Counted from the first letter of the stretch, positions 1-64,000 are shown. The stretch is DNA of 64,000 nucleotides from Thermococcus sp. JdF3 (GCF_012027495.1 NZ_SNUK01000001.1:248001-312000), one strand, 5' to 3'. Notes: generated by a model from the sequence alone, not told the origin. Numbers and translations: made by a program.

Positions 1-208
1 TGGCGTAGCCCCTGCTGACGCGGCTGCCGAAGTAGCTCCTTATGTACTGGAGAACCACGGTCTCGGGGTTGAGGTCGAGCATGGCAACGAGCTTGCCCTT
101 GACGTCGGCCCTGCTCGGGGTGGCCTCTCCCTCGTGGATGACATCGAAGTATATCTCCTTCCTTCCGAGGAGCTTGTTCTCCCTTATCTCGGTAACCTTA
201 ATCTCCAT
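1..208 (-). CDS. rps24e: Ribosomal protein S24e (partial, C-terminus outside window)
   Basis: Small-subunit ribosomal protein S24e. The 69 visible codons start [18 protein letters not shown] and continue through [20 protein letters not shown] and [18 protein letters not shown], which is the characteristic S24e N-terminal half. The gene runs off the left edge of the window, so its C-terminal third is missing here. The ATG lies inside the 3' end of the upstream dephospho-CoA kinase gene (11-base overlap), and GGAGGTGATTC stands just ahead of it as the ribosome-binding site. It is the last visible member of the rpo7-spt4-kinase-rps24e operon, an arrangement conserved in Thermococcales. Confidence 0.95.
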
Positions 209-731
209 CGTGAATCACCTCCATCTTGGACATGAGCTTTCCACACTTGAGCTTGCATTCGGGGGTTACCTTTATAAGCACTACTCCCTCGTCCGGCTGG
301 CCGTAGAGCACGAGGGTGCCCTCGGGGGCGTAGAGCACGGCGGGAATCGCCGCCAGGTCCTCCTCTCCGTACACCTTTATGTAAACACGCCTGCCCCTCG
401 CGGCCAGTCCAAAGCCCTTTCTGATTGCGTTTAATAAAGCTTTCGTTATGGTTCCGGCCGGGTTCTGGACGGTCATCACGACCGCGCCTGGGTCTACGGA
501 GGGATTGTAGGCTTTCCTCTTCGTCTTGTGGTCGTATATCGCCAGACTTGGCGATATACCAAGCTTGATGACGTTCTCGGTCACCACGTCGCCGACGGTG
601 ACGACGCGCCTGGCCCTCTCAAGCTCTCCCCTAATCCTGATGTACGGCTCGGGGATCTCCCCCCGGACGAGCTCTCCGAGGGGGTCTTTGAGCTCCCTTC
701 TGAGCTCGGGGGTGAGTACGAACCTCATCAT
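198..731 (-). CDS. GTP-dependent dephospho-CoA kinase (DUF359 family)
   Basis: A 177-residue protein of the DUF359 family, shown in Thermococcus to be the archaeal GTP-dependent dephospho-CoA kinase, the last step of coenzyme A synthesis. Visible family features are the [16 protein letters not shown] opening, the [12 protein letters not shown] stretch and the acidic [14 protein letters not shown] segment, followed by NPAGTIT and GEEDLAAIP, all typical of this family. The start ATG overlaps the stop of spt4 (ATGA arrangement), which argues for translational coupling. The C-terminus overlaps the S24e start by 11 bases. Cytoplasmic, one operon with rpo7 and spt4. The assignment rests on family resemblance. 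Confidence 0.92.
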
Positions 732-916
732 CTGACCCTTATGGCGTACTTTCCTGGGACCTCAACGCCCAGCTTCTGCGCTATCATCGACTTCTCGGGC
801 TCGGTGATTATGACGAGGTCGAACCACTCGTCGCTGAGGTCCCTGCTGCCGCAGACCGGGCAGCGCTCCTCCGTGGTTATGTAGTGGCAGTGCCTGCAGG
901 CGCGCTCCTTCGCCAT
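728..916 (-). CDS. spt4: Transcription elongation factor Spt4 (RNA polymerase subunit E'')
   Basis: A 62-residue zinc protein. The four metal ligands are visible as CRHC near residue 7 and CPVCG near residue 20. Spt4 pairs with the NusG-like Spt5 to form a processivity clamp on RNA polymerase; Spt5 is not in this window. The remainder, SDEWFDLVIITEPEKS and a short C-terminal tail ending in YAIRVR, matches archaeal Spt4 in order and length. The start ATG shares one base with the rpo7 stop (TAATG), so it is probably coupled to it. Confidence 0.95.
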   Translation of the reverse strand: MAKERACRHCHYITTEERCPVCGSRDLSDEWFDLVIITEPEKSMIAQKLGVEVPGKYAIRVR

Positions 917-1476
917 TACTCCTCAGCCTCCCTGCGCTTTTCCTTTTCCACCCAGTCCCTCTTTCCGAGGCCCGGCTGGCGCATGGTGAGGCCTATCTTG
1001 TTCTCCCTGATAACGCGGCTCTTGACGCTTATGGCTATTATCCTCGCCCTCGCCTCGTCGCCGAGCTTGAGGATCCTGTTGGTCTCCTTACCGATGAACT
1101 GCTTGTTCTTCTCGTCGAAGACGACGTAGTCGTCCATGAGCTGGCTGATGTGGACGAGGCCGTCCATCGGGCCTATCCTGATGAAGGCACCGTACGGGGC
1201 GACGTCTATGACCTCGCCCTCCACGACCTCGTGCATCTCGGGCTTCCAGACGAGGACGTTGAAGACGACCTCGTGGTAGGTTGCCCCGTCACCGGGGACG
1301 ATAACCCCCTGCCCGATGTCCTCAACGTCCATGACCGCCAGAACAACGCCCTCGTCGCGGTCGTAGATCCCTTCGTAGGCCTCACGAAGGACTATCTTGG
1401 CGGCCTCCTTGGGCTCCATGGTGAACATCCGGGGTGGAATCCTAACGACGTCCTTAATCTTGAGGAGCTTGTACAT
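916..1476 (-). CDS. rpoE: DNA-directed RNA polymerase subunit E' (Rpo7)
   Basis: A 186-residue stalk subunit of archaeal RNA polymerase, the counterpart of eukaryotic Rpb7. The N-terminal RNP-like domain (residues 1-80) opens MYKLLKIKDVVRIPP and contains the VVLAVMDVEDIGQG strand. From about residue 83 an S1 RNA-binding domain follows, with GEVIDVAPYGAFIRIGP and DGLVHISQLMDDYV. Rpo7 pairs with Rpo4 and binds emerging RNA. Length and domain order match the family. The gene lies 36 bases downstream of ppa and leads into spt4. Confidence 0.96.
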   Translation of the reverse strand: MYKLLKIKDVVRIPPRMFTMEPKEAAKIVLREAYEGIYDRDEGVVLAVMDVEDIGQGVIVPGDGATYHEVVFNVLVWKPEMHEVVEGEVIDVAPYGAFIRIGPMDGLVHISQLMDDYVVFDEKNKQFIGKETNRILKLGDEARARIIAISVKSRVIRENKIGLTMRQPGLGKRDWVEKEKRREAEE

Positions 1477-1512
1477 GCCTTAACCTCCTTGAGGGAATAA
1501 GGGGAAAAGAAA

Positions 1513-2049
1513 TCACTCCTTCTTGCCGAACTTCTCCTTGTAGAGCTCGATGGCGCGGAGGATCTCCCTCTTGGCCTCCTCGGCGTTGCCCCAGCCCTCT
1601 ATCTGGGTGACCTTGCCCTGAAGCTCCTTATAGCGCTGGAAGAAGTGGGCAACCTCATCGAGGAAGGCCTTCGGGACGTCGTCTATGTCCTTCCAGTCGT
1701 CGAAGTACGGGTCCTCAACGGGGACGGCGAGGACCTTCCAGTCCTTGTCGCCGCTGTCCTCCATCTTCATTATGCCTATCGGTCTCGCCTCTATGAGGGT
1801 GAGCGGGTAAACCGGCTCGCGCATGATGACCATGATGTCGAAGGGATCACCGTCGTCGTACCAGGTCTGCGGGATTATTCCGTAGTCCACCGGGTAGAAG
1901 AACGGGCTGTAGAGCACTCTATCGAGCTTTATAAGGCCTGTCTTCTTGTCGAGCTCGTACTTGTTCCTGCTTCCCTTCGGGATCTCTATGAGAGCGTAAA
2001 CGACCTCTGGAACCTCCGGTCCGGGCTCAAGCTCGTGGAACGGGTTCAT
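1513..2049 (-). CDS. ppa: Inorganic pyrophosphatase, family I
   Basis: A 178-residue soluble pyrophosphatase that hydrolyses PPi released by polymerases and tRNA charging. The family I signature is present as [11 protein letters not shown] near residue 65, giving three metal-binding aspartates, and the second acidic site [10 protein letters not shown] follows near residue 97. The N-terminal [15 protein letters not shown] motif is standard, with [16 protein letters not shown] after it. The ATG has an AGAGGTGGTTAGAG leader as ribosome-binding site. A TATA-like TTCTTAAAG stands about 25 bases further upstream. It precedes rpo7 by 36 bases. Confidence 0.97.
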
Positions 2050-2158
2050 CTCTAACCACCTCTTACCTCTTTAAGAACTTCTAGCTTAGGCTTTCGAATA
2101 GGGCTTTTAAAGTTGTTGGTTAAGGAAATTGGAAAAAAGCGGGAGAAGAGGAAAGGCC

Positions 2159-3160
2159 TCAGTGGGCCTCCTTCCCTTCCCCTGGCAGGGGCTTCCTGTA
2201 CTCGTAGATTATATCGCCATCTATGATTGCGTAAACGTCCTGGTTTTCCATGCGGTAGTGCACTATGGGCTTGTCCACGAGGTCGAACACCCGCTCTAAG
2301 TCTTTCACAGAGTCGAGATCCACCGGGTCAACGCTCCCCACTTCGCTCGGTTTGCCCTCAACTATAAACTTCCGGAGGTTCTTCAGCTCGTCCGGCTTCC
2401 GTTCCCATTTTGTGTATGCGAACCCTATGGGGGGGATGAGAAAGAGGGCCGCCATCAGGGGAAAGGTACTCCTGGCCGATGAGACAGGAACCTCTCTTCC
2501 AGCGAAGTTAACGGTGTTGGTCGTTGTGTTTACGTACCGGACGACCTTTTTGTTTTCCTTTTCGACCCCATCGAGCTTTATCAGTCCCGATACGTCCCGC
2601 ACTACCTGGATTTTTTGCGTGAACTTTGTTCCGTCATCATTTTCCACTCTGACCGTGAGGTACACATCAACTTGAGCGCGGTGGAGTCCAGTTCCCTCCC
2701 GTACTACCATGAGATCCTCCTCGATTCTGCTCATGTTTATGAGTACCGGCACCGAGAATCTCCCGGTGAAGCTGCCTTTTTCGAGAGTTTCCGTTGTGTT
2801 CAGCAGGTTTATCCTGTTTTTGCCGGAGGTAACGTAGTACTCCCTGCTCATGGTCACGCTGTATATTCCTTTCTTTTCTGGCATTACCGCGTACGTGTAC
2901 CTGCCGGCTATCGCGGAAGTTATCTCTGCGGGATAGTACTCCAAGCTGGTTCCGTCTTGATACACGGTTTCATTCGTAAAGAATCCCAAATGGGAGAGCC
3001 ATCCCTTCTCGGAGTAGAGGGTTTCGTAAGTTGCCTCGGTAGTGGTTGGGTCCGTTGAATACGCCATTACGCTGTACACCCCAAACACTCCCGCCAGCAT
3101 GAGAGAAACCGCGATGGCACCGAGTATGACTTTTCCCCTTTCAATCTTTTTCATATTCAT
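2159..3160 (-). CDS. DUF5305-family membrane-anchored protein of the filament locus
   Basis: A 333-residue protein with an N-terminal membrane segment (about residues 12-33), a large outer domain and a second membrane segment at about residues 232-248 (FPLMAALFLIPPIGFAY), followed by a cytoplasmic tail of some 80 residues. The outer part has several NxT/NxS sites. It resembles the archaeal DUF5305 family, whose members sit beside DUF1102 genes and signal peptidases; the molecular role is not known. It is the last gene of the minus-strand locus, seven bases after the Cys/His-rich DUF1102-like gene. GAGGGGTGA precedes the ATG. An assembly or anchoring role is inference from context. Confidence 0.75.
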   Translation of the reverse strand: MNMKKIERGKVILGAIAVSLMLAGVFGVYSVMAYSTDPTTTEATYETLYSEKGWLSHLGFFTNETVYQDGTSLEYYPAEITSAIAGRYTYAVMPEKKGIYSVTMSREYYVTSGKNRINLLNTTETLEKGSFTGRFSVPVLINMSRIEEDLMVVREGTGLHRAQVDVYLTVRVENDDGTKFTQKIQVVRDVSGLIKLDGVEKENKKVVRYVNTTTNTVNFAGREVPVSSARSTFPLMAALFLIPPIGFAYTKWERKPDELKNLRKFIVEGKPSEVGSVDPVDLDSVKDLERVFDLVDKPIVHYRMENQDVYAIIDGDIIYEYRKPLPGEGKEAH

Positions 3161-3166
3161 AATCCT

Positions 3167-4159
3167 TCACCCCTCCTCAAAGGCCTCGACGGTTATCCCG
3201 TTGCTTCTTTCGATGCAGGTCGGGCAATGGGAGTTGTGATGGTTGCAACCGTCGTGGTGATGGCATCCGCAGGATTCCCATTCCCTCCAGTCATGGTTCT
3301 CGCAGCAGTCCCCAGTGGCCGGCATCTCCATGAGACATGCCCCGTAGTTCAGGGTGTACTCTCCCGGTTCTATCGTCGAGTAGAAGTATCCCGTGCAAGG
3401 GGAGCACAGCATCAGGTTGCTCACGTGTATCCTCATAGTCACGGTTTCTCCCCTCGTCACGTTGACCGCCCATAGAATCACCCCGGTGGCTCTGTGGTGT
3501 GTCCAGTCGTATAACTGTCCATCGGAGACCTCGACCTCATCTATGCTGAAGAACGCCGGGTTTACAAAGTCGAATATTAGGAACTCGCCATCTTCACCGT
3601 TGTTTCTGAAACTGAGCTCCATGACCCACTCCTGGGGAGTGTTCACTGGAAAGCTCTCATTGCCGCTTATGAGTCGCTTTGTGAGGATAAACTCCCTGGA
3701 CGAGATATGTACCAGTATTGAACACGCCTCGATCCTGGCACTTCCCCCATCCCACTCCGCATAGATAGTCAGAGGAATCTCATAGGTTCCCTCTTCCGCG
3801 TATTCATCGCTCTCAATTCTGGCCTCGAAATCCGCGGACTCTCCGGGTTCCAGGCTTCTAATACTCCCGTTTACCTCTCCCGAAATCCCCTCCGGGAGTT
3901 CCGAGAAATCTGCCTCGATATGGACGTTTATCTCTCTGTCCATTAGGTTCTGGGCAGTCACCGCGATGAACTCGACGCCCTCCCCTGCCTCAAGGTCCAC
4001 CTGGCTGCCTAAACAGCGATATGCCACGTAGGAATTCTCTCCACTGACGATTCCAACCGTTGTTGGTCTTTCGGCGATGTACGCTCTGAAATTTCCGCTT
4101 GAGCCCACTATGAGCAGAGCCCCCAATAAAAAGGTGACCAGAAGTAACAACGTCCTCAT
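3167..4159 (-). CDS. Exported DUF1102-like protein with Cys/His-rich tail
   Basis: A 330-residue exported protein. After a signal peptide (residues 1-22) the mature part begins with GNFRAYIAERPTTVGIV, a variant of the ANFRxYxADR start of the two smaller DUF1102 proteins upstream, so it is a larger paralogue. The body is beta-rich with two stretches like those of CARDF/NEW3 adhesion domains (residues 45-150). The last 46 residues are extraordinary: seven Cys and seven His fall within 31 residues (285-315), including CC, CGCHHH and CPTC. This looks like a metal-binding or disulfide-rich cap. The start lies one codon after the signal peptidase stop. Confidence 0.7.
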   Translation of the reverse strand: MRTLLLLVTFLLGALLIVGSSGNFRAYIAERPTTVGIVSGENSYVAYRCLGSQVDLEAGEGVEFIAVTAQNLMDREINVHIEADFSELPEGISGEVNGSIRSLEPGESADFEARIESDEYAEEGTYEIPLTIYAEWDGGSARIEACSILVHISSREFILTKRLISGNESFPVNTPQEWVMELSFRNNGEDGEFLIFDFVNPAFFSIDEVEVSDGQLYDWTHHRATGVILWAVNVTRGETVTMRIHVSNLMLCSPCTGYFYSTIEPGEYTLNYGACLMEMPATGDCCENHDWREWESCGCHHHDGCNHHNSHCPTCIERSNGITVEAFEEG

Positions 4160-4161
4160 GC

Positions 4162-5226
4162 TTAACCATCTCCCATTACTTTGCTTAGAAGGCTTCTACG
4201 CCTAGTTCTGATTCTAATGACGTCCTCGTTCCCTACGTTTGCAAGGTAGTAGAAAACCAGGAGTATTCCGGTTATTTCGAGCGCGTACGCCGCTAATGGA
4301 AGGTACTGACTGACGCGATAGAGTCTCCCGACGAGCCATCCGGGGAGGATTGCCGGGTACGAATACACTGCTATTTCCTCGCGGTACACCCTTGTGTCGG
4401 TAGGCACTGAGACACTGAGTTTAATCTCGTGGAGGGAATTCCCTTGGAGCCTGAACGAGTCTTCGTTCAACAGAACCACGTTGTCGCCCTTCGGGACTAT
4501 GAAGTAATGGAACGGATAGAGTGCCTTGTTCTCCACGCTCAGATTCCTCTCAAATGTGCTCCCCGGGAGGTACCATCCCTCCCTTTGACCCCCCGCAAGG
4601 GTTGAGGAGTACGTAAATGCCAGGGTACCCCACGACGCGACAGTCACGAACATGAAACCCATCACTATCAGGACGGATACCATTGCGTAGAGGGTTTTCA
4701 TTTTGATTTTAACGACTCTCTTTTTCTTTCCCCCCCGCTTCTTTTCTCCCCCCTTGAACGTTAGGAAGGAGCCGAGAATTATTAGCACCACAACTACGTA
4801 GACGTTCGTCATTCTTTTTCTGGCGGATTCTATAAAACTGCCACCGCCCCTGATTACCAGAGGAGTCCCCCTGACCGTGATGACCTTCCCAACGATGTCC
4901 CCTTTTTCAACGGCCGGGTATATGTCATCCTGCTGATCCGTGGCAACGTTGTGGTCACCCTTGGTTATGTATCCCTCGTCAGTGACGGCAAACACCCTGT
5001 GAACGGTCCAACCGTCCCTTCTGTTGAACACGATTATATCGCCAACATCGGCGGTTTTTGAGAGGGGGTTGATGAAGAAGAGGTCGCCCCGGTTTATCGT
5101 TGGGGTCATGCTCTCGGAGTATGCGTAGGATACAAAAACCGGCCTGTTCAAGAAAAAGCCAACTATGGAACCGATGAGAAAGGTTAAGATGATAACGGTC
5201 AGCGTGAGTTCTATTAGCCTCTTCAT
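4162..5226 (-). CDS. SipW-like signal peptidase I with C-terminal beta domain
   Basis: A 354-residue membrane protease of the ER/SipW type of signal peptidase I. Residues 7-28 form the first membrane helix. The catalytic Ser is in SESMTPTINRGD (about residue 39), the His in TVHRVFAV and the acidic residue in YITKGDHN; a His in place of the bacterial Lys is usual for archaea. Unlike plain archaeal SPase I, it carries about 220 extra residues: a helix near 137-157, a very basic linker, another helix, a beta-rich outer domain and a last helix near 306-335. Its place between DUF1102 genes suggests that it processes those proteins, as SipW does for TasA. Confidence 0.85.
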   Translation of the reverse strand: MKRLIELTLTVIILTFLIGSIVGFFLNRPVFVSYAYSESMTPTINRGDLFFINPLSKTADVGDIIVFNRRDGWTVHRVFAVTDEGYITKGDHNVATDQQDDIYPAVEKGDIVGKVITVRGTPLVIRGGGSFIESARKRMTNVYVVVVLIILGSFLTFKGGEKKRGGKKKRVVKIKMKTLYAMVSVLIVMGFMFVTVASWGTLAFTYSSTLAGGQREGWYLPGSTFERNLSVENKALYPFHYFIVPKGDNVVLLNEDSFRLQGNSLHEIKLSVSVPTDTRVYREEIAVYSYPAILPGWLVGRLYRVSQYLPLAAYALEITGILLVFYYLANVGNEDVIRIRTRRRSLLSKVMGDG

Positions 5227-5240
5227 ACTAACACCCTCTA

Positions 5241-5260
5241 AACAAAAGGGGGGAAACCCC
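5241..5260 (-). terminator. Hairpin between second DUF1102 gene and signal peptidase gene
   Basis: Read on the minus strand, GGGG-TTT-CCCC forms a short GC hairpin followed by CCTTTTGTTT. It sits just after the stop of the 178-residue subunit gene and before the peptidase gene. It could act as a partial terminator or 3' stabiliser so that the two small subunits are made in excess over peptidase and anchor. Only the hairpin itself is seen; the role is inferred. Confidence 0.45.
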
Positions 5261-5271
5261 AGAGAAGGAAA

Positions 5272-5808
5272 TCACTGCTGGCATGCTCCAGCCACGGCCT
5301 CTATACTCATCTGGAACTGGTACTGGCCGAGGGTTGAGTTGGTGTTGTCGAATATCATCCCTATCGGGACTGGGTCTCCGTGCTCGACGGTAAAGTGGAT
5401 GTTGTTGTCGGGCCCAGCTATGGGTGCGTCGTAGGTTCCGGCAAAGATGAGCACGTCGTCGTGCTGGGTCTTTATGGTGACGCATATCGGGTAGCTCGTT
5501 TCGTTGTTCTCCCAGAGCTCGTTGCTTACGTGGAACATCTCCTCAAAGACGTACGTGGTGTTGGGGCTCATTCCTGTACCGCCGCCTTGCGGGTAGTTCG
5601 GGTTGTACTGGCTTATGTCCACGTAGAGCTTTCCAGCGTCGTAGGTAACGTAGGGCTGGAGTGCGGTCAAATCAATCAGCTCGTTGTCGTCAGAGACGAC
5701 ATCGAACGAAGCAGTCCTGTCGGCCGAGTAGTAACGGAAGTTTGCCCCGGCGCCGACGGCCAGGAGCATTCCGATCATCAATACAGCCAATCCAAATAGT
5801 TTGTTCAT
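5272..5808 (-). CDS. DUF1102 exported subunit 2, probable filament or matrix protein
   Basis: A 178-residue secreted protein. The signal peptide ends near AVGAGA and the mature chain starts NFRYYSADRTASFDVVSDDN, nearly the same as its upstream neighbour (SDDNELIDLT is shared exactly). The rest is beta-rich, threonine and asparagine rich, and ends in a Cys pair (AGACQQ plus YPICVT) that may form a disulfide. Archaeal DUF1102 proteins resemble the TasA/camelysin class that polymerises by donor-strand exchange. GGAGGCGTGAAAG precedes the ATG. It lies 14 bases after the first subunit gene, so the two are co-transcribed. Confidence 0.8.
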   Translation of the reverse strand: MNKLFGLAVLMIGMLLAVGAGANFRYYSADRTASFDVVSDDNELIDLTALQPYVTYDAGKLYVDISQYNPNYPQGGGTGMSPNTTYVFEEMFHVSNELWENNETSYPICVTIKTQHDDVLIFAGTYDAPIAGPDNNIHFTVEHGDPVPIGMIFDNTNSTLGQYQFQMSIEAVAGACQQ

Positions 5809-5822
5809 CTTTCACGCCTCCC

Positions 5823-6416
5823 TCACTGACCGCACTTTCCAACGAGCTCCGCCGGCTCGGTGCCAAGCCTGTAGGCCTGGATGTGTATCGTGCTGCTCTC
5901 TGTGTCACCTGGGGCTGAGTTGCCCACCGTGAAGTCCATGCCGACCTTTACGGCATCCCCCGAGCCTACAACGAAGCAGACGTCGTTCTTTGCCATGTCG
6001 CTGGCGTAGACAATTGCTCCAGTCTGGGCGTCATGGATGTCGTGGTCTGCGCCGTAGAACTGTATCGCCGTGTTGGCGTTGGTTATCCTGACGACTATCG
6101 TCATGTTGTCCTCCCAGAGGTCGTTGCTTACCTCAAAGACCTCGTCGAAGTTGTACTCCGAGTTCGGGCTGAGGCCCTGGCCGTAGCCGGGGTAGTTCGG
6201 GTTGTCCGGGCTGATGTCAACGACGAGAACGCCACCGTCGTTTATGTAAGCGTAGGGCTGGATGGGCGTCAGGTCAATGAGTTCATTATCATCGCTAACG
6301 ATGTCCCAATGGACACTCCTGTCAGCGTTGTAGTCCCTGAAGTTGGCGCCAGCTCCCAGTACGAGACCGAAGGCCACCATCAGGCCAAAAATTCCAAGGG
6401 CAATATTCTTTCTCAA
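5823..6416 (-). CDS. DUF1102 exported subunit 1, probable filament or matrix protein
   Basis: A 197-residue secreted protein, first gene of the operon. It has a classic signal peptide (residues 1-24, ending VLGAGA), then NFRDYNADRSVHWDIVSDDN, followed by a beta-rich body with ISPDNPNYPGYGQGLSPNS, a turn that recurs in the downstream paralogue. Two Cys residues (NDVCF, VGKCGQ) may pair. The start is TTG, chosen because AGGAGGCG lies at the right distance and no better codon exists. The leader between the likely transcription start and this TTG is about 150 bases, unusually long for a thermococcal gene. DUF1102 is a family of unknown function; the filament role is inferred from TasA/SipW-like context. 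Confidence 0.82.
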   Translation of the reverse strand: MRKNIALGIFGLMVAFGLVLGAGANFRDYNADRSVHWDIVSDDNELIDLTPIQPYAYINDGGVLVVDISPDNPNYPGYGQGLSPNSEYNFDEVFEVSNDLWEDNMTIVVRITNANTAIQFYGADHDIHDAQTGAIVYASDMAKNDVCFVVGSGDAVKVGMDFTVGNSAPGDTESSTIHIQAYRLGTEPAELVGKCGQ

Positions 6417-6583
6417 TTTTTTCGCCTCCTAATATGGAGGCACTGTGGAACAGCAGCGAACAGTTATGAGCATTATGGTCTCACACCACGAACACTCAAC
6501 ACACTGTTTACTGGAACTCAACGCAGTGCCCCTTGCTGGCAACCATACATGCGGTTGCTCATTCACATCTTTGGAACGTTGGT

Positions 6584-6631
6584 GTATATAGTAAATTCCG
6601 AATTACTGGCGGGTAATGCATCATTACCCGC
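6584..6631 (-). promoter_or_regulatory. Promoter of the filament operon with 23-base palindrome
   Basis: On the minus strand a TATA element (TATATAC, 6584-6590) would start transcription near 6560-6568. About 20 bases upstream of it lies a perfect inverted repeat: GCGGGTAATG at 6609-6618, three bases, then CATTACCCGC at 6622-6631. Its place upstream of TATA suggests an activator site. The neighbouring winged-helix genes are natural candidates to bind it. Confidence 0.65.
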
Positions 6632-6681
6632 GTTAAAGCCATATTACAATTAGAACCGGGACAGTTTTAAGCCCCGACTGG

Positions 6682-7116
6682 CTAAATCAGCCTGCTTATC
6701 TTCCTGTGATGCACCACGCTAATGGCCAGGTACACGATGGCCGCAAGGAGCAGGGGCAGGTTTTTCAGATACCACCCTGCGGCTATGAATGTCAGCGAGG
6801 TACCCATGTAGAAGGCACTCCAGCTGATGTCGTGTTTGTTCACCACTTCCATGTAAACGGTAACATCGTCGGGTATTTTCAGGAGCGTAACGACGCCGTG
6901 ATTGAACGCTATAACCCCCTCCCTCTCCAGTTTCGGGATGTGGGTCTGCACCAGGCTGACGTACACGCTTTTCCTGTGCCTTCTATCGGTGTCACCCTCT
7001 TTTTCGGCTATATATCCGACTATGTCCCGCAGTTCCGCATGACCGTCCCTCTCCTGCAGGAACTCTATCATGAGCATCCGTCTGTCGTTCCCGAGTATTG
7101 CAGTCGTTGCCCCCAT
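6682..7116 (-). CDS. Membrane-anchored winged-helix regulator (DUF7344-like)
   Basis: A 144-residue protein. Residues 6-80 form a winged helix of the archaeal DUF7344 kind (LGNDRRMLMIEFLQERDG, then AELRDIVGYIAEKEGD and HIPKLEREGVI). Residues 99-117 and 119-136 are two membrane helices, so the DNA-binding domain should face the cytoplasm at the membrane, like ToxR-type one-component regulators. The start at 7116 is chosen because GGTGATAGC precedes that ATG; the longer frame would overlap the upstream regulator gene, whose TGA is part of this ribosome-binding region. Together with the upstream gene it forms a two-gene unit facing the filament operon. Confidence 0.75.
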   Translation of the reverse strand: MGATTAILGNDRRMLMIEFLQERDGHAELRDIVGYIAEKEGDTDRRHRKSVYVSLVQTHIPKLEREGVIAFNHGVVTLLKIPDDVTVYMEVVNKHDISWSAFYMGTSLTFIAAGWYLKNLPLLLAAIVYLAISVVHHRKISRLI

Positions 7117-7120
7117 GCTA

Positions 7121-7336
7121 TCACCGTAACCTGTAGTGCTTGCGTTTATTCCCATTCGTGTAGAATGCTTCAACCTTTTTTTGCTCAACCATTTTCCTCA
7201 GGGTTCTCTCCACCTTCTGCCGCGTGCAATCAAGTCCCATCTCGTTGAGGAACCTGGTTATGAACGCTACGCTTAGTGAACCGTGAACCTTGAGCAGGTT
7301 GGTGATTTCACTCTCCAAGCTGATGGTGCTGTTCAT
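7121..7336 (-). CDS. Small winged-helix DNA-binding protein
   Basis: A 71-residue soluble protein that is all winged helix: an N-terminal helix (ISLESEITNLLKVHG), a helix-turn-helix (SVAFITRFLNEMGLD then RQKVERTLRKMVEQ) and a basic wing (KVEAFYTNGNKRKHYRLR). No membrane segment. GGAGGTGAAGGC lies directly ahead of the ATG. It is the first gene of the regulator pair and its stop codon overlaps the ribosome-binding site of the membrane-anchored regulator. It may serve as a partner subunit or independent regulator of the filament operon. No named family is claimed. Confidence 0.7.
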   Translation of the reverse strand: MNSTISLESEITNLLKVHGSLSVAFITRFLNEMGLDCTRQKVERTLRKMVEQKKVEAFYTNGNKRKHYRLR

Positions 7337-7741
7337 GCCTTCACCTCCATGTTAGGCAATCGGTGTGTAACATCACTTTAAAAGTGGGATGACGTTCTAT
7401 TTAAGGGTTCCTGAAAAGTTCGATTTTTGGATTTTCGGTAGTTCGATGGCTTATTCAGTTGATGTAGGCCCTAGAAGCAGATAAAACTGGCTTCTGTCTC
7501 CGTTCCCCCGACTTTCGAATGCCGTTTCTGCACGATTTTTTGGATATTTTACAACACTTTAGTTAATCTGCAGCAGAATATGAGCGATTTTTCTGCAATC
7601 TCGTGGAATCCCCTGATATTTAAAAAGGGACGCACACTCTAACAATGACATACAATACGCATTGGGGTGTAATTTGAAGTTCGAAACCAGAACCTGGGAT
7701 AGGGGAGAAAGCGGGGTTCGAATATCTGGAGCCCAGTTGAA
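7337..7741. other. Intergenic stretch between regulator pair and tRNA-Gln
   Basis: About 400 AT-rich bases without a convincing gene. The left part holds the promoter for the winged-helix pair (CTTAAATAG near 7397-7405 and TTTTAAAG near 7377 on the minus strand are TATA candidates). A rightward TATA-like ATTTAAAAAGG lies at 7618-7628 and would yield a transcript running toward the antisense of the tRNA. At 7712-7723 stands an inverted copy of the tRNA T-arm (see the repeat entry). Open frames here largely read through tRNA sequence and were not called. Confidence 0.5.
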
Positions 7742-7769
7742 TGGTAGCCCCGCGGGGATTCGAACCCCG
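7712..7769. repeat. Inverted 12-base repeat involving the tRNA-Gln T-arm
   Basis: CGGGGTTCGAAT at 7712-7723 is the exact reverse complement of ATTCGAACCCCG at 7758-7769, which is the T-arm of the tRNA-Gln gene. The outer copy lies 18 bases beyond the CCA end. Archaeal integrative elements often target tRNA 3' halves, and a scar of that sort would leave a tRNA fragment nearby, but such a fragment would normally be in direct orientation. Confidence 0.5.
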
Positions 7770-7817
7770 GTCAAGGGATCCAGAGTCCCCTATGCTTGGC
7801 CGCTACACCACGGGGCT
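7742..7817 (-). tRNA. tRNA-Gln (anticodon CUG)
   Basis: A full cloverleaf reads on the minus strand: acceptor AGCCCCG pairs with CGGGGCT, D-arm, anticodon stem GGGGA/TCCCT with loop CTCTGGA giving anticodon CTG, and the T-arm with GGTTCGAATCC. The discriminator is A and CCA is encoded (7744-7742). There is no intron. CUG decodes the glutamine codon CAG. As in other archaea the tRNA is probably charged through Glu-tRNA(Gln) amidation, which is general knowledge, not seen here. Confidence 0.95.
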
Positions 7818-7843
7818 GCACCCGTTGATAGGTTCAGGGATGG

Positions 7844-7855
7844 ATTTATAAATTT
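7844..7855 (-). promoter_or_regulatory. TATA box of tRNA-Gln
   Basis: On the minus strand AAAATTTATAAATCC provides a strong TATA element about 27-35 bases ahead of the tRNA 5' end at 7817, the usual archaeal spacing. Confidence 0.7.
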
Positions 7856-8031
7856 TATCCTTCCCCGGACTCCGTCGCAGGGCCTATAATCCTCCTCACC
7901 CAAAGTAGTAACGGCCCCTTCGGGTAATTTCACCGACAAGATGCGGCGGACCCATGTCGTTGAAGACTGGAACTGGAAAACAGACTTTTCCCTTCTTCCG
8001 GGGGAGGGAGTCCGCACTGTCCCGAAAACTA

Positions 8032-8055
8032 CTTAAACATTTTTGGGTAGCCTAA
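8032..8055 (+). promoter_or_regulatory. dtxR-type promoter with DtxR-like operator
   Basis: A TATA-like CTTAAACA (8032-8039) is followed at once by TTTGGGTAGCCTAA (8042-8055), an imperfect palindrome of the DtxR/IdeR type (five of seven position pairs match). It would cover the space between TATA and the transcription start, fitting repression by the gene's own product. A 13-of-15 match recurs at 23366-23380. Confidence 0.6.
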
Positions 8056-8068
8056 TCAGGTGAGGTCG

Positions 8069-8506
8069 TTGGAGGTAAGCAAGAGGGAAGAGGAATACCT
8101 CGAGACCATGTACATCCTTCATAAGAACAAGGGGATCATCCGCGTCAAGGACATCGCCAAGATGATGCGCGTCAAGCCGCCGAGCGTCGTCGATGCTCTG
8201 AAGAAGCTCTCGGATAAAGGGCTGGTGGAGTATGAGAAGTACGACAGGATTCTGCTGACGGAGGCAGGCAGGGAGATAGCCGAGGCAACCTACTCGAAGC
8301 ACCTGCTCCTCACGCAGTTCTTCATTGACATCCTGGGCATCCCCCCCGAGATAGCCGAGCATGATGCCTGCCAGTTCGAGCACTACGTCAGCGAGATAAC
8401 CGTCCAGAGGATACGGGAGTTTGCCCAGTACATACAGGAGCAGTGTCCCTACGTTCTCAAGCAGTTCATCAAAGAGAAGCTGGCCGAGAACGCGGAGTCC
8501 GAGTGA
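8069..8506 (+). CDS. DtxR/MntR-family metal-dependent transcriptional regulator
   Basis: A 145-residue regulator. Residues 5-65 form the DtxR winged helix (REEEYLETMYILHKNKG, then VKDIAKMMRVKPPSVVDALKKL). The dimerisation and metal-binding half follows, with metal-ligand candidates in AEATYSKHLLLTQFF, EIAEHDACQFEHYVS and the C-terminal CPYVLKQF. DtxR proteins bind Fe(II) or Mn(II) and repress uptake genes. The TTG start at 8069 is preferred over GTG at 8060 because AGGTGAGG lies five bases ahead of it and homologues begin MEVSKREEEYLET. Its operator-like site lies in its own promoter. Which metal it senses cannot be told from sequence. Confidence 0.88.
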   Translation: MEVSKREEEYLETMYILHKNKGIIRVKDIAKMMRVKPPSVVDALKKLSDKGLVEYEKYDRILLTEAGREIAEATYSKHLLLTQFFIDILGIPPEIAEHDACQFEHYVSEITVQRIREFAQYIQEQCPYVLKQFIKEKLAENAESE

Positions 8507-8515
8507 TGTTCTCCC

Positions 8516-8539
8516 TTTTTGCTCTTCTTAAAAAAGAAG
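8516..8539. terminator. Bidirectional terminator between dtxR-type gene and purine permease
   Basis: Between two convergent genes lies a T5 run (8516-8520) and the inverted repeat CTTCTT-AAAA-AAGAAG (8524-8539), which gives a U-rich tail on both strands. Archaeal termination depends mainly on such T-runs. Confidence 0.5.
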
Positions 8540-8543
8540 GAAC

Positions 8544-9881
8544 TCAGAAGGCCCCGCCCAGGTAGGCGAAGTAGGCCAGGAAGATTATCGAGAGGGCGTA
8601 CATCAGCGGGTGCACCTCGTCCCTCCTGCCGCTGAAGAGCTTGAGTATCGTGTAGCTGATGAAGCCGATGCCTATTCCGTCCGCTATCGAGTAGGTGTAG
8701 GGTATGGTTATGAGCACGAGGAAAGCGGGAATAGCCTCTGTGTGGTCTGCGAAGTTCACTTCCTTTATGGCGCTGAGCATGTAGTAACCCACTATGACGA
8801 GTGCCGGAGCCGTTGCAAAGGCCGGTATAGCCCCGGCCAGCGGCGCTATGAAGAGTCCTATTCCGAGGAAGAGCAGACCGGTAACAAGGGCCGTCATTCC
8901 GGTCCTTCCGCCCTCCTCTATACCCGCGGCGCTCTCGATGTAGGTTGTGACCGTCGAGGTTCCGAGGACGGCTCCGACGGTGGTGCCTATCGCGTCGGTG
9001 AGGAGTATCTTCTCGGCGTCGGGAACCTTTCCGTCCCTGGTTAGAAAGCCCGCCTTGGCGCTCAGACCGGTTACCGTTCCAAGGGTGTCAAAGAAGTCCA
9101 CCATGAAGAAGGCGAAGATAACCCCGAGCGCCCCGACGTTGAGGAGCCCCTGTAGATCCATCTGCATGAAGGTGTAGCTTATGTCGGGCGTTGAGAAGAG
9201 CTGGTCCGGCCAGGGGGCTATCCCGGTGACCCAGCCGATGACGCTCGTGGCGAGGATTGAGATGAGCAGCGAGCCCTTGACGCGGAGGGAGATGAGAACC
9301 ATCGCCAGGAACAGACCGAAGAAGAAGAGCAGTATCTTCCCGCTGGTCAGGGCGGCGGTGTTGAGGCCAGTGAACTGGAGCACCCCCGCGTCGTTCACCA
9401 CGGCGGTGAGCAGGCCGACGTCGTTCAGGCCGATGAAGGTCAGGAAGAGGCCTATACCGGCACCTATCGCGTACTTCTGGCTTATGGGTATCGCGTGGAT
9501 TACCGCGCTCCTGACCTTGGTGACGCTGAGGACTATGAAGATTAAACCTTCAACGAACACCGCAGCGAGCGCCACCCGCCAGTCGTAGCCCATTCCAAGG
9601 ACAACGCTGTAGGCGAAGTACGCGTTCAGTCCCATTCCCGGCGCGAGGGCGAAGGGCTTCTTGGCGTACAGCCCCATGAGGATCGTTGCGAAACCAGCCG
9701 AGAGAGCGGTAACAGCTACGAGCGAGCTAAAAGCTTCTTTGCCCATGGCATCGCTGAGTATGGCTGGGTTCACGAAGAGAATGTAGGCCATGGTCATGAA
9801 GGTCGTAACACCCGCCAGAATCTCGGTTCTCATGTCGGTGCCGTGCCTATCAAACTCAAAGTAGTTCTCGAACCACCCCAT
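8544..9881 (-). CDS. AzgA-type purine (adenine/guanine/hypoxanthine) permease
   Basis: A 445-residue permease of the NCS2/AzgA family with 12-14 hydrophobic segments. It opens MGWFENYFEFDRHGTDMRTE, followed by ILAGVTTFMTMAYILFVNP, a hallmark of AzgA, and contains GMGLNAYFAYSVV, the DFFDTLGTVTGL signature near residue 265 and GTSTVTTYIESAAGIEEGGRT near 300. These proteins import hypoxanthine, guanine or adenine with protons. The start at 9881 is chosen because GGGGTGAAGCTC precedes that ATG; a GTG three codons earlier sits within the ribosome-binding site. A palindromic site lies upstream of its TATA box. Confidence 0.92.
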   Translation of the reverse strand: MGWFENYFEFDRHGTDMRTEILAGVTTFMTMAYILFVNPAILSDAMGKEAFSSLVAVTALSAGFATILMGLYAKKPFALAPGMGLNAYFAYSVVLGMGYDWRVALAAVFVEGLIFIVLSVTKVRSAVIHAIPISQKYAIGAGIGLFLTFIGLNDVGLLTAVVNDAGVLQFTGLNTAALTSGKILLFFFGLFLAMVLISLRVKGSLLISILATSVIGWVTGIAPWPDQLFSTPDISYTFMQMDLQGLLNVGALGVIFAFFMVDFFDTLGTVTGLSAKAGFLTRDGKVPDAEKILLTDAIGTTVGAVLGTSTVTTYIESAAGIEEGGRTGMTALVTGLLFLGIGLFIAPLAGAIPAFATAPALVIVGYYMLSAIKEVNFADHTEAIPAFLVLITIPYTYSIADGIGIGFISYTILKLFSGRRDEVHPLMYALSIIFLAYFAYLGGAF

Positions 9882-9938
9882 GAGCTTCACCCCGTATTTG
9901 ACTTGTTCCTGCCTAATAACTTGGTTTTTTAAAGGTTT

Positions 9939-9958
9939 TTTGACTGATAAATGTCAAA
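9939..9958 (-). promoter_or_regulatory. Palindromic operator upstream of purine permease
   Basis: TTTGAC (9939-9944), eight bases, then GTCAAA (9953-9958) form a perfect six-base-arm inverted repeat. On the minus strand a TATA candidate CCTTTAAAAAACC follows directly (about 9926-9938), so the palindrome lies just upstream of the core promoter of the permease gene. A purine-responsive regulator is a reasonable guess, not shown. Confidence 0.5.
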
Positions 9959-10045
9959 AGTAACAAGCGTTGGGTGGGTGATCGGATTCACGAACCTGGG
10001 GGGTGCTGAAAATGAGAGAAAATGAGAAGCCGCGATTTTGAGTGG

Positions 10046-11626
10046 CTACTGCTCAACGCTTCCGGCGGTGAAGGCTTCCGCGTAGGCTTTTACCACCGTT
10101 TCGTTGCCCATTATCATGAGGACCCTGACCAAGTCCATGCCCTTGACCTCGGCGAACTCCACGTAGAGGTACTGGCCCTCTTTGCGGTAGAGCTTGACGC
10201 TGAGCGGCCTGAAGTAATCGTTCTCAACGGGTTTTTTCTCCAGGGGGACTTCTTCAAATCCTGCCGCATTTATCGCGTCCCCGAGTTGGTCGATAACGGT
10301 CCCGATGGGACAGGTGCAGGCTCCCCTTATTGTGGTCTCCCTTTTCCCGCAGGTTGCCGGCTCCAGAAAGTTGTTCCACCCCCTACAGGCGAGGTTTTCC
10401 TGAATTACCCATGTTGTGTTGGCCTGGGGTATCACGTACGTGGCCAGGTACACCTTTCCCCCTGGCAGGAAGGGAGATTGTCTGTTAATGGCACACGGCT
10501 TGTTCCTCACCGTGGGGCAGAATGCTCCCGTGGCGTTTTCGGTGTTCCAAGTCACAAAGGCTACCTGGCTACCGGCTATCGCGCATTTGGGAGTTATCCC
10601 AATTCTTGAGGGCCAGTCCACACCGTACAAAGCTCCCGGGGGGTTCTCCGAGCTGACGTTTTTCGGGGAAAACTGGGGCATGATGGTTAGACCGTCGTTG
10701 TATTCCACGTACAGATTTCCCAGGGGACGCCTGACGCTCCAGCCGGCCCAGGCATTAACGGGGGTAAATTCCGGATTCATGCTGAGTTTGCAGGCGGACG
10801 TGTTCGGGTGTTCGGGCCAGGATCCCGCATTAACTTCTTCTAAGGGGCCACCGGCGCTTAGGGCCCTCGAGTAGGCCTCAACCACCCCCCGCTCCCTTCC
10901 CATTACCATGAGAACCCTGATTAGGTCCAGTCCCCTAACCCTCGCGAACTCGACGTAGAGGTAGCCTTCCGGCCCTTTGTACAGTCTGGAGGTGATGAGC
11001 TCAAAACAATTGTTTTCGCTGGTTTTTAGGCTCGATTCAATCTCAATGAAGCCTCCCTTCTCGATTCTCCCCAGTGTGGCTTTTATAACGTCTTCCCGGG
11101 AGCAGTTGCATTCAGCTACCGGTGTTTCTTCTCTGGTCCTATCTTCGGGGTAAACCCCGTACTCCCTAATCCTCCATATCGCCCCGGTGGTCGGTACTGC
11201 GTAGTGTGCCAGGTACACCTCGCCTTTGGGCATTGTGGCGTTCTCCACCCCGGAATATTCGGTGAACCCCACCACCGGCCGGTATGTTGTCCCCACGTTT
11301 TCTCCCTCAATGTGGAGCGCCCCCTTTGCCATGAAGCAGGGCGGCTCTATGCCCAGTGCAGACGGCCAGTCCTCCCTTTCCAGTCTATCAGTGTTCTCGA
11401 ACAGAATCCTGTCATCAAAACCCCTTATTGTTCCGTTCATAACCTCCTCAACGCTCCAGTACCATGAGTTGGACGGTGTAAAATTGGGGGCGTAGGCTAT
11501 GCTGCATTGGGGAAAGGGGGTGATACTGTCCTGTTCGTTTTCTGCGGTTGTATTATGGATCGCCATAAAAATGGAGAGGGAGATAATGGATATCGTTATG
11601 GCGGCCACAGTCTTCTTAGGGTCCAA
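10046..11626 (-). CDS. Exported protein with tandemly duplicated domain, unknown function
   Basis: A 526-residue protein with a membrane or signal segment at residues 6-24 (AAITISIISLSIFMAIHN) and then two copies of a domain of about 235 residues. Matching elements are WYWSVEEV / WAGWSVRR, GIEPPCFMAKG / GITPKCAIAGS, GEVYLAHYAVP / GKVYLATYVIP, CNCSREDVI / CTCPIGTVI and YLYVEFARVRGLDLIRVLM / YLYVEFAEVKGMDLVRVLM. Conserved Cys residues suggest disulfides. The TTG at 11626 is preferred since AGGAGGAGGGAGAAAA precedes it and it places the signal segment at the N-terminus; a TTG 38 codons upstream has no ribosome-binding site. I recognise no named family. Monocistronic by spacing. Confidence 0.7.
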   Translation of the reverse strand: MDPKKTVAAITISIISLSIFMAIHNTTAENEQDSITPFPQCSIAYAPNFTPSNSWYWSVEEVMNGTIRGFDDRILFENTDRLEREDWPSALGIEPPCFMAKGALHIEGENVGTTYRPVVGFTEYSGVENATMPKGEVYLAHYAVPTTGAIWRIREYGVYPEDRTREETPVAECNCSREDVIKATLGRIEKGGFIEIESSLKTSENNCFELITSRLYKGPEGYLYVEFARVRGLDLIRVLMVMGRERGVVEAYSRALSAGGPLEEVNAGSWPEHPNTSACKLSMNPEFTPVNAWAGWSVRRPLGNLYVEYNDGLTIMPQFSPKNVSSENPPGALYGVDWPSRIGITPKCAIAGSQVAFVTWNTENATGAFCPTVRNKPCAINRQSPFLPGGKVYLATYVIPQANTTWVIQENLACRGWNNFLEPATCGKRETTIRGACTCPIGTVIDQLGDAINAAGFEEVPLEKKPVENDYFRPLSVKLYRKEGQYLYVEFAEVKGMDLVRVLMIMGNETVVKAYAEAFTAGSVEQ

Positions 11627-11890
11627 TTTTCTCCCTCCTCCTGGTTGGGTACACTGTTCCTGGCTTTCCGGCCGGTTCACCGTTACGGTTCCCCCAACGG
11701 TAACACCTATGGGCTTCCCAGTCCCAACTTGTGCTTTCAATTTGGGATTGCATTACAAAATATGCCGACAAATTATTTAATCCTTTCTATCACCAAAAGT
11801 GAAAACAAAGCCGGAACCAAGTTATGCCAGTTCGAACCATTACAAATATTATGGGTGTGAAACGGCACTTTGAAAAACCCTCTGGGCTTT

Positions 11891-12895
11891 TCACCCCAGC
11901 ACCGAGAAGCTCCTCACCTCAACATATACTCGCTTCGGCATCTCCTCGACGCCGAAGGGCAGCTCATCGAGGAAGCGCTCCGCGAGGATTACCTTATCTC
12001 CAATCCCGAGCCTCAGCCTTATCCTGCCGGGCAGGAGTTCGTAGTCGAGAACCTCCGCCGCGTCGCCGGGTTTTATGTGGACACTCTCCGGCCGGAAGAA
12101 GACCCTGACCTTTCCTTCCCTCCCCACGTCGAAGCATAGGCTTTCGAGGCAGGCCCTTCCGTTCTCGGCTTTGAGCTCCAGTATGTTGCTCAGGCCAAGG
12201 AAGCGCGCCACGAACTCCGTCTTTGGAAGGTAGTAGAGCTCCAGAGGCTTTCCAACCTGCTCAACGTGGCCGACGTTCATCACCGCTATCCTGTCGCTTA
12301 CCGCCATTGCCTCCTCCTGGTCGTGGGTGACGTATATCGTCGTTATTCCGAGCTCGCGCTGGATTCTCTTTATCTCCCCCCTCAGGCGCTCCCTTATCTT
12401 CGCGTCGAGGTTGCTCAGCGGCTCGTCGAGGAGCAGAACGTCAGGCTCCACAACGAGTGCCCTCGCGAGGGCCACACGCTGCTGCTGGCCGCCGCTCAGC
12501 TGCTCCGGATAGCGGTTTTCAAGCCCCTCCAGACCGACCAGCCGGAGCGCCCATCTCACCTTTCTTTCAATCTCGGCCTTCGGGAGCTTTTTCATCTCCA
12601 GCCCGAAGGCAACGTTCTTGAAGGCCGTCATGTGGGGGAACAGCGCGTAGTCCTGGAAGACTATGCCTATCCCGCGCTCGTAGGGGGGTAACTCGTTCAC
12701 CCGCCTTCCGTCGAAGAGTATCTCTCCCCTATCAGGTCTTTCAAAGCCCGCTATCATCCTCAGCGTCGTGGTCTTTCCGCAGCCGCTCGGACCGAGGAGC
12801 GTGAGGAACTCGCCGTCCCTGACTTTCAACTCGCCTATCTCAAGCCGAAAATCTTCCCACTCCTTGACCACTCCCCTTAGCTCTACCCTCACCAT
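11891..12895 (-). CDS. ABC importer ATP-binding protein (thiamine/iron/polyamine class)
   Basis: A 334-residue ATPase of the PotA/FbpC/ThiQ class. The Walker A GPSGCGKTTT is at about residue 35, Q-loop FQDYALFPHM near 80, signature LSGGQQQRVALARAL near 131, Walker B VLLLDEPLSNLDA and the switch His in VTHDQEEAM. Beyond residue 230 lies a TOBE-like regulatory tail. It overlaps the permease gene by seven bases, has GGTGAGGAGGT as ribosome-binding site, and forms a two-gene unit with it. No substrate-binding protein is near, so the substrate is unknown. Confidence 0.9.
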   Translation of the reverse strand: MVRVELRGVVKEWEDFRLEIGELKVRDGEFLTLLGPSGCGKTTTLRMIAGFERPDRGEILFDGRRVNELPPYERGIGIVFQDYALFPHMTAFKNVAFGLEMKKLPKAEIERKVRWALRLVGLEGLENRYPEQLSGGQQQRVALARALVVEPDVLLLDEPLSNLDAKIRERLRGEIKRIQRELGITTIYVTHDQEEAMAVSDRIAVMNVGHVEQVGKPLELYYLPKTEFVARFLGLSNILELKAENGRACLESLCFDVGREGKVRVFFRPESVHIKPGDAAEVLDYELLPGRIRLRLGIGDKVILAERFLDELPFGVEEMPKRVYVEVRSFSVLG

Positions 12896-14514
12896 ACCTC
12901 CTCACCAACCCTTTCTATCACCATGAAGGCCAGAGTTGAGACGGCCATAAGAAGAACCGCCAGGGCGGAGGCTGAGCCGAACTGCCTCGCCCCGAGGAAC
13001 TTGTATATCGCCACCGTCATGGTGGTGTATTCAGGTTTTGCCAGCATGTAGGTCGCCCCCAGCTCGGCTATGCTCATGGCGAAGGCGAATATCGCACCGA
13101 CGATGACTCCACCGAGCGCCAGCGGAAGCTCCACCCTCAGGAAGGCCTTCCACTCCCTGGCTCCCAGGCTCATGGCCGCCTCGAAGAGGTTGGGCCTTAT
13201 CTTCTTCAGGCTCGTGGAAACGGCGCGGAGGACGAAGGGATACGCTATCACCGTGTGGGCGGCGATGATTATCCAGGCGGTGAAGTACAGGGGCGTGGTG
13301 TGGAAGACCCTTATGTATCCCAGACCGAGGGTTATGGCGGAGCTGGCCAGCGGGAGCATGACGAGGACGTCGAAGAGCCTCTTTCCCCTGAAGTTCCAGC
13401 GGTGGAGGGCGTATGCTATCGGCAACGCCACGAGAACCGAGAGGATTACCGTGGCGAGGCCGAAGGTCAGGGAGTTCCTTATCGCGTCGAGCGTTGTCGC
13501 TCCGAACATCGGGTTGTACTCGGTCGAGAATATCCTCCTGTACCACTCCAGGCTCCACTGACCGCTGAAGCGCAGGGAGTCGTAGATAACGGCCAGGAGG
13601 GGGGAGACTATGAAGACGAAGACGATTAGGGAGTAGGTTCCAACGAGCAGTCCCTTGACGCTCAGCCAGTCGCGCCTCGTGAAGGGACGGGGCTTCCTGA
13701 AAACCCTCTGCTCCTCGCGCTTGGCGTAGCTGTCGAGGGCCCTGAGGTAGAGGTACATGAAGCCCATGCTGAGGAGTATCTGGATTATGGCCAGCGCCGA
13801 GCCGGTCTTGAAGTCGAGGAGGACCATTATCGAGGTGAAGATGTCCACCTCTATGGTGGCGTAGCGGTAGCCGCCTATGATAAGGGGTATGGAGAAGCTC
13901 AGGAAGCAGAAGACGAAGGTGAGCATCGCCGAGGCAAAAATCGCCGGGGATATCATCGGCAGGGTAACCTTGCGGAAGAGCGTCCAGCCCCTCGCCCCCA
14001 GGGCCATCGCCGCCTCCTCGTAGTGGGGGTTTATTCTCTGCCACAGCGACGAGACCATGCGTATAACTATCGGGAAGTTGTAGAAGGCGTGGGCGAGGAG
14101 GATTCCCTTCCAGGAGTAGAGGATTCCGGGGTCGCGGCCGATGAGTCCCGTGATTATCCCGCTCTTCCCGAATAGGAGAATGTACCCCAGGGCAACCATC
14201 ACGCTGGGCATGACAAAGGGAACCGTCAGGACGGCCTTTATGACCCTCTTCCCGGGGAAGTCGTACCTGGCGAAGATGTACGCCCCGGGGAGGCCGAGGG
14301 CGAGCGTCAGCAGGGTTGAGGCTACGGCCTGCCCTATCGTGAAGAGGATGACCCTCCTGTGGTAGTCGTTTGCCAGGACGGCCGAGATGTGCCTGAGCGT
14401 GAATCCGTTCTCCCACAGGGCCGTTTTTAGTATGCTCGCTAAGGGAACGTAGAAGAAGACCAGCAGGAACGCCAGAGGAATTAGCAGGAAGAGCTTCGAA
14501 GGCTTCACCCTCAT
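12889..14514 (-). CDS. ABC importer permease, two fused permease domains (ThiP/FbpB-like)
   Basis: A 541-residue permease with 12 predicted membrane helices in two homologous halves. Each half has the EAA loop that contacts the ATPase: EEAAMALGARGWTLFRKVTLP-type near residue 167 and FEAAMSLGAREWKAF near 439. Such fused permeases are typical of ThiP (thiamine) and FbpB (ferric iron). The ATG at 14514 is chosen as a leaderless start: a TATA box CTTATAAAG at 14536-14544 is centred 26 bases ahead and no ribosome-binding site exists. The partner ATPase overlaps its end. A periplasmic-type binding protein is absent from the neighbourhood. Confidence 0.9.
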   Translation of the reverse strand: MRVKPSKLFLLIPLAFLLVFFYVPLASILKTALWENGFTLRHISAVLANDYHRRVILFTIGQAVASTLLTLALGLPGAYIFARYDFPGKRVIKAVLTVPFVMPSVMVALGYILLFGKSGIITGLIGRDPGILYSWKGILLAHAFYNFPIVIRMVSSLWQRINPHYEEAAMALGARGWTLFRKVTLPMISPAIFASAMLTFVFCFLSFSIPLIIGGYRYATIEVDIFTSIMVLLDFKTGSALAIIQILLSMGFMYLYLRALDSYAKREEQRVFRKPRPFTRRDWLSVKGLLVGTYSLIVFVFIVSPLLAVIYDSLRFSGQWSLEWYRRIFSTEYNPMFGATTLDAIRNSLTFGLATVILSVLVALPIAYALHRWNFRGKRLFDVLVMLPLASSAITLGLGYIRVFHTTPLYFTAWIIIAAHTVIAYPFVLRAVSTSLKKIRPNLFEAAMSLGAREWKAFLRVELPLALGGVIVGAIFAFAMSIAELGATYMLAKPEYTTMTVAIYKFLGARQFGSASALAVLLMAVSTLAFMVIERVGEEVW

Positions 14515-14544
14515 GGGCAAAACTCGGTTTTTGCTCTTTATAAG
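14514..14544 (-). promoter_or_regulatory. Leaderless promoter of the ABC importer
   Basis: CTTATAAAG on the minus strand (14536-14544) lies about 26 bases ahead of the ATG at 14514, so transcription should start at or next to the first codon. Confidence 0.6.
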
Positions 14545-14598
14545 CGTTGATTGGGCAAGGTTGTTAAATCCGGCATGCTATTTATCACCGGTGATACC

Positions 14599-15663
14599 AT
14601 GAAGGCCCCCGAGCTGGGAATAGAGATCGGACTTCACCCTCACGGAAAGAGGAACTCAATGGCGGACTTGGGCGTTAGAGTCGGCCACTCGACGATAATC
14701 GAGGGGGAAGACGTTAGGACAGGGGTTACCGTTCTCCTTCCACCGGTGAAGAACCCGTACAGGGAGAGGCTCTTTGCTTCAACTTTCATCATGAACGGCT
14801 TCTCAAAGCCCATCGGTTTTATCCAGGTGGAGGAGCTCGGCTACATTGAGACGCCGATAGCTCTAACAAACACCCTGAGTGTCTACACCGTGGCCAGCGC
14901 GATGGTCAAGCACATGATCGAGCTGAACCCGGAGCTGAGGAGCGTTTCTCCGGTCGTTATGGAGTGCAACGACTCCTACCTGAACAACATAAGGAAGCTC
15001 GCCGTTAAAGAGGAGCACTATTTCGAGGCCGTCAAAAGGGCCAAACTCGACTTCGAGGAGGGTTCGGTCGGAGCTGGGACGGGAATGAGCGCCTTCGAGT
15101 TCAAGGGCGGAATAGGCTCCTCCTCGCGGGTGGTGGAAATCGGCGGGGAGGAGTACACCGTCGCCTCGCTCGTCCTGGCGAACTTTGGGAGGCGGGAGGA
15201 CCTGACGGTGGCCGGGGTTCCGGTCGGGCTCGAGCTGAGGGACTACCCGGGCAGGGGAGCCTCTGGAAGGGGGAGCATCTCCATCGTCGTTGCCACGAAC
15301 GCGCCTTTGACCGCGAGGCAGCTCGGGAGGCTCGCCAAGAGGGCGGTGGTTGGACTCGCGAGAACCGGCGGCTACGCCTACCACGGTAGCGGTGACGTGG
15401 TTCTGGCCTTCTCCACCGCCCAGACCGTCCCTCTGGATAAGGAAGCTCATCTACTCAGCTTTCTGCCGGACAACGCTCTGAGCCGGCTCTTTAGAGCGGC
15501 GGCCGAGGCCACGGAGGAGGCTATAATCAACGCGCTCCTCCAGGCCAGAACCATCGAGGGAAACGGGCGTGTGAGGTACGCACTGCCCCCTGAGCGGGTT
15601 TTGAGGATACTCAAAAATTATGGAATGACTGGGCCAGGCCTCATATCTCCTCAATCTGAGTGA
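14599..15663 (+). CDS. P1-family (DmpA-like) autoprocessing aminopeptidase
   Basis: A 354-residue N-terminal-nucleophile hydrolase of the DmpA family, which cleaves itself before a Ser and releases N-terminal D- or L-amino acids or acts on beta-peptides. Visible family motifs are NSMADLGVRVGHSTI, IALTNTLSVYTVASA, SVGAGTGMSAFEFKGGIGSSS and RGSISIVVATNAPL; the last holds the Gly-Ser cleavage pair and nucleophilic Ser (about residue 231). The ATG at 14599 follows GGTGATACC. Its 3' end overlaps the convergent ABC ATPase gene by 23 bases. Physiological substrate unknown. Cytoplasmic, monocistronic. Confidence 0.9.
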   Translation: MKAPELGIEIGLHPHGKRNSMADLGVRVGHSTIIEGEDVRTGVTVLLPPVKNPYRERLFASTFIMNGFSKPIGFIQVEELGYIETPIALTNTLSVYTVASAMVKHMIELNPELRSVSPVVMECNDSYLNNIRKLAVKEEHYFEAVKRAKLDFEEGSVGAGTGMSAFEFKGGIGSSSRVVEIGGEEYTVASLVLANFGRREDLTVAGVPVGLELRDYPGRGASGRGSISIVVATNAPLTARQLGRLAKRAVVGLARTGGYAYHGSGDVVLAFSTAQTVPLDKEAHLLSFLPDNALSRLFRAAAEATEEAIINALLQARTIEGNGRVRYALPPERVLRILKNYGMTGPGLISPQSE

Positions 15664-16303
15664 TGACCTCCTTGGGGCTGCCCTTCAGAACCACCTTTCC
15701 GGCGGCTATGACCACCACCTCATCGGCAAAGCCGATAAGGGGACGCCATATATGGGATACTGCCACGATGTTCAACCCCTCATTCGCGAGCTTTCCGAGC
15801 GTCTCCGAGACCTCCTTTATCCCTTTGAAGTCGAGGTTTGCAAGGGGCTCATCCAAAAGGACTAACTTGGGTTTTCCGATGAAGGCTTGAGCCAAAGAAA
15901 GCCGCTTCAGCATACCCGCGGAGTACTCGCCAATCCGCCTGTCAAGAAAACCCGTAACCGAGAACATTTCAGCACTCTTCAGAACGTCGCTATCATCGGC
16001 TCCCTTGAACCTTGCAATGTAATCAAGCCACTCCCGCCCGGCCCTGTGCTTTGGGAGTGACGGCGGGTCAAAGGAGACTCCGAGCCTGGACTTGACCCCC
16101 TCGTTGCTCCACGGAGCCTCGCCGAGAACCTCAATCCTCCCCGAGCTTGGCCTGTAGAGGCCCGCGCACAGGTTCAGGAAAGTGCTCTTGCCCCCGCCAT
16201 TCGGGCCGAGGATAAGGGTGAATCCCTTTCCGATCTCTACACTGACCGAGTCAAGGGCCACGAGCTTTCCAAAACGCTTGCTCAGGTTTTCTGCAGTGAT
16301 CAT
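15641..16303 (-). CDS. ABC exporter ATP-binding protein
   Basis: A 220-residue ABC-2-type ATPase. Walker A is GPNGGGKSTF near residue 33, signature EYSAGMLKRLSLAQA near 123 and Walker B LVLLDEPLANLDF near 145; the switch His is in VAVSHIW. The signature carries SAGM rather than SGGQ, common in export ATPases. Its ATG overlaps the stop of the preceding 145-residue membrane-protein gene (ATGA). It is the last gene of the six-gene peptide operon and would power the permease encoded at 16734-17510. Confidence 0.9.
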   Translation of the reverse strand: MITAENLSKRFGKLVALDSVSVEIGKGFTLILGPNGGGKSTFLNLCAGLYRPSSGRIEVLGEAPWSNEGVKSRLGVSFDPPSLPKHRAGREWLDYIARFKGADDSDVLKSAEMFSVTGFLDRRIGEYSAGMLKRLSLAQAFIGKPKLVLLDEPLANLDFKGIKEVSETLGKLANEGLNIVAVSHIWRPLIGFADEVVVIAAGKVVLKGSPKEVITQIEEI

Positions 16304-16737
16304 CTTCTCCCCTCCCTAAAAAGCAGTAATGCGAGCAGTATCGCCGAAGTTCCGCCGATAAAGTATTTTATCTCCAAAATCCGCTTTGATGGGTACTTTG
16401 AAGTCATCCTGTACGCTAAGGTGACCGGGGCATAGTAACTCGTTACCTGAGCGAAATAATAACCGGCGTGCTCAATTTTTAAGTACCCGTTGAGCTGACC
16501 CTTTGGAGTCTCATTGAGGAGGAACCTGTTATCCTCTGGGTCGTAGAATGAAACGCTGTAATTCACGCCCTTTCCGGCGTTGGTCGTCACGCGAAGAACA
16601 CCTGCTGAGGGAAGCACAAAACCTCTCTCCTGGCTTACAATGCCAGAGGTCGATGTCCTGAGGGCCTTCTCCTGGAGCGGAAATGAAAGGAGGGTGAAGA
16701 GCAGCAGGGCCAGGAGGAACGCTTTTATGAGCCTCAC
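16300..16737 (-). CDS. Small membrane protein with outer beta domain in ABC operon
   Basis: A 145-residue protein with an N-terminal signal or membrane segment (residues 2-20, LIKAFLLALLLFTLLSF), an outer beta-rich domain of about 95 residues, and a C-terminal membrane helix (YFIGGTSAILLALLLF) ending in REGRR. It probably sits in the membrane with its domain outside, as an accessory to the ABC exporter. The GTG start at 16737 overlaps the permease stop (GTGA) and has GGAGGGA ahead of it. Family not recognised. Confidence 0.7.
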   Translation of the reverse strand: MRLIKAFLLALLLFTLLSFPLQEKALRTSTSGIVSQERGFVLPSAGVLRVTTNAGKGVNYSVSFYDPEDNRFLLNETPKGQLNGYLKIEHAGYYFAQVTSYYAPVTLAYRMTSKYPSKRILEIKYFIGGTSAILLALLLFREGRR

Positions 16738-17510
16738 GAAACATCCCTCCACTCGCTCAGAACGAGCGTGAGTGATAGAACGACCAGCGGGAGCAGCAGG
16801 CCGGCGTAGAACGTCGTGTTGAAGAAAACGCTCAGCTTCTCTCCGGGATCCCAGAACACGGCGTGCGCCTTTACGAGTCCGTCGTTCAAAATCCTTGGGG
16901 GCAGGAAGTCCCAGTCAAGAATCTCCGGGATGTACATTACGGTAATTCCCCCCAGGATCGACGCGAACGTGCCGGGGCTCAGGAGAGCTATTAGGGACGA
17001 CAGGGCCGACACGTACAGGGATGCTTCAAGCCAGTACATGAGGTGTGTAAGCAGATATCGCTGACCGAGCATTCCCTCCTTAATCATGCCGGGGCTGTCT
17101 CCGTAGGCGTAGATGTAGGCAACAAAAGCCGCACTGAAGGCTGAGAGGAAAAGGACGGTGAAGACCGTAATGAACTTTGCCAGGATAGCCTCGTAGTTCC
17201 TGATGGGAAGGGAGTAAACGCTCTTTGCAACCCTCGTGTCCCTGTCGTAGCGGATGGTAAGGGATGCAAGGAGAACGCCGGTAATGGCGAAGATTGCGGA
17301 GGACTTATCGGAGAGTCCAGGAAAAAGCATGGCCGTCCCCGCGGCCGCCTGCCCCCTGGCCATCTCCAGCCCCATGGGCATCACGTTCGCGTTAATGCTG
17401 AAAAGATTGGTGTAGAACGTCACCGCGAGCAGGATGAAGCTGAAAACAAATATGAGGGCCACGTAGGGGTCCTCCAATTCCCACTTCAGCTGTTCTTTGA
17501 CGCGTCCCAT
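16734..17510 (-). CDS. ABC-2-type exporter permease
   Basis: A 258-residue permease with about six hydrophobic segments, beginning after the amphipathic start MGRVKEQLKWELEDPYVALI. Segments are visible near residues 19-40, 68-88, 105-130, 150-172, 178-198 and 230-250. The SSAIFAITGVLLASLTIRYDRDTRVAKSVYSL-like region (residues about 75-100) and YEAILAKFITVF are typical of ABC-2 permeases such as those of the NosY kind. The start is set at 17510 because GGAGGTGAGCGA precedes it. It overlaps the next gene by four bases and follows the PEGA gene by four. Confidence 0.85.
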   Translation of the reverse strand: MGRVKEQLKWELEDPYVALIFVFSFILLAVTFYTNLFSINANVMPMGLEMARGQAAAGTAMLFPGLSDKSSAIFAITGVLLASLTIRYDRDTRVAKSVYSLPIRNYEAILAKFITVFTVLFLSAFSAAFVAYIYAYGDSPGMIKEGMLGQRYLLTHLMYWLEASLYVSALSSLIALLSPGTFASILGGITVMYIPEILDWDFLPPRILNDGLVKAHAVFWDPGEKLSVFFNTTFYAGLLLPLVVLSLTLVLSEWRDVS

Positions 17511-17514
17511 TCGC

Positions 17515-19239
17515 TCACCTCCGCCTGAGCAGGATTGGGGTAATCCCAACGACTAAGGCGAGAACGAGGAGCTTGAGCTCCACTCCCTTGTCGGTGTCCA
17601 GCGGTGAAGCGCTGGAGGATGATTGATCACTTGAAGTTGAGGATGTTGGAGTAATCGCAGGCACACTGCTCGTCGTTTGCTCCTGTTTGATTTTTTCGAG
17701 GGTCAGCGTTACGCTGGCGTTCGCCCCGGCTTTCAGGTAAACTCCAGCACTCGCGTTCTCGTAGCCCTCCAGCGACGCAGTGACAACGTAGTGGCCGGGA
17801 GTTAGGGTTAGCCTGCAGGGACTGGCGCAGGTCTGATTCGTGACGCTAACCCTTGCCCCAGCCGGCTCTGTGTCAACAACCAGAACTGGGAGGCGCTTTA
17901 GGGCCACCTTTATAGTTCTGGACTTGTTTGGGGTGAGGAGTACGCTGAAGTTCTCCGCGACGTAGCCATTGGCCGAGACCAGAACCTGGTGCTCGCCCGG
18001 TGAAAGTGTCACGCTCGTGTTCTTGACCTGCTCGCCGTCGATGGCCACGGAGGCATTTTCGGGGGTGACGTTGAGGACGAGAGTCGCGGGGAGGGGCTTA
18101 AGTGTGAGGTTAATCTCTTCCCTCCCCGGGACGCTGAAGCTCCCGACGGCACCGCTGTCGTTGAGAAATGCCGTTACAGTGTAGCTCCCGGGGGGCAGGT
18201 AGAAGGTGCCCGGGGAAGTGCCCCTGACGAGGACGGTGCCGCTGATGACGAGCGATGCTCCCTCCGGGTCAGTCCTGACCTCCACGCGGTGAAGTTCCGC
18301 TTTCTTCTCCTCCACGCGAACCAGTTCGAGGGCGCGCTTGAGACTGTAGCTTATTTTGTACCTCTTCTCAGGCTTGAGCCGTATAACCGCCGTCAGGAGT
18401 GTGTGGTTGGTCCCGACGCTCAGGTTGTAGGTGTCGACCTTCCGAAGGTGGTCTATTCTAAGGGTACCCCCGTAGTAATCCACGGCGGTGACGTTGTAAA
18501 TATCATGGGGAATCACGGGCAGTATTAGGGTGAAGGGGGTCACCATCGAGGCGGAGCTGACGTTGTAGAGATAGCCCTCCACGTAGGGCACATCAGAAGT
18601 TACTTTAACGGATGAGAGTGGGGGTATGAAGCTTGTGTTTTTGAGCGATATTCCGGAGGTTCCAAAGGGACCCACAATCGTGTAGAAGATGTACTCCAGC
18701 TTTCCGCTTATGTCCTGGGTACTGTCCCGCAGGTAACAGGGCATTATAGTGCCGTTGATGGTGAGCTTTGCAATGGTGTCCCCAGCGTCCTCCAGGGTCA
18801 TCGGCAGGGGTTTGTCCGTGTAATAAAAGGGACTCCATACCCCTCCGCACCCGCGTATTCGGGGGTGGAGGCTTGGTGGGGAGTTGTACTTTGGGTAATT
18901 CTTCCACCGGTCGTACGTCACTTTAACGCCGAGGATCGTGAGGTTTCCCTCCACCAACTCATCAGGCTCAACTGTACTGAATTCCACCCTCACGAGTTTT
19001 GAAGCGTTGACGAAGACTTTGGCCTCAAGCTCAACCTGACCCTCCGCGGTCACAGTGTAGTTCCCTACCGGAAGGACGAGAGTTATTGGGGTGTTAAAAA
19101 CTCCAACGCCGCGAACTTCAACCGTGAGGTTGTCCCCTTCTATCGTGAGGGCACCGTAAGCGGAGCTGGCCAGTGCTCCCTGTGTTGTGGGATTGAAGAT
19201 GACAGCCAACAGCAACCCCATTAGGAGGAGCCTCTTCAC
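17515..19239 (-). CDS. Exported PEGA-repeat protein with C-terminal membrane anchor
   Basis: A 574-residue surface protein. It has a signal peptide (residues 1-25), an N-terminal beta-rich region of about 290 residues, then three tandem PEGA-type repeats between about 310 and 510 (VRTDPEGASLVISG, LNVTPENASVAIDG, VDTEPAGARVSVTN, each followed by a PGxYxVxA or PGEHQVLVSANGY strand). A Ser/Thr-rich linker and a last helix (LKLLVLALVVGITPILLRRR) anchor it. PEGA domains are surface beta modules. The GTG at 19239 is preferred because GGAGGTGGAGAAA precedes it and it overlaps the upstream stop (GTGA). It probably displays or receives something on the cell surface. Confidence 0.8.
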   Translation of the reverse strand: MKRLLLMGLLLAVIFNPTTQGALASSAYGALTIEGDNLTVEVRGVGVFNTPITLVLPVGNYTVTAEGQVELEAKVFVNASKLVRVEFSTVEPDELVEGNLTILGVKVTYDRWKNYPKYNSPPSLHPRIRGCGGVWSPFYYTDKPLPMTLEDAGDTIAKLTINGTIMPCYLRDSTQDISGKLEYIFYTIVGPFGTSGISLKNTSFIPPLSSVKVTSDVPYVEGYLYNVSSASMVTPFTLILPVIPHDIYNVTAVDYYGGTLRIDHLRKVDTYNLSVGTNHTLLTAVIRLKPEKRYKISYSLKRALELVRVEEKKAELHRVEVRTDPEGASLVISGTVLVRGTSPGTFYLPPGSYTVTAFLNDSGAVGSFSVPGREEINLTLKPLPATLVLNVTPENASVAIDGEQVKNTSVTLSPGEHQVLVSANGYVAENFSVLLTPNKSRTIKVALKRLPVLVVDTEPAGARVSVTNQTCASPCRLTLTPGHYVVTASLEGYENASAGVYLKAGANASVTLTLEKIKQEQTTSSVPAITPTSSTSSDQSSSSASPLDTDKGVELKLLVLALVVGITPILLRRR

Positions 19240-20267
19240 TTTCTCCACCTCCAGATGAGTGATGCGGTGAGAACAATCAACCCAGCGAGCAGGTAGTACC
19301 TGAGACCTGTATCCGGAGCTCTTCCGGTACCCTCCTCTGGGAATTGAATGTTCGTTTCATAAAGAACGAACTCGTAAGGCCAGTACTCTCTGGAGAAGTC
19401 GATTTTATCGTTCATCTCCGCGGAGTAATGGTTAAAGATGTGCCCTTTCACCACGCCGAGGGTGTAGAGTTCGGGATATGGCAAGTCCCCAATTGAGACC
19501 GCCACGCCGGTGTCGATGTCATAGAGAGAGTCCATGCCAATGGACGAGCTCAGATAACCCTTTTTCTGGTAGAGTATTGGTTGCCTGTTTGATTTGACTC
19601 CTATCAACGGCGGGTGGAAGGTTTTAACGAAGGTGTGCACGAGCTTGCCCTGGGTGAAGGTTACGTTGCTCACCTCAAGGTCACCAACCAGCGTGAAACC
19701 GTGCCTCCTCAGTATTGATGCCTTGTAAAGCAAATCCCCCCTCTCCGGAAGGTTGTAGGGAAGGATGAAGAACGAAGGTCGACCTATTTTAGTGCCGTTC
19801 AAGTAATAGTATCCATCCGTCAAATTCAGGAAAAGCTCGCCCTTCAGGGTTAATGAATCAAGGGCACAGCGCAGGTCCGGCGTGAGGTTGTTCATTCTCA
19901 GGGTTATTAAAACAATCGCGGAAGAATTCGTCACGTTCGTGAGGTTAAACGTCACAAAAATCGAACCGAAAACGGACAAACCATAGAGAGGATAGTCACT
20001 ACCTGAGTTCTCTATCCGGGCTTTGAGTTTTTGGCAGGATTGGGGACCATTTTTGAGCACGCCGATGAAAGCATTCAGGTTTTCATCAGGGAGCTTGTGA
20101 GGGGTGTAGAAGAGCATGTTGGGATAGCCTTCGTACTTCTCCTCCCCTGGCAGCACCGCGTACGTCACGTACGTCCCGTTTTTGAACCAGGATGGTGGAG
20201 TGAAGGCACTAACTTGGGGGGATAAGAGGAGGAAAATGAAGAGAAGCGAAAGAGCTCTGGCCTTCAA
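19236..20267 (-). CDS. Exported membrane-anchored protein, unknown function
   Basis: A 343-residue protein with a signal peptide (residues 1-21, ending PQVSA), an outer domain with many NxT/NxS sites (for example NVTNSS, NGTK, NVTF), and a C-terminal helix (YYLLAGLIVLTASLIWRWRK). One Cys pair (SCQKLK and RCALD) may be oxidised. The TTG start overlaps the stop of the small secreted-peptide gene (TTGA) and is preceded by GGAGGTGA, so the two are translationally coupled. No family recognised. It is the second gene of the peptide/ABC operon. Confidence 0.7.
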   Translation of the reverse strand: MKARALSLLFIFLLLSPQVSAFTPPSWFKNGTYVTYAVLPGEEKYEGYPNMLFYTPHKLPDENLNAFIGVLKNGPQSCQKLKARIENSGSDYPLYGLSVFGSIFVTFNLTNVTNSSAIVLITLRMNNLTPDLRCALDSLTLKGELFLNLTDGYYYLNGTKIGRPSFFILPYNLPERGDLLYKASILRRHGFTLVGDLEVSNVTFTQGKLVHTFVKTFHPPLIGVKSNRQPILYQKKGYLSSSIGMDSLYDIDTGVAVSIGDLPYPELYTLGVVKGHIFNHYSAEMNDKIDFSREYWPYEFVLYETNIQFPEEGTGRAPDTGLRYYLLAGLIVLTASLIWRWRK

Positions 20268-20464
20268 AGGTTCACCTCCTTGGCGTGGACGCCGGCCCAG
20301 ACAAACTTAGAAGTGCCCCAGCTCTTCTCATCCACATCGTGGTCCCATACTTCTTTGCAGGACGATGTTGCTGTAGCCGCGGGAATCGGCGGTCTCCACG
20401 CTGACACCAGCCCGAAGAGGAGTCCCCCGAGCAGGAGAACTCCGAGCAATTTCCTCAACCTCAT
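20264..20464 (-). CDS. Small secreted peptide precursor (66 residues)
   Basis: A 66-residue protein with a clear signal peptide (MRLRKLLGVLLLGGLLFGLVSA) leaving a mature peptide of about 44 residues that begins WRPPIPAATATSS and holds one Cys, four Trp and a mix of charged residues. It opens a six-gene operon with overlapping stops and starts that ends in an ABC exporter. The ATG at 20464 is chosen since AGGGGTGG lies ahead of it. It could be a signalling or antimicrobial peptide, or a small surface subunit. No family recognised, so this is a description and not a function. Confidence 0.65.
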   Translation of the reverse strand: MRLRKLLGVLLLGGLLFGLVSAWRPPIPAATATSSCKEVWDHDVDEKSWGTSKFVWAGVHAKEVNL

Positions 20465-20897
20465 AGGTACCACCCCTGCCAAGCGGGCAGTTCTAACTCA
20501 GTTTTAACTATGAACAAAAGTATATAGATTTTTTCAGTAAACAAAACAATTTACGTTAACATAAATGGTTAAGAATATATAAGAATACCGTTGTCCTGTG
20601 GATACCAGCTTTTAATTGTCATAGTGTAACAGGGGGTGTTCCTGTGGGGCCCATATGGGGTCAAAAATTGGTTCTAACGTAATGCTTTAATGGAATAATG
20701 TTACTTTGAGTACGCATACCTGAGGCCATCGCGGTCTCCGGGGCACCTCTGATTTGGAAGCACGTCCAGGTTTCCGTTCTGTGTTACTCTGTTTTGTAGT
20801 TATTAATTGGAATATTCTAAATTGGCACTTAGATATCTCCTGAAAATAGAAATTCTTAAATATGCAATTTTTTCTTCAGATGTATGTGGTGATCGAA
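20465..20897. promoter_or_regulatory. Divergent promoter region between peptide operon and radical SAM gene
   Basis: A 430-base AT-rich stretch without a credible gene. For the minus-strand operon a TATA box (CTATATACTTTT, 20519-20530) would start transcription near 20500, giving a 35-base leader. For the plus-strand radical SAM gene CTTAAATATGC at 20854-20864 is the TATA candidate. Between them are AT-rich runs (near 20530-20590 and 20800-20830) and a GC-richer core (20700-20780). I see no gene or clear RNA in it. Confidence 0.55.
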
Positions 20898-22505
20898 ATG
20901 ACCAGGGTTGTTTTCACGTTGGATGAGACCCTGACGAGCACGTACCACGACGTCCCCCTGCTGGACTTCCTCGGCTGTGCGCCCTACGACAAACTCCCCA
21001 GGTGGGTCTTCCGGGTAATGGACACCCAGCTCCCGGACGAAGACGGCATCTTAATCCAAGCGCCCTACGGCCTCCGGAAGGTCGAGGCGGCGCTCCTCAG
21101 GAATGGCTTCGGGAGGGACGAGGTAGTCGTGGCGCACCCAAGGAAGGTAGAGAGGTTCATAGGTGAGGACACGACGATAGTTTCCCTCTACGAGATGGAC
21201 CCCCTCGGCCTCGGTCCTGTAAGCATGATGTTCACCAACGGCGGCCAGTGGAGGAACTACACCCGCGTTAAGTTCAGGGAACTCGTCGAGAGGATAAACG
21301 CGGTAAGGGAAAAGAAGAACCTGGACTTCAAGCTCGTTGTCGGCGGCCCTGGAGCGTGGCAGCTCGACCTCAGGAAGGACGAGAGGGAAATGCTGAGGAT
21401 AGACCACGTCGTCATGGGGGAGGCCGACCACGTTGCTGGAAGGCTCTTCAGGGAGATAGAGGCCGGAAGCGCCGACGAGACGATAGTAATCAGGGGCTGG
21501 CCGAGGGTGGAGGAGATACCCACCATCGTGGCCCCCTCCTACAAGGGGCTCGTGGAGATCATGCGGGGCTGTGGGCGGGGCTGCCGCTTCTGCGAGCCCA
21601 ACCTGAGGGTTGCGCGCTTCATACCCCTCGAGAAAATCGAGATGGAGATATGGCTCAACGTTAGGGCCGGGATAGACCACGCCTGGCTGCACAGCGAGGA
21701 CATCTTCCTGTACATGGTCGAGGACAGGAGGAACTTCTACCCCAACGTAGATGCCGTGGTTGAGCTCTTTGAGACCGCAAGGAAGTACACAAGAAACGTG
21801 AACCCTACCCACGGAACCGTTGCGGCAGCGCTAGCTGCGCCGGATATGATAGAGGCCATCTCGGGCATCGTTGACGCCGGCCCGAACCACTGGGTCGGCA
21901 TACAGGTCGGCTTCGAAACCGCCGCCCCGGAGCTCATCGGCAGGTACATGAACAACAAGATGAAGCCGTTCTCCCCCGAGGAATGGCCCTGGGTTCTGCT
22001 CAACGGAACCTACGTCTTCAACAGGAACTACTGGTTCCCTGCATACACGACGATACTCGGTCTGCCCGGCGACACGGACGAGTACGAGATAGAAACGGCC
22101 CGGCTGATTGTCACGATGGAGAGGGAACTCGAGGAGAAGCTCGGCGAAAGGGCACACTTCACAGTGACTCCCCTTGCATTCGTGCCCATGGGCCTTCTGA
22201 GGGGTGAGGAGTTCTACCGCATTGAGGACATGATAACCTACGGGCAGTTCCTCCACCTCTATTATGCCTGGAAGCACCTGGCGAAGGAGGTCATCAGGGG
22301 CCTACCCCAAGTCCTGAAGGGAAATCCGTTCCTCATACCCTTCTACCCGCTGGCCCGCCTCGGGGTGAGGGTCGTGCTGAGGCAGATAGAGAAGTGGGGG
22401 AGGAAGAAGGGCTACGAGGTCAGGCCGCTTGAACCCCTCGATTTGCACATCGATGTCGAGGAGCACAGGTGGTACAGCCGGCCGAGTCTGGTGGAGGCTT
22501 ACTGA
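20898..22505 (+). CDS. Radical SAM protein with B12-binding-like N-terminal domain
   Basis: A 535-residue iron-sulfur enzyme. The radical SAM motif is MRGCGRGCRFCEP near residue 222 (Cys-x3-Cys-x2-Cys). The N-terminal 200 residues have a Rossmann-like layout as in B12-binding radical SAM proteins (LVVGGPGAWQLD near 150, VVMGEADHVAGRLF near 175). The C-terminal part contains NPTHGTVAAAL and LGLPGDTDEYEIETARLI, common in this group. It belongs to an archaeal family of unknown reaction. The ATG at 20898 follows GGTGATCGAA. It stands alone and diverges from the secreted-peptide operon. Confidence 0.85.
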   Translation: MTRVVFTLDETLTSTYHDVPLLDFLGCAPYDKLPRWVFRVMDTQLPDEDGILIQAPYGLRKVEAALLRNGFGRDEVVVAHPRKVERFIGEDTTIVSLYEMDPLGLGPVSMMFTNGGQWRNYTRVKFRELVERINAVREKKNLDFKLVVGGPGAWQLDLRKDEREMLRIDHVVMGEADHVAGRLFREIEAGSADETIVIRGWPRVEEIPTIVAPSYKGLVEIMRGCGRGCRFCEPNLRVARFIPLEKIEMEIWLNVRAGIDHAWLHSEDIFLYMVEDRRNFYPNVDAVVELFETARKYTRNVNPTHGTVAAALAAPDMIEAISGIVDAGPNHWVGIQVGFETAAPELIGRYMNNKMKPFSPEEWPWVLLNGTYVFNRNYWFPAYTTILGLPGDTDEYEIETARLIVTMERELEEKLGERAHFTVTPLAFVPMGLLRGEEFYRIEDMITYGQFLHLYYAWKHLAKEVIRGLPQVLKGNPFLIPFYPLARLGVRVVLRQIEKWGRKKGYEVRPLEPLDLHIDVEEHRWYSRPSLVEAY

Positions 22506-23347
22506 GCCCTTATCTCCTCGTACCTTTTCTTCATCAGGAGTGCATCGCCCTCGATGTTGGGACTCTCGCTTATAACGACGCCCTTAACGCGGAACTCCTT
22601 GAGAACCCTGAGCAGGTCCTCCCAGTTCATGTCGCTCTCCTGCAGGTTCAGGTGGTTTCTTTCGCCCTTTGCCGTGTAGTTTATACCGCTTATGTGGATG
22701 TGCATGTTGTCGAGCGCCTCCCTGCCGAGCCGGTCCTCCATGAAGCTCAGCATCTCGCGCCACTCTTCAAGGGAGTTGCATTTTCCTTTGTTCCTCGCAT
22801 GAGCGTGGGCGAAGTCTATTGTCGGCAGAACCGTCTCAAGCTCCTCGCTGAGCTTTACAAGCTCCTTCAGGTCCCCGAACTGGGTTGGCTTTCCGGTCAG
22901 CTCGGGCCTTATCCAGACCCTGACGCCCCTGTCCATCAGCTCGCGCTCTATCGCCCTCAGCCCGTCCCTTATCCTGTCGTAGACCTTCGCCGGGTCCTGC
23001 TTGAGGTAGTAGCCCGCGTGGAAAACAATGCTCCATCCGCCGGCGTCGTGAAGCCGTTCGGCGCTTTGAATTATTCTCTTTTTGCTGGCCTCGACCTTGG
23101 CTTTCTCCGCTGCATTGAGGTTGATGTAGTATGGGGCATGGGCCGTCAGCAGGATATCGTGCTTTCTGGCGACGTATTTTATCTTCTTGGCCAGCTCGGG
23201 CTTGATGTTGACCCCCCGGACGAACTCCAGCTCCATCGCATCGAGGCCGAGGTTTCTCACGTGGACTATCCCATCTACAGTTGAGCGCTTTGGGGTTGAG
23301 ATTGGTATTCCGGCCGTTCCGAAGCGCAGCCTGTCAACTTTAAACAT
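22499..23347 (-). CDS. nfo: Endonuclease IV-like TIM-barrel (AP endonuclease 2 family)
   Basis: A 282-residue TIM-barrel enzyme of the AP endonuclease 2 family, to which deoxyribonuclease IV belongs. The metal ligands appear in order: LTAHAPYYINL, VFHAGYYL, PELTGKPTQFG, TIDFAHAHARN, MHIHISGINY and VISESPN. Endonuclease IV cuts DNA 5' of abasic sites. The start at 23347 follows GGTGAGC. A DtxR-like box lies 19 bases upstream, which is unusual for a repair gene. The 3' end overlaps the convergent radical SAM gene by seven bases. Confidence 0.88.
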   Translation of the reverse strand: MFKVDRLRFGTAGIPISTPKRSTVDGIVHVRNLGLDAMELEFVRGVNIKPELAKKIKYVARKHDILLTAHAPYYINLNAAEKAKVEASKKRIIQSAERLHDAGGWSIVFHAGYYLKQDPAKVYDRIRDGLRAIERELMDRGVRVWIRPELTGKPTQFGDLKELVKLSEELETVLPTIDFAHAHARNKGKCNSLEEWREMLSFMEDRLGREALDNMHIHISGINYTAKGERNHLNLQESDMNWEDLLRVLKEFRVKGVVISESPNIEGDALLMKKRYEEIRAQ

Positions 23348-23365
23348 GCTCACCACCTAAAAGAA

Positions 23366-23379
23366 TTAGGGGAGCCTAA
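23366..23379 (-). promoter_or_regulatory. DtxR-like operator in front of endonuclease IV-like gene
   Basis: TTAGG-GGAG-CCTAA is a palindrome with five-base perfect arms at 23366-23379. It overlaps a likely minus-strand TATA element (GTTTATGAA, about 23381-23389). With the base following it, it matches 13 of 15 positions of the site in front of the DtxR-type gene at 8042-8056, so the same regulator may act here. Confidence 0.6.
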
Positions 23380-23388
23380 TTCATAAAC

Positions 23389-24450
23389 CTATCGCTCTAT
23401 CGATTCGCCCAGGGCTGCTTCGAGCCTGGAAATTGCCCCGTCCAGCTCCCTCTCGAGGTGCTCCAGCTTGCTCCTGAGCTTTTTGAGCTCCGCCTCTCTT
23501 TCCTCAATGAGTCTTTGGAGCTCCCACAGCTCCTTTTCCATGCCCCTGGCACCTGTTAGAACTTCGTCGCGCCTCCCTTCCAGCTCCATCAGCCTTCCCC
23601 GTTCCTCCTCTATCCTCCGCGCCCTCTCCTCGAGGTTATCGATGAGCCACTCCGCGGTCTTTCGGTACTTCCCCTCCAGGCCGGGGTGTATCCTCTTCAC
23701 GAGGGATATGAACTCCTCTGGCTTTCTGAGTGCGACGGAGCTGTCCCTGACGAATTCCTGGGCGATGGCCTCGTGCAGGCGCAGCCTCTTAACGGGCTTT
23801 TGGAGCTTCGAGGCCTTCGAGCGTACTTCCGTTTCTTCGCTCCGTATCCTGGCCGAGAGGCTCTTTATCTCCGTCTCCAGCTCTTCCAGGCCGTGCAGGC
23901 GGCGCGATTCCTCAATCTCCGCCCGCTTCTTCTTAGCCTTCTCCTGGAGCGCGCGGATCTCGTCCGTGAGTTCTTCAATGCTTCTCCGGAGGGTTTTCTC
24001 CTCCGATAGAATCTCCCGTATTCTGAGGTCCTCCAGCCCCTTCTCCACCAGCTCGTTGTAGTACTTCACGTAGTCCTCGTTCAGCTCCTTCAACAGGCGA
24101 TTTATTGCGTAAACGTCCTTCTCGAAGAGGATTATTAGGTACCTCCCGTGCCCGACGTGGAGCTTCGCGAGGTCCGGGAGGCGCTTTCCCAGGTCGTCCA
24201 TGTCGCCGATGCTCTCCAGGGCGTTCCTGAGGGAAGTGACGTAGCTCTTCCGCTCCGCGGTAACGATTTTCCTAATGTTGTCGTCAACGTTCTTCGGGAT
24301 ATCCTTCCGTTCAAGGGAGTCTATCCTCTTCAGGACCTCCCGAAGCTTTTTCTCCAGGCGTTTGTTGTACTTTTTTCTTATTTTCTCGGCCTCTTTTGCG
24401 GCCTTCGTTCTCCTCTTATCGTACTCATCAAGCGCTTGCTCCAGCCTCAA
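23389..24450 (-). CDS. Long coiled-coil protein, unknown function
   Basis: A 353-residue, very charged, nearly all-helical protein. Heptad-like stretches run through residues 1-60 (RRTKAAKEAEKIRKKYNKRL), 125-215 (EEKTLRRSIEELTDEI) and 275-345 (LIEEREAELKKLRSKLEHLE); there is no ATPase head and no membrane segment. A TTG start with GGGAG ahead overlaps the DUF373 gene by 22 bases. Similar SMC-like coiled-coil proteins are common in Thermococcales. It shares an operon with DUF373 and a thiamine-binding-like protein. Function unknown. Confidence 0.75.
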   Translation of the reverse strand: MRLEQALDEYDKRRTKAAKEAEKIRKKYNKRLEKKLREVLKRIDSLERKDIPKNVDDNIRKIVTAERKSYVTSLRNALESIGDMDDLGKRLPDLAKLHVGHGRYLIILFEKDVYAINRLLKELNEDYVKYYNELVEKGLEDLRIREILSEEKTLRRSIEELTDEIRALQEKAKKKRAEIEESRRLHGLEELETEIKSLSARIRSEETEVRSKASKLQKPVKRLRLHEAIAQEFVRDSSVALRKPEEFISLVKRIHPGLEGKYRKTAEWLIDNLEERARRIEEERGRLMELEGRRDEVLTGARGMEKELWELQRLIEEREAELKKLRSKLEHLERELDGAISRLEAALGESIER

Positions 24451-25561
24451 CTCTCTCCCATCCCCTAACTTTTCCCCTCATGTAGATTCCAACAAGAACC
24501 GCCACCGCGACGTCCGCCAGTGCAAACAGGAGCTTCGTGAAGACCTCTATGTCGGAGAGCGTCAGTATGGCCATCGCGTAGCGGGTGGTGAGGTCTATCG
24601 TCACCCACAGGGCCGGCATCATGAGCAGCGTTGATGTGTAGTACCAGATGTGGTGGTCCTTCCTCAGGTAGGACTGTATCACCTTACCGGTTATCATGAC
24701 AGCTACCCCTATTATCAGGGAGGGGTTGAGTGCGTTGATGTAGATCAGCATCGCGAGGAGCGGCGTTCCTGGATAACTGCCTATCAGCTCCAGGGAGTAC
24801 TCCTCGAGCCGGAAATATGCGTTTATCGCACCTCCAATGATGATCAGCGCTCCGGCTATGACCGAGATGACGAAGACGAACTGCTTGGCTATGGTCTCAC
24901 GGACGTTGAATCTGAAGCCCTTGGTGAAGAAGTAGCCGCCGATGAAGAGCAGTATCGTGCCGGTTATCGTGGCGGAGATTATCTTAACGCTCTCCGGATA
25001 CCAGACGCCGATGAGGCGTGCTATCCCGTACAGCAGGAGTATCATTCCGGGAATGCCGAGGACTACCTTCGCCACCTCGGGGTCGCTCAGTATCTCCTTA
25101 AGGTAGCGGTAGATGATGTAGTATGTCGTCTCTATGCCCTCGCTCTGTTTGACCACGACGCGGTGGGAGCTTATTATGGGAACCTTTGAGGTTATTATCG
25201 GGAATATCTGCTCGTCCTCTGCCCCGTCGGTTACCGTTATGACTCCGTCGGCAGGGAACCTCTCGAGAACAAGCTCCAGCTGTCTGGCCAGCTCCAGGTC
25301 GCTCTTGACGCCCACCTTGGGGTGGCCGGTTATGAGGGCCACCTGAACGTCTTCGAACTCGTCGCTTTCGCGCAGCCCGTCGTAGAGCTTGACCGCTGCG
25401 TAGACCACGTTGGCGTCGCTGTCCTCGGGGTCCGCAAGGCTCAGCTTGAGAGCCGCATCTATGCAGGCGTCTCGCCCGATGACCGGCCCCTCAACACCGG
25501 CCTTCTGCCCGAAATCGTCGTCGCGGTCTATAGCGAGAATCAGTGCTTTAATATCAACCAC
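24428..25561 (-). CDS. DUF373-family membrane protein
   Basis: A 377-residue protein of archaeal family DUF373. The N-terminal 130 residues form a soluble alpha/beta domain starting VDIKALILAIDRDDDFGQKAG, with a conserved RDDD acidic cluster and TGHPKVGVKSD. The rest holds about six membrane helices between residues 155 and 370 (for example VVLGIPGMILLLYGIARLIG). A GTG start overlaps the upstream gene's stop, indicating coupling. The family has no known function. The acidic motif in the soluble part suggests nucleotide or metal binding. Confidence 0.85.
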   Translation of the reverse strand: MVDIKALILAIDRDDDFGQKAGVEGPVIGRDACIDAALKLSLADPEDSDANVVYAAVKLYDGLRESDEFEDVQVALITGHPKVGVKSDLELARQLELVLERFPADGVITVTDGAEDEQIFPIITSKVPIISSHRVVVKQSEGIETTYYIIYRYLKEILSDPEVAKVVLGIPGMILLLYGIARLIGVWYPESVKIISATITGTILLFIGGYFFTKGFRFNVRETIAKQFVFVISVIAGALIIIGGAINAYFRLEEYSLELIGSYPGTPLLAMLIYINALNPSLIIGVAVMITGKVIQSYLRKDHHIWYYTSTLLMMPALWVTIDLTTRYAMAILTLSDIEVFTKLLFALADVAVAVLVGIYMRGKVRGWERVEAGASA

Positions 25562-25856
25562 CCCTCACCTTCTCCATCACGGATTTAACCTTGTCCTCCA
25601 TGTGCCTCTCCCTGTCGCGCCGGTCGTCAATCCTGACGGTGGTTGAAACCCTTTCCGCCCCGAGCTTGAAGGTCAGCTCGTGGGCCTCCTCGATTATCTC
25701 GAATGCTTCCCTTACCGTTGGAACCTCTATGATCGTGGCCATCGGCGTCAGTTGATACTTAACCCCCTTCCTCTCTAAAAGCTTTACCACTTCCGCTACG
25801 TACCTGCTCAGGCTCTTCTCTCCGAGGGGGACGATAACGAACTCGACGATGACCAT
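25554..25856 (-). CDS. MTH1187/YkoF-like thiamine-binding protein
   Basis: A 100-residue protein of the MTH1187 (DUF77) family. It starts MVIVEFVIVPLGEKSLSRYV and has YQLTPMATIIEVPT, the conserved thiamine-pocket strand, then AFEIIEEAHE. Relatives form ferredoxin-fold tetramers that bind thiamine or its hydroxymethylpyrimidine part. GGGTG lies eight bases ahead of the ATG at 25856; a GTG three codons upstream is less likely. First gene of the DUF373/coiled-coil operon. Confidence 0.88.
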   Translation of the reverse strand: MVIVEFVIVPLGEKSLSRYVAEVVKLLERKGVKYQLTPMATIIEVPTVREAFEIIEEAHELTFKLGAERVSTTVRIDDRRDRERHMEDKVKSVMEKVRGG

Positions 25857-25948
25857 CTTCGACACCCGACTTAACTTTTTTCGGCAATCTTTTAAGGGTT
25901 GCGGGAAAGCTAAATAACCCCAAGTGCAACTCCTTTAGGGGTGAGACC

Positions 25949-26566
25949 GTGTACATGATCAGGGATGAGTGGGGGGAGTTCCTCGTCAGGCTCGCGAGAA
26001 AAGCCGTTGAGGAGTACGTCAGGAACGGCAGGACGATAAGGCCACCTGAGGACACACCACCTGAACTCTGGGAGAAGATGGGAGTCTTTGTGACGCTGAA
26101 CAAACGCCATGCCCCGCCTCAGATGGCCCTGAGGGGCTGTATAGGCTTTCCCCTGCCGATTTACCCGCTGGTGGAGGCCACTATAAAGGCGGCAATCTAC
26201 GCGGCCGTGGACGACCCGCGCTTCCCGCCGGTCAGGGAAAGCGAGCTGAACGATCTTGTAGTTGAGGTCAGCGTTCTGACACCGCCAGAACCCATAGAGG
26301 GGCCGCCCGAGGAAAGGCCGGGGAGGATAAAGGTCGGCCGCGATGGACTGATAATCGAGAAGGGCATCTACTCGGGTTTGCTGCTCCCGCAGGTGCCGAT
26401 AGAGTGGGGCTGGGACGAGGAGGAGTTCTTAGCCCAGACCTGCTGGAAGGCCGGATTACCTCCAGACTGTTGGCTCGATGAGGATACGAAGGTCTACCGC
26501 TTTACCGCAGAGATATTTGAGGAAGAACGCCCCGGCGGCTCGGTGAGGAGGAAGCCGCTGGTTTAA
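25949..26566 (+). CDS. AMMECR1-domain protein
   Basis: A 205-residue AMMECR1 protein. The family signature LRGCIGFPLP lies near residue 67, followed by ATIKAAIYAAVDDPRFPPV and VEVSVLTPPEPI. It ends with GLLLPQVPIEWGWDEEEFL and KAGLPPDCWL, again typical. Thermococcal homologues have been solved as two-domain folds, but no reaction is established; linkage to MEMO/HPC proteins has been noted in other genomes. Start is GTG 25949 by homology (MYxIRDEW); the in-frame ATG at 25955 has better spacing to GGTGAG and cannot be excluded. The gene reads opposite to its left-hand neighbours. Confidence 0.9.
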   Translation: MYMIRDEWGEFLVRLARKAVEEYVRNGRTIRPPEDTPPELWEKMGVFVTLNKRHAPPQMALRGCIGFPLPIYPLVEATIKAAIYAAVDDPRFPPVRESELNDLVVEVSVLTPPEPIEGPPEERPGRIKVGRDGLIIEKGIYSGLLLPQVPIEWGWDEEEFLAQTCWKAGLPPDCWLDEDTKVYRFTAEIFEEERPGGSVRRKPLV

Positions 26567-26571
26567 CTTTC

Positions 26572-27023
26572 TTACCTTGAATCCCAGTAGTCCTTCGGAA
26601 GGAGAACCAGCCCGGGAATTGGCCTGAAGTCATCGTCAAATGTAGCAAGACGTTTAACTCCGTTTTGGAGCATCGTTGCCACTATTCTCGCGTCGTGGGG
26701 GAGGAGGGAGTACTTCTTCATGGTGGCAATCGTTATGTAGACGTCCGCGTCCGTGAGGATTGCAACGTCCGCCTCTTCAATCAGCCCCATGACGAGTTCT
26801 ATGGCCTCATCGATGACCTCCTGTCCCTCGGGAGTGTGGAGGCGCTTCTTGACCTCAAAACGGTTTTTCACTCCTTTAAGAGAAAACAGCTTGCGGATTA
26901 TGACGTACACACTCTCATCGACGACGGTCTCGGAAGTTAAGAGGGGGTATCCTCCAGGACTTTCTCCGCGAATTCGGTGAGTTCAGTCTCAACGATGAGG
27001 TTTACGATAACGCTACTGTCCAA
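26572..27023 (-). pseudogene. vapC: vapC-type PIN-domain toxin, interrupted by a one-base frameshift
   Basis: PIN-domain ribonuclease toxin split over two frames. From TTG 27023 the N-terminal part reads LDSSVIVNLIVETELTEFA, with the first catalytic Asp, then stops at 26937 after EDTPS. The other frame picks up exactly there with LLTSETVVDESVYVI, the second acidic residue (Glu), and continues through HDARIVATMLQNG (third) and LATFDDDFRPI (fourth) to 26572. One extra C in the C5 run at 26943-26947 (GGGGG on the plus strand) restores a single frame of 150 codons. So it is a decayed or phase-variable toxin, or a sequencing error. It overlaps vapB by 11 bases. Confidence 0.75.
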
Positions 27024-27171
27024 GAACGTCCCTGTATTCCTCAATGTACTCACGGAGCTCCCTCCAGGAGCCCTTTATCCTTCTTCTCCTCAGCTTTCTC
27101 GAAAAGTGGCCTGTCCGGAGCATGTTGGCCAATGCAAAGACCTCATCAAACTCCGAAACCATGCTTTCCAT
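27013..27171 (-). CDS. vapB: vapB-type antitoxin (short)
   Basis: A 52-residue protein beginning MESMVSEFDEVFALANMLR and ending GSWRELREYIEEYRDVLGQ, followed by TAG. The C-terminal WRELREYIEEYRDV stretch is like the toxin-binding tail of thermococcal VapB proteins. It overlaps the start of the vapC pseudogene by 11 bases, the usual order for vapBC. No Shine-Dalgarno is seen; a TATA-like GTTAAAAG about 25 bases ahead suggests a leaderless message. The DNA-binding half is very short, so the N-terminus may be trimmed. Confidence 0.65.
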   Translation of the reverse strand: MESMVSEFDEVFALANMLRTGHFSRKLRRRRIKGSWRELREYIEEYRDVLGQ

Positions 27172-27196
27172 GTGTATGATTTAGGGGGCCCAACTT

Positions 27197-28552
27197 TTAA
27201 CCCTTTCTCATCTTCGCTATAAAAAAGCTGTTGCAGTCGTGCCTGTGCGTCCACGCTCTAAAGACCTTCTCCCCTACCTCAAGGAAGCCCCTGTCGCCCC
27301 AGCTGAAGTCGTAGGGAACGAGCTCCAGTCCGGCCCTGTTTATCGCGAAGAGCACGTTCTCTTCGTCCTCGTCAACCCTTATGGAGCACGTCGAATACGT
27401 CATCTCGCCGCCGTCGCGGAGGTTCTCGTACGCGTTGCGGAGCATGTTGCGCTGGACGCTTATGATGCGCTTTATCTTCTCCTCGTTGAAGCGCCATTTT
27501 ACCTCGGGGAACTGGCGGTAGGTTCCGGAGCTTGAGCACGGTGCATCGAGGATTATCTTATCGAACTTCTCCCTGTCCTTGAAGCTCTGGCCGTCCGCGT
27601 GAACCAGCTTGACGTTTTTAATGCCGAGAAGTTTCATCTTTTCCCTCATGCGCATGAGCCTGTCGTAAGAGTAATCCACCGCCACTATCTCACCGCGGTT
27701 CTCCATCAGAGCAGCAGCGTGAAAGGTCTTGCTCCCCGGCGCGGCCGCCAGGTCGAGGACCCTCTCACCAGGCTCCGGGGCCAGAACGTGGGCGACGTAA
27801 GCGCTCGCCAGATCCTGAATCACGAACTTCCCTTCCCTGTACCAGTCGAGCCTCGTTACGGGCGTTTTGTAGTCGAGAACCTTCAGGACATCGGGGACGG
27901 GGGTTCTTGCCGTCCTTACCCCGTTCTCCTCAAGATAATCGCGGAGGGAATCGACGTCCGTTTTCAGCGTGTTGGCCCGGACGTAATAGCGTTGCGGCCT
28001 GTTGTTGCTTAGGAGCAGGCGAACGGCTTCATCGTAGCCGAGGAGGTCTATCACGTACTCAACGTACCAGCGCGGGTGGGAGAAGCGGACGGAGAGCCAC
28101 TCGATTCTGTCACGCTCCTTGAGCTTCTTGAGCGCCTTATCAACGTCGAACCTCTCTATCGAGTGCATGAGCGCGTTGACGAACTTTGCCCTGCTGAAGT
28201 CAAAGCGCTCCTTGACGACGCGGATTATCGAGTCTGTAGCTATTGCCGGCGGAACCCTTCTGAAGTGTATCTCAAAGGTTCCTATGCGGAGGAGATTAGC
28301 CAGGTAAGGGTCGAGATCTTCGACCTTTGAGCCTTTAAGCACAGAATTGATTATGAAGTCTATTTTAGCGCGCCACTTCTCTATCTCGAAGACGTAGGCG
28401 TGGGCCAATCCGCGGGCCTTGTCCCTGTCCCTGCCAGCTACCCGCTTAAAGACCCTCTCGAGGGCGTGCTTCGACGACAGCTCGCGCTCCTCAACCAGGC
28501 TTAAAGCGTCGGCCACAACTTCCTGAAAGCTCACCCTGTAAAACAGCTCCAT
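27197..28552 (-). CDS. RNA cytosine-5 methyltransferase (NOL1/NOP2/Sun, RsmB/NSUN-like)
   Basis: A 451-residue SAM-dependent m5C methyltransferase. Residues 1-150 form a NusB-like RNA-binding domain (AHAYVFEIEKWRAKIDFI, then PYLANLLRIGTFEI). The catalytic half has the SAM site LDLAAAPGSKTFHAA near residue 257, motif IV DAPCSSSGTYRQFPE near 330 and motif VI MTYSTCSIRVDEDEENV near 383, which together give the two catalytic cysteines. The frame stays open for another 124 codons upstream, but a TATA box (TTTTTAAAC, about 28573-28581) stands some 25 bases ahead of ATG 28552, so a leaderless start there is preferred. Archaeal relatives modify tRNA or rRNA. Confidence 0.92.
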   Translation of the reverse strand: MELFYRVSFQEVVADALSLVEERELSSKHALERVFKRVAGRDRDKARGLAHAYVFEIEKWRAKIDFIINSVLKGSKVEDLDPYLANLLRIGTFEIHFRRVPPAIATDSIIRVVKERFDFSRAKFVNALMHSIERFDVDKALKKLKERDRIEWLSVRFSHPRWYVEYVIDLLGYDEAVRLLLSNNRPQRYYVRANTLKTDVDSLRDYLEENGVRTARTPVPDVLKVLDYKTPVTRLDWYREGKFVIQDLASAYVAHVLAPEPGERVLDLAAAPGSKTFHAAALMENRGEIVAVDYSYDRLMRMREKMKLLGIKNVKLVHADGQSFKDREKFDKIILDAPCSSSGTYRQFPEVKWRFNEEKIKRIISVQRNMLRNAYENLRDGGEMTYSTCSIRVDEDEENVLFAINRAGLELVPYDFSWGDRGFLEVGEKVFRAWTHRHDCNSFFIAKMRKG

Positions 28553-28655
28553 GGACGGGGCTCTGAGCGGGAGTTTAAAAAGGTGGTGGTGTGTTTCTAC
28601 TTTGTTCGCCGAAATACTTATTACCTTGGAACGTGGGATTAACGTGGTGGAGTCA

Positions 28656-29210
28656 ATGAAGCTGAGCAGTGTGGTGGCCCTTGCGGTGTTGCTGATAGTC
28701 CTGGTTTCGGCCCTCCATCTCCACGTCCAGAGAGAGCGTTTGGACGCCTTTATTGAGGGGCAGAGGGACTGTGAAGGATCTTGGATCCATCTCGTCACCT
28801 TCTCCACGATGGTTGATATCCAGTTCCACTCCAAGAACGCAATAGAGGCGCTCAACTCGAATTCCACTGCCGTGTTTAACCTTTCCACCGTTGAACTTGA
28901 GGGTGATTTTCTGAGCCTCCTCAATCACTTAATCGAGACCGCGGATTACCTTGAACTGGACACGTTCAACGATTCGGTTCTTGTAATGGTCGATACTGGG
29001 CCGTGCCTGGATTTTCTAAACGTCTCAAGAACGGCTTTCATCAACGGAACTGCCAACGTCTCCGCCGTCCGTGAGGGATTAAACCTGATTCACGACTTTG
29101 CAACGGAATGGCGAGAGAACGGCGACTACCCCAGTGAAGAGCTTTTGAAAGCCAACGCCGAGCTTCAGCGGAAGTGCGGTGCCCTTGTTCCAAGAGTTGT
29201 GAGCCCTTGA
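28656..29210 (+). CDS. Exported or membrane-anchored small protein, unknown
   Basis: A 184-residue protein with a single N-terminal signal or anchor helix (residues 5-20, SVVALAVLLIVLVSAL) and a mostly helical outer part with several NxS/NxT sites (NSNSTAV, NVSRT, NGTANVS). Three Cys residues (RDCEG, GPCLD, RKCGA) are outside. GTGGTGGAG precedes the ATG at 28656. It reads divergently from the methyltransferase and upstream of polB. No family recognised. Confidence 0.65.
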   Translation: MKLSSVVALAVLLIVLVSALHLHVQRERLDAFIEGQRDCEGSWIHLVTFSTMVDIQFHSKNAIEALNSNSTAVFNLSTVELEGDFLSLLNHLIETADYLELDTFNDSVLVMVDTGPCLDFLNVSRTAFINGTANVSAVREGLNLIHDFATEWRENGDYPSEELLKANAELQRKCGALVPRVVSP

Positions 29211-29291
29211 TTGTTGTTTTCTCCTCTTTTCTGATAACATCGATGGCGAAGTTTATTAGTTCTCAGTTCGATAATCAGGCAGGTGTTGGTC

Positions 29292-32200
29292 ATGATCCTT
29301 GACGTTGATTACATCACCGAGAATGGAAAGCCCGTCATCAGGGTCTTCAAGAAGGAGAACGGCGAGTTCAGGATTGAATACGACCGCGAGTTCGAGCCCT
29401 ACTTCTACGCGCTCCTCAGGGACGACTCTGCCATCGAAGAAATCAAAAAGATAACCGCGGAGAGGCACGGCAGGGTCGTTAAGGTTAAGCGCGCGGAGAA
29501 GGTGAAGAAAAAGTTCCTCGGCAGGTCTGTGGAGGTCTGGGTCCTCTACTTCACGCACCCGCAGGACGTTCCGGCAATCCGCGACAAAATAAGGAAGCAC
29601 CCCGCGGTCATCGACATCTACGAGTACGACATACCCTTCGCCAAGCGCTACCTCATAGACAAGGGCCTAATCCCGATGGAAGGTGAGGAAGAGCTTAAAC
29701 TCATGTCCTTCGACATCGAGACGCTCTACCACGAGGGAGAAGAGTTTGGAACCGGGCCGATTCTGATGATAAGCTACGCCGATGAAAGCGAGGCGCGCGT
29801 GATAACCTGGAAGAAGATCGACCTTCCTTACGTTGAGGTTGTCTCCACCGAGAAGGAGATGATTAAGCGCTTCTTGAGGGTCGTTAAGGAGAAGGACCCG
29901 GACGTGCTGATAACATACAACGGCGACAACTTCGACTTCGCCTACCTGAAAAAGCGCTGTGAGAAGCTTGGCGTGAGCTTTACCCTCGGGAGGGACGGGA
30001 GCGAGCCGAAGATACAGCGCATGGGGGACAGGTTTGCGGTCGAGGTGAAGGGCAGGGTACACTTCGACCTTTATCCAGTCATAAGGCGCACCATAAACCT
30101 CCCGACCTACACCCTTGAGGCTGTATACGAGGCGGTTTTCGGCAAGCCCAAGGAGAAGGTCTACGCCGAGGAGATAGCCACCGCCTGGGAGACCGGCGAG
30201 GGGCTTGAGAGGGTCGCGCGCTACTCGATGGAGGACGCGAGGGTTACCTACGAGCTTGGCAGGGAGTTCTTCCCGATGGAGGCCCAGCTTTCCAGGCTCA
30301 TCGGCCAAGGCCTCTGGGACGTTTCCCGCTCCAGCACCGGCAACCTCGTCGAGTGGTTCCTCCTAAGGAAGGCCTACGAGAGGAACGAACTCGCTCCCAA
30401 CAAGCCCGACGAGAGGGAGCTGGCGAGGAGAAGGGGGGGCTACGCCGGTGGCTACGTCAAGGAGCCGGAGCGGGGACTGTGGGACAATATCGTGTATCTA
30501 GACTTTCGTAGTCTCTACCCTTCAATCATAATCACCCACAACGTCTCGCCAGATACGCTCAACCGCGAGGGGTGTAGGAGCTACGACGTTGCCCCCGAGG
30601 TCGGTCACAAGTTCTGCAAGGACTTCCCCGGCTTCATTCCGAGCCTGCTCGGAAACCTGCTGGAGGAAAGGCAGAAGATAAAGAGGAAGATGAAGGCAAC
30701 TCTCGACCCGCTGGAGAAGAATCTCCTCGATTACAGGCAACGCGCCATCAAGATTCTCGCCAACAGCCTTCTTCCCGGGGAGTGGGTTGCGGTCATTGAA
30801 GGGGGGAAACTCAGGCCCGTCCGCATCGGCGAGCTGGTTGATGGACTGATGGAAGCCAGCGGGGAGAGGGTGAAAAGAGACGGCGACACCGAGGTCCTTG
30901 AAGTCGAGGGGCTTTACGCCCTCTCCTTCGACAGGGAGTCCAAGAAAGCCCGCACAATGCCGGTGAAAGCCGTGATAAGGCACCGCTATGCCGGGGAAGT
31001 TTACAGAATAGCTCTCAACTCCGGAAGGAGGATAAGCGTGACGCGGGGCCACAGCCTCTTCGCGTACCGGGACGGCGAGCTTGTGGAGGTGACGGGGGAG
31101 GAGGTCAAGCCCGGCGACCTCCTGGCGGTGCCAAAGCGGATAACCCTCCCGGAGAGGAGGGAGAGGCTCAACATCGTTGAACTGCTCCTCGAACTGCCCG
31201 AGGAGGAAACGGCCGACATCGTCATGACAATTCCGGCAAAGGGTAGAAAGAACTTCTTCAGGGGAATGCTCAGAACCCTCCGCTGGATTTTCGGGGAGGA
31301 GAAGAGGCCGAGGGCGGCCAGGCGCTACCTGGAGCACCTTGCTGGGCTCGGCTACGTGAAGCTGAGGAAAATCGGCTACGGGGTGGTTGATAGGGAGGGA
31401 CTGGAAAGGTACCGCGCGCTCTACGAGAGGCTCGTGGAGGTAATCCGCTACAACGGCAACAGGGGGGAGTTCATCGCCGATTTCAACGCGCTCCGCCCCG
31501 TCCTCCGCCTGATGCCCGAGAAGGAGCTTGAAGAGTGGCTCGTTGGGACGAGGAACGGGTTCAGGATAAGGCCGTTCATAGAGGTTGATTGGAAGTTCGC
31601 AAAGCTCCTCGGCTACTACGTGAGCGAGGGGAGCGCCGGGAAGTGGAAAAACCGGACCGGGGGCTGGAGCTACTCGGTGAGGCTTTACAACGAGGACGGG
31701 AGCGTTCTCGACGACATGGAGAGACTCGCGAGGGAGTTCTTTGGGGGCGTGAGGCGCGGGGGGAACTACGTCGAGATTTCAAAGAAGATGGCCTACATAA
31801 TCTTCGAGGGGCTCTGCGGTTCACCGGCCGAGAACAAGAGGGTTCCGTGGCTTATCTTCACGTCCCCTGAGGAGGTCCGCTGGGCCTTCCTTGAGGGGTA
31901 CTTCATCGGCGACGGCGACGTTCACCCGAGCAAGATGGTTCGGCTCTCCACCAAGAGCGAGCTTCTGGCTAACGGCCTCGTCCTGCTCCTGAACTCGCTG
32001 GGCGTCTCAGCGATAAAGCTCCGCCACGACAGCGGGGTTTACAGGGTCTACGTGAACGAGGAACTGCCCTTTACAGAGTACCGGAAGCGGAAGAACGCCT
32101 ACTACTCCCACGTCATACCGAGGGAAGTGCTGGAGGAGACCTTCGGCCGGGCCTTCCAGAAGAACATGAGTCACGGGAAATTCAGGGAGCTGGTGGAAAG

Positions 32201-33233
32201 CGGGGAGCTCGACGCGGAAAGGGCCGGTAGGATAGGCTGGCTCCTCGACGGGGATATAGTCCTCGACAGGGTCTCGGAAGTCAGGAAGGAAAGCTACGAG
32301 GGGTACGTCTACGACCTGAGCGTTGAGGAGGACGAGAACTTCCTGGCGGGCTTTGGGTTCCTCTACGCGCACAACAGCTACTACGGCTACTACGGCTATG
32401 CCAGGGCAAGATGGTACTGCAGGGAGTGCGCCGAGAGCGTTACGGCATGGGGAAGGGAGTACATCGAAATGGTCATCAGAGAGCTTGAGGAAAAGTTCGG
32501 TTTTAAAGTCCTCTATGCAGACACAGACGGTCTCCATGCCACCATTCCTGGAGCGGACGCTGAAACAGTCAAGAAAAAGGCAATGGAGTTCTTAAACTAT
32601 ATCAATCCCAAACTGCCCGGCCTTCTCGAACTCGAATACGAGGGCTTCTACGTCAGGGGCTTCTTCGTCACGAAGAAAAAGTACGCGGTCATCGACGAGG
32701 AGGGCAAGATAACCACGCGCGGGCTTGAGATAGTCAGGCGCGACTGGAGCGAGATAGCGAAGGAGACGCAGGCGAGGGTTTTGGAGGCGATACTCAGGCA
32801 CGGTGACGTTGAAGAGGCCGTCAGAATTGTCAGGGAAGTCACCGAAAAGCTGAGCAAGTACGAGGTTCCGCCGGAGAAGCTGGTTATCCACGAGCAGATA
32901 ACGCGCGAGCTCAAGGACTACAAGGCCACCGGCCCGCACGTAGCCATAGCGAAGCGTTTGGCCGCCAGAGGTGTTAAAATCCGGCCCGGAACTGTGATAA
33001 GCTACATCGTTCTGAAGGGCTCCGGAAGGATAGGCGACAGGGCGATTCCCTTCGACGAGTTCGACCCGACGAAGCACAAGTACGATGCGGACTACTACAT
33101 CGAGAACCAGGTTCTGCCGGCAGTTGAGAGAATCCTCAGGGCCTTCGGCTACCGCAAGGAAGACCTGCGCTACCAGAAGACGAGGCAGGTCGGGCTTGGC
33201 GCGTGGCTGAAGCCGAAGGGGAAGAAGAAGTGA
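29292..33233 (+). CDS. polB: Family B DNA polymerase with one intein
   Basis: A 1313-residue precursor; the mature polymerase is 776 residues after splicing, close to KOD and 9-degrees-N enzymes. The N-terminal uracil-sensing domain begins [13 protein letters not shown]. The 3'-5' exonuclease acids are in [24 protein letters not shown] and [12 protein letters not shown]. Polymerase motif A is [15 protein letters not shown], motif [15 protein letters not shown] (split by the intein) and motif [12 protein letters not shown]. The tail ends [13 protein letters not shown]. The ATG at 29292 follows AGGTG; upstream GTG 29283 is disfavoured because homologues start MILD. TATA candidate GTTTATTAG at 29251. 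Replication and repair polymerase. Confidence 0.97.
30765..32375 (+). other. Intein at the pol-b site (motif B) of DNA polymerase, with LAGLIDADG endonuclease
   Basis: A 537-residue in-frame protein intron, residues 492-1028 of the precursor. It starts with Ser ([10 protein letters not shown]), ends LYAHN, and the next extein residue is Ser, so all splicing residues are intact. Block B appears as [11 protein letters not shown]. Two LAGLIDADG motifs are present: [13 protein letters not shown] near residue 775 and [14 protein letters not shown] near 872. Sequence and length are closely similar to Tli Pol-1 (PI-TliII) and the second KOD intein. The endonuclease looks intact, so it may still home. 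Confidence 0.95.
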
Positions 33234-33285
33234 GGAATTATCTGGTTTCTTTTCCCAGCATTAAATGCTTCCGACATTGCCTTAT

Positions 33286-34374
33286 TTATGAAACTCCTGT
33301 TGTGCCTGAGTTTGTGCCAGAAAACAGCCTGTTCTGACGGCGCTTTTTCTTGCCAGGTCTCTTGAGTTTCGCAAGGGTCTTCTCGACCAGCTCAATGGTC
33401 TTGTCGTCATTGTTTTGGAGCCTAAGCACGGCCCTGATTAGGTTCTCCTTGTGGGTTTCGTCCAGGAAATCGTCCCGCAAAATGGCCCGGATTATCTGTC
33501 TCTTCGCGCGGTTATTCACTACCTCTTTGAAAGCATCATAATCCTCTCCGAGCGTCTGGAACTCCTTGTTCTTTTCACCATACCGGGGGTTGGAGAGGGT
33601 CTTGTCGTAATACTGAATGTGGTGATGGCGGTAGTGCGTGACGAGTGCGGCAATCCAGTAAGCGTACTCATCATCTGGAAAAACACTAAGTCTAAGGTAG
33701 GGGCTCCCTTCAACGAATGAGTTGCATATGGGGCAGTAAACCAAGAAACCGTCCGCGGGGAAGTCGTTTACAAGTGGCGCACTTGAGCGGAAAAACGATT
33801 TCACATACTTCAAGACGGCTTCAGCCTTTTGGTCGAATGTCAGCCTGTCCTTGGCGGCTTCTCCAAGTGGAGTGCTGAATTTCCCTAGAAAGTTTGCTTT
33901 TTCGGCAATTTCCTCTGCAATTTCGTAGAATGCAGTGCGGGCCATCCACGCCTCAACAAAGTCTTTCACCGTCAGTTCGGGGCCGAACGTCGCCTTGAGG
34001 TCTTTGAATTTCTCAATGTCCTCACAATCGGGGGCAAGGAGTAGCAAGTATTTCACGAGGGGGTGGTTCACGGTCGTGGTGTAAATTTCAGCGGTTCTGA
34101 TTTTCTTTTTTCTGATTTTGCGGGTGGTGGTTCGTATGAACTTGCCCTTCCAGTCTTGATAATCGAATTTGAAGGTCCACCCGGGGACTTCATACTGGCG
34201 GTAATAGACAGGGATTCCTTCCTCAAGGACTTCCCGGAGGCATTGGAGTTTTTTGGTGGGGTTTTCACAGGATTTGCTCACTTGTGTGATTTCTCGTTCG
34301 ATTGAATCTGTCCACTTGAGGGTGTAGGTCGAGACGGTGAGCGCGTATTCCGGGAGCGGGTCTTGAGGCTCCAT
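33286..34374 (-). CDS. Uncharacterised Cys/His protein
   Basis: A 362-residue soluble protein I cannot assign. The central part (residues 205-260) has CPICNSFVEGSPY followed some 25 residues later by VTHYRHHHIQYYDK, a likely metal site of two Cys and several His. The N-terminal half is rich in Lys/Arg (TTTRKIRKKKIRTAEI) and the C-terminal tail is basic (KRPGKKKRRQNRLF), which would suit nucleic-acid binding. GGAGGAGGACTGAAAA precedes the ATG. Codon choice is a little more AT-rich than in neighbours. It is the last gene of a minus-strand row with a HAD phosphatase. Confidence 0.65.
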   Translation of the reverse strand: MEPQDPLPEYALTVSTYTLKWTDSIEREITQVSKSCENPTKKLQCLREVLEEGIPVYYRQYEVPGWTFKFDYQDWKGKFIRTTTRKIRKKKIRTAEIYTTTVNHPLVKYLLLLAPDCEDIEKFKDLKATFGPELTVKDFVEAWMARTAFYEIAEEIAEKANFLGKFSTPLGEAAKDRLTFDQKAEAVLKYVKSFFRSSAPLVNDFPADGFLVYCPICNSFVEGSPYLRLSVFPDDEYAYWIAALVTHYRHHHIQYYDKTLSNPRYGEKNKEFQTLGEDYDAFKEVVNNRAKRQIIRAILRDDFLDETHKENLIRAVLRLQNNDDKTIELVEKTLAKLKRPGKKKRRQNRLFSGTNSGTTGVS

Positions 34375-34423
34375 TTTTCAGTCCTCCTCCGGCGAAGAAG
34401 TGGAACTCAAGCCGGGTGTTAGC

Positions 34424-35119
34424 TTATGTTCCCAACTCCTCCAGCACCTCCAGGATCCCCTCAACTCCCGGAACCTCGAAGCCCCTCTCGTGGATCTTTC
34501 TAACTTCCTCTGCCTCCGGGTTTATCCAGACCGCCCACATGCCGGCTCTCAGCGCACCCTCGAAATCCTCCGCGTAGGTGTCGCCGATGTGGATTGCCTC
34601 GTCCGGCTCGACCCCGAAGGCATCGAGCGGTTTTCTGAACATCTCGGGCATCGGCTTATACGCCAGAACCTCGTCGGCGAAGAAGGTTCCCTCAATGTAG
34701 TCCATCAGGCCGAACCTCTCGAGGAGGAGTCTCGTGTAGGAGCCGGGCCAGAACATCACGTTGCCCGTCACGGTAACCCTCAGGCCCTTTCTCCTGACGC
34801 CCTCCAGCGCCTCCTTCGCCCCGGGGAGAACTATCTCGTCCCCAACGTTGAGTGTTGCCCTCGCGGCGGCCCTCCTGACCAGTTCGACGTCTGTGCCGAG
34901 AAGCTCGGCCAGCATCTCCTGGCTCTCCTCCAGCGCCTTCTCGGGGTCCCCCTGAGTCCCGGCGCGCATGCGCTTTATCCTCTCGCGCGTGAGCATCATG
35001 CCCTCGACGACGTCTATTATGCACGCTCCCATCAGCCTGGAGAGCTCAACGGCCATGGCGTCGAGCATAACCTCTATGTCGAGGAGTGTGTTCCAGACGT
35101 CGAATGAGACGAGTTTCAT
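34424..35119 (-). CDS. HAD-superfamily phosphatase
   Basis: A 231-residue haloacid dehalogenase-type hydrolase. Motif I is SFDVWNTLLDIE, where the usual DxDxT is DVWNT (nucleophile Asp retained, second Asp replaced by Trp, as in DxWNT-type HADs). Motif II TVTGNVMFW lies near residue 112, motif III Lys in ADEVLAYKPMPEMF and motif IV AIHIGDTYAEDFEGA near 178. A helical cap sits between motifs I and II. The start at 35119 follows GGTGATAAAG. Substrate unknown. TATA candidate GTTTTTAAG near 35150. Confidence 0.85.
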   Translation of the reverse strand: MKLVSFDVWNTLLDIEVMLDAMAVELSRLMGACIIDVVEGMMLTRERIKRMRAGTQGDPEKALEESQEMLAELLGTDVELVRRAAARATLNVGDEIVLPGAKEALEGVRRKGLRVTVTGNVMFWPGSYTRLLLERFGLMDYIEGTFFADEVLAYKPMPEMFRKPLDAFGVEPDEAIHIGDTYAEDFEGALRAGMWAVWINPEAEEVRKIHERGFEVPGVEGILEVLEELGT

Positions 35120-35158
35120 CTTTATCACCAGTGAAAACTGGGAAGGGAACTTAAAAAC

Positions 35159-36184
35159 TCAGCGCTCGGCAAAGGCGAGGTATCTAAGCCCCTCCATGAG
35201 CCCTGCCTCGCGCAGGACTGCTTTGAGGTTTCTGAACCTTGAGCGCATGACGAAGAGCTCGTAGAACCCTTCGAGGTTTCCCCAGTGGCCGTATGCTGAG
35301 AGGGCCAGGTACATGACCTCCTTTGGCTTGAGCTTCCTGCCGAGGCTCCCGTTGAGGGCCTCCAGTCCGGGCCTTATCCTCTCCAGCAGGCCCTCCCTCT
35401 CTATGAGGTGGAGCATCAAATCCTCAACGGTGGGTTTCTTCCATTCTACGGCCTCGTCTTCGAAGGGAAGGCCGATTATCAGCGGAACCACCTCGGTTTT
35501 CCCGACGCGGTAGCCAAGGGGCGTTTTTTCATGCCTGAACCCTGATAGCTTCCCCGCTATCGAGGCTAGAGCGGCGTCTCTGTTCTCATCGATGTCGATT
35601 GCAACGCCGAGTCTCTCGACGGTGAAGCCAAAAACGTCCATCACCCGGAGGAAGTTGCCGAGATTCCTTATCACCCCGGAGTTGCCCTCGCTTGGCAGCA
35701 CCGCGATGTAGTACTCGTCCCTCTCGCGCTTCAGCAGGTCGAAGTTGTCGCGCTCAAAGACGCGCTCGATGAACCGCAGAGAGTACGGTGCTTCCCGGCT
35801 CTCCCTGAACTCGAAGAGCTTCTTGAAGACCGCCTTGAAGAACTTCGCATCTGTCTTCCCCTCGACGAAGAGCACCGAGGTCCTCGCGTTTCCCCCGGAA
35901 AAGCCACCGCGGACGTCGAAGTCGAGGTACTTCCTCAGCTCGTAGACCTCCTTCATGGTGAGGCTCTTCCCTGTGTCCGAGTATAGGAGGACGTTCTCCT
36001 CGCCCCGCCGGAACTTCCAAGCGATTAAATCAATAAGCTCAAGGCTCGCCGTGATGACGGTTTCCTTTCCGGTCAGGGAATCAACGAAGTCGATGAGTTC
36101 ATCGCGGTTTTTCCTGTACTCTGGGAAGAGTATGGATTTTTCGTCTGCGAAGGCTTCCCACCTTTTTCCTGTTACGAGCCTCAT
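35159..36184 (-). CDS. DUF3226/TOPRIM-like protein
   Basis: A 341-residue protein with a TOPRIM-like core. Residues 104-118 read TSVLFVEGKTDAKFF, providing the catalytic Glu, and GVAIDIDENRDAALAS near 193 gives the DxD pair. IAVLPSEGNSGVIRNLGNFL precedes it, as in DUF3226 proteins related to OLD-type nucleases. The first 100 residues are a separate domain starting MRLVTGKRWEAFADEK. It starts one base after the stop of the DUF2391 gene, with GGTGAAGTGA as ribosome-binding site, so the two are one unit. A nuclease or RNA-processing role is inferred from the fold only. Confidence 0.75.
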   Translation of the reverse strand: MRLVTGKRWEAFADEKSILFPEYRKNRDELIDFVDSLTGKETVITASLELIDLIAWKFRRGEENVLLYSDTGKSLTMKEVYELRKYLDFDVRGGFSGGNARTSVLFVEGKTDAKFFKAVFKKLFEFRESREAPYSLRFIERVFERDNFDLLKRERDEYYIAVLPSEGNSGVIRNLGNFLRVMDVFGFTVERLGVAIDIDENRDAALASIAGKLSGFRHEKTPLGYRVGKTEVVPLIIGLPFEDEAVEWKKPTVEDLMLHLIEREGLLERIRPGLEALNGSLGRKLKPKEVMYLALSAYGHWGNLEGFYELFVMRSRFRNLKAVLREAGLMEGLRYLAFAER

Positions 36185-36724
36185 TCACTTCACCATATCA
36201 ACGGTTATTGCGCCTATCACAGCGAAGGTGCTTATAAGTATGGTAGCGTTGATGTATTGGCCAGGGGTGAAGTCGGCCAGGCCGTTTATCCCGTAGAGAT
36301 ATATCAGCCCAGCGGAGATGAAGTACGCTATCCCCGTGACGGTTAGGAGTCTTTTGGGGATGTGAAACAGCTCCTCCCTCTTCAGGTTCCCTATTCGGGA
36401 TTTGGCGATGAACAGGTAGGCGACGCCGAGCGTCATCAGGAGTATAGCCAGCGAGCGCTCAACGGATATGTCCTTGGCTATCTCCCACAGCTCCGCCGTG
36501 AAGAGAAACGGAAGGGCGAAGGTTACGGCACCGATGATCTCCTGGGCAATGTCGTCCCATCCGAGCTGATCTGGAGCTTTTCTCTTCTCGTTCTCTTTTT
36601 TCAATTCCTGGATGCTGGAATACAGCTCCTCAAGTTGTCTCTCCATTTTGGTTCGCCTTTCGTTTTCAATCCGACGCTCAGGTTCGGGGTTCATCATCCC
36701 GTCAGCATTGGATTCACTCATCAT
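36185..36724 (-). CDS. DUF2391-like integral membrane protein
   Basis: A 179-residue protein with a charged coiled-coil N-terminus (ERRTKMERQLEELYSSIQEL) and four membrane helices between residues about 70 and 175 (IIGAVTFALPFLFTAELWEI, RSLAILLMTLGVAYLFIA, LLTVTGIAYFISAGLIYLYG, NATILISTFAVIGAITVDMV). This fits the DUF2391 family. The start at 36724 is chosen as a leaderless ATG: a TATA box (GTTTATAATA) about 26 bases ahead, shared back to back with the divergent S-layer-like gene. It precedes the TOPRIM gene directly. Confidence 0.72.
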   Translation of the reverse strand: MMSESNADGMMNPEPERRIENERRTKMERQLEELYSSIQELKKENEKRKAPDQLGWDDIAQEIIGAVTFALPFLFTAELWEIAKDISVERSLAILLMTLGVAYLFIAKSRIGNLKREELFHIPKRLLTVTGIAYFISAGLIYLYGINGLADFTPGQYINATILISTFAVIGAITVDMVK

Positions 36725-36744
36725 CGCGGAGGTGTTTTTCTCAG

Positions 36745-36760
36745 GAAATATTATAAACAT
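36745..36760. promoter_or_regulatory. Shared bidirectional TATA region
   Basis: AAATATTATAAACATT can serve as TATA element on both strands: leftward for the DUF2391 gene (ATG 36724) and rightward for the S-layer-like gene (ATG 36793). The close back-to-back layout implies joint control or competition. Confidence 0.5.
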
Positions 36761-36792
36761 TGAGCTTTAATCTGAACCTGGTGATAAGAGGT

Positions 36793-38256
36793 ATGAAAAA
36801 TGTCCTAGTGGTTGTTACGGTCATCATGATTTTGGGATTGGCCATTGCGCCCATCAGCGCAGAGGTCGCATGGATTAACTCAGCCAACACAGTGATAGTC
36901 CTTCCAACCACTAAGATAGTTAACGGGACGCCTTTGCACATAGGGGAAGATGCGATAAGCGGGTCGAGATTGGGGGCGTTCCTTGTTCTTCAGGGGATAA
37001 CCATTGGAAAGTACACCTCAGTCGCTTCTGTGCCGGTTGAATACCACAGCGTCCTTATCCCGGACGAAAACCAGGTTTACCTGTTGAACGAAGAGGATAT
37101 GCCGGACGTGGGAATCAACGTCAGTGATCAGCCTGTGGGTGATGTGGTGGTTGTTCAGGTGAACTTCTCCCGTGTGGGGTTCAACCTGACTCGGGGCTCG
37201 GTGGAGTTTCTTGACAGGAGTGTTGAGGTGACGTTTAACGAGAACACGACCCCCCTCGACGTTGGTGAGGATTACAAGGTTGTATCAACCACCGTTGATG
37301 GGAAGGACACGATGTTTCTATACTCCCACGAGGCTGCTGATTCAAAACTCACGTCCCTCGGCGACTCGATAACGGTCGGCGGGTGGAAGCTCAAGCCTCT
37401 GGACATAAATATCAACGCCTCGAAGATGCTGGTTGAGCTAACGTATCCGAGCGGCATCATCAAGACTAAGGCCATGGCGCGGGGCAGGTATTACATCATG
37501 TACCTAACCGCCGATGGTGAGGAGGACTTCGAAGAATACGACAGTTATCCGGTCTCCAGGCTCAACGAACTCTTTGAAGCGGGAGCGGATAAAGTGTTCC
37601 TGTTTTCCCCGACTGACTTCTTTATTGGGGTAAGTGGATCCAAGACCGTCATCTATAGCTACGAATACTATGAGAAAGTTGGGCGGTATCAGGATGGGGA
37701 TATCTACAGTGACCAGTGGGTCTGGGACATAGACCCTGAGCACGGGCTCTACACACTTTACCTGCACGTGGGTGGTGAGGGCTTCCCGCGGGTGTTCGTG
37801 GCTCCCGGACAGTCCCTCTCGATCCCGACGGGATGGAACTTGAGCATTGTTCCCTTCTTTGCCAAGAACGCCCAGGGGGATATCGTCGGTGTGAGTGGTT
37901 ACCGTTTCGTGCGTAGGGTCTCCGTGGCCAAACAGGTCTCCATAACCGCCCCCAAGGTTCAGGCGACCGAGGATGTCTACTCCCTCATAATAAACGACAC
38001 TCAGCTGACCGCCCTTCCAAGCGATAAAAACGTTATCATCGTGGGGGGCTGGGTCAGCAACAGCGCCTGGGCTCTCCTGGAGAGGGTCTACGGGAAGGAT
38101 GTTGTGGATTCCATAAAGCGGGAGATACTGCGCAACGGCTACGTTGTGAAGAACCTTCCCAACCCGAACAACAGCAGGTACAGGGTCATAATACTGGCCG
38201 GCAGGACCCACGTGGAAACCGGTAAGGCGGTTGAGGAGTTCATGGCCAGCCAGTGA
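36793..38256 (+). CDS. S-layer-like exported protein
   Basis: A 487-residue secreted protein. The signal peptide covers residues 1-23 (VLVVVTVIMILGLAIAPISA). The body is beta-rich with several NxS/NxT sites (NVSDQ, NFSRV, NLTRG, NINAS). The C-terminal segment, NVIIVGGWVSNSAWALLERVYG then RVIILAGRTHVETGKAVEEF, is like the conserved C-terminal module of thermococcal S-layer proteins. It lacks a clear membrane anchor. GGTGATAAGAGGT precedes the ATG at 36793. It may be a minor surface-layer component and not the main S-layer protein. Confidence 0.72.
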   Translation: MKNVLVVVTVIMILGLAIAPISAEVAWINSANTVIVLPTTKIVNGTPLHIGEDAISGSRLGAFLVLQGITIGKYTSVASVPVEYHSVLIPDENQVYLLNEEDMPDVGINVSDQPVGDVVVVQVNFSRVGFNLTRGSVEFLDRSVEVTFNENTTPLDVGEDYKVVSTTVDGKDTMFLYSHEAADSKLTSLGDSITVGGWKLKPLDININASKMLVELTYPSGIIKTKAMARGRYYIMYLTADGEEDFEEYDSYPVSRLNELFEAGADKVFLFSPTDFFIGVSGSKTVIYSYEYYEKVGRYQDGDIYSDQWVWDIDPEHGLYTLYLHVGGEGFPRVFVAPGQSLSIPTGWNLSIVPFFAKNAQGDIVGVSGYRFVRRVSVAKQVSITAPKVQATEDVYSLIINDTQLTALPSDKNVIIVGGWVSNSAWALLERVYGKDVVDSIKREILRNGYVVKNLPNPNNSRYRVIILAGRTHVETGKAVEEFMASQ

Positions 38257-38362
38257 ACTTTTTCATTCTATTGACTTTTTTGAACCCTTCAATAGTGGGG
38301 AGATGGATTTGGTGCCTTGATACGCATGGTTAACTGCACCCAACCTTTGGTTTGCGACAAGG

Positions 38363-38393
38363 TTATATACTCAAATCGCGGTCTGAACGTTCA
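38363..38393 (+). promoter_or_regulatory. Leaderless promoter of MFS permease gene
   Basis: TTATATA at 38363-38369 is centred about 26 bases ahead of the ATG at 38393, and no Shine-Dalgarno site is present, so the message probably starts at the initiation codon. Confidence 0.6.
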
Positions 38394-39547
38394 TGTCACT
38401 GCAGAACTATCGCGGGTTCGGAAGGGACGCATGGCTGCTCGTTGCCTACTCCTTCGCCTCCGCCTTCGGGGGCAACATAGCCTGGTTTATCTTCCCGTTC
38501 TACCTCAAATCGCTCGGCTTTGACTACACCAACATAGGCGTGGTCTTCTCGCTCTCAACGCTGGCCCAGGCAGCGGTTCTGTTGTTCTCAGGCCCATTCG
38601 GCGCGAGAGTGGGCTACAAGAAAACCGTCCTCCTTGGAGTGAGCATGATGTTCCTCGGGAGGCTCGCCCAGGTTCTCCACCCGACCCTCTGGATGCTCAC
38701 CCTGGGCGGCGTCCTGATAGGGATAGGCATGGCGTTGGAGTCGCCTTCATTCATGGCACTGCTCAGCGGGGAGGTGGAGGACGGAAAGAGGCACTACCTG
38801 TTCAGTCTCTCCTCAGGAATCGGCACGATAGCCTCCGCCCTCGGAATACTCGTCGCGGGCTTTCTCTCGCGCTGGCTGAGCTATGGAGGAGTGTTCTCCC
38901 TGGTTCTCGTGGTCATACCTATTCGGTTCGCGATAGTTCTCTTCGTCAGGCCCGTGCTTGAGAGACACTCTCGCGGGCTGAACCTCGACAGGAGCCTTCT
39001 CATTAGAATAGGCCGCTTCGCACTTCCGGGGGCACTGATAGGTCTGGGTGCAGGAATAGCGATTCCCTACATGGGGCTCTGGTTCAACCAGCGCTTTGGA
39101 ACGAGCCTGGAGAGTATCGGCTGGCTCTTCGCCTTCCAGCAGTTCATAATGGGGATCGGGATGTTCCTGCTGCCCATGATAGCCGACAGGTTTGGCAGTG
39201 TTAAGACCATCGTCTCCTTCAACGGGACGGCGAGCCTCCTCATAGGCGCCCTTCCGTTCTCGCCGGTGTTCCCAGTGGCGGCGGTCGTATACATCCTCAG
39301 GACGATACTGATGAACATAGTCAACCCGATATGGAACTCCTTCATGATGGGGTTCTTCGAGGAAGAGGAGCGCTCCACCGCGATGGCGCTTAACAGCCTG
39401 GCATGGACCGCGACCTTTGGGGTGGGCCAGTACGTGGGCGGCGTTCTCTTCGACATGTCCCTGGTCTGGCCGTTCCTGATAACCGCCTTCCTGTACAGCC
39501 TCTCGATGGTGGTATTCTGGGGCTTCTTTGGAAAGAAGGGGGGGTGA
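38393..39547 (+). CDS. MFS permease
   Basis: A 384-residue major facilitator with about 12 membrane helices. The loop between helices 2 and 3 has SGPFGARVGYKKTVLLGVSM, the MFS motif A variant GxxxxRxGxK. The second half repeats the layout with MIADRFGSVKTIV. The ATG at 38393 is a leaderless start. Substrate unknown. It converges on the chemoreceptor gene 20 bases downstream. Confidence 0.88.
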   Translation: MSLQNYRGFGRDAWLLVAYSFASAFGGNIAWFIFPFYLKSLGFDYTNIGVVFSLSTLAQAAVLLFSGPFGARVGYKKTVLLGVSMMFLGRLAQVLHPTLWMLTLGGVLIGIGMALESPSFMALLSGEVEDGKRHYLFSLSSGIGTIASALGILVAGFLSRWLSYGGVFSLVLVVIPIRFAIVLFVRPVLERHSRGLNLDRSLLIRIGRFALPGALIGLGAGIAIPYMGLWFNQRFGTSLESIGWLFAFQQFIMGIGMFLLPMIADRFGSVKTIVSFNGTASLLIGALPFSPVFPVAAVVYILRTILMNIVNPIWNSFMMGFFEEEERSTAMALNSLAWTATFGVGQYVGGVLFDMSLVWPFLITAFLYSLSMVVFWGFFGKKGG

Positions 39548-39567
39548 AAAAGAATAGGTATGGAGAT

Positions 39568-41811
39568 TCAGAGCCTGAACTGTTCAACGTTCTGGCGAAG
39601 ACGCTTGGCGATTTCCCTGAGTTTCCGGGCTTCGGAGCTGAGCGTCTCAATCTCTGCTCTCTGCTCCTGCATGGCGGAGTTAACCTCCTCCGCGCTGGCG
39701 GTGGTCTCCTCTGCACTTGCGGCAAGGTTTTCCAGGGCTTGGAGTGCTTTCTCAACCTCCTCCTGCGTCCTGATGGTCTGCTCCCTTATCTCCTCAACTT
39801 TGGTGCCAACGTTCCCTATCATTTCGGCGATGTAGCCGAGATAGCCCAGGCTCTCACTCAGGGTCTCCGTTGAACTGGCCACGTTCTTTACTCCCTTCTG
39901 GGTCTCTTCCACGGCTTTCTGAACTTTCTCGTCCATCTCATCTATGATGTCCCTTATCGTTTCCGCGGCGCTCTTGCTTTCCTCCGCCAGTCCCCTTATC
40001 TCCTGGGCAACGACCGCGAAACCTCTACCTGCTTCCCCCGCCCTTGCCGCTTCGATCGCCGCATTCAGGGCAAGGAGGTTTGTTTGCTCCGCAATGTTGC
40101 TTATGGTATGGGTTATCTCGCCTATGCGTTTGCTCATCTCACTGACCGCGTTAACTGCCTCCTCTATGAAGTCCATGGAGCGTTTAATGCTCTCAACGTC
40201 CCTAACCGCTTCGTCTCCCTTCTCTCTTCCTTCCTGTGCTATTCTGACGACTTCATCGATAGCCCTCTCGAACTCGTCCATGATGTTGGAGGTTTCTGAG
40301 GTGGTGTCCGAGACGAGGCGCATTCCTTCGGTTATCTCGTTTATGTGCTCCTGCTGGCGCTGGGCCTCAATGCTGACCTGTTCTATTGCTTCACTAACTT
40401 GGTTGGTCGAGTTTCTGACGTGGGTCGCGATATCCGCCAGTTCCCTGGCCTGCTCGTCCAGGGTTACTCCAATCTCCCTGATGTTTCCAATAAGGGCTTT
40501 CATCTTGGCTGAGGTCTTTTGGAGTGCAGTTATTATGTTCTGGAGGTCTCCCCGGGCCTTGGCGTCTATGGTGTAGTTCAGCCGGCCCTCAGCCATGGCT
40601 TCGAGCTTGTCGATAACCCCGTTGAGGGTGCCTATGACGTCGGCGGATATGGCCTCGAAAGCGGTTATCAGTTTTCCTATCTCATCGTCCCTGTGGGGGT
40701 AGTCTATCGAACCAACCACTTCCCTCGCATCCTCAAGCCTGCCCGCCGCTATGAACTCCGCCGCGTTCGTGAGCTGCGATATTGGCTGCAGCGCCCTCTT
40801 TAAATATCTAGCACTCAGGAGTACAAGCCCCCCTGCCACCAGTATTGTTACCGTCATCCCGTACAGGAGTTCCTTTGATGCGTCCGTCTTCGCCTCGTCC
40901 AGCGCGGTTACAAGCCCGCCGATGAGCTCATCCTCCGGCGCTATAGCGGCTATCGTCCAGTCTGTGGTTTTGCTCCTGGCGAATGAGATCACCATCTTTG
41001 TCCCATCCAGTTCTATTTCAACAACCCCATCCTCCGAGTTTTCCATTGCCCTAGCCAGTGCCGCGTATCTGCTGTCCTCAAAGACGTTCAGCTTTCCAAC
41101 GACCTCCGGGTCGGGGTGGATTATGACGGTTCCATTGCGGCTGATGACAAAGAGGTATCCCGTTTTACCCACCCGGGTGTTCACTATTTCATTCGCCAGG
41201 TATGAGAAGTCAACGTCTATTCCAAGAACGCCCTTCACGGTCCCCTTGTACTTCACGGGGGTGACGTAGGTTATCACGGTCTTATTTGTTATTATGTCCG
41301 TGTAGGGCTCCATCCAGAACGCTCCCCGAGATACCGCCCCCTGGTACCAGGAGGACTTTGTGGCGTTGTACCCCTCGGGAAGTTCGGCTCGGGGGATTAT
41401 TATTACTTTTCCGGTTTCATCGGCGTAGTAGGCGTTTATTATGTCGTCATTTGAGTTTTTCAAGTCCCCGAGTCTGCTGAAAATGCTTGCGCCGAAGATT
41501 GGGGTTCGTGAGTAGCCCGGTTCGACTTCGTCCTTCACGTAAAGCGATCCTATCGAGTTTGCATAGGAGTTCGTGACGACGATCAGCGGCCTGAGCCTTT
41601 CATCAATCGTCACGGCGTATTTCTGGCTCTCCAGAAGGGCTATCTGTTTTGCATGTTCTGCCAGGGTGGGGGCCACGTTTTCCTCTATCTTCTGCCCCAT
41701 GCCGTCTATCGTCCTGAACTGGATTAGTGATGTTATTAGTATGACCATCAGGACCGTCCCGAGGAGTGCGGTGTAAAGCTTCTGGCGGAATTTCAATTCT
41801 ATTCCCCCCAT
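39568..41811 (-). CDS. Methyl-accepting chemotaxis protein with dCache-type sensor
   Basis: A 747-residue chemoreceptor. A first membrane helix (about residues 10-28), an outer double-Cache-type sensor (30-310, with SSWYQGAVSRGAFWMEPYTD, VITYVTPVKYKGTVKGVLGIDVD and TGYLFVISRNGTVIIHPD), a second helix (315-337), a HAMP region (338-395) and a cytoplasmic signalling rod. The hairpin tip is EQTNLLALNAAIEAARAGEA near residue 590. Cache sensors of this type often bind amino acids. ATG 41811 is kept; a TTG five codons later has GGGGGA ahead and is an alternative. It stands alone, away from other che genes. Confidence 0.92.
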   Translation of the reverse strand: MGGIELKFRQKLYTALLGTVLMVILITSLIQFRTIDGMGQKIEENVAPTLAEHAKQIALLESQKYAVTIDERLRPLIVVTNSYANSIGSLYVKDEVEPGYSRTPIFGASIFSRLGDLKNSNDDIINAYYADETGKVIIIPRAELPEGYNATKSSWYQGAVSRGAFWMEPYTDIITNKTVITYVTPVKYKGTVKGVLGIDVDFSYLANEIVNTRVGKTGYLFVISRNGTVIIHPDPEVVGKLNVFEDSRYAALARAMENSEDGVVEIELDGTKMVISFARSKTTDWTIAAIAPEDELIGGLVTALDEAKTDASKELLYGMTVTILVAGGLVLLSARYLKRALQPISQLTNAAEFIAAGRLEDAREVVGSIDYPHRDDEIGKLITAFEAISADVIGTLNGVIDKLEAMAEGRLNYTIDAKARGDLQNIITALQKTSAKMKALIGNIREIGVTLDEQARELADIATHVRNSTNQVSEAIEQVSIEAQRQQEHINEITEGMRLVSDTTSETSNIMDEFERAIDEVVRIAQEGREKGDEAVRDVESIKRSMDFIEEAVNAVSEMSKRIGEITHTISNIAEQTNLLALNAAIEAARAGEAGRGFAVVAQEIRGLAEESKSAAETIRDIIDEMDEKVQKAVEETQKGVKNVASSTETLSESLGYLGYIAEMIGNVGTKVEEIREQTIRTQEEVEKALQALENLAASAEETTASAEEVNSAMQEQRAEIETLSSEARKLREIAKRLRQNVEQFRL

Positions 41812-42002
41812 TGAGACATTTTACTATCTTGAGCCATCTTTCGGTTGCATTTTATCCCTAATTTCGTGTTCTTTTAAGCGCTTTGTGTAGGGTGGGGGGT
41901 AGGTTCTAACTGCGAACCGGTCGTTGAAAATTACGCATTTAGTTGGGGAGAGTGTTGATTAATGTTTTTAAGCTTCCCGGAGAACCCACCGCGGTGATGC
42001 TC

Positions 42003-44228
42003 ATGGTGGTTAAGGACTGTCCCGAGTGCCACGGAACCGGGAAGGTTAAGGTTGGCGAGAAGGAGTGTCCCGTTTGCGAGGGCTGGGGTTACGTTCCTGC
42101 CGATTTCAAGGTTGGAGAGAAGCTGAAGGGCTATCGCAACCTCGACTACATCGGCGTTGAGGACGAGGTTGACGAGATACCCTGTCCCGAGTGCCACGGG
42201 AAGGGCGTCGTGCCGGTTTACGACACCTGCCCGACCTGCGGTGGGACCGGCCGCGTTCTGGCCTGCGACATCTGCGGTAAGGTGAAGGGGCCCTGGGAGC
42301 CCGGTATGGAAACCACCTGGGTCTGCCCTGACTGCATGCGTAAGTACAAGGTCGTTTACGTTCTCGACAAGACCTGCGACGTTGAGGACATTGAGATTGG
42401 GGGCGTTTACAAGGGCACAATCGACCGTGTCGAGCGCTTTGGCGTCTTCGTCAAACTCAATCCGCACGTCAGGGGTCTTATACGGAGGAAGGACCTCCTC
42501 GGCGGGAGGGATTACAAACCTGGAGACGGGATACTCGTTCAGGTTCTCGACGTAAAGCCGGACAGGGGCGAGGTAGACCTCATTGAATCCGCCCTCAAAC
42601 ACTACAAGGAGGTAGTCGTCAGAAAGGAGCTCCCGGTAACGCTCATCGGCGACCTCCGCAAGGACATGGCGGGCCAGACGGTCAGGCTTCGCGGCAAGGT
42701 CACCCAGATACAGGTCACCGGCGGGCCGACGGTCTTCACGATAACGGACGGAACGGGTATAACCTGGGCCGCGGCTTTTGAGGCTCCTGGAGTTAGGGCC
42801 TACCCCAACATAAATGTCGGAGACATCGTGGAGATAATCGGGAAGATAGCCTTCCACTCCGGCGAGATTCAGATCGAGACCAGCGACATGGCGAGGCTCT
42901 GGGGGCCGGAGGCTGCCGAGGTCAAGAGACGCATAGAGGAGGAGCTCGACAGGCGCGCCCAGCCCAAGGACGTGGGCTTTCTGGTTGAGAGTGAAGTGCT
43001 CGAGGCTTTGAAGCCGAAGATAATGAAGGCCGCATCCACGATACGCCGCGCCATCCTGGAGGGCAGGCCGATACTGCTGAGGCACCACGCCGACGCGGAC
43101 GGCTACACCTCGGGCCTGGCCCTTGAGTACGCGATAGTTCCGCTCATCGAGGAGGTTTCTCCCGACTCGGGTGCCAGGTGGAAGCTCTTCAAGCGCAGAC
43201 CGAGCAGGGCACCCTTCTACGAGCTGGAGGATGTCCTCAAGGACATAATCTTCATGATAGAGGACCACGAGAAGTTCGGCGACCCCTTGCCGCTTTTGGT
43301 TATTGTTGACAACGGTGGAACGAGCGAGGATATTCCGGCCTACAGGCGCATAAGGGCCTTCGGCGTTCCGATAGTGGTCATAGACCACCACGACCCGCGC
43401 GAGTGGGTGAGCGAGGACAGGGCGAAGGTGGACGACTACGTTGATGTTCACGTCAATCCGCACCACATAAAGCGCGGCTACTACGAGTTAACGGCGGGAA
43501 TGCTGGCAACGGAAGTGGCGCGCTTCATCAACCCAGAAGTCGAGGACAAGATAAAGCACCTGCCTGCCATCGCTGGAACCGGGGACAGGAGTAAAGCTCC
43601 CGAGTTCTACCAGTACCTTGAGATAGCGAAGAAGGCCAAGGGCCTCGACGAGGAAGACCTCAAGAAGATAGCAGAGGTAATAGACCACGAGGCCTACTTC
43701 TGGAAGTTCATGGACGGGCACGGCATAATAGACGAGATTCTCCTCCTCACGGGCAACCTCCAGAGGCACCGCGAGCTGATAAACGCGATCTACCCGGAGG
43801 TCAGGGAGAAGCAGGAGAAGGCTTTGAGGGCTTCGCTGCCCCACGTCAAGAGCGTCGTCCTGCCAAACGGCATAAGGTTCAACACGATAGACATCGAGCT
43901 GTTTGCCCCGAAGTTCTCCTATCCAAGCCCCGGCAAGCTCTCCGGCCTAATTCACGACCACTTCAAGGAGAAATATGGTGAAGATGCCCCGATACTCACC
44001 CTCGCCTACGGCCCGGACTTCGCGGTTGTCAGGGCCGCGGACGGGATGGCGGCCTACAACTTCGACCTGAACGAGATAATCCCAAGGCTCCAGGAGGCCC
44101 TGCCGAGCGCTGGAATCGAGGGCGGCGGCCACAGCTACGCCGGCTCGATAAAGTTCTTCGAGGGCATGCGCAAGGAGGTGCTTGAGGAGTTCGCCAAGCA
44201 GGTGGTCAAGCTGAAGAAGGTCGGCTGA
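42003..44228 (+). CDS. RecJ-like DHH phosphoesterase with DnaJ-type zinc finger, S1 and OB domains
   Basis: A 741-residue archaeal-specific protein (COG1107 type). Residues 5-115 hold a DnaJ-type zinc finger with repeated CPECHGTG, CPVCEGWG, CPECHGKG and CPTCGGTG plus a further CDICGK/CPDC pair. Near 135 an S1 domain begins (GGVYKGTIDRVERFGVFVKL). An OB domain follows (GQTVRLRGKVTQIQVTGG). The DHH phosphoesterase part includes LRHHADADGYTSGLAL, VIVDNGGTSED, VVIDHHDPRE and GTGDRS, and ends with EGGGHSYAGSI. The start at 42003 follows GGTGATGCTC. A nucleic-acid exonuclease role is implied by the DHH domain; RNA binding by S1. Confidence 0.9.
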   Translation: MVVKDCPECHGTGKVKVGEKECPVCEGWGYVPADFKVGEKLKGYRNLDYIGVEDEVDEIPCPECHGKGVVPVYDTCPTCGGTGRVLACDICGKVKGPWEPGMETTWVCPDCMRKYKVVYVLDKTCDVEDIEIGGVYKGTIDRVERFGVFVKLNPHVRGLIRRKDLLGGRDYKPGDGILVQVLDVKPDRGEVDLIESALKHYKEVVVRKELPVTLIGDLRKDMAGQTVRLRGKVTQIQVTGGPTVFTITDGTGITWAAAFEAPGVRAYPNINVGDIVEIIGKIAFHSGEIQIETSDMARLWGPEAAEVKRRIEEELDRRAQPKDVGFLVESEVLEALKPKIMKAASTIRRAILEGRPILLRHHADADGYTSGLALEYAIVPLIEEVSPDSGARWKLFKRRPSRAPFYELEDVLKDIIFMIEDHEKFGDPLPLLVIVDNGGTSEDIPAYRRIRAFGVPIVVIDHHDPREWVSEDRAKVDDYVDVHVNPHHIKRGYYELTAGMLATEVARFINPEVEDKIKHLPAIAGTGDRSKAPEFYQYLEIAKKAKGLDEEDLKKIAEVIDHEAYFWKFMDGHGIIDEILLLTGNLQRHRELINAIYPEVREKQEKALRASLPHVKSVVLPNGIRFNTIDIELFAPKFSYPSPGKLSGLIHDHFKEKYGEDAPILTLAYGPDFAVVRAADGMAAYNFDLNEIIPRLQEALPSAGIEGGGHSYAGSIKFFEGMRKEVLEEFAKQVVKLKKVG

Positions 44229-44314
44229 GGCCTTTCTTATTCTCCCCTCCTCCAATGCCAACCTTTTTAACATCGCCGACATAGGATTCATGAGCAATAT
44301 CCGGAGGAATGTTG

Positions 44315-44569
44315 ATGAAAATCGTTCTTGAGGTTACCTTCAGAATGGGCGGTGTTTCCTACCGCGGCCACCGCTGGGAGGGCGATGCCCTTGTTTTCGA
44401 GTTCGAGCGCCTTGGAGATGCCTTCATTCAGGTTCTCAGCAGGAGGAAGGTGGAGGAAGAGGTCGAGCGCGAGCCCTCGGCCGTGATCGTTGAGCTGAAG
44501 ACCAAGGAGGGCGGGAAGATATTCGAGGCCGCCCTCGAAGGTGGCGTTTACAGAGCGAGGGAGCCTTAG
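44315..44569 (+). CDS. Small conserved protein, unknown
   Basis: An 84-residue soluble alpha/beta protein (MKIVLEVTFRMGGVSYRGH, then ALVFEFERLGDAFIQVL). GGAGGAATGTTG precedes the ATG at 44315; an ATG two codons earlier is too near the ribosome-binding site. It lies between the DHH protein and another small gene, each with its own TATA. No family recognised. Confidence 0.7.
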   Translation: MKIVLEVTFRMGGVSYRGHRWEGDALVFEFERLGDAFIQVLSRRKVEEEVEREPSAVIVELKTKEGGKIFEAALEGGVYRAREP

Positions 44570-44608
44570 GTTTTTATACCTCTCCCCCAATTCTCTACGG
44601 TGATGCCC

Positions 44609-44824
44609 ATGTACATGGCGGAGTTCAAGCTTCGCTTTGGTGACAGGAAGTGGTACGTCAGGAGGCTCGTTGAAGCTTCGAGCGTTGAGGAGGCCGAGGA
44701 GAAGGCCAAACGCTATGCAGAGGCCATGAACCGCGGAGAGGTTAAATGGGAGTTCAGCTATGTTATTGAGTCTGGAAGGCCCCTCCTCATAGGCGACGAG
44801 GAGCTTGGGAAGCTCGGTGCTTGA
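44609..44824 (+). CDS. Small conserved protein, unknown
   Basis: A 71-residue soluble protein, MYMAEFKLRFGDRKWYVRRL, then a helix with EASSVEEAEEKAKRYAEAMN and a C-terminal strand. It resembles small ferredoxin-like alpha/beta proteins. A TATA candidate TTTTTATACC lies at 44570, and GGTGATGCCC precedes the ATG at 44609. No function can be given. Confidence 0.65.
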   Translation: MYMAEFKLRFGDRKWYVRRLVEASSVEEAEEKAKRYAEAMNRGEVKWEFSYVIESGRPLLIGDEELGKLGA

Positions 44825-44890
44825 TTTTATCCCTTTTGTCGACCCTTTCTGACCTTTTCCTGATTTCGGGAGAAAAGCAAAGGGAAAGAG

Positions 44891-46072
44891 TTACTGCTCC
44901 CTCACGAAGGCCATTAGAACCATGGCAACGACGTTCATGGCCGCGGCGAAGGTGAACGCGTAGGCCAGGGAGTGGGAACTCCAGAGCCAGCCCGCTATCA
45001 CCGAGGCGGGAAAGACGAAGACGCCGAAGACGGTGTGGTAGGCCCCTATTACCGTGCCCTTCTCGTATTCCCTCGCCAGGTCCGCCATGTAGGCCCTCGG
45101 AATCGTGTCCTCGATGGCGATGTAAATCCCGTAGAGGACGAAGGCGGCGATCAGTGTGTAGAAGTCCCTCGCGTGGGCAAAGGCCAGAGCCGCCAGAGCT
45201 GCAACTCCGAAGCCGAGGGTTATCATCCTCTTCTTGCCGAAGGTGTCGGAGTAAACCCCGAGGGGATAGGCCGAGAGGGCGTAGATTAGGTTGAAGAGGG
45301 CGTAGAAAGCTATGCTCTGGACGACCGAATACCCCAGCTCCTGGGCCTTCCACATCGTGAAGGCGTAGCTGTACCTTCCGAGGGCACCTATCGCCACCAC
45401 CGCGAGGAAGAGCTGCAGGTTCCTGTTCTTCAGAGTGGATATGCCCTTTATCTTCCTCTTGACCTCACCGCCCCGGTCCTTCACGAAGAGGATTATAACG
45501 AACAGAGATATCGCCCCGGGAACGGCCGAGAGCAGGAAGATGTAGCGGTAGGCCGTTTCCGCGGGAAGACCATTCAGGAGCTCGATGAGTGCTATGGCAA
45601 CGAGCGGCCCGGCGACGGCCCCGAGGGTGTCCATCATCCTGTGGAAGCCGAAGGACTTTCCGGTCTTCCCCTTCTCGCTCGACTCGGCTATCAGCGCGTC
45701 CCTGGGGGCCGTCCTTACCCCCTTGCCTATCCTGTCCACCGCGCGCAGAAGGAGGAAGTCCCACCAGTAGCGGGTGAATGCCAGGGCACCTTTGGCGAGG
45801 GTTGAGAGGGCGTAGCCCGCGAAGACGAAGACCTTCCTCTTTCTAAAGCGGTCGCTCACGTAGCCAAAGGCAACCTTGAACAGCGAACTCATGCTTTCTA
45901 TCGCGCCCATAACGGAACCGCTGAGCAACTTTCCGGCGTCGAGAACCTCCATCAGGTAGCTCGGCATAACGGGCATTATCATCTCGCTGCTCATATCGTT
46001 GAGGAAGCTGACGATTCCGAGCAGGAAGACGTTCCAGCTTATTCCGGATATCTTCTTCTCCCTTTCCTCCAT
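44891..46072 (-). CDS. MFS permease, probable drug-efflux type
   Basis: A 393-residue major facilitator with 12 predicted helices. Helix 1 holds LLGIVSFLNDMSSEMIMPVMPSY, found in a group of efflux carriers, and motif A appears as GYVSDRFRKRKVFVFAGY. RIGKGVRTAPRDALIAES is characteristic of this MFS subgroup. It lies three bases after the PadR-type regulator gene and is co-transcribed with it; such pairing is typical for PadR-controlled efflux pumps. The natural substrate is unknown. Confidence 0.88.
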   Translation of the reverse strand: MEEREKKISGISWNVFLLGIVSFLNDMSSEMIMPVMPSYLMEVLDAGKLLSGSVMGAIESMSSLFKVAFGYVSDRFRKRKVFVFAGYALSTLAKGALAFTRYWWDFLLLRAVDRIGKGVRTAPRDALIAESSEKGKTGKSFGFHRMMDTLGAVAGPLVAIALIELLNGLPAETAYRYIFLLSAVPGAISLFVIILFVKDRGGEVKRKIKGISTLKNRNLQLFLAVVAIGALGRYSYAFTMWKAQELGYSVVQSIAFYALFNLIYALSAYPLGVYSDTFGKKRMITLGFGVAALAALAFAHARDFYTLIAAFVLYGIYIAIEDTIPRAYMADLAREYEKGTVIGAYHTVFGVFVFPASVIAGWLWSSHSLAYAFTFAAAMNVVAMVLMAFVREQ

Positions 46073-46075
46073 TCC

Positions 46076-46366
46076 TCATTCCCCCAGCAGTTCAAGGCAG
46101 AGTTCCCTCAGCCTCTCCTTGCCCTCGTCGAGGGTTCTCCGGCCGATTTCCGTTATCTCGTAGACCCTAACCCGTCTCCCACTCCGGACCTCCCAGTGGC
46201 TTTTGAGGAGGCCCTCCTCTTCCAGGGAGTGAAGGAGTGGGTACATGGTTCCTGGGCTGATGTGGTAACCGTGTCTCTCAAGTTCTTTCATCAGAAACGA
46301 GCCTGTAACTGGTTCTTCGCTCGCGTGGTGGAGTATGTGCAGGGTCAGGAAGTCGCGGTACTTCAT
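46076..46366 (-). CDS. PadR-family transcriptional regulator
   Basis: A 96-residue winged-helix repressor. The PadR signature is visible: FLTLHILHHASEEPVTGSFL, then ELERHGYHISPGTMYPLLHSLEEEGLL, and the wing HWEVRSGRRVRVYEITEIGRRTL. The start at 46366 (MKYRDF) has GGTG seven bases ahead; the GTG at 46375 is possible but lies in the operator. It heads a two-gene operon with an MFS permease, and two overlapping palindromes cover its transcription and translation start. Autoregulation is expected. Confidence 0.88.
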   Translation of the reverse strand: MKYRDFLTLHILHHASEEPVTGSFLMKELERHGYHISPGTMYPLLHSLEEEGLLKSHWEVRSGRRVRVYEITEIGRRTLDEGKERLRELCLELLGE

Positions 46367-46394
46367 ATCGGACACCGATATCGAAATGCGATAT
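46365..46394 (-). promoter_or_regulatory. Double overlapping PadR-type operator
   Basis: ATATCG-N5-CGATAT occurs twice in a row with the centre shared: 46365-46381 and 46378-46394, both with perfect six-base arms and five-base spacers. The stretch covers the region from the PadR start codon to just downstream of a TATA candidate (TTTTTTTAAACC, about 46400-46411). Bound protein would block initiation. Confidence 0.7.
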
Positions 46395-46415
46395 TTGGGT
46401 TTAAAAAATTTTGGC

Positions 46416-46832
46416 TCATTCGAGCACGTGCTTCTCCAGAACGTAGCAGTGGAAGGTTCCCTCGAAGACTTTCTCGTCCCTCTCGTTGAAGACCTCTGCT
46501 TTCACCAGCTTCTTCCTCCGGGGGGACGTTCCGCCCCCCACACCCCCTCCGGACTCTTCTATAACCTCCGCCCTCGCCACGAGCCTATCACCGACCCTCA
46601 CCGGCTTTAAAAACTTGACCTCTGCCTTTCCGAGCACAACCGTTGGCTCGTTGACGGCTAACATGGCCGCGTAGTCAGCCAAGCCAAAGGTGAAGCCGCC
46701 GTGAACCAGCCCGTACTCGTCGACCGCCATCTCTTTGACGGTCTCCATAAGAACTTCCGCGTAATTCTTCTCAATTTTCACGGGCTTTCCAACCAATCTT
46801 TCAGAGGTCAGCCTGTGAGTCATCTGCTCCAT
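46416..46832 (-). CDS. PaaI-like hotdog thioesterase
   Basis: A 138-residue hotdog-fold protein. The acidic-histidine motif LVHGGFTFGLADYAAMLAVN near residue 42 is that of PaaI/YbgC-like thioesterases, and KFLKPVRVGDRLVARAEVIE follows. A glycine-rich loop (ESGGGVGGGTSPRRKK) interrupts the last strands and is unusual. The ATG at 46832 follows GGTGATGTCG. It stands alone between a PadR operon and a plus-strand gene. Acyl-CoA substrate unknown. Confidence 0.85.
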   Translation of the reverse strand: MEQMTHRLTSERLVGKPVKIEKNYAEVLMETVKEMAVDEYGLVHGGFTFGLADYAAMLAVNEPTVVLGKAEVKFLKPVRVGDRLVARAEVIEESGGGVGGGTSPRRKKLVKAEVFNERDEKVFEGTFHCYVLEKHVLE

Positions 46833-46930
46833 CGACATCACCGTTTAGAGTTCTCGCGAGTGCTTAAACATCTAACGGAGTTATGCAAAGGTTTATTTAT
46901 TCCAGCTCCCTAAAAAAGTTAGGTGGTTGC

Positions 46931-47329
46931 GTGCACCCGATAAAACGCGCGGTTGAGTATAAGGGCTCGGTTGAGTTCACCCGGAGCGAGCTCGTTGGGA
47001 TACTTGCCTTCAGCCTCCGCCTGATGGACGTGAAGGCCGCGAAGAAGCTTATAGCGAAGTCCCTGGAGGAGGGCCTCCTCGAGGAACTGGGAGGGGTCCT
47101 GGTGGTCAACAAAGCCCTGCTCGCGGAGGAGGAAGCCGAGGAGGACCTCTTCAACGAGATGGCGGCGCATATAGCCGGTTCTCTCGGCTGGGAGCGGGAG
47201 GAGGTCATCGAGGGCATCAAATCCATGCGCGAGCGCTACGGCGACCTCGACGAGAAGGTTCTGGCGTACCTCTTCGGCATGGACAAGGGCGTTGATATGT
47301 CGCGCTTTAAGGACCGGCTTGATGTTTAA
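46931..47329 (+). CDS. DUF2240-like small helical protein
   Basis: A 132-residue protein (MHPIKRAVEYKGSVEFTRSELVG and LAFSLRLMDVKAAKKLIAK), resembling archaeal family DUF2240. The N-terminal half looks like a winged helix, with residues 35-60 forming a recognition-like helix pair. The acidic middle and C-terminus are helical. GTG at 46931 is chosen since AGGTGGTTGC precedes it and a TATA box GTTTATTTAT lies at 46890; the longer frame has neither. Function unknown. Confidence 0.75.
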   Translation: MHPIKRAVEYKGSVEFTRSELVGILAFSLRLMDVKAAKKLIAKSLEEGLLEELGGVLVVNKALLAEEEAEEDLFNEMAAHIAGSLGWEREEVIEGIKSMRERYGDLDEKVLAYLFGMDKGVDMSRFKDRLDV

Positions 47330-47370
47330 ATGCTTATTAACCCCCGTGCGAATTCTTTAACGGTGATGTC

Positions 47371-47916
47371 ATGCCCGAGGAGGCTCTCATCATCGTTGAC
47401 ATGCAAAGGGACTTCATGCCCGGCGGGGCTTTACCTGTTCCGGAGGGCGACAGGATAATACCCCGGTGCAACCGCTACATCGAGGAGTTCCGGAGGAGGG
47501 GGGCTTTGATAGTCGCGACGCGCGACTGGCATCCCGAGAACCACGTCAGCTTCAGGGAGCAGGGTGGGCCGTGGCCGAGGCACTGTGTCCAGAACACGCC
47601 GGGCGCGGAGTTCGTCGTGGAGCTCCCGGCCGATGCGGTGATAATCTCGAAGGCGACGGAGCCGGATAAAGAGGCCTACTCCGGATTTGAGGGAACGAAT
47701 CTGGTGGAGATACTGAAGAGAAACGGGGTGAAAAGGGTCTACGTCTGCGGCGTCGCGACCGAGTACTGCGTCAGGGCGACCGCCCTCGATGCCGTCAAGC
47801 ACGGCTTCGAGACCTACCTCCTCCGCGACGCGGTGAAGGGAATCAACCCCCAGGATGAGGAGAGGGCTTTGAGGGAGATGGAGAGGGCCGGCGTGAAGGT
47901 TCTCTACCTGATATGA
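47371..47916 (+). CDS. pncA: Nicotinamidase
   Basis: A 181-residue isochorismatase-fold amidohydrolase. The catalytic Asp is in IIVDMQRDFMPGG (residue 10), Lys in IISKATEPDKEAYSGF and Cys in VCGVATEYCVRATALDA. Metal ligands are in ATRDWHPENHVSF. It turns nicotinamide into nicotinate for NAD recycling. Homologues from Pyrococcus have the same length and motifs. GGTGATGTC precedes the ATG. Its last 24 codons overlap the tail of the convergent AI-2E-type permease gene. Confidence 0.95.
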   Translation: MPEEALIIVDMQRDFMPGGALPVPEGDRIIPRCNRYIEEFRRRGALIVATRDWHPENHVSFREQGGPWPRHCVQNTPGAEFVVELPADAVIISKATEPDKEAYSGFEGTNLVEILKRNGVKRVYVCGVATEYCVRATALDAVKHGFETYLLRDAVKGINPQDEERALREMERAGVKVLYLI

Positions 47917-48889
47917 CCCTTTTCCATTCTTTGAGGAGGACGAGGAGAAGGTTGAGCACTATCGGACCGATTATGAGGCCCTTCACCCCCATGGCCCAGG
48001 TTCCGCCTATCATCCCGATGAAGACGAGGGTCTCGTCGAGGTTCGCGTCCTTGGCGACCATCATTGGCCTTATCGTGTAGTCGGGCATCGGGGAGACCAG
48101 GAAGAAGCCGTAGAGCGCTATCCCCGCAGCGTGGAGATAAGAGCCGTTCATGGCGAAGTAGGCTGCTGCTATGGCCCATATCATCCAGCCCTCGAAGAGT
48201 GGGACGAAGGAGAACAGGAACGTTAGGAAGCCGGCCACTATCGCGGTGTAGAGGTCGGAGACCCCGAACAGGAGGAAGCCAAACGTCATCAGAATCCCTT
48301 TTATGACGTTCAAAACCAGCCAGGCCCTCACCAGCGCTCCGAGGGTCTTGTTGAGGCTTTCCAGGATTCTCTCACCCAGTTCGCGGTTCTTTCTCGGGAG
48401 AGACAGGTGAATCTGCTTCGAAATCTCCTCGGCGTATGCGAGGGAATGGTAGAACGTGAGCAGGAATACCAGGAGCTGGAGGATGTAGAGGGGGAGTGAG
48501 AGGGTTTCGTGGGATATGTACTCCGAGACCCTGGGTATCAGCTGGTCCGAGAAGCGCTCGAGGAAGGCGAGAACCTCGGGCGGCAGCGGCTGGCTCATCA
48601 GCCAGTCAAAGAAGTCGACGATGCTGTCGTAGAAGGAGGACGCTACCTTAACTGATATCATTAACAGCTCGAAGGTCACCACGCCTCCCAGGCCGACGGT
48701 TCCGACGGTGAGGGCCGCGGCGGACTTCTTCCTGCCCATCCTGCCACTCAGCCGGCGGTGGATTGGATACGCGGCGTAGGCGAGGACGATGCCAAAGAAT
48801 ATCGGGGTGATGAGGGGACTAACCGTTTCCCACGCGAGATACGCTATTATGAGAACCGCCGCCGTCCAGGCGATTAGTTCCGCCCTCAT
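47843..48889 (-). CDS. AI-2E-family transporter-like membrane protein
   Basis: A 348-residue membrane protein of the AI-2E (DUF20, PerM-like) family with about seven or eight helices. It opens ELIAWTAAVLIIAYLAWETV with PLITPIFFGIVLAYAAYPIHRRL, and the conserved C-terminal region reads SPMPDYTIRPMMVAKDANLDE and FIGMIGGTWAMGVKGLIIGPIV. Members transport ions or small solutes; the AI-2 name does not imply that here. The last 25 residues are a Pro/Ser/Arg tail read antisense to the end of pncA, giving a 74-base overlap. GAGGGACG precedes the ATG. Confidence 0.87.
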   Translation of the reverse strand: MRAELIAWTAAVLIIAYLAWETVSPLITPIFFGIVLAYAAYPIHRRLSGRMGRKKSAAALTVGTVGLGGVVTFELLMISVKVASSFYDSIVDFFDWLMSQPLPPEVLAFLERFSDQLIPRVSEYISHETLSLPLYILQLLVFLLTFYHSLAYAEEISKQIHLSLPRKNRELGERILESLNKTLGALVRAWLVLNVIKGILMTFGFLLFGVSDLYTAIVAGFLTFLFSFVPLFEGWMIWAIAAAYFAMNGSYLHAAGIALYGFFLVSPMPDYTIRPMMVAKDANLDETLVFIGMIGGTWAMGVKGLIIGPIVLNLLLVLLKEWKRVISGREPSRRPSPSPSKPSPHPGG

Positions 48890-48944
48890 CGTCCCTCGAC
48901 AGGTTTATTAGCCTCCCCCTTATAAATGCTGTGTGGTGAAGTGG

Positions 48945-49268
48945 ATGGAAAAAGAGCTCGCCGAGAAGGTTTCGACCTATATAAATCGCGCGGAGCATTA
49001 TGCCAAGGAAAGGCGCTTTCAAATGGCGCACGGGGCCTATGTGGACGCCCTGTACGCGATTGGGGCATACCTGATATACCGCGATATGGGGATACTCCTC
49101 CCGGCGGATCAGCTCATGGGAGTGCTGAGGAGCAGGTATCCCGAGGTTTACGATATCATAGCGCGCCACGCTGGGGCAACCCACGTTGATGAGGCAACGA
49201 TAACCGCTTTAAGGGAGGACGTTGAGAGGCTCAGGGGAATGATGACTTTGCCGAGTCCTGAGGGGTGA
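48945..49268 (+). CDS. Small helical protein, possibly HEPN-like
   Basis: A 107-residue all-helical protein. Residues 10-40 (INRAEHYAKERRFQMAHGAYVDAL, given in part) resemble HEPN or tetratricopeptide-like helices, and RFQMAH would fit the HEPN RxxxxH pattern, though in an atypical position. ATG at 48945 has GGTGAAGTGG ahead, with TATA box CTTATAAATGC at 48919. The 3' end overlaps the convergent gene by 38 bases. Toxin function is not supported by context since no nucleotidyltransferase partner lies beside it. Confidence 0.55.
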   Translation: MEKELAEKVSTYINRAEHYAKERRFQMAHGAYVDALYAIGAYLIYRDMGILLPADQLMGVLRSRYPEVYDIIARHAGATHVDEATITALREDVERLRGMMTLPSPEG

Positions 49269-49710
49269 TGAGGTTCAGCGGCTGACCCTTCGACGACAGA
49301 AGCTCGCCTTCTCCTTTCCCCTCCTCCCTCCGGCACGCCTTCGCGGCATCCCTGAGTGTCTCTGCCAGTCCGGGGTTTCCGTGGAGCGTGATCACAATCG
49401 CGCCGCCGTCCGTTGGGTGGAACGTTATCTCTATGACGCCCGTGATTCGGTCGACGTCGATTCTCGAGGGCACCATCCTCACCAGGAAAGCATCCTTCTC
49501 CATTCGTCCCCATACCGCCGTTATCTCGATGAGTCCGTGGGAGTAGAAGATGTTCATGAATGGAAGCGGGTCTTCCGTTGGCGTCAGGGGGTGGGCCACC
49601 TCACCGTAAAAAACGGCCTTTCCCCGTGCCGTTCCCAGGTAGATAGACCCGCAAAGATCATCTATGTAACGACCCAAAGTTTCATAAACTACATTAACCG
49701 AGTCACCCAA
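49231..49710 (-). CDS. Conserved protein, unknown
   Basis: A 159-residue soluble alpha/beta protein (SVNVVYETLGRYIDDLCGS, then GLIEITAVWGRMEKDAFLVR and GVIEITFHPTDGGAIVITLH). The C-terminal 25 residues are low complexity and overlap the convergent neighbour by 38 bases. TTG at 49710 is chosen because GGTGATAGCA precedes it, the standard local spacing; an ATG four codons earlier lacks a ribosome-binding site but sits about 25 bases from a TATA-like element, so it stays possible. No family recognised. Confidence 0.6.
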   Translation of the reverse strand: MGDSVNVVYETLGRYIDDLCGSIYLGTARGKAVFYGEVAHPLTPTEDPLPFMNIFYSHGLIEITAVWGRMEKDAFLVRMVPSRIDVDRITGVIEITFHPTDGGAIVITLHGNPGLAETLRDAAKACRREEGKGEGELLSSKGQPLNLITPQDSAKSSFP

Positions 49711-49776
49711 TGCTATCACCATGATATACTCTGTCGTGGGAGGTATATTGGTAATTGCCCGTTAACGGTGGTTTCC

Positions 49777-50460
49777 ATGAGAGTTGTTGCAGCTGACACG
49801 GGTGGTGCACTGCTCACGGAGGACTATGAGCCTATTGGCCTGATAGCAACGGCGGCGGTGCTCGTTGGGAGGCCTTACAGAACCGCGGCGCTGAGCGTGG
49901 TTCGTTACGCGGATCCCTTCAACTACGACATGAGCGGAAGACAGGCCATCCGGGACGAAGCATTGCTTGCGGTCGAGCTTTCCAGGGAGGTAAAGCCCGA
50001 CGTCGTTCACCTCGACTCGACGATAGGTGGGATAGAGGTCAGGAAGCTTGACGAACCGACGATAGATGCCCTGACGATTACCGACCGCGGGAAGGAGGTC
50101 TGGAAGGACCTGGCCAGGGACCTTCAGCCCCTGGCAAAGAAGTTCTGGGAGGAGACCGGAATTGAAATCATAGCCATCGGCAAGTCCAGCGTCCCGGTGA
50201 GGATAGCGGAGATATACTCCGGGTTATACACGGCAAAGTGGGCGATTGAGTATGCGCGGGAGAACGGCAAGGCCATCGTCGGCCTGCCGAGGTACATGAA
50301 AGTTGAAATCCGTCCTGGAAAAATCTACGGAGAGAGCCTCGACCCGCGCGAGGGCGGTCTCTTCGGCGAAGTTGAGGCGGAAACCGAGGGAATCGGCTGG
50401 GAGCTGTACCCGAACCCTCTCGTGAGGCGCTACATGGTTCTCGAAGTGTGGGGGGAGTGA
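49777..50460 (+). CDS. DUF4152-like protein (PF2046-type, RNase H-like)
   Basis: A 227-residue protein resembling the DUF4152 family, whose Pyrococcus member PF2046 has been described with an RNase H-like fold and single-strand exonuclease activity. Acidic positions that could bind metal are in MRVVAADTGGALLTED, VHLDSTIGG and EIRPGKIYGESLDPREGG. The ATG at 49777 has AACGGTGG ahead; the frame stays open for 130 further codons upstream, but those are antisense to the neighbouring gene. The link to PF2046 is from memory of the family. Confidence 0.75.
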   Translation: MRVVAADTGGALLTEDYEPIGLIATAAVLVGRPYRTAALSVVRYADPFNYDMSGRQAIRDEALLAVELSREVKPDVVHLDSTIGGIEVRKLDEPTIDALTITDRGKEVWKDLARDLQPLAKKFWEETGIEIIAIGKSSVPVRIAEIYSGLYTAKWAIEYARENGKAIVGLPRYMKVEIRPGKIYGESLDPREGGLFGEVEAETEGIGWELYPNPLVRRYMVLEVWGE

Positions 50461-50499
50461 TACAAACTTTTTTAGTCGGTTATTCATTACTCCTTTTTG

Positions 50500-50862
50500 A
50501 TGAAGGGGTTGGAAGTTCCCTTGTTGTATACGTTCGTGATACTTTTGAACGTTATCTTAATTTGGATTAAAACCACGGAGTTATTCTACTACTTTCATGA
50601 CTGGTTTGATGCTGAAAATCTTGGGGGGCCGGATTATATGGATTCAGAAAACTGGAGGGCGGTTCTCAGGGGAGCGTTACTTCTCGCGGTTCCTGCGATA
50701 CTTGTTATCTGGCTGTTCAATTTCGTAGATGATGTAATCGGCATCGTGGGGGGATTTGGAGTCGTGGTTTTGTATCAGCTTCTTCTCGATGCCATGGTCT
50801 CCGATGAAATAGAAAAATTAAGAAGGGAACGGAAAGATGGTTGGCGCTACGGCTGGTATTAG
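50500..50862 (+). CDS. Small membrane protein, unknown
   Basis: A 120-residue protein with three hydrophobic segments (residues 8-22 YTFVILLNVILIWI, 57-76 LLLAVPAILVIWLFNFV, 80-97 GIVGGFGVVVLYQLLLD) and a charged C-terminus (EIEKLRRERKDGWRYGWY). AT-rich codon use, unlike the neighbours. There is no Shine-Dalgarno site ahead of ATG 50500 and a weak TATA-like TTTTTTAG about 30 bases upstream, so the message may be leaderless. No family recognised. Confidence 0.6.
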   Translation: MKGLEVPLLYTFVILLNVILIWIKTTELFYYFHDWFDAENLGGPDYMDSENWRAVLRGALLLAVPAILVIWLFNFVDDVIGIVGGFGVVVLYQLLLDAMVSDEIEKLRRERKDGWRYGWY

Positions 50863-50917
50863 TCTAGCCTGCCCGGGAATTTCACAGCGTCGTTTGTCGA
50901 GGCCCCCCGTAGGCGCT

Positions 50918-52339
50918 TTATGGCCCTTGGGATGTAGAGGGAGTAAAGGGACGTTGGTGAATGACGTCATCGAGGTCAAAGGCGAGATAGCCTTCCTCCC
51001 TGAGTTCTTCTTTGCTCTCAAGCTCCCTCGCTATGATACCGAACCTGTAGTTTCCCCTCAACGGCAGAAGTTTTGCCTTCCTCTTTAGGGCTTTCAGAAC
51101 CCTCCTCGCGTCCTTCGGGCTTAAGTCCCGCCATTTGACCTCAAAGAGGGCGATGTTCTCCCTATCGTATGCAACCACGTCTATCTCCTCGCCCTTGTGC
51201 CACCAGCGGCCGACGCGCTCCGGTTTAAATCCGGGGTCCAGCTTCTTCACAAATTCCCTCGCTATTCTCTCGTAGGTTCCGCCCACGAAAGCTGGAAACT
51301 CAGATTTAAAGCGCTCAAAGACCCTCTCCGGGTCTTCCTCAAGGGCGGTGTAGTTGTGATAGATAAACCTGAACCAGAAGTTGAAGAACTCGTCGCTTAC
51401 CCTGTAGGCCACTTTCCTCGTCTTCAGCGGGTTCTCGGTGACGGGCACTTCCCTCGTGAGGTACTCGTAGTGGTTGGTCAGCTCGCTGAGGTACTTGCCA
51501 ACCGTCAGTAGCTTCATGCCCGTTTTGTCGCTTATCTCCTTGGGCGTAACGTAGCCGAGGCTGACCGCTTCGAGGATTGAAAAGTAGGCCCTGTAGAACC
51601 TGCCGAACTCAAGTTTGAGGACGTTCAGGCCCTCTTCCCTGAGCGGGGCGAACTCGTCGAAGAAAAGCCTCCAGAGGGTCTCAACCGAGTCCCCGCTGTA
51701 ATAACGTGGGACGTAGAGGAGATACCTCGGCATTCCTCCCAGGGCGGAGTAGAGCCCAACGAAGTCCCTCGGGTTTATATCGACCAGCGAGCGCACGAAT
51801 CCCCAGGCCGTCCAGAAGTCAAAGGGTTTGAGTCTTATCCATTCATCAGCCCTGCCGAAGAGGGGTTCCTTTCTTTCCATGAAGATGCGCTTAATCATGC
51901 CGACGTACGAGCCCACCGCGATGAGCATGAGGTTGGAGCCGTCCTTCTTTTCGTCCCAGAGCCTCTGGAGGGAGGAGAAGAAAGACGGTTTAACGGTCCT
52001 GAAGTTCTGAAACTCGTCGAAGACCACCACGAGCTTTCTCTCGCGCGAGAATTCGAGGAGGAACTCAACCAGCTCCTCAAGGGATTTGAAGTCCAGCCTC
52101 ACGTACGAAGGGAGGTAATCGGAAAGCCTTTCCTTCACCTCACGCGAGTATTCCTCAAGGAGGAGTGCCTCGTCCTTCTCACCCACGAAGAGGTAGAGGC
52201 CGGATTTATCCTTCAGGAACTCCCTGACAAGGGCGGTCTTCCCGACCCTTCGTCTTCCGTAGATGACGAGGAAGCTCGAACCGGGGAAAGAGTACACCTC
52301 GTTGAGCTTTTCAAGCTCGCGCTCCCTGTCGTAGAACAT
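50918..52339 (-). CDS. Archaeal AAA ATPase with DUF234 nuclease-like domain
   Basis: A 473-residue protein of the archaeal ATPase family. Walker A is YGRRRVGKTALV near residue 30 and Walker B LVVVFDEFQNF near 107, with sensor MLIAVGSYVGM. A winged helix follows (VTPKEISDKTGMKLLTVGKYL near 265). The C-terminal DUF234 part has EEIDVVAYDRENIALFEVKWRD, which fits a PD-(D/E)xK nuclease core. These genes are abundant and mobile in Thermococcales. The start at 52339 follows GGTGGGTAAT. A palindrome covers its promoter. It stands between iorA and unrelated genes. Confidence 0.9.
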   Translation of the reverse strand: MFYDRERELEKLNEVYSFPGSSFLVIYGRRRVGKTALVREFLKDKSGLYLFVGEKDEALLLEEYSREVKERLSDYLPSYVRLDFKSLEELVEFLLEFSRERKLVVVFDEFQNFRTVKPSFFSSLQRLWDEKKDGSNLMLIAVGSYVGMIKRIFMERKEPLFGRADEWIRLKPFDFWTAWGFVRSLVDINPRDFVGLYSALGGMPRYLLYVPRYYSGDSVETLWRLFFDEFAPLREEGLNVLKLEFGRFYRAYFSILEAVSLGYVTPKEISDKTGMKLLTVGKYLSELTNHYEYLTREVPVTENPLKTRKVAYRVSDEFFNFWFRFIYHNYTALEEDPERVFERFKSEFPAFVGGTYERIAREFVKKLDPGFKPERVGRWWHKGEEIDVVAYDRENIALFEVKWRDLSPKDARRVLKALKRKAKLLPLRGNYRFGIIARELESKEELREEGYLAFDLDDVIHQRPFTPSTSQGP

Positions 52340-52374
52340 ATTACCCACCGGGTATATTACTGAATTGGTAATAT
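52338..52374 (-). promoter_or_regulatory. Palindromic operator at the AAA ATPase promoter
   Basis: ATATTAC (52354-52360), seven bases, then GTAATAT (52368-52374) form a perfect inverted repeat; a third ATATTAC copy at 52338-52344 covers the start codon. The outer arm overlaps the TATA box (CTTAAATATT, about 52370-52379). The arrangement suggests autoregulation, perhaps by the winged helix within the ATPase. Confidence 0.6.
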
Positions 52375-52408
52375 TTAAGGGTTGCGGGAAAGGAAAAGAA
52401 GGGGTGGA

Positions 52409-54316
52409 CTAAGCCCCCTTCTCCAGCTCGCTCGGGAACTTAATCGCATCGAACGGACACGTCTGGTTGCAGACGCCGCAGCCGGTGCAGAGCAGGTTGT
52501 CAATCCTGACCTTGTTCGTCTCCGGGTCGTAGACTAAGGCAGGACAGCCGGTGAGGAGTATGCACGCCTTGCAGCCGGTGCACTTGTCCTCGATGACGAG
52601 CGGTATCTCTCCTATCTCCCCGCGCCTTATGACCGGAATGACGCACTCCTGCTTTGCTATTATCACCGCTGGCCCCTCGACCCCCATGGCCTCCTTTATG
52701 GCCTCCCTCGTGGCCCTGAGGTCGTAGGGGTCAACGGTCTTGACGTACTTCACTCCCAACGCCTTGACCAGCGCCTCGATGTCAATCTCGTTGAACTTCC
52801 TGCCGGTTTCGCTCCCGCCGGTTCCGGGGTGCGGCTGGTGGCCGGTCATGGCCGTTGTCCTGTTGTCGAGTATCATGACGAGAACGTTCAGGTTCTTGTA
52901 AACCGCATCAACCAGCGGCTGGATTCCGTTGTGGAAGAAGGTCGAGTCGCCTATCGTGGCGATTATCTTCTTGTCCATCACGACGCTCTGGCCGTTGGCA
53001 AGGCTTATGCTCGCGCCCATGACGAACTCGGTCCAGATGGCTTCAAGCGGCGGGAGGAGTGAGAGGGCGTAGCAGCCTATGTCCCCGTGTATCGGAACCG
53101 AGTAGCGGCCGAGCCTCAAATCCCTCAGCGCGTCCAGCGCGGCGCGGTAGCTTCCCCTGTGGGGACAGCCCGGGCACATTCCGGGTGGCCTCTTCGGGAC
53201 AAGGCTTTCGGCGAGCTTTACCTCCTCCGGCTTCTCGTAGGTCTCCCCCTCCTCACCGATGAGCCTCAGGAGTGCGTTCCGGACGAGGCTCGGCGTTAGT
53301 TCGCCCTCAAGCGGTAAATGGCCGGTCCTCTTGCCGTAGATGGGCACGTTCAGCCCGGCCTCGTAGGCGGCAATCTTGACTTCCTCCTCAAGGAAGGGCG
53401 CACCGTCCTCGATAACTATCGCGAAGTCAACTCCCTTGAGGAACTCCACGACGAGCTTCCTCGGGAGAGGGTGGGGCGTTGAGAGCTTGAGAACCTTGAA
53501 GTCGCCGTCGAGCTTGGGCAGAACCTCGCGCACGTAGTTGTACGGCGCCCCCTCGACGATTATTCCAACTCTCCCGTTCCCCTCGACCCGGTTGAATTCC
53601 AACGCGTTGAACTCCTCCTCTATCTTAGCCAGCGTCTCGTTGAGCCACCTGTGCCTCTTCCTGTTGCCCTCCATGCTGGCCCTGACGTAGCGCTCTATGT
53701 CCTTCTTGAACTTCGGCTCGCGCTCAAGCTCAACGAACTCCCCCACCTCGACGTCGGCCGTCGTGTGGTTCACCCTCGTCGTCGTGCGGAATATTACCGG
53801 AACCTTGTAGCGCTCGCTCAGCTCGTAGGCGTAGATTATCAAATCGTGGGCCTCCTGGGGGTCGGCCGGTTCAAGAACCGGGAGGAGTGAGAGCTTGCCG
53901 TAGTAGCGGTCGTCCTGCTCCGTCTGGCTGGTGTGTGGGCCCGGGTCGTCGGCAACGAGGATTACGAGGCCGCCTTCAACGCCCGAATAGGCCAGGCTCA
54001 TGAGGGGATCGGCGGCGACGTTGAGACCGACGCACTTCATTGTGACGAGCGTTCTTAATCCTGTGTAGGCGACTCCGGCGGCTTCCTCCAGGGCAACCTT
54101 CTCGTTGGGCGCCCACTCGGCGAAGACCTCCGGCTTCAGATGGGCTATCGTCTCGATAACCTCGGTTGAGGGCGTTCCGGGGTATCCCGTGGCAAAGACA
54201 ACGCCGCTTTCGAGGGCACCGTAGGCGATGGCCTCGTTACCCATGAGGAGCTTCTTCTCTCGCTTCTTGGCCATGGACTCGACCGTGTCAGAAGGGTAGG
54301 TCTTAACTACCTCCAT
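52409..54316 (-). CDS. iorA: Indolepyruvate ferredoxin oxidoreductase, alpha subunit
   Basis: A 635-residue enzyme subunit that oxidatively decarboxylates arylpyruvates from Trp, Phe and Tyr to acyl-CoA with ferredoxin as acceptor. The N-terminal pyrimidine-binding part has LLMGNEAIAYGALESGVVF and ATGYPGTPSTEVIE; the thiamine diphosphate part has PGMCPGCPHRGSY, GDIGCYALSLLPP and TIGDSTFFHNGIQPLVDAV. Two 4Fe-4S sites end the chain: CTGCKACILLTGCP and CTGCGVCNQTCPFDAI. ATG 54316 follows GGTGGTGAC. The beta subunit gene (iorB), usually adjacent in Thermococcales, is not next to it here. Confidence 0.96.
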   Translation of the reverse strand: MEVVKTYPSDTVESMAKKREKKLLMGNEAIAYGALESGVVFATGYPGTPSTEVIETIAHLKPEVFAEWAPNEKVALEEAAGVAYTGLRTLVTMKCVGLNVAADPLMSLAYSGVEGGLVILVADDPGPHTSQTEQDDRYYGKLSLLPVLEPADPQEAHDLIIYAYELSERYKVPVIFRTTTRVNHTTADVEVGEFVELEREPKFKKDIERYVRASMEGNRKRHRWLNETLAKIEEEFNALEFNRVEGNGRVGIIVEGAPYNYVREVLPKLDGDFKVLKLSTPHPLPRKLVVEFLKGVDFAIVIEDGAPFLEEEVKIAAYEAGLNVPIYGKRTGHLPLEGELTPSLVRNALLRLIGEEGETYEKPEEVKLAESLVPKRPPGMCPGCPHRGSYRAALDALRDLRLGRYSVPIHGDIGCYALSLLPPLEAIWTEFVMGASISLANGQSVVMDKKIIATIGDSTFFHNGIQPLVDAVYKNLNVLVMILDNRTTAMTGHQPHPGTGGSETGRKFNEIDIEALVKALGVKYVKTVDPYDLRATREAIKEAMGVEGPAVIIAKQECVIPVIRRGEIGEIPLVIEDKCTGCKACILLTGCPALVYDPETNKVRIDNLLCTGCGVCNQTCPFDAIKFPSELEKGA

Positions 54317-54503
54317 GTCACCACCGCTCAAACTTGTATCGAAGGGTTAAAACTCTACCTTCAGAAAAACCCCGGAAAAAACTGAAGAATCTTCGAAAAT
54401 CATTATCGTTTTTTCTCGGTTCTTGATAATGGCAGGCCCATTGTGCGTCCGGAAGGAAGTCCCAGTCATGGTTCCGGGTGCGCGCCATTTTATGCCAGCG
54501 TGG

Positions 54504-54761
54504 CTATACCGATCCCTTTCGTCTCCGGTCATCGTAGAAGTACTTGCTGAATACCCTCGCCTGGGCGTCGAGTATTCTCCTGTTCATGAGGCTGCGGACG
54601 GCGACGAGGGCTATTATCAGGCCCCCAAAGAGAAGGCCGAGGTATTTTAATGCAACGTATGCCCAGATGCCGATGATCGCAAATATGCCCGCGACTATCA
54701 TCCCGAAGATGGCAAGCAGTATTTTGTACCCGTACCTCTCCATGAAGAGGTCGAAGTCCAC
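54504..54761 (-). CDS. Small membrane protein, unknown
   Basis: An 85-residue protein with two membrane helices (ILLAIFGMIVAGIFAIIGIW and YLGLLFGGLIIALVAVRSL) and a basic tail (YFYDDRRRKGSV). The frame is open much further upstream but that part is antisense to the plus-strand gene at 54852. GTG 54761 follows GGTGGTCCGG; ATG 54743 is a shorter alternative. The 187 bases between this gene and iorA hold an AT-rich promoter region and no gene that I can support. Confidence 0.6.
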   Translation of the reverse strand: MDFDLFMERYGYKILLAIFGMIVAGIFAIIGIWAYVALKYLGLLFGGLIIALVAVRSLMNRRILDAQARVFSKYFYDDRRRKGSV

Positions 54762-54851
54762 CCGGACCACCGTATGAATTTTATCTAATTCAATGTAAAA
54801 ACCTTTCGGGAGGCTTAAATACTCCCCCCTATAACTAGGTACGTGGTGAAG

Positions 54852-55139
54852 ATGAAGGTTCGTGAACTTTTGGAGATCCTGGACGAGACGATAGCGACGG
54901 TGAGGATAGCCATCGTTTCCAACCAGCAGAGGGCCTTTGAAAGTCCCCACACCAGCTACGAGTTCACTCAGAGGGCGATTGAGCTCCAGGAGGACCTCGA
55001 CGATCTCCTGAAAGCCAGGGATGCCCTGGCAAAGCTCGACCCGGAGGACGATGTGGAGAACCACTACTCCAGGGAGGAGCTTGGGGAGTTTTTAAAGCTC
55101 CTGGAACTTCTCAGAAGCGCTGAACCGCACGCCTTCTAA
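54852..55139 (+). CDS. Small helical protein, unknown
   Basis: A 95-residue soluble helical protein (MKVRELLEILDETIATVRIA, then ELQEDLDDLLKARDALAKLD). TATA box CTTAAATAC at 54814 and GGTGA directly ahead of ATG 54852. It lies 15 bases upstream of the MazG-like gene and is probably co-transcribed. No family recognised. Confidence 0.7.
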   Translation: MKVRELLEILDETIATVRIAIVSNQQRAFESPHTSYEFTQRAIELQEDLDDLLKARDALAKLDPEDDVENHYSREELGEFLKLLELLRSAEPHAF

Positions 55140-55153
55140 GCCGGGGTGATGGT

Positions 55154-55471
55154 ATGGACTTCCGGGAGCTTGAGGAAAGGCTCGTGGCCTTCCGAGATGC
55201 GAGGAACTGGGCTAAGTACCACGCGCCGAAAAACCTGGCCATATCGGCGGCTGTCGAGCTGGGCGAGCTTCTGGAGCACTTTCAGTGGGAGAGCGATGGG
55301 GAGGTCCTCGAAGCGGTGAAAGACCCGGCCAAAAGGGAAGCCATAGCCGACGAAATAGCCGACGTCGTGATTTACCTAACGTTACTAGCCCACGAACTGG
55401 GCATAGACCTCGACGAGGCACTTGAGCGGAAGCTGGAGAAGAACGGGGAGAAGTATCCGGTTAAATCCTGA
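55154..55471 (+). CDS. MazG-like nucleotide pyrophosphohydrolase
   Basis: A 105-residue all-alpha NTP pyrophosphohydrolase. The metal site is AVELGELLEHFQWES near residue 32 (ExxxE-type) with DEIADVVIYLTLLA near 72. AKYHAPKNLAISA is typical of the archaeal dCTP pyrophosphatase-like subgroup. These enzymes remove non-canonical nucleotides. GGGGTGATGGT precedes the ATG. The gene overlaps the convergent HIT gene by 11 bases. Confidence 0.9.
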   Translation: MDFRELEERLVAFRDARNWAKYHAPKNLAISAAVELGELLEHFQWESDGEVLEAVKDPAKREAIADEIADVVIYLTLLAHELGIDLDEALERKLEKNGEKYPVKS

Positions 55472-55910
55472 AGGCTTTCCTCAGCCTCTCGACCTCTTCC
55501 CCGCTCAGCCTGTTCTTTATCCAGCGCTCCTTCATGCTGAGGTTCTCGTCCTCCAGGTTCAGAACCGCCTTCCTGATCCCTCCCCGGGGGTGAGCACAGT
55601 CACCTTCCCGGCGGGGAATCACGTGGAGGTGGAGGTGCTGAACGGTCTGGCCGGCGGCCCTGCCCAGGTTTATTCCGACGTTGAACCCGTCTGGCTTCAG
55701 TACCTGTGCCAGCTTCTCCATCGCCAGCTCCATGCCCCTGATCAGAGCGACCTTTTCTTCCTCGCTCAGCTCCCACCAGCTCTCAACGTGCCTCCTTGGA
55801 ACCACCAGTAGGTGCCCCCTGCTCGCAGGGTAGGAGTCGAGGAGTATTCTAATCAGCTCGTCCTCGTAAAGGATTGTTCCGGGTCTTGCGCTGCAGAACG
55901 GGCACTCCAT
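55461..55910 (-). CDS. HIT-family nucleotide hydrolase
   Basis: A 149-residue HIT-domain protein. The histidine triad is QTVQHLHLHVIPRREGD near residue 95. A Cys pair in MECPFCSARPG at the N-terminus may bind zinc with a His, as in many HIT enzymes. SRGHLLVVPRRHVESW is standard. Members hydrolyse AMP-linked or dinucleoside polyphosphates. The start at 55910 is by homology (MECPFC) with GGTG nearby. Confidence 0.92.
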   Translation of the reverse strand: MECPFCSARPGTILYEDELIRILLDSYPASRGHLLVVPRRHVESWWELSEEEKVALIRGMELAMEKLAQVLKPDGFNVGINLGRAAGQTVQHLHLHVIPRREGDCAHPRGGIRKAVLNLEDENLSMKERWIKNRLSGEEVERLRKAFRI

Positions 55911-55965
55911 CGCCAACACCAAAGGCTTAAAACCGGTTCGGAATAAAAAGCTCCCGGTGAGTGCG

Positions 55966-56187
55966 GTGGACGATACCCTAGAGATTATGAGAAAGAGCTA
56001 CCAGAGGTTCCTGGCCGTTGGGCTCGGTCTCATGCTGATCGCGTTCCTCCTGATGATATGGCAGCCGCTGGGCAGGCAGAACTCGCTGATACTGGCCGTG
56101 ATAGTCTTCCTGGTGGCGTTTTTGCCGCTGGAGTTCGCACGCAGGATAGCGAGAAAGATGGCCCTCGTGGCTCTGAAGGGTGAATAG
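55966..56187 (+). CDS. Small membrane protein
   Basis: A 73-residue protein with two hydrophobic segments (FLAVGLGLMLIAFLLMIW and LILAVIVFLVAFLPLEFA) and a basic tail (RRIARKMALVALKGE). GTG 55966 has CCGGTGA at the usual distance. TATA candidate CTTAAAAC at 55926. It precedes the proteasome operon by 76 bases. No family recognised. Confidence 0.65.
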   Translation: MDDTLEIMRKSYQRFLAVGLGLMLIAFLLMIWQPLGRQNSLILAVIVFLVAFLPLEFARRIARKMALVALKGE

Positions 56188-56263
56188 AAAAGCTTAATTA
56201 GACCGCCCGAGAATTACGGGAAGAGTGTGGAGGAGTGACGATAATCCCTAGAGGTGATGTAAA

Positions 56264-57046
56264 ATGGCGTTTGTACCACCACAGGCAGGTTACGACAGGG
56301 CCATTACGGTTTTCAGCCCTGACGGAAGGCTCTTCCAGGTGAACTACGCCCGGGAGGCAGTGAAGAGGGGAGCCACCGCCGTCGGCGTCAAGTGGAAGAA
56401 CGGCGTCGTCCTCGCGGTGGAGAAGAGGATAACGAGCAAGCTCATCGAGCCGAGCAGCTACGAAAAGATTTTCCAGATCGACGACCACATAGCCGCGGCC
56501 CCGAGCGGTATCATAGCCGACGCCCGCGTTCTGGTGGACAGGGCCAGGCTGGAGGCCCAGGTTTACAGGCTCACCTACGGCGAACCCGTTCCGCTCACCG
56601 TTCTGGTGAAGAAGATATGCGACCTCAAGCAGGCCCACACCCAGTACGGCGGTGTGAGGCCCTTTGGTGCCGCCCTGCTCATGGCTGGAGTGAACGAGGA
56701 GCCAGAGCTCTACGAGACCGACCCGAGCGGGGCTTACTTCGAGTGGAAGGCGGTGGCAATAGGCAGCGGCAGGAACACCGCCATGGCGATCTTCGAGGAG
56801 CACTACACCGACGACATAGACATGGGCGGGGCAGTGAAGCTCGCGATAATGGCCCTTGCGAAGACCCTTGAGGAACCGAGTGCCGATGGTATAGAGGTCG
56901 CATACATAACCACCGACGACAAGCGCTGGAAGAAGCTCTCCAGGGAGGAGGTCGAGAAGTACCTCTCAGAGATACTGGAAGAGGTCAGGGAAGAGGAAGT
57001 CGAGGAGAGGGAAGAGGACTACTCCGAACTTGACCAGAACTACTGA
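56264..57046 (+). CDS. psmA: Proteasome alpha subunit
   Basis: A 260-residue 20S proteasome alpha subunit. It begins with the gate region [28 protein letters not shown], the alpha-type signature, and continues [17 protein letters not shown] and [14 protein letters not shown]. The tail is acidic and ends ELDQNY, within which the last residues can be part of gate contacts. The alpha rings flank the catalytic beta rings encoded elsewhere. AGAGGTGATGTAAA precedes the ATG. First gene of the SBDS/exosome operon, an order conserved in archaea. Confidence 0.97.
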
Positions 57047-57057
57047 GGTGACGGGCG

Positions 57058-57768
57058 ATGCCCATAAGTGTGGATAAAGCCGTCATCGCCCGTCTGAAGA
57101 CGCACGGCGAGACGTTTGAGATACTCGTTGACCCCTACCTAGCGAGGGACTTCAAGGAGGGCAGGGACGTCCCGATAGAGGATGTCCTCGCCACCCCTTA
57201 CGTTTTCAAGGACGCCCACAAGGGCGACAAGGCCAGCGAGCACGAGATGGAGAAGATATTTGGAACCAGCGACCCCTACGAGGTGGCCAAGGTAATCCTC
57301 CGCAAGGGAGACGTCCAGCTCACCGCGGAGCAGAGGCGGCAGATGATAGAGGACAAGAGGCGCTACATAGCGACGGTAATACACAGGCATGCGGTTGACC
57401 CCAGAACGGGTTTTCCCCACCCCGTTGACAGGATTCTCCGGGCGATGGACGAGGCCGGTGTCCACGTTGACCTGTTCAAGGATGCAGAGGCGCAGGTTCC
57501 CGGGGTCATAAAGGCCATAAGGCCGCTCCTCCCGATAAAGATGGAGATGAAGGTCATCGCTGTGAAGGTGCCCGGTGATTACGTCGGAAAGGCCTACGGG
57601 GAGATCAGGAAGTTCGGAAAGATAAAGCGTGAGGAGTGGGGAAACGACGGCTCGTGGATGTTCCTCATAGAGATTCCGGGAGGAATTGAGGAGGAGTTTT
57701 ATGAGAAACTTAACGCCCTCACGAGGGGCGAGGCGGTAACTAAACTGATAGAGAGGAAGGGACTATGA
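57058..57768 (+). CDS. sdo1: Ribosome maturation protein SBDS
   Basis: A 236-residue SBDS protein, known to act in releasing eIF6 from the large subunit. The N-terminal FYSH domain has [24 protein letters not shown], the middle domain [29 protein letters not shown] (in part), and the C-terminal ferredoxin-like domain [13 protein letters not shown]. Length and domain order are standard. It lies 11 bases after psmA and overlaps rrp4 by four bases. Confidence 0.96.
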
Positions 57769-58535
57769 GGCGGATTTTTGTAAAGAGTAGGGAACTTGTG
57801 GTCCCGGGCACTTTACTTGCCCAGGGGCCGTTTAAGAACGGAAGAGGGACCTTCAGGGAAGGCAACAGGATATACTCCACCGTCGTGGGGCTCGTTGAGA
57901 TAAGGGGCGACACTATACGCGTTATCTCGCTCGAGGGGCCGTACATACCCGAGGTCGGCGACAACGTCATAGGGAAGATAGTGGACGTCAGGTTCTCCAA
58001 CTGGACGGTTGACATAGGCGCCCCGTATCAGGCGGGCCTCCGCGTTCAGGACGCCACGGAGGAGCGCATCGACCTCGCAAAGACGGACCTGCGCAGGATA
58101 TTCGACATAGGTGACATAATCTACGCCAGGATAAAGGCGTACAACGAGATAAATCAGATAGACCTCACCACGAAGGGCATGCCCTTCAGGGGCGGTCCCC
58201 TGCGCGGGGGGCAGATAGTGGAGATAACCCCCTCCAAGGTGCCCAGGCTCATAGGTAAGGGCGGTTCGATGATAAACCTCATCAAGAAGCTGACCGGCAC
58301 GAGGATAATCGTCGGCCAGAACGGCTGGGTGTGGGTCAGCGGAAAGAACGAGGAACTCGAAAAGCTGGCCATCGATGCCATCCTCAAGGTGAACAGGGAG
58401 AGCCACACTCAGGGACTGACCGATAGGGTCAAGGAGCTTCTCATGACCCGGCTCCAGGAGCTCAAGGAGCGGGGAGTTATTGAGGAGATACCGCAGATTG
58501 AGGAACCAACCGCTGGAAAGGGTGAGGGAGAATGA
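57765..58535 (+). CDS. rrp4: Exosome RNA-binding subunit Rrp4
   Basis: A 256-residue cap subunit of the archaeal exosome. Domains in order: N-terminal strand region (REDT-free start [17 protein letters not shown]), S1 domain near 65-135 ([21 protein letters not shown]), KH domain near 150-205 ([18 protein letters not shown]) with the GxxG-type loop IGKGGS. Rrp4 recruits RNA to the Rrp41-Rrp42 ring. It overlaps SBDS and Rrp41 genes by four bases each. Confidence 0.97.
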
Positions 58536-59281
58536 TGGGCAAGCCCGAGGATTTAAAGCTCATAGATGAGAACGGAAAGAGAGTCGATGGGAGAAAGAAG
58601 TACGAATTGAGACCCATTAAAATGGAAGTTGGTGTTCTGAAGAACGCTGATGGCTCCGCCTACGTTGAGTGGGGTAAGAACAAGATTCTGGCCGCGGTCT
58701 ACGGGCCGAGGGAGATTCACCCCAAGCACCTTCAGAGGCCGGACAGGGCCATCCTGCGCGTCCGCTACAACATGGCACCCTTCAGCGTCGAGGAGAGGAA
58801 GAAGCCCGGCCCGGACAGGAGAAGCGTTGAGATAAGCAAGGTCATAAGGGGCGCCCTTGAGCCGGCGCTCATACTCGAGATGTTCCCCAGGACCTCCATA
58901 GACCTGTTCATTGAGGTTCTCCAGGCCGATGCGGGAACGCGCGTCGCTGGAATAACCGCAGCCTCACTCGCCCTCGCCGACGCGGGTGTGCCGATGAGGG
59001 ACCTCGTTGCCGCCTGCGCCGCGGGCAAGATAGAGGGCGAGATAGTGCTCGACCTCAACAAGGACGAGGACAACTACGGTGAGGCCGACGTTCCGGTGGC
59101 GATAATGCCGCTCAAGAACGACATCACCCTTCTACAGATGGACGGGTACCTCACGAAGGATGAGTTCGTCGAGGCCGTGAGGCTCGCCATCAAGGGTGCC
59201 AAGGCGGTCTATCAGAAGCAGCGCGAGGCGCTTAAGGTCAAGTATCTCAAAATAGCCGAGGAGGTCGGTGGAGGTGAGTGA
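58532..59281 (+). CDS. rrp41: Exosome catalytic subunit Rrp41
   Basis: A 249-residue RNase PH-fold subunit, catalytic in archaeal exosomes. It opens [21 protein letters not shown], with [18 protein letters not shown] (RNA and phosphate contacts) and [23 protein letters not shown]. The acidic catalytic cluster lies in [20 protein letters not shown]. Degrades RNA 3'-5' with phosphate or adds tails with ADP. Overlaps Rrp4 by four bases. ATG 58532 or 58535 is the start; both follow GGTGAGGGAGA. Confidence 0.97.
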
Positions 59282-59282
59282 G

Positions 59283-60092
59283 ATGGAGATAATGGCGGGC
59301 ATAATGCGCGACCACATCCTCGCGCTCCTCAAGGAAGGCAAGCGCGTGGACGGCCGCGGCCTTGAAGACTACAGGGACCTCGAAATCAAGGTCAACGTCA
59401 TCGAGAAGGCCGAGGGCTCCGCATGGGTCAGGCTCGGCAACACCCAGGTCCTCGTGGGCGTGAAGGTCGACATGGGAGAGCCCTTCCCCGACCTCCCGGA
59501 CAGGGGCGTCATAACGACCAACGTGGAGCTCGTCCCCCTTGCCTCCCCGAGCTTTGAGCCCGGTCCGCCGGACGAGAACGCCATAGAACTCGCCCGTGTG
59601 GTTGACAGGGGTATAAGGGAGAGCCAGGCAGTCGAGCTTGAGAAGCTCGTCATAGTTCCAGGCAAGCTCGTCCGCGTCGTTTTCATAGACGTCCACGTCC
59701 TCGACCACGACGGCAACCTCCTCGACGCGAGCGGCATCGGCGCGATAGCGGCCCTGCTCAGCACCAGGATGCCGAAGGTGGTCTACAACGAGGAGACCGA
59801 CGAGGTCGAGGTTCTCGACGAGTACGAGCCCCTTCCGGTCAGGAGGATACCGATACCGGTTACCATGGCCAAGATCGGTCCGAACATCCTCGTTGACCCT
59901 AACCTCGACGAGGAGCGCGTCATGGACGGCAGGATAATCGTGACCACCGACGAAAACGCCATGATATCCTCCGTCCAGAAGAGTGAGGGCGGTTCGTTCA
60001 AGCTCGAGGAGGTCATGTATGCGGTTGACACCGCGATAAAGAAGGCCGCCGAGATACGGGAGAAGGTTCTTGAGGCCGTTAAGGCCGAGTGA
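59283..60092 (+). CDS. rrp42: Exosome subunit Rrp42
   Basis: A 269-residue RNase PH-fold subunit that pairs with Rrp41 in the hexameric ring and is not catalytic itself. It begins MEIMAGIMRDHILALLKEGK, continues KRVDGRGLEDYRDLEIKVNV and ends in DTAIKKAAEIREKVLEAVKAE. The Rrp41 active-site acidic set is replaced, as usual. The start at 59283 follows GGAGGTGAGTGAG, immediately after the Rrp41 stop; the frame would allow an earlier start but the ribosome-binding site decides. Confidence 0.96.
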   Translation: MEIMAGIMRDHILALLKEGKRVDGRGLEDYRDLEIKVNVIEKAEGSAWVRLGNTQVLVGVKVDMGEPFPDLPDRGVITTNVELVPLASPSFEPGPPDENAIELARVVDRGIRESQAVELEKLVIVPGKLVRVVFIDVHVLDHDGNLLDASGIGAIAALLSTRMPKVVYNEETDEVEVLDEYEPLPVRRIPIPVTMAKIGPNILVDPNLDEERVMDGRIIVTTDENAMISSVQKSEGGSFKLEEVMYAVDTAIKKAAEIREKVLEAVKAE

Positions 60093-60115
60093 CCTTTTCC
60101 CCTCTGGTGATTTTT

Positions 60116-60403
60116 ATGGACCTTGTGGACGCCATCGCAGTGGCCGTGATGGTTCTTTTCACGCTCCAGTTTCTTGGACTGGCGGTTAGGGGCGGCTCAA
60201 AAAAGGAGCTCTTTCTGACCCTTGCGCTGTGGTCCATGAGCCTCGGTGTCTGGGTCATCTACAGCGCCTCCGTTGAGTGGGGATGGGACTTCTACGCGTA
60301 CGTATCCCTGATGTTCGCCGCGGTCACGTTCCTCCTGAGCGTTTTTGGACTTTATCGGCTGCGTGAGGAGGAAGGACTGGGCGAATTTCAGAAAGAGATA
60401 TAA
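60116..60403 (+). CDS. Small membrane protein after the exosome genes
   Basis: A 95-residue protein with three hydrophobic segments (AIAVAVMVLFTLQFLGLAV, LFLTLALWSMSLGVWVIY, FYAYVSLMFAAVTFLLSVF) and a charged tail. ATG 60116 follows GGTGATTTTT. It lies 24 bases after rrp42 and may be co-transcribed. No family recognised; in many archaea ribosomal L37ae follows the exosome genes, which is not the case here. Confidence 0.65.
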   Translation: MDLVDAIAVAVMVLFTLQFLGLAVRGGSKKELFLTLALWSMSLGVWVIYSASVEWGWDFYAYVSLMFAAVTFLLSVFGLYRLREEEGLGEFQKEI

Positions 60404-60454
60404 ACACAAATGCCCAAAATAATCCAGCCTTATGATTAATTGGGGGGAACGGTT

Positions 60455-60859
60455 ATGGGATTGTTTGACAGCCTTAAGAAGAAGGACGAAAAGCCCAAGC
60501 CCAAGAAGAAGCCGCCGGCGGCGGTTAAGAAGAGTGTTACCGCTCCCAGGCGTGACATCGATGTCGTTCCTCTTGAGGAGGATGTTATTGCTAAGGAGAT
60601 AGTCAAGCCCCAGATCAGGTACCTCAAGAAGATCGTCGTCACCAGCTACGCCGATCTTGAGAGGATATCCGAGGAGCTCCAGAACGGCAACATAGTTCTC
60701 GTTGACCTCACCCCGCTCGAGGTCAAGCCGGAGGTTCTTGAGAAGGTCGCGGAGCAGCTTAAGGGGATGGTCGGGGCCCTCGGCGGCCAGGCCGCTAAAA
60801 TATGCAAGCACGAAATAAAGCTCATTCTCGTCCCGTCGGACATCAAGATCGCCAAGTGA
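60455..60859 (+). CDS. sepF: Cell division protein SepF
   Basis: A 134-residue SepF. It has an N-terminal amphipathic segment MGLFDSLKKKDEK for membrane attachment, a basic and proline-rich linker (KPKPKKKPPAAVKK), then the folded domain YLKKIVVTSYADLERISEEL, GNIVLVDLTPLE and VGALGGQAAKI. In archaea with FtsZ, SepF anchors the ring to the membrane. The ATG at 60455 follows GGGGGGAACGGTT. TATA box GATATAAAC at 60397. Monocistronic. Confidence 0.93.
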   Translation: MGLFDSLKKKDEKPKPKKKPPAAVKKSVTAPRRDIDVVPLEEDVIAKEIVKPQIRYLKKIVVTSYADLERISEELQNGNIVLVDLTPLEVKPEVLEKVAEQLKGMVGALGGQAAKICKHEIKLILVPSDIKIAK

Positions 60860-60938
60860 TTTCCTTTTTGGCCCTTTCTATCTCTGCCTACCATGGATTT
60901 ATAAAGGGGTCGGTCCCTCTATTCTCCGGTGGTGTGAG

Positions 60939-61613
60939 ATGACGGAAGGTGAGAAACCCAGGGTCGATGTGGGAGAGGCGGATGATATCCAGGTCATCTC
61001 TCTTGGGGACTGTCCGATCTGCGGCGGCAAGGGCACGCTCAAGGCCATGCAGTACATCCACGAAATACCCTACTTCGGCAGGGTCATGGAAAGCACGATA
61101 TTCTGTGAGAAGTGCGGCTACAGGAACGCTGACGTTGTGATGCTGGAGGACAGGCCCCCGAAGCTCTACACGGTTCGCGTTGAGGAGGAGAAGGACCTCT
61201 TCACCCGCGTCGTCAGGAGCAAGAGCGGTACAATCGAGCTGGACGAGATTGGTGTCAAGATTGAGCCCGGCCCCGCGGCGGAGGGCTTCGTCAGTAACGT
61301 GGAGGGCGTTCTCGAGCGCGTTCGCGAGACCCTCCTCATGGCGAGGGAGTTCAAAAAGCAGGAGGGCGACGAGGAAGCGGTGCGCAGGGCGGACGAGGTG
61401 CTCGAGTACATCAACGCCGTTAAGGACGGCAAAAAGCCTCTGACGGTCAGGATAATGGATCCCCTCGGCAACAGCGCCCTCATCGGTGAGAAGGTGAAGA
61501 GCCGCCTGCTGACGCAGGAGGAAATCAATAGCCTCAGCCTCGGTCCCTACGTCACGGTCGAGCCCGAGGCTGGAGAGGACACCCCAGAGGAGAGCCCCGA
61601 AGGCGGCTCTTAG
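60939..61613 (+). CDS. ZPR1-type zinc finger protein
   Basis: A 224-residue protein with one ZPR1 unit. The C4 zinc finger is GDCPICGGKGT (residue 24) with FCEKCGYRNADV near 56. It is followed by the beta-rich ZPR1 domain (RVVRSKSGTIELDEIGVKIEPG) and a helical segment (VEGVLERVRETLLMA), then DPLGNSALIG. Eukaryotic ZPR1 binds eEF1A and acts as its chaperone; an equivalent role in archaea is inferred. GGTGTGAG precedes the ATG. It overlaps the convergent neighbour by four bases. Confidence 0.93.
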   Translation: MTEGEKPRVDVGEADDIQVISLGDCPICGGKGTLKAMQYIHEIPYFGRVMESTIFCEKCGYRNADVVMLEDRPPKLYTVRVEEEKDLFTRVVRSKSGTIELDEIGVKIEPGPAAEGFVSNVEGVLERVRETLLMAREFKKQEGDEEAVRRADEVLEYINAVKDGKKPLTVRIMDPLGNSALIGEKVKSRLLTQEEINSLSLGPYVTVEPEAGEDTPEESPEGGS

Positions 61614-62134
61614 AGATAGACTGCCTCCCTCGACAGGAGGTCCTCGATAAGATCCTTTACCCACGCCTTTCGGCTTTTTCTTGAGAGGTGGATTATGCCC
61701 TCAACCTGAACCCCGTAGCGCTCCCTCATCTCCTCCCTGCTCATGGGCTCCTTAAAGAGGAACGGCCTCTCTATCGTGAAGGCATAGCCGTATCTCCTGA
61801 TATACTGCCCCAGCCAGCGCTTTCCGTTTTCTCCGTGAACCAGGGTTAAACCGCTGGTCTCCCCGGTCATCTCCCACAGCGTGTCCAGGTCAGCCCTTAT
61901 GACCTCCCCGACTTCGAAGCCCCCCGCAATGGTGCCCCTTCTTGTCAGGGTCTGTTCCTCGTGGAGGCCGAGCCTTCTCAGCGTGTCCCTGAGCTCGTAG
62001 GGGTTCCCCCTCGCCACGTAGAGAAAGACGGTGTCTCCCTCCCTGAACGCCCTGCTCTTCCTGAGCTCCACCGTTTTCAGTCCCCGAAATATCAGCTCCG
62101 CGTAGACCTGGTGGAGCGCTATCACGTGCTCCAT
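61610..62134 (-). CDS. PUA/ASCH-like protein (DUF365 type)
   Basis: A 174-residue protein. The first 45 residues (IALHQVYAELIFRGLKTVELRKSR, given in part) have the ASCH/PUA-like arrangement of an RNA-binding barrel, with FREGDTVFLYVARGNPYELRD and AGGFEVGEVIRADLD after it. The middle contains RYGYAFTIERPFLF and a helical C-terminus. It resembles the archaeal DUF365 family. Predicted RNA binding, no known reaction. GAGACC/ATG context with TATA CTTTTAAG about 30 bases ahead. Confidence 0.78.
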   Translation of the reverse strand: MEHVIALHQVYAELIFRGLKTVELRKSRAFREGDTVFLYVARGNPYELRDTLRRLGLHEEQTLTRRGTIAGGFEVGEVIRADLDTLWEMTGETSGLTLVHGENGKRWLGQYIRRYGYAFTIERPFLFKEPMSREEMRERYGVQVEGIIHLSRKSRKAWVKDLIEDLLSREAVYL

Positions 62135-62264
62135 GGTCTCACCGCCCGTTCTTGGGAAGAAAGCTTAAAAGGTTTGAGCAGGGCTTACTCTTTGGTGAAG
62201 TTAATGGGGTCAGAAGACTGAGGACCTTTCGGAAGGGCTACGCGTTCCTCCTTGTCGCTCTGTA

Positions 62265-62531
62265 ATGGACTTTCTGGGGACCTTCCTGCTGGCCCCGGGC
62301 TTTGGGCTTTTCTCCTCTTCGATGGAGAGATGCCCTGTTATACTGGATGGCGGTGAATACAGGCTCTCGGCTGGAAAGAGGGGCTCCGTCTATGAGATGA
62401 CGGTGCTGAGGGACGGTTCGCCTCTGTGGGGGAATGTCCTCGATTACGTCAGGCTTGGTGAGCTGGCCCTGGATACAGGAAGTGATTGGGTGGCAGTGGT
62501 CTCCAGGGAGAAAGAGGGGGAAGTCCCCTAA
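62265..62531 (+). CDS. Short hypothetical protein, possibly the remains of a membrane protein
   Basis: An 88-residue frame (MDFLGTFLLAPGFGLFSSSM, then PVILDGGEYRLSAGK and LGELALDTGSDWVAVVSR) with no ribosome-binding site. Just upstream, another frame reads VRRLRTFRKGYAFLLVAL, which looks like a membrane-protein N-terminus, and stops exactly at the ATG used here. A functional TATA candidate (CTTAAAAGG) is at 62164, too far for this ATG. A decayed gene with one or two frameshifts is therefore as likely as a real small protein. It converges on homoserine dehydrogenase with four bases of overlap. Confidence 0.4.
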   Translation: MDFLGTFLLAPGFGLFSSSMERCPVILDGGEYRLSAGKRGSVYEMTVLRDGSPLWGNVLDYVRLGELALDTGSDWVAVVSREKEGEVP

Positions 62532-63529
62532 ACCTTCAGTGCCGCCTTTATGATGTCGCTTACCACGCCGCTTGCCGTCTCCTTCAATCCCGCCCCTGCC
62601 CCCTTGATGACCAGCTCGCCGAGCAGGTCGGTTCTTATTACTGCGGCGTTCTCGTGGCTCTCAACTGCGAGGGGGCTTCCGGGCGGTACCTCCCGCGGCT
62701 CGACGACGACCCTTCCCCTCTCCACGGCGGCAACGAGCCTTATCGTCCTTCCGCGCTCCCGGGCCCTCCTCACCTCCCCGGATGTGACCTCCGCTATTCC
62801 CTTGACCGCTATATCGTCAAATGTTATCGGGTGGAATGCGAGACAGTGGAGGATTGTTGCCTTGTAGCCCGCGTCGATACCCAGGACATCGCCGCTTGGG
62901 TCTCTTTCAGCTATTCCGAGCCTTTGGGCAGTTTTTAGGGCCCTCTCGAAGTCCTGCCCCATCTCCATCTGGCTCAGAATGAAGGTCGTGGTGGCGTTGA
63001 GCACCGCCTCCATGCCTTCAATTGAGTCTGCGAGGATGCCCTCGCGCAGGAGGGTGATGATCGGCGTGCCCGCCATCACGGTGGCCTCGAAGAGGTACGG
63101 AAGGTCTCTTTTCTCGGCTTCCCCGATGAGGTCGGCGTAGTGAAAGGCCAGGGGCGGCTTGTTGCTCGTAACAATCCCTCTGCCATCCCTGAGTGCCGCC
63201 AGATGCCACTCGTGGGCGTTTTTGTCGTTGGTCACGTCCACGATTATGTCGGCATCTATTTCCCTCACGGCCTCCTTTGGTGTGAGGCTGTAAACCTCGT
63301 AGTCGTTGGTCCAGGAGGAGAGCTTTCCGAAGGTCTCCTTAACCGCGAGGACCTCGCGCAGATCCATCCCCTCGGGAAGCCACACCACCCCGCTCGTGTC
63401 CGCTACGCTCACGACCCTGAACTTCAGCCGGTACCTCTCGCGGAAGAACGCCTCCCTGCTGAGGAGAACGCGCGCGACTGCCCGTCCGACGTTCCCAAAA
63501 CCGAAGAGCGAGAGCTTCACCTCTCTCAC
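62528..63529 (-). CDS. hom: Homoserine dehydrogenase
   Basis: A 333-residue enzyme that reduces aspartate semialdehyde to homoserine for Thr and Met synthesis. The NAD(P) site is LSLFGFGNVGRAVARVLL near residue 6. DIIVDVTND and VTSNKPPLAFHYADL follow, then the substrate and catalytic region LFEATVMAGTPIITLLRE, NATTTFILSQME and GDVLGIDAGYKATIL with the catalytic Lys/Asp set. No ACT domain, so feedback control is absent or elsewhere. The GTG at 63529 is chosen because CGGTGATGCGC lies ahead at the local standard spacing; ATG 63535 is the alternative. Confidence 0.93.
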   Translation of the reverse strand: MREVKLSLFGFGNVGRAVARVLLSREAFFRERYRLKFRVVSVADTSGVVWLPEGMDLREVLAVKETFGKLSSWTNDYEVYSLTPKEAVREIDADIIVDVTNDKNAHEWHLAALRDGRGIVTSNKPPLAFHYADLIGEAEKRDLPYLFEATVMAGTPIITLLREGILADSIEGMEAVLNATTTFILSQMEMGQDFERALKTAQRLGIAERDPSGDVLGIDAGYKATILHCLAFHPITFDDIAVKGIAEVTSGEVRRARERGRTIRLVAAVERGRVVVEPREVPPGSPLAVESHENAAVIRTDLLGELVIKGAGAGLKETASGVVSDIIKAALKV

Positions 63530-63572
63530 GCGCATCACCGTAAGAAGAGGGAGAAAAGGGGCTTAAATCCTT

Positions 63573-64000
63573 TCACTTGTTGAGGATCACTTTTATGATG
63601 TCCATGTCCCTGACGATGCCGACGAGCTCGCCCTCGCCCCGGATGACGGGCAGCTGCTCTATCTCGTACTTGACCATCTTCTGGGCGACGTCGTAGATGC
63701 TCATGTGCGGTGTCGCAACGACCAGCTCGCGGTTCATTATGTCCTCAACGGGCTTCTTCGGCAGCTGGAGCTCGGCCTTCTCGAAGAGGAGCGTCGGGTT
63801 GCTCTCGAGTATCCAGTCCTCCTCGCTCGAGGCGGAGAGGGCGGTGCTCTTCATGACGCGGATAACCTCGCTGTCCTTGAGGATGTCCGTCTCGTCCACC
63901 ATTCCAACCAGGTTGCCTTCGTCGTCGATGACAGGGATGGCCATGGCGTTGCACAGGAGGAGGGCCTTGAGGGCGGCCTTGAGCGGTGTTCCCCTCCAGA
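63573..64000 (-). CDS. CBS-domain protein (partial, N-terminus outside window)
   Basis: The C-terminal part of a CBS-domain protein. It is open to the right edge and reads WRGTPLKAALKALLLCNAM, then IPVIDDEGNLVGMVDETDIL (end of one CBS unit), a linker, DIMNRELVVATPHMSIYDVA and LPVIRGEGELVGIVRDMDII (a further CBS unit), ending KVILNK. CBS pairs bind adenine nucleotides and act as sensors. At least one further CBS unit or half-unit lies beyond the window. It follows homoserine dehydrogenase closely on the same strand (upstream of it). Confidence 0.88.
   Translation of the reverse strand, partial: WRGTPLKAALKALLLCNAMAIPVIDDEGNLVGMVDETDILKDSEVIRVMKSTALSASSEEDWILESNPTLLFEKAELQLPKKPVEDIMNRELVVATPHMSIYDVAQKMVKYEIEQLPVIRGEGELVGIVRDMDIIKVILNK

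Follow-up and report, generated by a model that had tools for sequence, protein, structure and literature searches.

Gene content and layout of the locus

The window, i.e., the entire 64,000-nucleotide stretch of DNA that we analyzed, bears a block of seven genes running in one direction on the minus strand (7336-2159), as established from ORF calls and Pfam searches; this agrees with the earlier note, which had described such a same-strand locus with two winged-helix genes at its upstream end. The first of these, WH1 (7121-7336), is an ORF for a small winged-helix-like putative regulator of 71 aa that matches no Pfam family above the cut-off. The second, WH2 (6682-7116), codes for a putative winged-helix regulator of the DUF7344 family (PF24035, E 1.5e-17) with one or more C-terminal hydrophobic segments, as gauged from its hydropathy; its start, previously placed at 7188, is instead the ATG at 7116, which matches the starts of its orthologs. 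Downstream of WH2, and likewise on the minus strand, come an operator-like element (6603-6631), the TATA box of the promoter of the gene S1 (6585-6590), recognized by its sequence, and a structured 5' leader (6417-6584). These are followed by two genes for DUF1102 proteins, namely S1 (5823-6416; PF06510, E 4e-56), a putative filament subunit, and S2 (5272-5808; PF06510, E 3e-56), a second such subunit. The remaining three genes of the block, all on the same strand, code for an S26 signal peptidase, SIP (4162-5226), a third exported protein with Ig-like domains, LARGE (3167-4159), and a DUF5305 membrane protein (2159-3160; PF17231, E 6e-11), with the gene for an inorganic pyrophosphatase (1513-2049) lying after the last of these. 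In the genome to which the window belongs, DUF1102 is found nowhere outside the locus, and the single copies of DUF5305 and DUF7344 are both situated at it. A tRNA-Gln (CTG) gene on the minus strand just upstream of the locus (7742-7817) is a candidate landmark at which recombination or integration might occur.

The gene order WH1-WH2-S1-S2-(S3)-SIP-LARGE-DUF5305-pyrophosphatase, wherein S3 stands for a third DUF1102 protein considered below, is retained in all 20 other Thermococcus-group genomes compared; an ortholog of WH1 was found in 19 of them and not detected in one, and S2 adjoins S1 in every genome of this set. More broadly, DUF1102 is present in 36 of the 37 genus-group genomes, the exception being only 73% complete. 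By scanning contigs, we further recovered the operon from MAGs of Thermococcus as well as those of Archaeoglobus, Geoglobus and Ferroglobus, with the identity of S1 reaching 60%; most of the contigs examined from the Archaeoglobi show the gene order without WH1. That the linkage persists in two lineages so far apart strongly indicates that these genes function together. In support of the earlier proposal, the dedicated peptidase, the common mature N-terminal motif and the linked regulators are all conserved.

The DUF1102 subunits, their tail and their fold

S1 and S2 each score about 190 bits against PF06510, far beyond the cut-off of 22.2. S1 has a type I signal peptide, and its mature form is predicted to begin with NFRDYNADR; the corresponding N-terminus of S2 is NFRYYSADR. 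The two mature N-termini had been called near-identical; with 22 of 31 positions in agreement, they are similar at best. The AlphaFold model of mature S1, based on 65 aligned sequences, is a beta-sandwich (pLDDT 82.7), wherein residues 1-19 have a pLDDT below 50 and are thus predicted to form a disordered tail. In conservation, this tail equals the start of the core and exceeds the C-terminal two thirds of the protein (2.9 versus 2.2 bits per column), and the invariant residues are F2, R9, D18, D19 and E21. Because it is conserved yet without a place in the monomer, the tail resembles a donor strand. In TasA, whose mature form spans residues 28-261, the donor strand starts from residue 28 and relies on F29 and I32, i.e., the mature positions 2 and 5; S1 and S2 carry F2 and Y5 at these very positions.

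A search with the S1 model against 350,542 PDB chains returned AbpA of Pyrobaculum, an archaeal bundling pilin, as the best match (7ueg; E 7e-5, prob 1.00, TM 0.45), followed by the subunit of an archaeal tube (9bab; E 1e-3; 2025) and then by the type 1 pilins FimA and FimG. While the TM-score of the alignment with AbpA is modest and beta-sandwiches are common, this comparison of folds, set in advance as a test, failed to refute the TasA/AbpA-like logic first suggested for the locus. Chains of TasA were absent among the 50 best fold matches in the PDB. At the sequence level, Peptidase_M73, the TasA/camelysin family, was matched by none of the 65 members at E-values up to 10, and a profile of the 65 sequences run against the PDB with hmmsearch did not recover 7ueg. 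Likewise, phmmer and hmmsearch runs against the PDB with S1, S2, LARGE and two alignments yielded nothing credible; we regarded one weak match, to the phage tail protein 9lwa (E 0.002), as due to chance.

Several genomes carry an alternative version of the locus (type B, described below), which usually codes for a third DUF1102 protein, S3 (L042:7512-8021 and its equivalents), with a signal-like N-terminus but without the NFRxY tail. Such a protein could be an acceptor-only end subunit.

LARGE, the signal peptidase and the DUF5305 protein

All three exported proteins had been assigned to DUF1102. This holds for S1 and S2; LARGE, on the other hand, has no PF06510 match in Pfam and shares with them no more than a signal peptide and the motif at the mature N-terminus, which in its case is NFRAYIAER. 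The AlphaFold model (pLDDT 82.1) and fold searches predict that the motif is borne on two Ig-like domains, whose matches are Ig-like adhesion domains of broad resemblance. The F and R of the motif are invariant in all 24 rows of the LARGE alignment, and the general form NFRxYxxxR is common to mature S1, S2 and LARGE from both Thermococcus and the Archaeoglobi. LARGE differs in length between types, from about 310 aa to about 460 aa. A C-terminal insert in the copy from the window (3200-3310) is the Cys/His-rich CCENHDWREWESCGCHHHDGCNHHNSHCPTC, which looks metal-binding; Cys/His-rich stretches are also seen in some other LARGE proteins, at no single conserved place.

With the NCBIfam model for archaeal signal peptidase I (TIGR02228), SIP scores 63.7 bits against a cut-off of 51.85; with that for Bacillus SipW, the type named in the earlier note, it reaches just 27.6 bits, far below the cut-off of 190. 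The gene for this ER-type S26 peptidase is linked to those of its putative substrates in all the genomes compared. The motifs SES-M, VHR and KGDxN, which supply the Ser, His and Asp, are conserved. The genome of the window codes for three S26 peptidases of this kind, SIP being one of them. What the earlier note called an extra beta domain is a conserved, extracellular-type C-terminal stretch of SIP placed between predicted TM helices, with additional TM segments. The DUF5305 protein, for its part, scores 42.7 bits against PF17231 (cut-off 29).

We favor the reading that these proteins assemble into a filament by donor-strand complementation. It is unlikely that they are instead monomeric or S-layer-associated Ig-like surface proteins served by a dedicated peptidase, with no polymer being formed. 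The TM-score of S1 to AbpA is just 0.45, and LARGE does broadly resemble Ig-like adhesion domains, both of which would suit surface proteins of this kind; nevertheless, the best fold match of S1 is a pilin, a disordered and highly conserved N-terminal tail is carried by three proteins of different fold, and the peptidase and the paired subunits are conserved as a unit. Slightly less probable still is that the subunits build cell-linking tubes comparable to the Pyrodictium cannulae rather than thin fibers: the AbpA fiber ranks ahead of the Hyper2 tube subunit (9bab), the second-best fold match at E 1e-3; like fiber systems, the operon includes a peptidase as well as a donor protein similar to TapA; and the cannula proteins were reported as being without sequence relatives, even if their subunits (CanA, B and C) likewise constitute sets of related proteins.

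Operator, promoter and leader RNA

The operator-like element upstream of S1 comprises the palindrome GCGGGTAATGATGCATTACCCGC and a further GTAA half-site. Across genomes, it takes the form GTAAY-N5-RTTAC-N6-GTAA-N11-TATATA, which is strict in 18 of 20 genomes and present as a variant in the other 2; none of 1000 mononucleotide shuffles contained the pattern. The strict palindrome has one match in the window where 0 are expected. A second palindrome match, in another part of the genome (C4:49541), lies within a cobalt-transporter-like gene and was judged to be chance. In one genome (G034, locus L036), about 450 extra bases separate the regulator genes from the operator, which is itself intact. 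The element is situated directly upstream of the TATA box, and hence on the constant side of the exchange boundary described below; this position, taken with the linkage of the genes, makes WH1 and WH2 the likely binders of the GTAAT/ATTAC operator.

S1 starts with a TTG codon, ahead of which lies a clear Shine-Dalgarno sequence, GGAGGCG. A GCCTCC-loop-GGAGGC hairpin (6424-6441), which is present in all 18 aligned leaders with a variable loop, would mask this sequence. It is met by a competing long-range helix, formed by 6524-6532 with 6437-6445, in which the GCCTC of the hairpin would pair with an upstream GGGGCAC. Over the 18 leaders, 97% of cells in this helix are paired as against 41-59% in slid controls, and compensatory changes are seen at 2 pairs, probably reflecting two independent events. 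It is plausible that the type A leader acts as a two-state RNA switch, as predicted from these pairings. Type A leaders measure 126-180 nt, and those of type B are different and short (about 70-96 nt). An Rfam search of the stretch matched a tRNA alone, with the leader having no match.

A cassette exchanged behind a constant promoter

The closest of the 20 genomes by rpoB is G024 (96.1%; sister to that of the window with support 96/97). The two align at the DNA level with 94.6% identity over 10.5 kb, from 8 kb to the left of the window up to position 2287, and again with 92.9% identity over 6585-7912 (blastn); the intervening 2288-6584 is either unalignable or below 77% identity in patches. 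The same breaks at 2287 and 6585 recur in the comparisons with G001 and G031, and lie at 2305 and 6585 in that with G012. We considered whether the high identity of the left flank might simply stem from gene conservation, and rejected this as the right flank and rpoB give equal relatedness. Breakpoints and trees together delimit an exchanged cassette on the minus strand (2288-6584), which is of type A in the window. Its right edge coincides with the end of the TATA box, which thus borders the constant region, and its left edge falls within the cytoplasmic end of DUF5305; comparison of the identity of the tail and the body of this protein indicates that its extracellular domain exchanges with the cassette, whereas its cytoplasmic end is more constant. 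With this boundary at the TATA box, the regulators, operator and promoter stay constant while the filament genes are swapped.

The proteins tell a comparable story: those from the window and from G024, which carries type B, are 47% identical for S1, 47% for S2, 30% for LARGE and 32% for DUF5305, as against 99% for WH1 and 100% for the pyrophosphatase. Conversely, S1 of the window is 93% identical to that of G035, though their WH1 proteins are only 52% and their rpoB 85.5% identical. Type A has S1 and S2, and type B usually has S1, S2 and S3. The S1+S2 tree fully separates the two types (100/100) and rejects the species clade of six genomes (p 3e-35). The latter is recovered with 100/100 support in both the rpoB and the rpoB+aEF-2 trees. 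Species relatedness was taken from rpoB alone and from this clade; in the rpoB+aEF-2 tree, a long branch of G033 and G035 is artefactual, probably due to a wrong-strand reading of aEF-2, and was not relied upon. The rpoB tree rejects a single clade of type A (p 5e-31) and calls for at least four changes between A and B. Both types have relatives among the Archaeoglobi in the S1 tree, which rejects the grouping of all Thermococcus sequences into one clade (p 6e-5), a result that deserves moderate trust given the long branches.

As judged from these alignments and trees, the transcribed block comes in two ancient types that have been exchanged between near-identical flanks. That the types arose merely by vertical divergence and differential loss of duplicated loci is highly improbable: each is a well-supported clade, in keeping with an ancient split, but there is always one copy at one site, in several genomes identity breaks off abruptly at two shared positions, the type changes on the rpoB tree number at least four, and the subunits of G000 are nearest to those of the distantly related G035 and G023. 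Given an exchanged cassette, pieces inside it may also be mobile, since the length of LARGE varies across types. The exchange is a new finding, having been absent from the earlier note, as were the operator and the structured leader RNA.

Proposed mechanism and its implications

We consider it likely that the locus specifies a surface filament built by donor-strand complementation on the TasA/AbpA plan, with the filament being swapped as a cassette under constant control. This proposal has its footing in the gene content, synteny, mature motif, operator-like element and exchange, alongside a predicted fold; from these, we infer the polymerization, where the subunits are cleaved, what LARGE, S3 and DUF5305 do, the binding of the regulators, and the selective reason for the exchange. 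Briefly, we advance the following plausible sequence of events. The linked peptidase would cut the exported S1 and S2 just before the N-F-x-x-[YF]-x3-R tail, and this tail, disordered in the monomer, would then enter the beta-sandwich of the next subunit. S1 and S2 might each act as donor and acceptor of a strand, while LARGE would donate one without needing to accept any; LARGE could accordingly start or cap the fiber, or serve as an adhesin or anchor in the manner of TapA. The DUF5305 protein, bound to the membrane, might help to assemble or anchor the fiber. WH1 and WH2 would control the fixed promoter via the GTAAT/ATTAC operator. Finally, the two ancient filament types would replace each other at a single chromosomal site through recombination within the conserved flanking sequences, and each swap would alter what the cell displays to other cells, surfaces and viruses, with the control remaining unchanged.

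A more encompassing version, which we offer tentatively and rate as somewhat short of an even chance, posits a single "filament slot" in the Thermococcales. It would consist of a fixed operator, promoter and membrane-tethered regulator, behind which the block is swapped between two ancient filament types shared with the Archaeoglobi; selection by viruses or through cell-cell recognition would keep up the diversity of surface filaments, and in type A a two-state leader RNA would gate translation of the major subunit.

Among the archaea, Thermococcus is a leading model, and genetics is established for T. kodakarensis. If the proposal is true, a genus-wide TasA/AbpA-like fiber would offer a tractable host for studying how archaeal biofilm fibers are cut, started and anchored. 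Further, the block exchange behind a constant promoter predicts that close strains show different filaments under the same control, a behavior that would befit a virus receptor or a structure used in recognition.

Comparison with known systems

In the literature searched, we found nothing linking Thermococcus to TasA, DUF1102 or DUF5305, although the work on AbpA may already list Thermococcus homologs, and found no microscopy or proteomics of these Thermococcus proteins. AbpA offers the closest structural parallel: it is the best fold match and, like S1, an exported beta-sandwich subunit with a tail of the donor-strand type from a hyperthermophilic archaeon. In contrast to AbpA, with which there is no sequence-profile match, the Thermococcus locus has two to three paired subunits and adds a linked peptidase, an Ig-like donor protein and DUF5305; its filament is not known to bundle.

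The organization of the operon rather recalls TasA-SipW-TapA of Bacillus subtilis and CalY-SipW of B. cereus, which likewise combine one or more subunits, a dedicated peptidase and a minor protein with the same donor tail. Fibers of TasA are what binds the biofilms of bacteria together. The presence of two related subunits is specifically shared with B. cereus, and F at mature position 2 with a hydrophobic residue at position 5 is shared with TasA. In TapA, the Ig domain is complete in itself and the N-terminus is donated; LARGE similarly bears its donor N-terminus on a different, complete Ig-like fold. The Thermococcus system differs in being without a Peptidase_M73 match, in its archaeal-type peptidase with an added region, in its two winged-helix regulators and in its cassette exchange.

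Two other archaeal systems are more distant. The threads of Sulfolobus acidocaldarius (Saci_0406) are also donor-strand filaments with a signal of the signal peptidase I type, but their subunit is outside the 50 best fold matches, its gene neighborhood is different and the portion of the source available to us notes no dedicated peptidase. The Pyrodictium cannulae and the Hyper2 tube are represented by the second-best fold match, 9bab; however, they are tubes 25-27 nm wide, and the accessible part of their description mentions no such operon.

Among the Taf fimbrial families of NCBIfam (TafA, TafC, TafE and TafF were considered), S1 weakly matches TafA (5e-5; 23.4 of 190 bits) and TafE (7e-4; 19.4 of 155 bits), in both cases far below the curated cut-offs. 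In other lineages of the class, relatives have TafE matches at 1e-14 but only weak ones to DUF1102, which hints that the DUF1102 and Taf proteins belong to one superfamily. Two loci from these searches deserve mention in their own right. One, from another lineage of the class (G043, L126:66-1383), is a tandem Taf/DUF1102-like pair with the mature motif GAFTSVTADR and no adjoining peptidase, which links the DUF1102 and Taf fimbrial families. In the other (G045, L127:141-1442), a Taf-like N-terminal domain is apparently fused, as assessed by eye, to a long LamG-type (concanavalin-like) part, making it a possible adhesive tip protein. Against this backdrop, the best reading of the Thermococcus locus is that it works like the TasA and AbpA fibers while belonging to neither family by sequence.
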